DNA from: a virus
Strand: one strand, 5' to 3'
Virus record (IMG/VR): IMGVR_UViG_3300030380_000254
Location: 1-20,184 of that record
Length of the DNA: 20,184 bases
The notes under the pieces are model-generated. The model searched no databases. It saw nothing but the letters and a program-made list of their open reading frames with translations, and was not told the DNA's origin. Made by a program: the position numbers and the translations under genes. Positions 1 through 20,184 of the stretch are shown in pieces; positions within the stretch are counted from its first letter, which is position 1; each line of letters starts with the position of its first letter.

Positions 1-587
1 ATGCCTGTGCCACCTGTAAACGTAAGTGTTTCACTATCTAAATCGATAGCCAGTGCGCCACCACTATCTGCTTGGAAGTCCAAGTCCTGTGCAGTAACCT
101 GTGAATCGACGTACGCTTTGATTGACTGTTGCGTTGCCAACGCTGTTGCGCTGTCGGATGCCATGTTGTCTTCATCGAGGATGTCAGTGACTGTGGTTGT
201 TGGCATGGCAAGACCGTCAATGGTTGCCGTACCATCCAAGTACAAGTCTTTGAACTGCTTGCTGCTTGCACCGAGGTCAATGTCGTTAGTAGTCGTGGGT
301 TCGATTACGCCGTCTTTGATAACAAGCTGCTCTACAGACGAACTTGATACGTCTACAGAAAACTCAATTTGATTGTTAGGGTTGTCAATTACAACTTTGT
401 TGAGGGGCGTAGTAACACCGGGGTCGCCAATCAAACCAATGACAGGACCTTCTGCCGCTGTGCCGTCGTGTTTATGACCCGATGTATTTACAAACGCTGC
501 AAGAACTTGGTCAAACTCATCGTTACTGTGAGCAGCGGTAATAACGTCGCCGTCAGTGAACGTGGATTGTCTGGTATATCCTGCCAT
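1..587 (-). CDS. Tail fibre protein, N-terminal part (runs off the window)
   Basis: An open frame of 195 codons starts at ATG 587 and reaches the left edge without a stop. A strong Shine-Dalgarno, GGAG, lies 7 bases upstream of the start. The first 45 residues carry a short signature, GHKHDGTAAEG, that I know from the N-termini of phage tail fibres. This is followed by Ser/Thr/Asp-rich beta-structured sequence (DIDLGASSKQFKDLYLDG), a pattern typical of fibre shaft repeats, and by LATQQSIKAYVDSQV, which looks like a short helical stretch before a chaperone or shaft region. Its place after the adaptor and gp10-like tail genes fits a receptor-binding fibre. The receptor-binding tip would lie outside the window, so host range cannot be judged. 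Confidence 0.8.
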   Translation of the reverse strand, partial: MAGYTRQSTFTDGDVITAAHSNDEFDQVLAAFVNTSGHKHDGTAAEGPVIGLIGDPGVTTPLNKVVIDNPNNQIEFSVDVSSSSVEQLVIKDGVIEPTTTNDIDLGASSKQFKDLYLDGTATIDGLAMPTTTVTDILDEDNMASDSATALATQQSIKAYVDSQVTAQDLDFQADSGGALAIDLDSETLTFTGGTG

Positions 588-590
588 TTA

Positions 591-1652
591 TTATCTCCTT
601 CCGCCCGGAGTGAACTCCAGTTGGTAGCCTTTCAATGAAATTGGTGCGGCTCCTGCCGTGTCGTCAAGTCGTACTGCAACTGTAAATCCACCACCTTCTA
701 CACTCTGACGCACAAGAGGTGTGCCTGACGAGCCATACACGGCTGTTGCATATGTTGATGATGGATTACCGTAGATAGCTACAGCAGCACCAGTATTCAG
801 AGGGTACTGACTTGGTTGTGGTGTTTCACTTGAATTAAAATCGTATCTGATACGAAAGTTTGAGTTCACCGCACCTTCGTTATCATAGTTCCAAATGATG
901 CGCTGCATCATCTTACGAATACCAGCATCACCCATCGTGTAGTCAGGACCTCGATAGATGGCTGATATGTTTGTCCCGTCAAACGTGCTTCCTGTTTCTT
1001 GTTTATAAACGTATCCGTCGTATCCGCCGTGAAGAACTGTTTCTACACCACTGATAAATCCAGAAGTACAATAGGCAGGTTTGATACCTCGTACATCTGC
1101 GTACTCCCAACCAACACCGCCATCAACACCAGCTTTGATAACTCCTAGCAAACCCGGAGATGACGTAGTACCCCCGCTATCATCAGGGAAGAACAAACGA
1201 TACTGAGACTTTGCTCGTATGACTACGCTAGAGATGCGGTCTTTGTCGATGTTGTCAAGACGCGGCTGTATCTGTTTAGAAATCGTGCCAAGTTCAACGT
1301 CACCGATTCTTTCTGTACCAGCAATCGTACGCAGTCCGTCTGGTGCAAGATAAATCAAATCACCTGATATCTCTTGAATACTGAAGCCATCAACACAACC
1401 GATGGCACGAGTAACAGGAACTACCACAAAGTCAGATGAACTAGAACCTGCAATTTTAAATATAGAATCCTCACAGAATACAAACAGGTTTTCACGAAAG
1501 ACCTTGATGCCTACGATAGGTTCGTCTACTTTTATGCTGCCTGCACCACTACCGCTAGTAAAGTTATCTTCATCAAATGGCACACTAAATATAAGTTCTT
1601 GTGGACTAGCAGACAAACTTAGGGTCAGCGGGTCTGCCAGATGCACTAACAT
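591..1652 (-). CDS. P22 gp10-like tail protein, C-terminal part (frameshifted)
   Basis: This frame continues the 152-residue N-terminal part encoded just upstream. Recognisable protein begins near base 1614 (SASPQELIFSVPFDEDNF) and includes GAGSIKVDEPIVGIKVFRENLFVF, followed by a beta-rich C-terminal half ending in KGYQLEFTPGGRR. The family closes the portal and adaptor channel and supports the tail needle or fibres in short-tailed phages. The given start, ATG 1652, is only the nearest possible one: the first dozen codons overlap the other frame and do not look like the family. The real protein was probably made from one continuous frame of about 500 residues from 2064 to 591. The stop lies 4 bases before the fibre start, with the fibre Shine-Dalgarno at the junction. 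Confidence 0.7.
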   Translation of the reverse strand: MLVHLADPLTLSLSASPQELIFSVPFDEDNFTSGSGAGSIKVDEPIVGIKVFRENLFVFCEDSIFKIAGSSSSDFVVVPVTRAIGCVDGFSIQEISGDLIYLAPDGLRTIAGTERIGDVELGTISKQIQPRLDNIDKDRISSVVIRAKSQYRLFFPDDSGGTTSSPGLLGVIKAGVDGGVGWEYADVRGIKPAYCTSGFISGVETVLHGGYDGYVYKQETGSTFDGTNISAIYRGPDYTMGDAGIRKMMQRIIWNYDNEGAVNSNFRIRYDFNSSETPQPSQYPLNTGAAVAIYGNPSSTYATAVYGSSGTPLVRQSVEGGGFTVAVRLDDTAGAAPISLKGYQLEFTPGGRR

Positions 1653-2064
1653 CTGTGACAGAAGAGTTATCGAAAACAGATGCAAGGTTTGCACCGTCTA
1701 CCATAATCATCTTATCTGTGCCATCAAAGTTAAAGTTTACAAAGTTGTATCTTCCTGCACTGGTGCGACCCGTATCTATGCTAGTATATCCGCTACCTGT
1801 GCTTTTAAATACAGACGTATCTTTTGCAACAATCGCTTGATTTTTGTATATGTGTACCCCAAGAATCGTACCTGTAGAACCGCCTACCTGATTAGAATCA
1901 AACTTAGTAAAGCCGTTGATACGACGGTAGCCACCGTTGATGTCTGGTTCGAAGTTTTGTAGCTGTAAAGCAGCACCGGGCGGAATAGAAAAGGTATCCT
2001 TATCTAATACCAAGCCACCACCCAGACGGACAACAAAAGGACTAAGAAGCGAGGTATCTGCCAT
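1606..2064 (-). CDS. P22 gp10-like tail protein, N-terminal part (truncated by frameshift)
   Basis: This 152-residue reading frame starts at ATG 2064, which shares its A with the TAA of the adaptor gene (TAATG). Residues 10-55 (LGGGLVLDKDTFSIPPGAAL, then NFEPDINGGYRRINGF) match the opening I associate with gp10-like tail stabilisation proteins. The protein stops at TAG 1606 after PADPKFVC, in the middle of its beta-rich domain. Family-like sequence resumes in the +1 frame a few bases later. From memory of related proteins, about ten residues that normally link the two halves appear to be missing. A small deletion that is not a multiple of three would explain both the loss and the frame change. 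Assembly error, a real mutation and frameshifting are all open. Confidence 0.7.
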   Translation of the reverse strand: MADTSLLSPFVVRLGGGLVLDKDTFSIPPGAALQLQNFEPDINGGYRRINGFTKFDSNQVGGSTGTILGVHIYKNQAIVAKDTSVFKSTGSGYTSIDTGRTSAGRYNFVNFNFDGTDKMIMVDGANLASVFDNSSVTDVSASGRPADPKFVC

Positions 2065-2726
2065 TAAACTGCTCTCATGTAGTCTTTCTTGTTAATTAGT
2101 TCGACTCTCATACGTGCAAGACCCGATTCGTAGTCTCGTGATGCAAGCTGCGAAAACTGTACATCTGAACGGAGCATGTGTGCAAAATATCTTGCACGAT
2201 TAACAATAACATCGTGAAAACGTTCTGGTATAACTGGTGTGTCTGTATTTGTAGCCATGTCTGAGGTTGTTTGATAGTAATAATAACGAACTGTGTAGGT
2301 AGCTACATCAGGAACAGGAGATAGTCCTATCTTATTGTCTGGTGTTTGATATACATACACTGGTAGACCCTGTGCATCTCCTGTTGGGTTTGTATCAATC
2401 TCATTAAAACGTTCTAAGTATTCTTCAAAAGATAAATACTGAAGAGTACGTTCTGCTGTTGATGCAGACTCTTGAATGGTAAAGCTATCATAGTCTATAG
2501 TTTTTGCATCCGCTGCACGGGAGTATTCTGCTTGTCCCGCTACAGTGGTAAGACTAAGATTTACAACTGTAAAGGGCCACTCTACTTCAGAGTTGATAAT
2601 GTCCCGCTGTGCTTTATTAATAAAATCCTTTACAGATGTTTGAATACCACGAGTCGTACTGACCGTGGTAATCTCCACTTCATTAATTTCGCGTAGGACA
2701 GCATTTATTAATTCAAGATAGGTCAT
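2064..2726 (-). CDS. Head-to-tail adaptor protein (P22 gp4 / tail tubular A-like)
   Basis: This 220-residue protein begins MTYLELINAVLREINE and has a helical first third (FINKAQRDIINSEVEWPF). A central beta region with Tyr-rich strands (YTVRYYYYQTT) follows, then a C-terminal helix pair with PERFHDVIVNRARYFAHM and an ASRDYESGLARM stretch. This layout is typical of the adaptor proteins that form a ring under the portal in short-tailed phages and allow tail attachment. It is encoded directly before the gp10-like tail protein, as expected. Its ATG overlaps the TGA of the upstream basic protein (ATGA), indicating translational coupling. The assignment rests on motif style and order, not on a database match. 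Confidence 0.75.
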   Translation of the reverse strand: MTYLELINAVLREINEVEITTVSTTRGIQTSVKDFINKAQRDIINSEVEWPFTVVNLSLTTVAGQAEYSRAADAKTIDYDSFTIQESASTAERTLQYLSFEEYLERFNEIDTNPTGDAQGLPVYVYQTPDNKIGLSPVPDVATYTVRYYYYQTTSDMATNTDTPVIPERFHDVIVNRARYFAHMLRSDVQFSQLASRDYESGLARMRVELINKKDYMRAV

Positions 2727-2983
2727 GTTACTCTTCTATGACGACGTACTTTTTTAGCAATCTTTTTGGGTTGTCTGGAGACTTGTTTACCTGCCTTAGT
2801 TGCTTTTCTTTTAGCACGGGTTGTTGCAGCGTACTCTTTCGCTGATAGGGACTTAATGGCCTTTTCAGGTAGATATCTTTCCCCGGTTGCTTTTGAACCC
2901 TGTGTCGACGGCTTACCACTTTTGGTACGCCACTTCTGTTTAGTCCATGCCTTCAAAGAGCGTTGGCTCTTCTTTAGTGCCAT
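2723..2983 (-). CDS. Small very basic protein with KPSTQG and GERYLP motifs
   Basis: This 86-residue protein is dominated by Lys and Arg (MALKKSQRSLKAWTKQKW, then GKPSTQGSKATGERYLP and SAKEYAATTRAKRKATKAG) and ends in a run of basic residues. I recognise the pattern as a small conserved protein common in marine phage genomes, of unknown role. Its charge suggests DNA or RNA binding, or a place in the virion interior, but that is inference. A strong Shine-Dalgarno (AAGGAG) lies 7 bases before the ATG. The start lies 44 bases inside the previous gene, and the end overlaps the adaptor gene by 4 bases. Confidence 0.85.
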   Translation of the reverse strand: MALKKSQRSLKAWTKQKWRTKSGKPSTQGSKATGERYLPEKAIKSLSAKEYAATTRAKRKATKAGKQVSRQPKKIAKKVRRHRRVT

Positions 2984-3197
2984 CTCTAGTCTCCTTGGTC
3001 AGCTTTACTAACGTTTCAAATCTTTCATTCGCCGAAGCATACTTCTCAACTGCTGCATCCATTTCTGCAAGCAGGTCTGGATGTTCTCCCAAAGCGACTG
3101 GATTGTTGAGGTAATTGCTGAGTACATATGTTGCATCTTTCATCTCCGCATGATATTTGAACAGTAAAGCATCGATGGCTAATTTAGATAAAGACAT
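2940..3197 (-). CDS. Small helical protein, unknown function
   Basis: This 85-residue protein begins MSLSKLAIDALLFKYHAEM. The ATG at 3197 is chosen because GGAG lies 6 bases upstream; a longer frame would need a TTG start with no ribosome site. The sequence predicts two or three amphipathic helices (DALLFKYHAEMKDATYVLSNYL and LLAEMDAAVEKYASANERFE), consistent with a small coiled-coil or helix-bundle protein. It overlaps the next basic protein gene by 44 bases in another frame, unusually long for this tightly packed region. It lies between a membrane-anchored protein and the adaptor gene, so a virion or assembly role is possible. No function is recognised. Confidence 0.75.
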   Translation of the reverse strand: MSLSKLAIDALLFKYHAEMKDATYVLSNYLNNPVALGEHPDLLAEMDAAVEKYASANERFETLVKLTKETRDGTKEEPTLFEGMD

Positions 3198-3227
3198 GTA
3201 TTTCTCCAAATACTTTAGTATACTGTT

Positions 3228-3698
3228 CTAACTAGAAGAAGTCAACACAACAACAAACGATATCACCATGAACGCAATCACTACTACTGCTAGGGCTGTT
3301 GCTTTTGCTGCTTGCCAAAACTCGTGTTCTTTACGAGCCTGTTCTATCTTTCGTCGTCTTTCTTCTTCTTTTGCTTCCTGTATTCGTTTAGCACGTTCAT
3401 TTACAATACCTGCCCACGTTCCGGGTCCAAATCTCATATCTACAAGGACAGAGACCTCACGTAGTTTTTCAGCCGCCAACTTCGCATCAATAACTTCTTG
3501 TGCAACAGAGTTTACACTAAAGGTGTCAACACCCGCTTTTTTGTTACGTGCTTTTTGGGCTTCGTGTTCCCCGCGAAACAAATCATCAATCTTACCTGCC
3601 ATCTCACCAATATCCTTGGCTGTATTGATGTTAGACTTGATGAAGTCTGTGGCCTGTTTTACGAGAGCGATTCCTGTTAGTACCTCTGCTACAACCAT
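3228..3698 (-). CDS. Conserved phage protein with C-terminal membrane segment
   Basis: This 156-residue protein starts MVVAEVLTGIALVKQATDFI with GGAG 6 bases before the ATG. It has a conserved-looking core (SVNSVAQEVIDAKLAAEKL, then LVDMRFGPGTWAGIVNERAK), a charged helical stretch rich in Glu, Arg and Lys (residues about 107-127), and a strongly hydrophobic segment at about 131-151 (ALAVVVIAFMVISFVVVL) that should span or insert into a membrane. I associate the VDMRFGPGTW core with marine phage genomes, but no function is established to my knowledge. Its layout resembles a tail-anchored cytoplasmic protein, or a minor virion protein contacting the membrane during DNA delivery. Both roles are inference. 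Confidence 0.8.
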   Translation of the reverse strand: MVVAEVLTGIALVKQATDFIKSNINTAKDIGEMAGKIDDLFRGEHEAQKARNKKAGVDTFSVNSVAQEVIDAKLAAEKLREVSVLVDMRFGPGTWAGIVNERAKRIQEAKEEERRRKIEQARKEHEFWQAAKATALAVVVIAFMVISFVVVLTSSS

Positions 3699-3701
3699 AA
3701 A

Positions 3702-3920
3702 TCACTCCACAATCTTTACAATATAGTTTTTACCGTCTGCACCCTTGCTAATTTCAACTGTTTTGTTTTCACAGGAGTATCGAACTGTGCCTGTATCCTT
3801 ATATAAATTTCGCTCTATGGTGCGTTTAGCCTTTAAACACCTCGATAACTGCTCATAGGCTGTATGCTCTGCTACGTGACCCGAAAGGTATAGTATTAAA
3901 GTTATGGTTTCAGTGACCAT
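3702..3920 (-). CDS. Small two-cysteine protein with hydrophobic N-terminus
   Basis: This 72-residue protein begins MVTETITLILYLSGHVAEHT and contains Cys28 and Cys50, which could form a disulfide if the protein is exported. The hydrophobic N-terminus lacks the usual positive charges of a signal peptide, so export is uncertain. The second half looks beta-rich (GTVRYSCENKTVEISKG). The start codon lies inside the last codons of the upstream membrane protein gene (11-base overlap in another frame). It shares its general build, a short hydrophobic start plus a few cysteines, with the 72-residue protein at 6177-6395. Function unknown; an envelope-located helper in lysis or superinfection exclusion is possible. 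Confidence 0.7.
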   Translation of the reverse strand: MVTETITLILYLSGHVAEHTAYEQLSRCLKAKRTIERNLYKDTGTVRYSCENKTVEISKGADGKNYIVKIVE

Positions 3921-4314
3921 TATTACCGTTTCTCATCTTCTCAAGACGGGCTTCTATGGCACTAATCCGTTTCTCATAGAACTCCAATGTTAGTTTCTGT
4001 TGTTGGTCGTGAGGTAATCGTCCTTCATCTGCCTGCACAGATAGTTCGTCTAACTGTTGTGCGAGGTGTTCGATTAGCATGAACTGCTCAGAGTCTGCTG
4101 GCAAACTTCCCATCTCACCTCTGGGCCACTTGATACGAAACTCCGTATTGTGGTCCACGTTTGACTTCATCATGGTAATGTTAGTCTCGATGGTGTTAAG
4201 ACGTTCTATAATTCCGAAGTATGCCCAAGTAGCAAGAGATGCTGCTGCAACCATGCTGATGATGTTGCGAAGTGGTAACGCAACTTCTGTATTCTCGCTT
4301 AATCTTGGGGCCAT
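3910..4314 (-). CDS. Membrane-anchored coiled-coil protein
   Basis: This 134-residue protein has one hydrophobic segment at about residues 16-34 (IISMVAAASLATWAYFGII). A distinctive conserved-looking stretch follows (TEFRIKWPRGEMGSLPADSE), then LIEHLAQQLDEL and a C-terminal charged helix likely to form a coiled coil (ISAIEARLEKMRNG). One membrane anchor followed by a soluble helical domain is compatible with a spanin-like, holin-regulator or tail-associated role. The gene lies just downstream of the lysozyme and a basic protein, which favours a link to lysis, but no motif proves this. The ATG shares one base with the upstream TAA (TAATG). Confidence 0.75.
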   Translation of the reverse strand: MAPRLSENTEVALPLRNIISMVAAASLATWAYFGIIERLNTIETNITMMKSNVDHNTEFRIKWPRGEMGSLPADSEQFMLIEHLAQQLDELSVQADEGRLPHDQQQKLTLEFYEKRISAIEARLEKMRNGNNGH

Positions 4315-4667
4315 TAGTTCTTATAACCGCCACCCGCTTTTTTGTAAGCAGAAGCCAGCATTTGGGCTTTTCTTGCTGACCATTGTCCCGGCCTGCCGCC
4401 TTTTCCGCCTGCCTTAATACGATTGAATATTCGTTTTCTCATTCCCGGCTTAGTATAGTTGCCAGCCTCATTAACTCGACTCTTGCTCTTCGTTTTAGGC
4501 TTCGACGATTTGCGAGTTTTTCCAACTTTCCCGCCTTTCGCTTTCTCTTCAACGCCGCTGATTTTGCCAGCGTTGGCTGTAGCATAGAAGACTTGTTCAC
4601 CCTTCTTTCCCCCGTAGGTACGTTTCATCGACTGCATAATGTCTTTACCTTTCTCTGTTAGGGGCAT
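4314..4667 (-). CDS. Small basic protein with two conserved segments
   Basis: The start is ATG 4667, with GGAG 7 bases upstream; a longer in-frame ORF from 4733 lies wholly in the lysozyme gene and lacks a ribosome site. The 117-residue protein has two segments joined by a Lys/Ser-rich linker. The first (residues 1-40) reads MPLTEKGKDIMQSMKRTYG then GEQVFYATANAGKISGV. The second (residues about 64-117) reads RVNEAGNYTKPGMRKRIFNR then GRPGQWSARKAQMLASAYKK. I know both segments as small protein types frequent in marine phage genomes, and here they seem fused in one chain. The second is very basic, suggesting nucleic-acid contact. The gene overlaps the lysozyme by 10 bases. Confidence 0.8.
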   Translation of the reverse strand: MPLTEKGKDIMQSMKRTYGGKKGEQVFYATANAGKISGVEEKAKGGKVGKTRKSSKPKTKSKSRVNEAGNYTKPGMRKRIFNRIKAGGKGGRPGQWSARKAQMLASAYKKAGGGYKN

Positions 4668-5149
4668 ACAAGTTCTCCAGTTTTCATAGCATTTGATAAA
4701 CGGACTGCACGTTGACCTACCTGATTTGCCCAACGCGAGTCGAGCATCTCGGTGGATGCGTCAACATAATTCCCGTTGTGGATTCCAACCCACATGTTTT
4801 TAAACTTACAGAGTCGAGGAACACCCATATTGAAGGCCATATCAAGTAAAACGCGAATACGTACATCGTCAAGTCGTTTAATACACTCGTGAGCATTGGA
4901 TAATTCTTTTTCTACAATATCTATGTCATTGGATAAAAGGAAACGAGCATTGGCTTCTGTTATACCCTGCTCGTATACTTCTGCTTTAAGCATGTTCATG
5001 AAAGCTAGTTCGCCATCTGTAATGCCACGGTCTTCAAGGTTCCTACCAACACCGATTGTGTCGATGCCAAGATGGTCTTGATAGACGTGCAGTTTTAAGC
5101 CCTCATGCAGAATTAACTGGTCGATAAGTGCTTCGCGGTTGTAGTTCAC
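4658..5149 (-). CDS. Phage lysozyme (endolysin), T4-type GH24 muramidase
   Basis: This 163-residue enzyme should cleave the beta-1,4 bond between N-acetylmuramic acid and N-acetylglucosamine in peptidoglycan, releasing progeny at the end of infection. The catalytic layout matches T4 lysozyme: Glu16 in LILHEGLKL, Asp25 in VYQDHLG and Thr31 in DTIGVGRNL. The 9- and 6-residue spacing is identical to the E11-D20-T26 triad. Later stretches (RVLLDMAFNMGVPRLCKFK and SRWANQVGQRAVRLSNAM) match the C-terminal helices of the family. No signal peptide is seen, so it needs a holin, which is encoded just upstream. The start is GTG 5149, overlapping the TGA of the 47-residue gene (GTGA), so translation is probably coupled. 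Confidence 0.95.
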   Translation of the reverse strand: MNYNREALIDQLILHEGLKLHVYQDHLGIDTIGVGRNLEDRGITDGELAFMNMLKAEVYEQGITEANARFLLSNDIDIVEKELSNAHECIKRLDDVRIRVLLDMAFNMGVPRLCKFKNMWVGIHNGNYVDASTEMLDSRWANQVGQRAVRLSNAMKTGELVCP

Positions 5150-5289
5150 TTGCTGTGTACTTTCTGTACTTCAAAAGAAGCCTTTTTAACAGCTCCCTTG
5201 TGAGGTTTGTAATCACCCTTCATAAGTTTGTAGCCTTTGCCGGACTTCATCCAGTGAAAACCTTTAGGTGCTTCTATCGCCTTTTTCAT
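5146..5289 (-). CDS. 47-residue basic miniprotein in the lysis cassette
   Basis: A short frame fills the gap between the small membrane protein and the lysozyme. It runs from ATG 5289 (TGCA-poor spacer, GGAG 6 to 7 bases upstream) to TGA 5146. The peptide begins MKKAIEAPKGFHWMKSGKGY and continues with KLMKGDYKPHKGAVKKASFE, with about a third of residues Lys or His. I associate the HWMKSGKGY...MKGDYKPHKGA pattern with many marine phage genomes. The 4-base GTGA overlap with the lysozyme gene and the exact fit to the gap support translation. Role unknown; the charge suggests binding to nucleic acid or membrane phosphate. It overlaps the end of the 69-residue membrane protein by one base. Confidence 0.8.
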   Translation of the reverse strand: MKKAIEAPKGFHWMKSGKGYKLMKGDYKPHKGAVKKASFEVQKVHSK

Positions 5290-5498
5290 TACTTACTCCT
5301 TGCTTCTCTACCTAAGTAAATACCATACACACCTGTCATAACACCCATTATAACAGATACAAATGCAGACTGCTGTGTTGTGGGGTCTTCTAGGTTCATA
5401 AACCACTCTGCACAACGCCATGACATCGCAACAGAAGCAATCATAGTTAGCTTGGCTGTAACATTAAACTGCAACCATCTTTTCCACCAATCAACCAT
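5289..5498 (-). CDS. Small two-TM membrane protein of the lysis cassette
   Basis: This 69-residue protein starts MVDWWKRWLQFNVTAKL and has two hydrophobic segments at about residues 14-34 and 44-64 (SVIMGVMTGVYGIYLG), with charged residues at both ends (WWKRW and GREARSK). Size and topology are those of a small holin or antiholin. It directly follows the three-TM holin gene, sharing one base of the stop/start (TAATG), and precedes the lysozyme. A second membrane protein beside a holin often tunes lysis timing, but that role is inferred from context only. Confidence 0.8.
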   Translation of the reverse strand: MVDWWKRWLQFNVTAKLTMIASVAMSWRCAEWFMNLEDPTTQQSAFVSVIMGVMTGVYGIYLGREARSK

Positions 5499-5893
5499 TA
5501 CTTAGTCAACTTCTTGTACTTTTCAAATGACCTCATTCCCCCCAGCCCCAACATGCCTAACAGAATAGTCATCAAGCTATCCATGTCAAATGCAGGATAT
5601 GCTACAGGTGAATGACCAAGATACGCTGTAATTACATCTGCTGACGGAAATATGAGAAAATGCGCCATTAACGCAATTCCACATGTCCAGCCAATAAAGG
5701 GTCTCCAACCAGCTACGAATATGTTTTTATGCTTGGCTTCTTCTGCGTTCACAGCCAACTGGCCTTTGGCTAGTTCCTGTGCGTGACGCTCTGCCATAGT
5801 AGCAATTTCGTGAGCTAGTTTATTTTTTTGGTCTTTATCTTCTACAAACTTACCAATAAGGTCGGTAGCAGGACCTATCAGACTTGCTAACAT
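5498..5893 (-). CDS. Holin, three-transmembrane superfamily
   Basis: This protein of 131 residues (133 if GTG 5899 is used) has the pattern of the three-TM holin family. It has a short hydrophobic N-terminus (MLASLIGPATDLIGKF), a charged helical region, then KNIFVAGWRPFIGWTCGIAL leading into a hydrophobic segment, and near the C-terminus MTILLGMLGLGGMRSFEKY. The AGWRPFIGW and LGLGGMRSFEK motifs are the ones I use to recognise the family. Such holins permeabilise the inner membrane and let the lysozyme reach the cell wall. ATG 5893 is chosen with GAGG about 5 bases upstream, but GTG 5899 also has AAGGA at a usable distance. It overlaps the 3' end of the upstream basic protein gene in another frame. 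Confidence 0.9.
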   Translation of the reverse strand: MLASLIGPATDLIGKFVEDKDQKNKLAHEIATMAERHAQELAKGQLAVNAEEAKHKNIFVAGWRPFIGWTCGIALMAHFLIFPSADVITAYLGHSPVAYPAFDMDSLMTILLGMLGLGGMRSFEKYKKLTK

Positions 5894-6177
5894 TTCCACC
5901 TCTTCCTTGCTTGACGCAAACGGCTGTTAGGATTCTTTGCAGCTTTAGGAAATTTCTTCATCTGCCCAGCAGACCTAGCACAAAAAGACTTACGCCGTTT
6001 AGCATCTTTGCTACCCGGCTTTACTTTTCCTGTTACTGCTGTTTTTAATTTAGAACCGGGGTTTGCCTTACGGTAGGCTTTGACCCCTGCTTCTGTCATG
6101 CCAGCACCTTTTTTGGTAGCCCTAAAGTTCTTCTTATTACGGGCTGGCATTTTATCTTGTTTACGTTTAGTAGCCAT
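5887..6177 (-). CDS. Small basic protein ending in RRKSFCARSAG...RWKC
   Basis: This 96-residue, highly basic protein has NPGSKLKTAVTGKVKPGSK in the middle and a C-terminal half reading AKRRKSFCARSAGQMKKFPK then NPNSRLRQARKRWKC. The two cysteines (in SFCAR and the terminal residue) and the regular basic spacing suggest a folded nucleic-acid-binding or virion-packaged peptide. I know this family from marine cyanophage and pelagic phage genomes, where it has no assigned function. The start shares one base with the upstream stop (TAATG), and the end overlaps the holin start. Confidence 0.85.
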   Translation of the reverse strand: MATKRKQDKMPARNKKNFRATKKGAGMTEAGVKAYRKANPGSKLKTAVTGKVKPGSKDAKRRKSFCARSAGQMKKFPKAAKNPNSRLRQARKRWKC

Positions 6178-6395
6178 TATGTTTGTATGCCCTTTTGGTC
6201 GTCAGTAACACAGGATGTTATTTTAAACACCATTGGCATTTTTTGACTTATCCACAAACCTATTAAATCTTCTGACATCTCTTCAATACGTGCCTTACAT
6301 CTTTCTTCAGTCTCGTAAGGACCTCGATTGTCTGTGATAGTCATACACATTTCTGTGTTAGCTATATGGCAAGCTATTATTACGGCTGTGAACAT
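6177..6395 (-). CDS. Small four-cysteine protein with hydrophobic N-terminus
   Basis: This 72-residue protein begins MFTAVIIACHIANTEMCMTI and carries Cys9, Cys17, Cys33 and Cys62. A charged central helix follows NRGPYETEERCKARIEEM. The short hydrophobic start could act as an export signal or weak membrane anchor, and the four cysteines could pair in the periplasm; both points are inference. It is the first gene after the promoter at 6422-6450, so it would lead the transcript carrying lysis and tail genes. The ribosome site before ATG 6395 is weak. Function unknown. Confidence 0.7.
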   Translation of the reverse strand: MFTAVIIACHIANTEMCMTITDNRGPYETEERCKARIEEMSEDLIGLWISQKMPMVFKITSCVTDDQKGIQT

Positions 6396-6421
6396 GGGGT
6401 TTATCCCGGCAGGGTTAGATG

Positions 6422-6450
6422 CTTATATCATAAAAAAAAGTGTACGTCAA
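6422..6450 (-). promoter_or_regulatory. Sigma70-type promoter for the lysis and tail block
   Basis: On the minus strand TTGACG (6450-6445) and TATAAG (6427-6422) are separated by exactly 17 bases. Each hexamer differs from consensus at one position. The spacer contains a run of eight T. Transcription would start near 6415, about 20 bases before the first codon of the 6177-6395 gene. The -35 box abuts the hairpin that follows the capsid block. Confidence 0.65.
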
Positions 6451-6470
6451 GGGGCAAGTTTCCCTGCCCC
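6451..6470 (-). terminator. Hairpin with GAAA tetraloop after the capsid block
   Basis: On the minus strand GGGGCAGG and CTTGCCCC form an 8-base-pair stem (one G-U) closed by a GAAA tetraloop. It begins 13 bases after the stop of the probable decoration gene. The T8 run lies about 11 bases beyond the stem rather than directly after it, so termination may be weak. It may instead protect the 3' end of the capsid mRNA. Confidence 0.55.
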
Positions 6471-6482
6471 CCGACAATATTA

Positions 6483-6905
6483 TTAGGCAAATGTTGCCGC
6501 AGTTTCTGCAGTACCAAGTTCTGCAATAACCGCAAAGACACGAACCTTACCATCGAAAGTTGCTGTGTTAGCAATCAAGTCGATAGTATCAGCAGCGGTA
6601 TACAGCTTTGCTGTGCCTGCTGCGTTGTTGATTTCGTGGCCTGTTGCTGTGCCATCTAGAGCAGCAACGTACAAATCATCATCAGCATCATCACCTAAGT
6701 CAAGAACTGGTGAACCAGTTGATGCTACAGTGAGGACTTCCACACCTGCCATAAGAACAAGTGTGTTAGCTTTCATTTCGAATACTTCTACTGAGTCAGA
6801 AGTAGTCAAGCTAGTTGAAGAGAAGTCTAGTACGACTTCAATGATTTGAGGCTTGATGCCCAGTGGGACACCTGCGACAGCACCAGTTACAGTATAAGTA
6901 GCCAT
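6483..6905 (-). CDS. Probable capsid decoration or head-associated protein
   Basis: This 140-residue protein follows the major capsid gene by 15 bases and has AGGGAG at good distance before ATG 6905. It is rich in Ala, Thr, Val and Asp with alternating hydrophobic residues (IIEVVLDFSSTSLTTSDSVE, TLVLMAGVEVLTVASTGSPV, VRVFAVIAELGTAETAATF), predicting an all-beta fold with few charged helices. A small beta protein next to the capsid gene is commonly a decoration protein stabilising the head; the identification is by context. It is the last gene before the hairpin and promoter at 6422-6470. Confidence 0.65.
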   Translation of the reverse strand: MATYTVTGAVAGVPLGIKPQIIEVVLDFSSTSLTTSDSVEVFEMKANTLVLMAGVEVLTVASTGSPVLDLGDDADDDLYVAALDGTATGHEINNAAGTAKLYTAADTIDLIANTATFDGKVRVFAVIAELGTAETAATFA

Positions 6906-6920
6906 TACTAAGTCTCCCTA

Positions 6921-7859
6921 TTAGTCAGTCTTAATGACACCTTGAACGATTGCTTCTGGGCGAATGACCTTACGACCAAACACATGAAGACCACGAACGA
7001 TGTCACTAAAAGTTTCAGTTGAACGTACAACTTCAGTCTTCGCAATGTGCGAAGCAGTTGCAGTTGAGGACATGTGTCCAGCAAGAACCACAAAGTCATT
7101 TGTAGTATCTTGTGAGTTGATAGTCACAACGTCAGTTCCTGAATTGTTCAGAGCAGTAGACTTGTAACAATTAAAACCAGCAATGTTGCCAGCCATTACA
7201 AGACCGTTCCGGAGAGGCGTAGTGCCATCACCAGTTACCTGAACCTCTGCGAACTTAGCACCAGCTTTGAACGCATTTTCATAGAAAATTGGAGGTGCTA
7301 CAAACCAACGGTTCTCTTCTGGAACAGTTGAGTCGTCAAGGATACGAGCCATAGTCATAAGCAAGTTTACAGCAGCGTCTTCGTTACCACTACCAGTGAT
7401 ATCGATAGGTGCGCCAGCAGTACCAACAGAAGTGCCGGTATTACCAGCGTTGTCTGCCATGTTTTGCAAGATGTTAGCATCGTACTTACGCTTCAGCGAG
7501 TATGCACCCGATGAAGTAGCAAGAGCCTCGAAGTTAACGTGAGACTGACGCTCTTCGATGTCGTCAATCTTAAACGCAAATGCGTTTGCTTGGTCAACAA
7601 CCATAGTAATCTGGTCATCTGCTAAGTCCTGTGGGTTTACCACGGAACCACGAGCGTATGAAGACACAGTGATTGTTGGCTCTTTAATGATACGTACTGT
7701 ATCGCCAAAGTTTTCAATTTCGCCAGCGTAGTCGGTATTAGTAATATCTTCTGCAACCGAAGCACGACGGAAGAATTTGAGAACTTTTTGGCTAAAGATT
7801 TCCGGGGTAAAGTTCCCAGAAGGCAGGTTATTATGACCTGATGCGCTATTAAAAGCCAT
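6921..7859 (-). CDS. Major capsid protein
   Basis: This 312-residue protein is expected to form the icosahedral head. It begins MAFNSASGHNNLPSGNF, followed by the helical PEIFSQKVLKFFRRASVAED and by DTVRIIKEPTITVSSYARG, a region I associate with capsid proteins of the P22-coat and related HK97-fold families. VVDQANAFAFKIDDIEERQS and KRKYDANILQNMADNAG match the spine-helix and long beta regions of such proteins, and IPxE-like C-terminal sequence (VRGLHVFGRKVIRPEAIV) ends the chain. It lies directly downstream of the scaffold gene. A strong ribosome site (AGGAAGG) precedes ATG 7859, consistent with high expression. Confidence 0.88.
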   Translation of the reverse strand: MAFNSASGHNNLPSGNFTPEIFSQKVLKFFRRASVAEDITNTDYAGEIENFGDTVRIIKEPTITVSSYARGSVVNPQDLADDQITMVVDQANAFAFKIDDIEERQSHVNFEALATSSGAYSLKRKYDANILQNMADNAGNTGTSVGTAGAPIDITGSGNEDAAVNLLMTMARILDDSTVPEENRWFVAPPIFYENAFKAGAKFAEVQVTGDGTTPLRNGLVMAGNIAGFNCYKSTALNNSGTDVVTINSQDTTNDFVVLAGHMSSTATASHIAKTEVVRSTETFSDIVRGLHVFGRKVIRPEAIVQGVIKTD

Positions 7860-7882
7860 TGTTCAATCCCTTCCTTTGAGGA

Positions 7883-8785
7883 TTAAGAGTTATAGTCGAT
7901 TCGCCCCTCAGCCCTTGCAGAGTCAATTTCAGCTTCCGCCTTTTCAAACTCCCAAGGTTTCATCTTGGCGATTTGCGAAGCCTTGAAGACCTTCTTACCC
8001 GCGTTGGGGTCCGTAGATACTTCTTTAGCAGCGGGTTTAGTAACAGCTTCTGCTGCACTTTCCTGACGCTTAGACTTCTTTGTTTTTGTAAGACCAACAT
8101 CGGCCTTATAAAGGTCGACGACACGAGCCGCCCATTTTGCATCGGTATTGTTTTTGTAAATACCATTTGCTAATGTAGATGGCTGCTCTTCGAGCCAACC
8201 CAAGAACTGGTCTGTAGCCTTGAGTTCATCAAAGTCTGGGTGTAACCGAAGGAGTTCCTCGTAGGCTTTCTCCTTTTCTAAGTTCTTTTCCCGTTCTTTG
8301 ATTGTGCCAATCTCGTCACGGAGTTTTGATACTTGCGACTCTGTTTGCATAGATGCAACAGTTTGAACCACTTCAAACACATCAGGGTAACGTTCCTTAA
8401 ACTCGTCTAGTTCTTCTTGAGTTCTCGGCGGTGTAACCCCCCTTGGCATTTCAACAGCACGGCTATTCATAGTATCTCGAAGACTCGCGATTTCTTCTTT
8501 GAACTCGTTTACCTTGCTATCGTAGTGTTTCTTTAAGTCGTCGTATCTTTTCTTGTAGTCGTGTTCCGCTTCCTTTGTTTCCTTTTGCGGAACGAAACTA
8601 TCACTTTCCTGAGTAGCCGCTTCTTGTTCAACGGGGTCAGTTGTTTCTTCGGATGCTTCTACTTGTTCGTCTTCTTCATCCTTATAAACTTCGTCGCGAT
8701 ATTTTCCACGATACAGTTCTTTGTTGTTAGTAACTCCGAAAGAGTCGTTTGGTTTATTGGCTCTGTGGCCTTTTACTTTTGCCAT
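7883..8785 (-). CDS. Capsid scaffolding protein
   Basis: This 300-residue protein is very hydrophilic, with an acidic N-terminal third (KDEEDEQVEASEETTDPVEQ), a long central region of heptad-like Lys/Glu helix (YKKRYDDLKKHYDSKVNEFK and ASLRDTMNSRAVEMPRGVTP, then VSKLRDEIGTIKEREKNLEK), and a C-terminal segment KVFKASQIAKMKPWEFEKAE. Composition and length match phage scaffolding proteins, which drive procapsid assembly and are lost from the mature head; the C-terminal basic and hydrophobic part usually binds the coat. It lies immediately before the major capsid gene. GAGGT stands 7 bases before ATG 8785. Confidence 0.85.
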   Translation of the reverse strand: MAKVKGHRANKPNDSFGVTNNKELYRGKYRDEVYKDEEDEQVEASEETTDPVEQEAATQESDSFVPQKETKEAEHDYKKRYDDLKKHYDSKVNEFKEEIASLRDTMNSRAVEMPRGVTPPRTQEELDEFKERYPDVFEVVQTVASMQTESQVSKLRDEIGTIKEREKNLEKEKAYEELLRLHPDFDELKATDQFLGWLEEQPSTLANGIYKNNTDAKWAARVVDLYKADVGLTKTKKSKRQESAAEAVTKPAAKEVSTDPNAGKKVFKASQIAKMKPWEFEKAEAEIDSARAEGRIDYNS

Positions 8786-8820
8786 TTGTTTTACCTCATG
8801 ATGCGGGGCTACTTGGCTTG

Positions 8821-8868
8821 TAGGTAGCCGCTTCGGTTACGTCAGGGCCGCGTTAGCGGGTAGCTGAC
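8821..8868 (-). repeat. Cluster of hairpins at the 845-residue gene / scaffold junction
   Basis: Two adjacent inverted repeats lie here: GTAGCCG/CGGTTAC around 8824-8840 with a 3-base loop and one wobble pair, and GTCAG (8841-8845) with CTGAC (8864-8868), which encloses CCGC-GTTA-GCGG. The left structure is intergenic and the right one covers the last codons of the 845-residue gene. No T-run follows on either strand, so it is not a normal terminator. It may be an mRNA processing or stability element before the strongly expressed scaffold and capsid genes. Confidence 0.4.
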
Positions 8869-11390
8869 AAATTAGTATTTAAGAATGATTCATCGCCTTG
8901 TAGTGTTGCATCTCCCATTGTTTTAGGTGCAAACACTGTGCCGACCATTTCTAAGATTGCTAGCGGAGGTGTGGCTTTTGTAGCTACCTTAGAGATTGCT
9001 CTGCCTGCAAGTTTACCTGCAGACTTAGGGTCGTTCTTAAATGTTTCTATAAAATTAACTTTTGATTTATCATCATGGAACACTTGTTCCTGTAAAAACA
9101 TCACCATGCTTTCCAAGGAGCGTTCACCTGTTTCGTAAGCCTTTTTCATGTTACGTATAAAACGTACGTTCTTGTTCAACTCTTTTTTAGGCATCTTTGA
9201 GAAGTATTCGTTTTTCTTCGATGCGTTTACTTTCCACGCTTCTTCCACACCTTCGAATAACTCATCTATCGTAACCTTGCGGCTAAGAATCTGCTGATTG
9301 CCCGGTCCGCCATGTACTGCGTACCTACGCGCTTTGTCTACAGACGGAGTGTGAAACTTGCCTACATTGGTGTCATCGTAGCCGTACTTGATTGTGGACT
9401 GCGCTTTGTTGGGGTCGATTGGCTCACCGCGATAAACTGTTACTTTGTCACCAGATGCGTATCCGGGCCTATCAAGCATACCACCCTGCGCTGCTTCTTG
9501 CAGACGCTCCTTGGTTTCTGGCTTACCACGATTATTGATTTTTTTGAGTCTGTCGTAGCCGATGATTTTAGCGAGGTATGGTGCAACCGTTACTTCACCA
9601 CGAGAGATAGCTACATCTATTAGTTTAGTAGAGTTTTCTGAATTGTCAATAGTAATACCGCGTCTAACTGCTTCTTTTTGTGCATCGTTCAACATTTTCT
9701 TGATGTCTTGCTCTCCCGCGAACTCTACTGCGGCAGCGTTGATAACGAACGCACCCTCTGGCATCTGTGTTTCTACGTCGTCTGCAACAGTCTGTTCTTC
9801 GGGTACTTGACTAGGTGGGCGGTCAACAAAGCCAGACCCCATCCCTGCAGCTATCCCGCCTACTGCCATGCCGACTGTTCCGCCAGCAGCGTACTCATCC
9901 GGGTCTAAACCTTCGAAGTCATCAACGTTATCGAACGAAGATTCTCTGCTAGGACCGCTAGAAGAGATGGTGGGTCCTTCATCATCACTGTCATAAAAGT
10001 CCCCAGCTAAACGCTGCCGTCCAGCTTCAATATTACGTTGTCTCTGCGCTTCATCTGCCCTACGCTGTTCGTCCTGCCTACGCTGCTCGGCTCTATCTGC
10101 AGCAATCTTATTTTTCTCTGCTTGAATGAGGTCTGCTAACTTCCCTTTACCTGCACGAGCATCATTAATAATATCCTGCATACGGTCTTGTTCAGCTTTT
10201 GTAGTCCACCCAAACTCACTTTTAGCAAGTCTATTTCGGTCAGCAGCATTGGCGTATTTAGAATAACCAACACCGGGTGTATAATATTTACCGTCTGCTG
10301 TGTAAAATCCTTTAAGACGATTGTTTGGGTCTGTAAAAACACCCCCTGAGTCTTCGACACTAACATTAGCTTTGAAGTCGCCAAAGTCAGTAAGACCTGC
10401 TTTACCACTAAAACGGTAACTCTTAGGAATGAAACCTTTGGAAAGAGCTTCTAGGTCTTTTATCTGATTGACAGACATACCCTGTAAGTTACCCGTATAT
10501 CCTCTAGCACCGGGTCTACGGGTGATTCCCATTCCGCTGCCAAACTGCATGGCAAAACCCGTGTCTGAGTATTTAAACATATCTCCGGGCATACCTCTTG
10601 CAGCACTTTCTGCTGCTCTAATCTGAGTCATATCTTCATACTGCTTGGCATGAACCAAATCTGACACCACACCAAGAGGACCAGAGGGACGGAACGACGT
10701 TGCACCAAAAGCATTTTTAACTGTATCACCAGTAAGGAGACTGCCCACTGTGCCGAGTCCGGTCATAGCAAATACCCCAGCCATAGCCTTCGGTATACCT
10801 TCAGCAACCCTCTTCTTTACCCCCGCAAAACCTTCTTCACGCAACTCAGCAAACTCTTCAGATAGAGTCTGCGGCGCATCTCTAACAGCCTGTATACCTT
10901 CTCTAGCTTCTACGCCCAAAACACTAAGGTCTATGTCACGGTAATTACCCTTAGTAAACGGTTCGTAAATACCACTAACAAGATTTACACGGTCCATCTG
11001 CCCATTATTACGAAGATACTCGGAGTAAGTAGCATACTCTGATGTGTAATTCTTATAAGCATCCGCCCCATACTTAATGCTACTAGCACCTGTTGTTGCC
11101 TCGCCATCTGTAAAGGTAGGGTCACGCAATACGTTAGTAACTGCCTCACTCTCGTCTACGCTATCTTGTTCCTCTGGTTTAATTTCATCTCCAACTTCAG
11201 GCGCACCTACCTCAATGTCAGATTCTTCACCTAAACCCGGCAATCCTAGAAACTGATTATAAAAATTGACTTTGCGTGAACCATACTCTTCTTGCGTCAG
11301 TTCTTTCTGACCCACGTACTTAAACCCACCAGTATCGGTAGGGTCAAAGCCCAAGCGTGGTCCCATCCCAATGTCAATTCTGTCAACCAT
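8853..11390 (-). CDS. Large virion protein with ADP-ribosyltransferase-like segment
   Basis: This 845-residue protein lies between the portal and scaffold genes, where short-tailed phages encode internal or ejected virion proteins. Its parts are: an acidic N-terminus (about 1-100); a Gly-rich region with hydrophobic patches (200-245); a charged Arg/Glu/Gln helix (430-460); a Gly/Ala/Met-rich stretch (500-520, GGTVGMAVGGIAAGMGSGF); a conserved-looking domain (530-625, PEGAFVINAAAVEFAGE and IIGYDRLKKINNRGKPET); then residues 648-715 with VTVYRGEPID and GKFHTPSVDKARRYAVHG. The YRG and FHTP...A..YA pair resembles the Arg and Ser/Thr motifs of ADP-ribosyltransferase folds, but the catalytic Glu could not be placed. 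The PEGAFVINAAAVEFAG block recurs in marine phages. Its ATG overlaps the previous small gene by 8 bases. Confidence 0.75.
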   Translation of the reverse strand: MVDRIDIGMGPRLGFDPTDTGGFKYVGQKELTQEEYGSRKVNFYNQFLGLPGLGEESDIEVGAPEVGDEIKPEEQDSVDESEAVTNVLRDPTFTDGEATTGASSIKYGADAYKNYTSEYATYSEYLRNNGQMDRVNLVSGIYEPFTKGNYRDIDLSVLGVEAREGIQAVRDAPQTLSEEFAELREEGFAGVKKRVAEGIPKAMAGVFAMTGLGTVGSLLTGDTVKNAFGATSFRPSGPLGVVSDLVHAKQYEDMTQIRAAESAARGMPGDMFKYSDTGFAMQFGSGMGITRRPGARGYTGNLQGMSVNQIKDLEALSKGFIPKSYRFSGKAGLTDFGDFKANVSVEDSGGVFTDPNNRLKGFYTADGKYYTPGVGYSKYANAADRNRLAKSEFGWTTKAEQDRMQDIINDARAGKGKLADLIQAEKNKIAADRAEQRRQDEQRRADEAQRQRNIEAGRQRLAGDFYDSDDEGPTISSSGPSRESSFDNVDDFEGLDPDEYAAGGTVGMAVGGIAAGMGSGFVDRPPSQVPEEQTVADDVETQMPEGAFVINAAAVEFAGEQDIKKMLNDAQKEAVRRGITIDNSENSTKLIDVAISRGEVTVAPYLAKIIGYDRLKKINNRGKPETKERLQEAAQGGMLDRPGYASGDKVTVYRGEPIDPNKAQSTIKYGYDDTNVGKFHTPSVDKARRYAVHGGPGNQQILSRKVTIDELFEGVEEAWKVNASKKNEYFSKMPKKELNKNVRFIRNMKKAYETGERSLESMVMFLQEQVFHDDKSKVNFIETFKNDPKSAGKLAGRAISKVATKATPPLAILEMVGTVFAPKTMGDATLQGDESFLNTNLSATR

Positions 11391-11604
11391 TCTTAACTAT
11401 CGCCTCGTAATTACTCTTCAGCTTGAGGAGCATTTCCACTAAAGCCAGCTTCCCCTGCACTTGGCGCAGTTCCGACTCCGATTGTGCCGTTACCACGGCC
11501 CGAATCATCGATTCCCTGACTTCCTGCAGGTACTCCTCCATCAGGGGCCATTCCTTGTTGTTCACCAGCGGGGCCAGCTTCTGCGCTTGCTGCTTGTTGA
11601 GCAT
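11383..11604 (-). CDS. 73-residue helical protein overlapping the portal 3' end
   Basis: This frame starts at ATG 11604 inside the portal gene, in a different frame, and ends 8 bases into the next gene. It has its own Shine-Dalgarno, AAGGA (11619-11615), 10 bases upstream. The peptide is a convincing folded sequence: MLNKQQAQKLAPLVNNKEWP then EEYLQEVRESMIRAVVTAQS and RQVQGKLALVEMLLKLKSNY, two long amphipathic helices. I recognise the style of a small helical protein often encoded just after phage portal genes. The portal sequence encoded by the same bases is low-complexity Gly/Ala/Pro/Gln, so this frame is the constrained one. A role as a small head-assembly or connector helper is inference. 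Confidence 0.8.
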   Translation of the reverse strand: MLNKQQAQKLAPLVNNKEWPLMEEYLQEVRESMIRAVVTAQSESELRQVQGKLALVEMLLKLKSNYEAIVKNG

Positions 11605-13528
11605 TTGCCATCATTCCTTGTAACATTTTCGCATAGAGTTGTGCTTCGTTGGCATCGTTTACCAGACTATCAGGGTCGATGTCCTGTGATATTGCCAACT
11701 CCCTCATCAGGTTGGGTATCTTGACGAATGGAGCTAACATTGGATTTGCTACGGTTTGCAGCAGAGTTGTTAAACGCTGACTGCGAACTTCCTTCTGCAT
11801 AACAGCCGCAACACCCCTTGGTTTTATCTCTAAGTCGCCTACTATGTCCGGCGCATCGTTGTTGAACTGCATGTTCCATTGAAAATACGCCTCTCCTAGT
11901 GGTTTTAGCAACATATCATCTATGTTCTTTACAACCGTCTTCATAGACAGCCCTGCAGACCCCATCAGCATTGATAGACCTGCTGCGGTACGTCCTGTAC
12001 CAGTAACACCTGTCTGACCGTGCATAATCGATGGGATACCTGTTTCCTCATCAGCTAACTGTCGGCTAATCTGATACATCTGTAGGTTCTCACCTGCAGT
12101 GTTAGGAAACTTTAAGCCGTTGATTGCTGTGCCAGTAACACCCGACTGACGGCGGAATATCTTGCCGGGGAAGATGTCCATGTTCTGACCCGGTACAAGA
12201 CTAGCTTCATCCACGTCAAACACAAGGTTACCCGCAAGTGCTAGATTATCGATTGCCATCCGAACGTGACCGTTCATCAGCTTCTGTGCATCTTCCATGT
12301 TCTCAGCAACGCCAACACCCCATAACTGGTATGGGTTGACTTCGTATGGGAACACCTGATACGGAATACGGGCTGGGGTGAATGGGTTCAAGACACAGCG
12401 CAGAATCATGTTTCCGCAGACCCAAATGTTTACCTGAAGCTCATCGAACTCAGACATCATGTCCGCTTCTTCAAACCCTGCCGCCTTTGCAAGTTTAGAG
12501 TCGAGAACACCCCAGTATTCTAGAACCTCGTAGCGGCTTTCAGATACGTATGGCTCGGTTTCATCCTCACGAATAGTATCCTCGTAATATTTGTCCTCGT
12601 AGTTAGGACCTTTCGCCAAGCACTCTTCGATAGCTTCTGCGATAAAGTGCGGACGCTTAATTAATGCGCGGAGTTGCTGACGATTAAATCTGTGACGTTC
12701 TACGACGTATTCACAGTCATCTATGCTGGTAGCTGACGGGTCAGGGTGGAAGTCCCACGCAGACACCATCTCAATTCTAGGTACAACCTTTTCATACGGC
12801 TGATACTCACGTTCGCCGTCATCGTTGCGGCCCCACTGATGGACACGCTTATAGAAGTTAAAAGGTCCCTTGACAATACCTGTGCCAAGAAGGGACGATT
12901 CAAATATAGCATTACGAAATACGTTTACTGCGTTAGTGTCGAGAAGCTGGTCATGGATGACCTTTTCCATATTCATTGCTGCAATCTGTGCTGGGCTAAT
13001 CTGTGGTTCGCCCATCTTTGCAGGTCCTTCAGCAAGGGGCAACTGCCCGTACTCGCCCTGAAGACCACCAAGGAAGTTGCTGGATGGTTCTGCACCCAAT
13101 GCTCCCGGCAACATCTCTCGTCCGTCACCAGCAAAACCGTAGGGGTCTTGCGTCTGGTCTAGAGGTGTCTCCATGTGAGCAAACTCCGCAATCCCTTCGG
13201 GGACCGGAGTGTGTTGCACAACCAGCGGAAACTTCTTGTTGGCAAAAAGAATATCTACAATTTGACCATACGCTGCCAAAACCTTTGTCTTGGTAATCCT
13301 TACGAATACCTTAGACCGTTCTGAGTCACGATAGGCTGTTGTAGAATCATACACACCACGAAAGTTCTTGTAGGCTTGCAACCAACGCTGCTCATGAGAG
13401 TAACGCCCGTTTTCTGCTTCTTCGAACTTTTCTTTTACATAGCCAGCAAGACCCGGAAAGGTCTCTTCTGGGTTGACTATTGAGATAGAGGTGTCATCTT
13501 CAGGTTGAAGGAAATTATCTTCTGACAT
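11411..13528 (-). CDS. Portal protein
   Basis: This 705-residue protein should form the dodecameric ring at one capsid vertex through which DNA enters and leaves. The N-terminal region contains VKEKFEEAENGRYSHEQRW and TKTKVLAAYGQIVDILFANK; the middle holds VVPRIEMVSAWDFHPDPSAT and YRV-like adaptor text (VLEYWGVLDSKLAKAAGFEE); the stem and wing region has PYQLWGVGVAENMEDAQKLM, and GRTAAGLSMLMGSAGLSMK before the helical C-terminal part. These are typical of the large portals of short-tailed phages. The last 64 residues are disordered Gly/Ala/Pro/Gln-rich sequence overlapping another gene. Its ribosome site is weak, and the ATG lies 3 bases after the previous stop, suggesting re-initiation. Confidence 0.9.
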   Translation of the reverse strand: MSEDNFLQPEDDTSISIVNPEETFPGLAGYVKEKFEEAENGRYSHEQRWLQAYKNFRGVYDSTTAYRDSERSKVFVRITKTKVLAAYGQIVDILFANKKFPLVVQHTPVPEGIAEFAHMETPLDQTQDPYGFAGDGREMLPGALGAEPSSNFLGGLQGEYGQLPLAEGPAKMGEPQISPAQIAAMNMEKVIHDQLLDTNAVNVFRNAIFESSLLGTGIVKGPFNFYKRVHQWGRNDDGEREYQPYEKVVPRIEMVSAWDFHPDPSATSIDDCEYVVERHRFNRQQLRALIKRPHFIAEAIEECLAKGPNYEDKYYEDTIREDETEPYVSESRYEVLEYWGVLDSKLAKAAGFEEADMMSEFDELQVNIWVCGNMILRCVLNPFTPARIPYQVFPYEVNPYQLWGVGVAENMEDAQKLMNGHVRMAIDNLALAGNLVFDVDEASLVPGQNMDIFPGKIFRRQSGVTGTAINGLKFPNTAGENLQMYQISRQLADEETGIPSIMHGQTGVTGTGRTAAGLSMLMGSAGLSMKTVVKNIDDMLLKPLGEAYFQWNMQFNNDAPDIVGDLEIKPRGVAAVMQKEVRSQRLTTLLQTVANPMLAPFVKIPNLMRELAISQDIDPDSLVNDANEAQLYAKMLQGMMANAQQAASAEAGPAGEQQGMAPDGGVPAGSQGIDDSGRGNGTIGVGTAPSAGEAGFSGNAPQAEE

Positions 13529-13531
13529 ATC

Positions 13532-13750
13532 TTAGTAATCGCGTTCTTCAGCCATTTTCATTACGTTAGGGTCTACTGCACCCTTAGTTGCAACTTTTGG
13601 CATGTCTTCAGTCAAAACACCTTGAGCAGTCTTGGTGTCAAACTCTAAACCTTCACGGTAAAGCTGGTCTGCACCCATCTGGTCATCAACAGAGGTGTTT
13701 GGTGAGTTCATGATGTAAGCTGCCCCATAATTGTAATTATTACCCGGCAT
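13532..13750 (-). CDS. Small unknown protein before the portal
   Basis: ATG 13750 is chosen because GGGAG lies 6 bases upstream; ATG 13756 would sit directly on that ribosome site. The 72-residue product begins MPGNNYNYGAAYIMNSPNTS, with an Asn/Tyr-rich start, and continues into acidic and polar sequence (DDQMGADQLYREGLEFDTKT, ending EERDY). It lacks membrane segments or clear domains and is probably mostly flexible. The gene is wedged between the recombinase-like gene and the portal with only a few bases on either side, so it is likely expressed with them. No function is recognised; a small head-completion or virion protein is possible. Confidence 0.65.
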   Translation of the reverse strand: MPGNNYNYGAAYIMNSPNTSVDDQMGADQLYREGLEFDTKTAQGVLTEDMPKVATKGAVDPNVMKMAEERDY

Positions 13751-13762
13751 TTTCATCTCCCG

Positions 13763-15898
13763 TTATCTAGTTAAGAAGCCTTGGTCTTGATTGACAGGGG
13801 CGGCTTCGGGTCCTCTGTCAATATCTACGAAGCCAGTGTCTCTCTGAACCTCTGCCATAGCGCGGTCTTCAGGAGTTAGTTCACCACTAGCTAATTCTGT
13901 GGGTTGCATAATCATGCTCACCGCTGCACCGGGTCCCGCGCCAAGACCTCGTTCAAGAAGGACTTCCTTGCCGAGTTCGGCGGCAGTTGCTACAGGTTCT
14001 TCGATGAACTGACGAGCAGTCTCTAGGGCTGCACCTATGCCAATCGCTTTAGCTGTCTTTCCAAGGAACCTGCTTAACAAGCCCGTTTTCTCTAATTGAT
14101 TTTTAACTTCTGGGTTCTGGTCTAAATAATCAGATAAGTCAGCGGACGCAGAAGTGGATTCAATGTTGAGTCCTGCTTTTATCTTTGCACGTTCTTCTTT
14201 GCGAATCTGTTCTGCTTTTAGACGACGTTGTTCTTTGGAACGAATGGCTTCCTCATCTAGGTCACCCATCTGGGTTTCTAGTTCGAGGCGTTGCTTCTGT
14301 GCAGTTGTAGCAGCCAGCTTCAGTTCCTGACTACGGGCTTCGCGAACATCTTCAATCAGGTCGAGGTCGGCATCTGTTAAAGTCCCTTGAACCTGTGTAC
14401 CAACAATCTCTGCACCCTTTGGGATAACGGCAAGTTTAGGTGCGCCTTCGATAGTTAAACCTTTTGCTTGGACACCCATAGACGCTGGCAACTCATTTAG
14501 GGTAGATAGCCCGAGGACTTCACCGTACATGTTTTGCAGCGCACGTAGGGCTTGCTTGGCTGTGGTTCCCTCGCCCGTAATAATCTGAGATGCGTAGTGC
14601 TTACGGGTGATTGACTTCATACCGTCCACGGTGTCGTCAAACGACTTGTGACCCATAATTACACTAGCTTCTTCTCCATATCCTAACTCGTTCGCAATAA
14701 TGGATGGGATAATCTTACGAATATCAGATGCGCCTTGAAGAGGCCGTCCCATGTCTTTTTCGAAGGGCTTGAACCTATCAGATATACCGCCCTCTATGTT
14801 GATGGCCTTCGACATCTTAGTAGTGCTGGTATTGAACACTGTGTCGCGACCTTCTTGACGGGCAACGTCAGAAGCATCACGTAGTATTTCTAAAGCAACC
14901 TCTGGTAGGTCTAACTCGTTACGAATCTTGTTTACACGACGGTAAGCATCCTTGAAAGAGCCTGTTTCAAAATCGATATCATCAATCTTGATGCCAGCAA
15001 CTTCACCGGGACGCAGAGGCACTAAAGCATTGAAGGCAACTGCTGCACGAGTTTGAGGGTCAGGTATGGCAGCAATACCTTCTGTAAGAGCCTTGAGAGA
15101 TTGCTTGGCTTCTGGTACACCCTTGAAGGCTTTTGTACGACGTGCTTGCTTGGCTTTCTCTAAGCCCAGTCCTTTTCTAGCTTTACCCTCTGCACCAAAC
15201 ACAGTAGTATATGGGAAAGGTGTGTCTGCAGCAGAAGCAGCAGCCTTCAGTTCGTTCTCAATAGTATTCAAGCTTGTGAAGTTTGATTCTGAGCCAACTT
15301 CGTTTAGCTTAGTGAGAAAGTCTGTATCCTTTATCGAATCCCACGGCGAATCCATAGTAAGACCTGCAGCTTCTATATTCTTACGAAGTGCAGCGGGTAC
15401 TTTACGAATGTCAAGAGCCTCACCAACGGTAAGGCTTTTGTTTTTAATCTTGTCTGATAAACTTGCCACAGATTTTCCTTTTACCGCTACTGGCTCGTTT
15501 GCTGCCGCTGTGGGTTTTCCTGCTACTATGTTTTTAGAAGCAGAAGCACCTTTCTCCTGCATCTCCATTGTACTGCCAAACTTCTTTTCGTAAGCGTCAA
15601 AGCTATCTACGTCAAAAAGTTCTGGGGACTCTAAAGTTAACGCCCTTGCAATACCAAAAAATGCGTTTTCATCTGCTAGAGGAAAACCATTTGGAAACTG
15701 TTTCATAAACTGTATAGTTTGTTCCGCAGTCAGTTTTTTAGGTACTTTTATGTTCGCGTTAGGGTTGCCCCCCTCTACTATTAAATCTTCTTGAACAGTT
15801 GCGAACTTTTGAAGTTCTCGTATCTCTAGACGTAATGCGTCTATCATAGAGGATACAGTAGATTTGTTTTTACCTATATCTGTTGGATTATCCGCCAT
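13763..15898 (-). CDS. Large protein with embedded tyrosine recombinase domain
   Basis: This 711-residue protein is encoded between the large terminase and portal genes. Residues about 260-440 fit a tyrosine recombinase catalytic domain: Arg296 in LVPLRPGEVAGI, possible Lys324, Arg394 in SDIRK, His417 in IMGHKS and Tyr435 in RKHYAS. The 23-residue Arg394-His417 spacing is standard. The first His of the usual HxxR box is Ser391, and the His-Tyr spacing (18) is about nine residues longer than usual. The N-terminal 210 residues look helical and linker-rich. Residues 515-575 are a charged coiled coil, and the C-terminus (605-670) is Gly/Ala-rich and mildly hydrophobic, like ejected virion proteins. 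The ATG overlaps the terminase TGA (TGATG). A virion-delivered recombinase is inferred; integrase activity is untested. Confidence 0.8.
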   Translation of the reverse strand: MADNPTDIGKNKSTVSSMIDALRLEIRELQKFATVQEDLIVEGGNPNANIKVPKKLTAEQTIQFMKQFPNGFPLADENAFFGIARALTLESPELFDVDSFDAYEKKFGSTMEMQEKGASASKNIVAGKPTAAANEPVAVKGKSVASLSDKIKNKSLTVGEALDIRKVPAALRKNIEAAGLTMDSPWDSIKDTDFLTKLNEVGSESNFTSLNTIENELKAAASAADTPFPYTTVFGAEGKARKGLGLEKAKQARRTKAFKGVPEAKQSLKALTEGIAAIPDPQTRAAVAFNALVPLRPGEVAGIKIDDIDFETGSFKDAYRRVNKIRNELDLPEVALEILRDASDVARQEGRDTVFNTSTTKMSKAINIEGGISDRFKPFEKDMGRPLQGASDIRKIIPSIIANELGYGEEASVIMGHKSFDDTVDGMKSITRKHYASQIITGEGTTAKQALRALQNMYGEVLGLSTLNELPASMGVQAKGLTIEGAPKLAVIPKGAEIVGTQVQGTLTDADLDLIEDVREARSQELKLAATTAQKQRLELETQMGDLDEEAIRSKEQRRLKAEQIRKEERAKIKAGLNIESTSASADLSDYLDQNPEVKNQLEKTGLLSRFLGKTAKAIGIGAALETARQFIEEPVATAAELGKEVLLERGLGAGPGAAVSMIMQPTELASGELTPEDRAMAEVQRDTGFVDIDRGPEAAPVNQDQGFLTR
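13791..13821 (-). repeat. Inverted repeat at the 3' end of the recombinase-like gene
   Basis: TTGACAG (13791-13797) and CTGTCAA (13815-13821) are exact inverted copies 17 bases apart, with two more pairs possible inside. They lie in the last codons of the 711-residue gene, just upstream of the small gene before the portal. No T-run follows, so a terminator is unlikely; an mRNA structure or a protein-binding palindrome is possible. Confidence 0.35.
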
Positions 15899-17601
15899 CA
15901 GTATCCAAATGTCCCGTCAAAAGGTTGGAACGCCTGTTCTTTTATGCCTTGCAAAGTTTTGTGAATTGATGTATAACCAGAAGTGCGAGTCATAACCATA
16001 TAACGGAGTGCATCATATGCGTGGTCTTCAGCTTTGGTATCTACATCTTCACTGTTTGTTTTCGACAGTGGTATTCCCGACAGTTGCGCTGTGGTGTGTT
16101 TACATGTCGAGAAGATGCGTAAACGCGGTTCTTTGGTGTACGGGTCATCTGCCAATCTTCTGTGCAGTTCCATCTTGCCTTGAAGTCGGTTACGGTCAGA
16201 TGGTGTCCAGCGTACCCCTGCCCTCATCATAGTTTCTGCGATAGATGGGCCGAATCCTGTTTTGTTCCAGCACGAAGCATCTAACACGTTATAGTGGGGA
16301 AGAGGGTCAAGTTCTTCCATTTGTAGTATTTTATCAGCCAACTGCTCTGCTGTCAAGTGCTTGGCATATAGCTCACGATAGACCCAGATGTTGTTGTCCC
16401 AATCGATTGCACCCCACAGGACACAGGATGGTGAAGCATAGCCATAGTCAGCGGCTCGTATACGGGGCCAGTTGAAGGGCATCTCAAACGGTTCAACGAC
16501 ATGACGAACTCGTGAGAACTCAGGAAAGGCTGCGCCTTCCGCTACATCCCAATCTCCGTCTAACAACCTACGACGTTCGACATCTGGCAACGAACGCAGC
16601 ATAGCTTCGTACTGCCCGTCTGCCATCAAGTACGGATTATCTGTTAGACGTGCGGGTACGAACTTGCGGTAGAAGAGTGGCTGTCCGCCCTTCTCTGGGT
16701 GTGTGTCAGGCCAAAGAAACGTTTTGCCCGTCTCCGGGTCATACGCTGGAAAAGCCTTATTTGCCTCGTGCTTGTCGATATACATTTTTTTAACCCACCA
16801 GCCGCCGACACCACCGGGGTTGGCAGTGCAGCGCATACATAGGTTTTTTTGCAACTCTGGGTCTGTAGAGCGAAGACGCGAACGCAGGTAATCCCAAACA
16901 TAGCTACTCGGATATTGTGTTATTTCATCGACGCCTATCCAGTTGAAAGCCTGACCTTGGAAACGGGTCACATCTTTGTCTCTGTCTAGGTAAGTAAACC
17001 ACATGGTTGCCCCAGAGGGGAAGACCCATGTAGATTTAGATTCCCGATAGATTGCGCCGGGAAACGCTTTGGGGTAAAGCTGCTTTGCTTTATCAATCAG
17101 TTCAGTTAATTCGTCCAGAGTCCGACGGAGAAGTAGACCACGGTGATTAGAATTGTGACAATACCGGAGAGGGTCAGCAAGCAAGGCAAAGCTCTTTCCA
17201 CCCCCTGCTGCACCGCCATACAGTACGTCCTGCTCTGGGGCAGACAGAAACTCTTCTTGAGGACCTTCATTAGGTTGGAATATAACTGGTGTATCATCTA
17301 TTAACTCTTGCACGGTTGCTGGGAGATTAGCAACGTCGTTACCATCTACGACCCGCGAACCTGTGCCGTTAAGCGCGGTTTCTACCTTCTTCGCACTTTT
17401 CTTTAGTTTACGTGCGTAGCTGGCTTTGTCCTGCGCTTTCTTCTGGTGTTTTTCTTTTGATTTCTCAGCCTTGCGAACACGAGCTTGTAAGGCCCTTCTT
17501 GCACGTTCGGCACGAGATAGGTTGTATATAGCCTTGGGTGCGTTAGGGTCCTTCTTGGGCCTACCGCGCTTTTTCGGCTGAGTTTCCTGCTTTTCTTCCA
17601 C
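15898..17601 (-). CDS. terL: Terminase large subunit (packaging ATPase and nuclease)
   Basis: This 567-residue protein packages DNA into the procapsid and cuts it into genome units. The ATPase core has the Walker A motif LYGGAAGGGKSFALL (Lys136), Walker B WIGVDE (Asp225, Glu226) and a TANPGG coupling motif near 259. The RNase H-like nuclease follows, with candidate metal-binding Asp385 (RAADYGYASP), Asp441 (NVLDASCW) and Asp526/Asp530 (KAEDHAYDALRY). Before the ATPase lies an unusual basic extension of about 100 residues with an AT-hook-like core (KKRGRPKKDPNAPK, residues 10-23) and a Lys/Arg coiled region to about 75. The start is GTG 17601, 41 bases inside the preceding gene. The stop overlaps the next ATG by one base. 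Confidence 0.95.
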   Translation of the reverse strand: MEEKQETQPKKRGRPKKDPNAPKAIYNLSRAERARRALQARVRKAEKSKEKHQKKAQDKASYARKLKKSAKKVETALNGTGSRVVDGNDVANLPATVQELIDDTPVIFQPNEGPQEEFLSAPEQDVLYGGAAGGGKSFALLADPLRYCHNSNHRGLLLRRTLDELTELIDKAKQLYPKAFPGAIYRESKSTWVFPSGATMWFTYLDRDKDVTRFQGQAFNWIGVDEITQYPSSYVWDYLRSRLRSTDPELQKNLCMRCTANPGGVGGWWVKKMYIDKHEANKAFPAYDPETGKTFLWPDTHPEKGGQPLFYRKFVPARLTDNPYLMADGQYEAMLRSLPDVERRRLLDGDWDVAEGAAFPEFSRVRHVVEPFEMPFNWPRIRAADYGYASPSCVLWGAIDWDNNIWVYRELYAKHLTAEQLADKILQMEELDPLPHYNVLDASCWNKTGFGPSIAETMMRAGVRWTPSDRNRLQGKMELHRRLADDPYTKEPRLRIFSTCKHTTAQLSGIPLSKTNSEDVDTKAEDHAYDALRYMVMTRTSGYTSIHKTLQGIKEQAFQPFDGTFGY

Positions 17602-17812
17602 GGGATTCTTTCATGCCACCAGACAATGCTGATTTAACTTCAGTCTCTTTACCTGAAATAAAACCTATGTCCATAGCGTTTCTAATATCTTCGATGTATT
17701 GTCTTTTATCTTCGTCTGATAAACTTGTACCGTCTTCGTTTTTTCCTGTATTAAGAGCTTTAATAGCAGGGTCCAAACGGGCATTTACCATATTACTCTG
17801 TTGTTGTCCCAT
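17561..17812 (-). CDS. Small hydrophilic protein between the terminase genes
   Basis: This 83-residue protein begins MGQQQSNMVNARLDPAIKAL and is polar and charged (DGTSLSDEDKRQYIEDIRNA then GFISGKETEVKSALSGGMKE), ending in a basic tail. ATG 17812, inside the small terminase gene (20-base overlap), is favoured by AAGGAAG about 9 bases upstream; ATG 17791 has no such site. Its last 41 bases overlap the large terminase. Placement between the two terminase genes suggests a packaging accessory, but no family is recognised. It contains one clear amphipathic helix around residues 35-50. Confidence 0.65.
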   Translation of the reverse strand: MGQQQSNMVNARLDPAIKALNTGKNEDGTSLSDEDKRQYIEDIRNAMDIGFISGKETEVKSALSGGMKESRGRKAGNSAEKAR

Positions 17813-18203
17813 CGATTACTACTTCCTTCTTTGGTGGCAGCAAGACCACCCCGTGGACTGCCTGTACATTGTGATTCATTGTTTCTTGCTTACCAAGACC
17901 AACTCTATTTAGTATCGCTTCTGCTGCACGTAGCTTTAGGTCGTCCCCACGCTCGATAACTGGCGTGTCAACTAACTCTACCATCTTGTTTGCAGCCTTG
18001 AGGGAGTTTCCCGCCAACACCGCACGGGTGCGTTCGACGATTTCCTCAGCGAGGGTGTCACGTAGCCACGTAACAGACCCACGGGAGTATCCTGCGAGTT
18101 CTGCTGCTTGGTTGAAGTTGCCGTTAGATTCAAAAAGGGCTGTCAAGAAGTTTTCTTGCTTCTCAGACAACTGCTTTTTCTTAGCTTGTTGTACTAAATT
18201 CAT
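17793..18203 (-). CDS. terS: Terminase small subunit (DNA recognition)
   Basis: This 136-residue protein is the first gene of the virion operon. Its N-terminal half contains a helix-turn-helix: KQENFLTALFESNGNFNQAA then LAGYSRGSVTWLRDTLAEEI, where NFNQAAELAGYSRGSV matches the HTH pattern of small terminases. The central helices (LKAANKMVELVDTP and LKLRAAEAILNRVGLGKQET) fit the oligomerisation region, and the C-terminus is beta-like (GVVLLPPKKEVVID). The protein should bind the packaging site and load the large subunit. AAGG lies about 8 bases before ATG 18203. The untranslated leader is about 110 bases and structured. Confidence 0.85.
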   Translation of the reverse strand: MNLVQQAKKKQLSEKQENFLTALFESNGNFNQAAELAGYSRGSVTWLRDTLAEEIVERTRAVLAGNSLKAANKMVELVDTPVIERGDDLKLRAAEAILNRVGLGKQETMNHNVQAVHGVVLLPPKKEVVIDGTTTE

Positions 18204-18220
18204 TAGATTTGCCTTGGAGT

Positions 18221-18316
18221 GTTGCTGGGAAGCGTTCTGTCACTCGGTTTCTGCCTGTTTTAAAAAAGAACTAGCGTTATGGGTGAGGCGAACCAGCGTT
18301 TTGCAACCCCAGCAAC
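18221..18316 (-). promoter_or_regulatory. Structured leader of the packaging operon
   Basis: Between the predicted start of transcription and the small terminase gene, the RNA can close on itself through a 9-base stem: GTTGCTGGG (18316-18308) with CCCAGCAAC (18229-18221). Inside it lie two 11-base direct repeats, GAACTAGCGTT (18268-18278) and GAACCAGCGTT (18290-18300), differing at one base and spaced 22 bases apart, close to two helical turns. They could be operator half-sites or part of an RNA fold. No known riboswitch class is recognised. Confidence 0.45.
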
Positions 18317-18319
18317 CTC

Positions 18320-18348
18320 ATTATGGTAACAATATGGTGTATTGTCAA
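18320..18348 (-). promoter_or_regulatory. Sigma70-type promoter of the packaging and head operon
   Basis: On the minus strand TTGACA (18348-18343) is a perfect -35 box and CATAAT (18325-18320) a five-of-six -10 box, with a 17-base AT-rich spacer. The predicted start of transcription is near 18313, about 110 bases before the small terminase ATG. No other promoter of similar quality was found between here and 6450, so this one probably drives packaging and head genes as a long polycistronic transcript. Confidence 0.7.
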
Positions 18349-18399
18349 CTGTTTTACCTAAGAATTATAAAAAAAATTACGTGAAGTGCATTTTTGGGG

Positions 18400-18428
18400 T
18401 TGACGGATTCGTCAGACGACCCTACAAT
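18400..18428 (+). promoter_or_regulatory. Sigma70-type promoter for a candidate small RNA
   Basis: On the plus strand TTGACG (18400-18405) and TACAAT (18423-18428) are separated by 17 bases, each one mismatch from consensus. It points away from the packaging operon promoter 52 bases to its left and toward the intrinsic terminator at 18489-18513. Every gene to its right lies on the other strand, so it has no protein gene to serve. Confidence 0.65.
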
Positions 18429-18462
18429 GGCCTATCAGCCGCCGGGTAAACCCCCATATACC

Positions 18463-18492
18463 CTGCAGGGCTACCTTACACGTTCGCCGGGA
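18463..18492 (+). repeat. 30-base direct repeat, copy 1
   Basis: This copy starts CTGCAGGGCTACCTTACACG and ends TTCGCCGGGA. It matches copy 2 (18519-18548) at 28 of 30 positions. Its last four bases form the first part of the terminator stem, so it lies inside the candidate small RNA. Confidence 0.85.
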
Positions 18493-18513
18493 CCCCTTGT
18501 CGGGTCCCTTTTT
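18489..18513 (+). terminator. Intrinsic terminator of the candidate small RNA
   Basis: GGGACCC (18489-18495) and GGGTCCC (18502-18508) form a perfect 7-base-pair stem with a 6-base loop, followed at once by five T (18509-18513). On the opposite strand no T-run follows the hairpin, so it works on plus-strand transcripts. Confidence 0.8.
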
Positions 18514-18518
18514 GTTAT

Positions 18519-18548
18519 CTGCAGGGTTACCTTACACGTTTGCCGGGA
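18519..18548 (+). repeat. 30-base direct repeat, copy 2
   Basis: This second copy starts CTGCAGGGTTACCTTACACG and ends TTTGCCGGGA. It lies 26 bases after copy 1 and just beyond the terminator. It is followed by ACCGCCGGGAAACC, which resembles GCCGCCGGGTAAACC found upstream of copy 1 (about 18440-18454), so the two halves of the region are related in a wider sense. Copy 2 has no terminator stem. Confidence 0.85.
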
Positions 18549-18916
18549 AGACCGCCGGGAAACCTATACCAAAAACCCCCAAAATACAAAAAATATGTCG
18601 GGATTGCATAGCAAATGCAGGGGGTCCCCCGTGGCCCATGCGTACCCGTACGGGGACAAATATCTTTTTGTCCATCGCTGATGTCGTAGCGGTTGACCTT
18701 CCCGACAAACTAGCCCAGCAACACCGCACCGCACCCCGCAACGGTTAACACGCCCGCACCCGCCCGCGTCCGCGTTTTGTCATTTGTCATGATAACGATA
18801 TGGTTAAACCTAAAGGGTAGGTTTTACGGTTAATATAACATGCTTACACGGGCAAACACACCGCCCCATAAACCCAACCAATACAACGCCTACAGCATTA
18901 TTCTGGTTGACCCCAT
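18549..18916. other. Gene-free, GC-rich structured region
   Basis: No credible gene was found in this stretch. It holds several inverted repeats: TGCAT/ATGCA (18605-18619), the palindrome GGGGGTCCCCC (18620-18630), CCCGTACGGG near 18645-18654, GGACAAA/TTTGTCC (18654-18673) with a 6-base loop, and AAACCTA/TAGGTTT around 18806-18824. GC content is higher than in the neighbouring genes for most of its length, with C-rich tracts at 18720-18775. Lying next to the small terminase, it is a candidate for the packaging site, an origin of replication or an attachment site. Confidence 0.5.
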
Positions 18917-18944
18917 AAAAAAAGCCCCACCGGATAGGCGGGGC
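18917..18944 (-). terminator. Intrinsic terminator of the right-end gene block
   Basis: On the minus strand GCCCCGCC and GGTGGGGC form an 8-base-pair stem (one G-U) around the 5-base loop TATCC, followed directly by seven T. It lies about 65 bases after the last gene of the right-end block and separates it from the packaging operon. Confidence 0.88.
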
Positions 18945-19009
18945 AAGTTTCGCGGGAGAAATAAGTTCAGCCTAGAATAATCCAGACTGTCAGTAGATAG
19001 GTGAGTATC

Positions 19010-19237
19010 TCAAGCGGTGTCATTATTTACCACCTTAACATCCGCAAGGGTCTTGGTGTGCTTTTCAAACGAGAACATAGTTATTCCCGCATTACCAAGC
19101 AAGGTTTCTAAGACTCCCATTTGTTTATTAATGACATTGACCAGCTGAGCGATAGCGATAAGGTCTTCATGCGGGATGACCGCAAACTCTTCTTTGTTCT
19201 CTTCGTTTACGTTAAAGTTGAAAGCTTCTTTCTTCAT
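19010..19237 (-). CDS. Small acidic helical protein, unknown function
   Basis: ATG 19237 is preferred over an in-frame ATG at 19279, because AGAAAGG stands about 8 bases before it and the extra residues of the longer form (MRCCNPRQSRKVKP) do not look like part of the same protein. The 75-residue product begins MKKEAFNFNVNEENKEEFAV and contains a central helix (HEDLIAIAQLVNVINKQMGV) that could mediate dimer formation. It is the last gene before the terminator at 18917. No family is recognised; the position in a small-gene block with a likely DNA-binding protein hints at a regulatory or host-takeover role. Confidence 0.7.
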   Translation of the reverse strand: MKKEAFNFNVNEENKEEFAVIPHEDLIAIAQLVNVINKQMGVLETLLGNAGITMFSFEKHTKTLADVKVVNNDTA

Positions 19238-19296
19238 CGGTTTTACCTTTCTAGATTGGCGGGGATTGCAACAGCGCAACCCCCTATAGGTTTGTT

Positions 19297-19587
19297 TTAG
19301 ACCAGTTCGACGGATAGTGTCAATCTATCTCTGAACACATTCTGCATACGTTCTTCGAGATGATTCTCGCACCAGCAATCAATATATTCATCAATTTTAG
19401 AATCAAGCTCACTGGTAATCATATCTTCAACATCGCTTTCTGTGATAGTTTCATGTTCATTCGAAACAACGTTTTTGATTTCCTGCTGGATAACTTCCCG
19501 CAAGCTATACAAGGCTTTTGCTTCAGTATCGGTCAAGGTGATTGTGCAACCGTTGCCGCTAGTGATGTCTTCCTCTCTTGGTAACAT
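19297..19587 (-). CDS. Acidic helical protein, unknown function
   Basis: This 96-residue, strongly acidic protein begins MLPREEDITSGNGCTITLTD and continues with ALYSLREVIQQEIKNVVSNE, then DVEDMITSELDSKIDEYIDC and WCENHLEERMQNVFRDRLTL. Most of it is predicted to be helical. It has three cysteines, two of them close together (IDCWCEN). It starts 2 bases after the stop of the winged-helix-like gene, with a G-rich tract as the only ribosome site. Acidic small proteins in phage early regions often act on host enzymes or mimic DNA, but there is no motif to show that here. Confidence 0.7.
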   Translation of the reverse strand: MLPREEDITSGNGCTITLTDTEAKALYSLREVIQQEIKNVVSNEHETITESDVEDMITSELDSKIDEYIDCWCENHLEERMQNVFRDRLTLSVELV

Positions 19588-19589
19588 GA

Positions 19590-20003
19590 CTAAGCCCCCA
19601 ACTTATACTTGCGCTTTTTGCGTCCGGTGGTAATCGTCTGGACATTATAGCCAGCGTTGCGAATTGCTTCGATATGCTTATGAACAGCCATCTTCGACTT
19701 TACATCAGTATTCCGCAAGATAGTGTCCAAGGTGACCGGATAAGGCCGAGTGACAAGCACCTTCAAAACCTGTTTGGTTTTAGGCTCAAGCAAGCGAGTT
19801 CCCCCAACAACTGGTTTTCTTCTTGCTGGCTTTTCATCCGCAAAGACATGAGCAAGCAAACGGTGACCAGCCTCTTCCTGTTCTTTCCGGTCTTGGGCAA
19901 AACCCCGCAAAGCTTCATTAAGATAAGTCCGGGCTTTCGGTGTGGAATACACCCAAGCCAAGCCGATGTTCTCAACTATAAGATTTCTGGTTTTAGTTTT
20001 CAT
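19590..20003 (-). CDS. Putative winged-helix DNA-binding protein
   Basis: This 137-residue basic protein has an N-terminal helical part (LAWVYSTPKARTYLNEALRG, FAQDRKEQEEAGHRLLAHVF), a linker with Lys/Arg/Pro, and a C-terminal segment from about residue 74. That segment, TKQVLKVLVTRPYPVTLDTI then SKMAVHKHIEAIRNAGYNVQ and a basic wing (TTGRKKRKYKL), follows the helix, helix-turn-helix and wing pattern of BirA-like HTH domains. It is therefore likely to bind DNA and may regulate phage transcription, for example at the repeats upstream of the packaging operon; that target is speculation. A good ribosome site (AAAGGA) lies 7 bases before ATG 20003. The upstream miniprotein gene ends 17 bases before it. 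Confidence 0.7.
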   Translation of the reverse strand: MKTKTRNLIVENIGLAWVYSTPKARTYLNEALRGFAQDRKEQEEAGHRLLAHVFADEKPARRKPVVGGTRLLEPKTKQVLKVLVTRPYPVTLDTILRNTDVKSKMAVHKHIEAIRNAGYNVQTITTGRKKRKYKLGA

Positions 20004-20020
20004 CGCTTTTTCCTTTCAGT

Positions 20021-20104
20021 TTAGTTGGCGATAAATATAGCATAGATAATCATGCACAGAAGAACAACAGTTATTGTTCGATAGATAACGTATAGGGCTT
20101 CCAT
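20021..20104 (-). CDS. 27-residue membrane miniprotein
   Basis: A very short frame starts at ATG 20104, sharing its first base with the TGA of the upstream gene (TGATG), and ends at TAA 20021. The peptide begins MEALYVIYRTITVVLLCMII and ends YAIFIAN, so nearly all of residues 4-25 form one hydrophobic segment. A G-rich tract (GGAAGGGG) about 10 bases upstream could serve as ribosome site. The stop-start overlap and the single clean transmembrane segment favour a real gene, but such a short frame could also be chance. Function unknown. Confidence 0.5.
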   Translation of the reverse strand: MEALYVIYRTITVVLLCMIIYAIFIAN

Positions 20105-20184
20105 CAAGCGGCAACCCCTTCCAATGATAACCAAGCATCACTGGTCAGAACATCCCTCACCTTGTCCGCACGTTGACGCTGTAC
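20104..20184 (-). CDS. C-terminal end of an unknown gene (enters from the right edge)
   Basis: The last 26 codons of a minus-strand frame are visible, ending ASP-poor and helical: VQRQRADKVRDVLTSDAWLS then LEGVAA before TGA 20104. The frame is open to the window edge, and its stop overlaps the start of the membrane miniprotein, as expected for consecutive genes. Too little is visible to assign a function. Confidence 0.5.
   Translation of the reverse strand, partial: VQRQRADKVRDVLTSDAWLSLEGVAA

Follow-up and report, generated by a model that had tools for sequence, protein, structure and literature searches.

The window analysed here, 20,184 nucleotides of viral DNA (positions 1 to 20,184 of IMG/VR record IMGVR_UViG_3300030380_000254, which is 47,051 bases long), raises the question of why a protein resembling a phage integrase should be encoded among the genes that build the virion. 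A previous reading of the sequence alone had placed a tyrosine recombinase domain within a 711-residue protein encoded between the large terminase and portal genes, and had suggested that this protein may be packaged and delivered with the DNA. The gene, which we call the slot gene, begins with an ATG codon and spans 13763..15898 on the minus strand, as do all window genes located below. Its product comprises an N-terminal module (residues 1–140; 15479..15898), a core-binding domain (residues 141–260, boundary approximate; 15119..15478), a catalytic domain (residues 261–445; 14564..15118), a coiled-coil-like continuous helix of 68 residues (509–576; 14171..14374), a C-terminal region with a moderately hydrophobic segment (577–686; 13841..14170) and a tail that ends in DQGFLTR (687–711; 13766..13840). 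Across the family, slot proteins span 530–850 amino acids.

Profile comparisons identify the protein as a divergent recombinase. The PHROG integrase profile phrog_1 matches residues 263–436 of the window protein (E = 2.4e-6), and the match to Pfam PF00589 is sub-threshold (E = 0.014). Among 60 homologues, PF00589 matches 28 at E ≤ 0.01 (best 1.2e-7) and phrog_1 matches 36 (best 2.3e-10). Searches with single sequences returned nothing useful (phmmer, window protein against PDB sequences) or zero matches (tblastn, four slot proteins against 50,697 phage records).

Predicted structures point to the same enzyme family. An AlphaFold2 model of the full window protein is confident over residues ~142–415, mostly with pLDDT values above 90, including an all-helical core-binding domain, and the loop that carries Tyr435 (420–444) is poorly modelled. 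When this model is compared with the PDB by Foldseek, ranks 1 to 28 are all tyrosine recombinases (best E 3e-3, probability 1.00), including lambda Int, XerH, Tn1549 Int, XerA, Cre and IntI, and the alignments cover both domains of lambda Int, Tn1549 Int and the Xer proteins. A core model of a very divergent member (L098, pLDDT 87) recovers the same set at E values down to 8e-8, with tyrosine recombinases making up all 50 of the PDB matches listed, and also matches phage integrases among predicted viral structures. Both models therefore place these residues in the core-binding and catalytic fold of lambda Int, Xer and Cre. Profiles, models and conservation together confirm, at the level of sequence and prediction, that the 711-residue protein contains a complete tyrosine recombinase. 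The coiled coil proposed by the sequence-only reading corresponds to the long helix predicted in the AlphaFold2 model.

In an alignment of the cores of 60 slot proteins, whose median pairwise identity is 16%, conservation is highest in five columns, namely Arg394 (box II Arg, codon 14717..14719; 60/60), Arg296 (box I Arg, 15011..15013; 60/60), Phe355 (59/60), the predicted nucleophile Tyr435 (14594..14596; 58/60) and Lys324 (14927..14929; 55/60 in this alignment, A5, and 59/60 in alignment A1), and the two homologues that lack an aligned Tyr435 carry a Tyr 3–4 residues later. The two Arg residues and the Tyr named by the sequence-only reading are thus conserved, so that neither result that would have spoken against its assignment (a fold other than a recombinase, or homologues lacking these residues) arose. 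Lys324, the catalytic Lys of the β-hairpin, had been overlooked. The corresponding Lys of the L098 model lies between strands 189–192 and 204–207, which is the expected hairpin. Codon comparisons within two of the core types described below yield dN/dS values of 0.01–0.12 over the core, indicating purifying selection. Conserved R-K-R-Y columns combined with low dN/dS are the signature of a working enzyme, and they strongly imply that the slot protein is catalytically competent, from which we infer activity.

The position of the gene is fixed. The TGA codon of the gene for the terminase large subunit (terL, 15898..17601) overlaps the slot ATG codon as TGATG, and a 74-codon ORF (13532..13756), found in nearly all slot loci, lies between the slot gene and an SU10-type portal gene (11411..13528; PF23899, E = 4.5e-27). 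The operon also encodes a small terminase, a variable post-portal protein (8853..11390, ending in ESFLNTNLSATR), a scaffold-like protein and a major head protein. We gathered further loci of this clade by using the window terL and the slot proteins as queries, and the slot gene fills the interval between terL and portal in 73/73 loci that hold both. Loci recovered solely through recombinase cores (L098, L085, L107 and L021) have terL before the gene, portal after it, or both, wherever the contig reaches. As a rule, the slot gene is followed by an ORF of 70–100 amino acids, which retains the pattern ...LYREGLEFDT...LTEDMPKK...AEERDY. The slot start codon lies −4 to +4 nucleotides from the terL stop in 101/101 distinct loci. 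This spacing and the TGATG overlap support translational coupling to terL, and the recombinase is very probably produced alongside the packaging and head proteins. Flanking terL and portal leave no non-coding DNA around the gene, unlike the arrangement of a stand-alone temperate-phage integrase beside its attP. Position within the virion operon, as first read from the window, therefore extends to the entire clade. An SGNH hydrolase encoded upstream of the portal in phiM6 was considered as a relative of the slot protein and rejected, as the two have no similarity.

The slot gene is carried by uncultured ocean phages that make up a widespread group. The window terL is ~48–56% identical to those of HMO-2011, CRP and HTVC phages, and the remainder of the record encodes a replication module whose DNA polymerase carries a zinc-finger (DnaJ-like) insert, as well as a ribonucleotide reductase and giant proteins of the internal-virion type. 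On the basis of terL identity and module content, including the polymerase insert, which we take to be comparable to that of HMO-2011-type marine podoviruses, the window virus is a relative of that group. Two other features were observed. The 863-aa terL frame of one locus (L109, 6747–9338; MAG contig NVWB01000161.1, labelled Blastopirellula) is interrupted by an intein-like stretch, with a homing-endonuclease-like ORF further downstream (15006–15710). In addition, two copies of the 17-nucleotide sequence TTATGGTAACAATATGG lie 3.4 kb from each other in inverted orientation, at window positions 18321–18337 and at contig positions ~21733–21749 (L015 ~1733–1749). In the window, the copy lies outside coding sequence and, on the minus strand, overlaps with a promoter-like TTGACA...CATAAT arrangement, so it is perhaps an operator or promoter element.

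Comparison with the sister clade suggests what the recombinase might be for. Several HMO-2011-type subgroups carry a stand-alone integrase (PMC9038755). In HMO-2011 itself this gene lies beside the primase. In the HMO-2011 clade the interval between terL and portal is at most 272 nucleotides long and empty in 76/76 loci, and an integrase of 291–353 amino acids accompanies the empty slot in HMO-2011 and in 5/5 clade contigs of at least 37 kb; three shorter contigs (31–36 kb) have no detected integrase. Conversely, PF00589 matches outside the slot gene in 0/8 slot contigs of at least 42 kb. Two of these, G001 (L227–L229) and G003 (L233–L235), look complete because they have direct repeats of 91 and ~80 nucleotides at their ends. 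The complementarity is significant (Fisher p = 0.0003), though it is a single contrast between two clades and so counts as one evolutionary event. The sister phages CRP-13 and HTVC115P have neither the slot gene nor a stand-alone integrase, and the recombinase function is thus dispensable for some relatives. This complementary distribution nevertheless favours an integrase-like role, and suggests that an integrase has been relocated to the operon that builds the particle.

A second set of observations concerns the virion. The C terminus has the form (G/N/S)F(L/I/V/A/S), typically GF(L/V/I), in 79/87 distinct slot proteins. Most post-portal proteins finish with the same kind of tail, as does, in several genomes, a protein of ~175 amino acids encoded before the giant internal proteins. 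The post-portal proteins are highly variable (561–1200 amino acids; window 8853–11390, L006, L012, L013, L100, L195 and L203), and those of L100 and L012 have a cell-wall hydrolase domain (PF07486) at their end, which fits the expectation for entry proteins. Inspection of other versions revealed an HExxH-like stretch, AHEFRHA, in L006 and, by eye, a VYRGE...FHTPSVDKARRYA stretch in the window protein that could be ADP-ribosyltransferase-like. Differing post-portal bodies in the HMO-2011 clade (L110–L189) often end in a basic KKMK(K/R)GGLASKK-type tail, possibly a clade-specific docking or packaging peptide. This tail differs from the GF(L/V) tail, and so each clade seems to put a tail of its own on variable protein bodies. 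A weak hydrophobic segment lies at a rather steady distance from the C terminus, 66–163 residues in 50/54 slot proteins, and reaches KD19 ≥ 1.6 in 5/54. The supposed Gly/Ala richness of the C terminus amounts to a mild enrichment, with these residues making up just 23% of residues 577–711 of the window protein versus 18% of its catalytic domain.

Late-operon expression, entry-type neighbours and a common tail make it plausible that the slot protein is packaged and delivered with the DNA. The extensions, with the 68-residue helix and the hydrophobic segment, add to this argument, although that segment is weak. Ejection proteins are encoded in the late (virion) operon, and so is the slot protein in all resolved loci. 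Giant proteins of the internal-virion type (about 700 and 1,560–1,650 amino acids) are already encoded separately, and therefore ejection does not need the slot protein. Packaging is also not the default for integrases: in the one virion proteome consulted from a phage with an integrase, that of P-SS2 (PMC2784084), the conventional integrase went undetected.

We consider the best explanation to be a competent integrase, encoded in the late operon, that most likely becomes part of the virion and reaches the cell along with the genome, a reading to which we assign a probability of roughly 0.45. The slot recombinase would replace the stand-alone integrase of the sister phages and would be made together with the terL and portal proteins. 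Its C-terminal region and GF(L/V/I) tail would help to incorporate it into the virion, it would enter the cell with the genome, and it would cut and rejoin DNA at a type-specific site such that the incoming genome integrates or circularises. A fuller version, in which the integrase is packaged by its tail, is ejected, acts before phage gene expression and circulates as at least 14 specificity cassettes within one ocean clade, is put forward more tentatively.

An integrase that is translated with terL and acts in the infected cell without being packaged, in lysogeny or late circularisation, with its extensions serving a regulatory or other role, would account for the intact active site and the complementarity with the stand-alone integrase. 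The swapping of types described below resembles integrase exchange among temperate phages, and relatives such as CRP-3 do integrate (PMC9038755). However, expression from the late operon would be odd timing for a lysogeny decision, and no repressor or other lysogeny gene is recognised in the complete genome G001. Furthermore, presence in 100% of the clade is unlike the patchy occurrence of integrases, and the tail is common to neighbouring virion-operon proteins. We therefore judge this alternative unlikely, if still a serious one.

Integration itself, whether by a packaged or an unpackaged enzyme, finds little in the surrounding DNA. Five genomes contain no tRNA genes and hence no tRNA-type attP, the window has no Rfam match, no attP-like feature or lox-like inverted repeat was found, and lox- or telomere-like dyads do not occur above chance. 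A low-sensitivity scan of 84,980 genomes yielded no close prophage of the slot clade and one distant match, in which the slot is empty. With no attP, tRNA, dyad site or prophage found, the case for integration is weakened.

A role during packaging in the producing cell, where the protein would resolve or linearise replicated DNA beside the terminase in the manner of Xer and Cre or of a telomere resolvase, is consistent with the coupling to terL, the adjoining portal gene and the universal presence in the clade. Yet phages of the HMO-2011 clade package DNA with an empty slot, and the dyads that such an enzyme would act on are those just noted as missing. The pattern of cassette exchange is also unlike that of a terminase partner. 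For example, one relative (L021) has a terL gene 93% identical to that of the window and a slot gene with no detectable DNA similarity, after which 90% identity resumes from the last ~24 slot codons onward, so that the tail remains with the flank. Slot cassettes are thus swapped between phages whose flanks are 90–94% identical. The N-terminal module is exchanged independently of the core, as judged by DNA comparison: L011 and L012 have it in common with the window protein, although their cores show no DNA-level relationship to the window core, and it is absent or replaced in L003–L009. When types are defined at 35% core identity, at least 14 are present, and 69/146 pairs with terL at least 95% identical (47%) carry different ones. 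This makes a partner of the terminase improbable. In the preferred explanation, the core types would probably differ in the DNA sites recognised, which is why phages would exchange whole recombinase cassettes, and swapping would reflect different DNA sites or hosts.

Departures from the canonical active site might indicate a catalytically dead recombinase fold retained as a DNA-binding protein or a head-vertex scaffold. The sequence-only reading had noted that Ser391 (codon 14726..14728) replaces the first active-site His and that the gap between His and Tyr is long, and had expected altered activity. Both features are real. The box-II column holds S28, Y14, A8 and others and is His in 0/60, so the canonical HxxR His is absent family-wide, and the His/Trp position preceding the Tyr (His417, 14648..14650) is kept in part (H30, R24, W6). 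Tyr and Lys variants at the box-II His site are established among tyrosine recombinases, and this departure is consequently a variant that does not exclude the protein from the superfamily. Net charge, negative in 54/54 complete slot proteins, could be taken to speak for a dead fold and against DNA binding, but the HMO-2011 integrase also lacks a positive net charge (0), so this argument was set aside. With R-K-R-Y intact in all types, best conserved of the core columns at such low overall identity, and with dN/dS very low, the expectation of altered activity is weakened and a dead fold is very unlikely. Finally, tyrosine recombinases can act as invertases, and late expression might suit phase variation of phage genes, but this reading is rejected as highly improbable since inverted repeats are lacking, with no long ones around the tail genes and no pair of at least 15 nucleotides in G003 or G004.

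The enzyme family is known. Our search of the open literature revealed no earlier account of its architecture here, of the fixed site between terL and portal, of the complementarity with the integrase or of how many types are exchanged, and no precedent for packaged or terminase-adjacent tyrosine recombinases. If the preferred reading is true, it would break the rule by which integrase genes are early, non-structural and stand alone, and a podovirus could recombine its own genome as it enters the cell, with no need for gene expression. Among marine phages, the HMO-2011 type is a dominant group. A possibly obligate lytic lifestyle has been inferred for those of its subgroups in which no integrase is recognised (PMC9038755), whereas a divergent recombinase located in the virion operon can be missed in annotation, and phages annotated as integrase-free could, if a virion-carried integrase exists, recombine with their hosts. 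Such extreme exchange of types among otherwise near-identical genomes suggests that selection on the DNA site, or on the interaction with host or competitor, is strong and probably frequency-dependent. The clade also supplies at least 14 natural recombinase types, presumably with different specificities.

The slot protein can be compared with four known systems. It shares its fold and R-K-R-Y residues with the tyrosine recombinase superfamily (PF00589, phrog_1; lambda Int, XerH/XerA, Tn1549 Int and Cre), but adds the N-terminal module, long helix, C-terminal tail and late-operon position, never has the box-II His and often has Arg at the His/Trp position. The stand-alone HMO-2011-type integrase (HMO-2011 gp09; PMC9038755) belongs to the same phage group and superfamily and is mutually exclusive with the slot protein; it differs in being ~300 amino acids long, in adjoining the primase/helicase genes of the early module and in lacking extensions, and profile similarity between the two is confined to the stretch from box I to box II. 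The ejection or internal virion proteins of podoviruses (T7 gp14–16, P22, SU10 gp20–24) resemble the slot protein in their late genes and long helices, and swap enzymatic domains between phages in modular fashion (PMC8954989). That review mentions no recombinase or integrase, and the slot protein is a putative virion component. The closest parallel within the operon is the variable post-portal protein, which has a similar GF(L/V) C-terminal tail and a variable enzymatic body, and which carries cell-wall hydrolase or other domains where the slot protein carries a recombinase.
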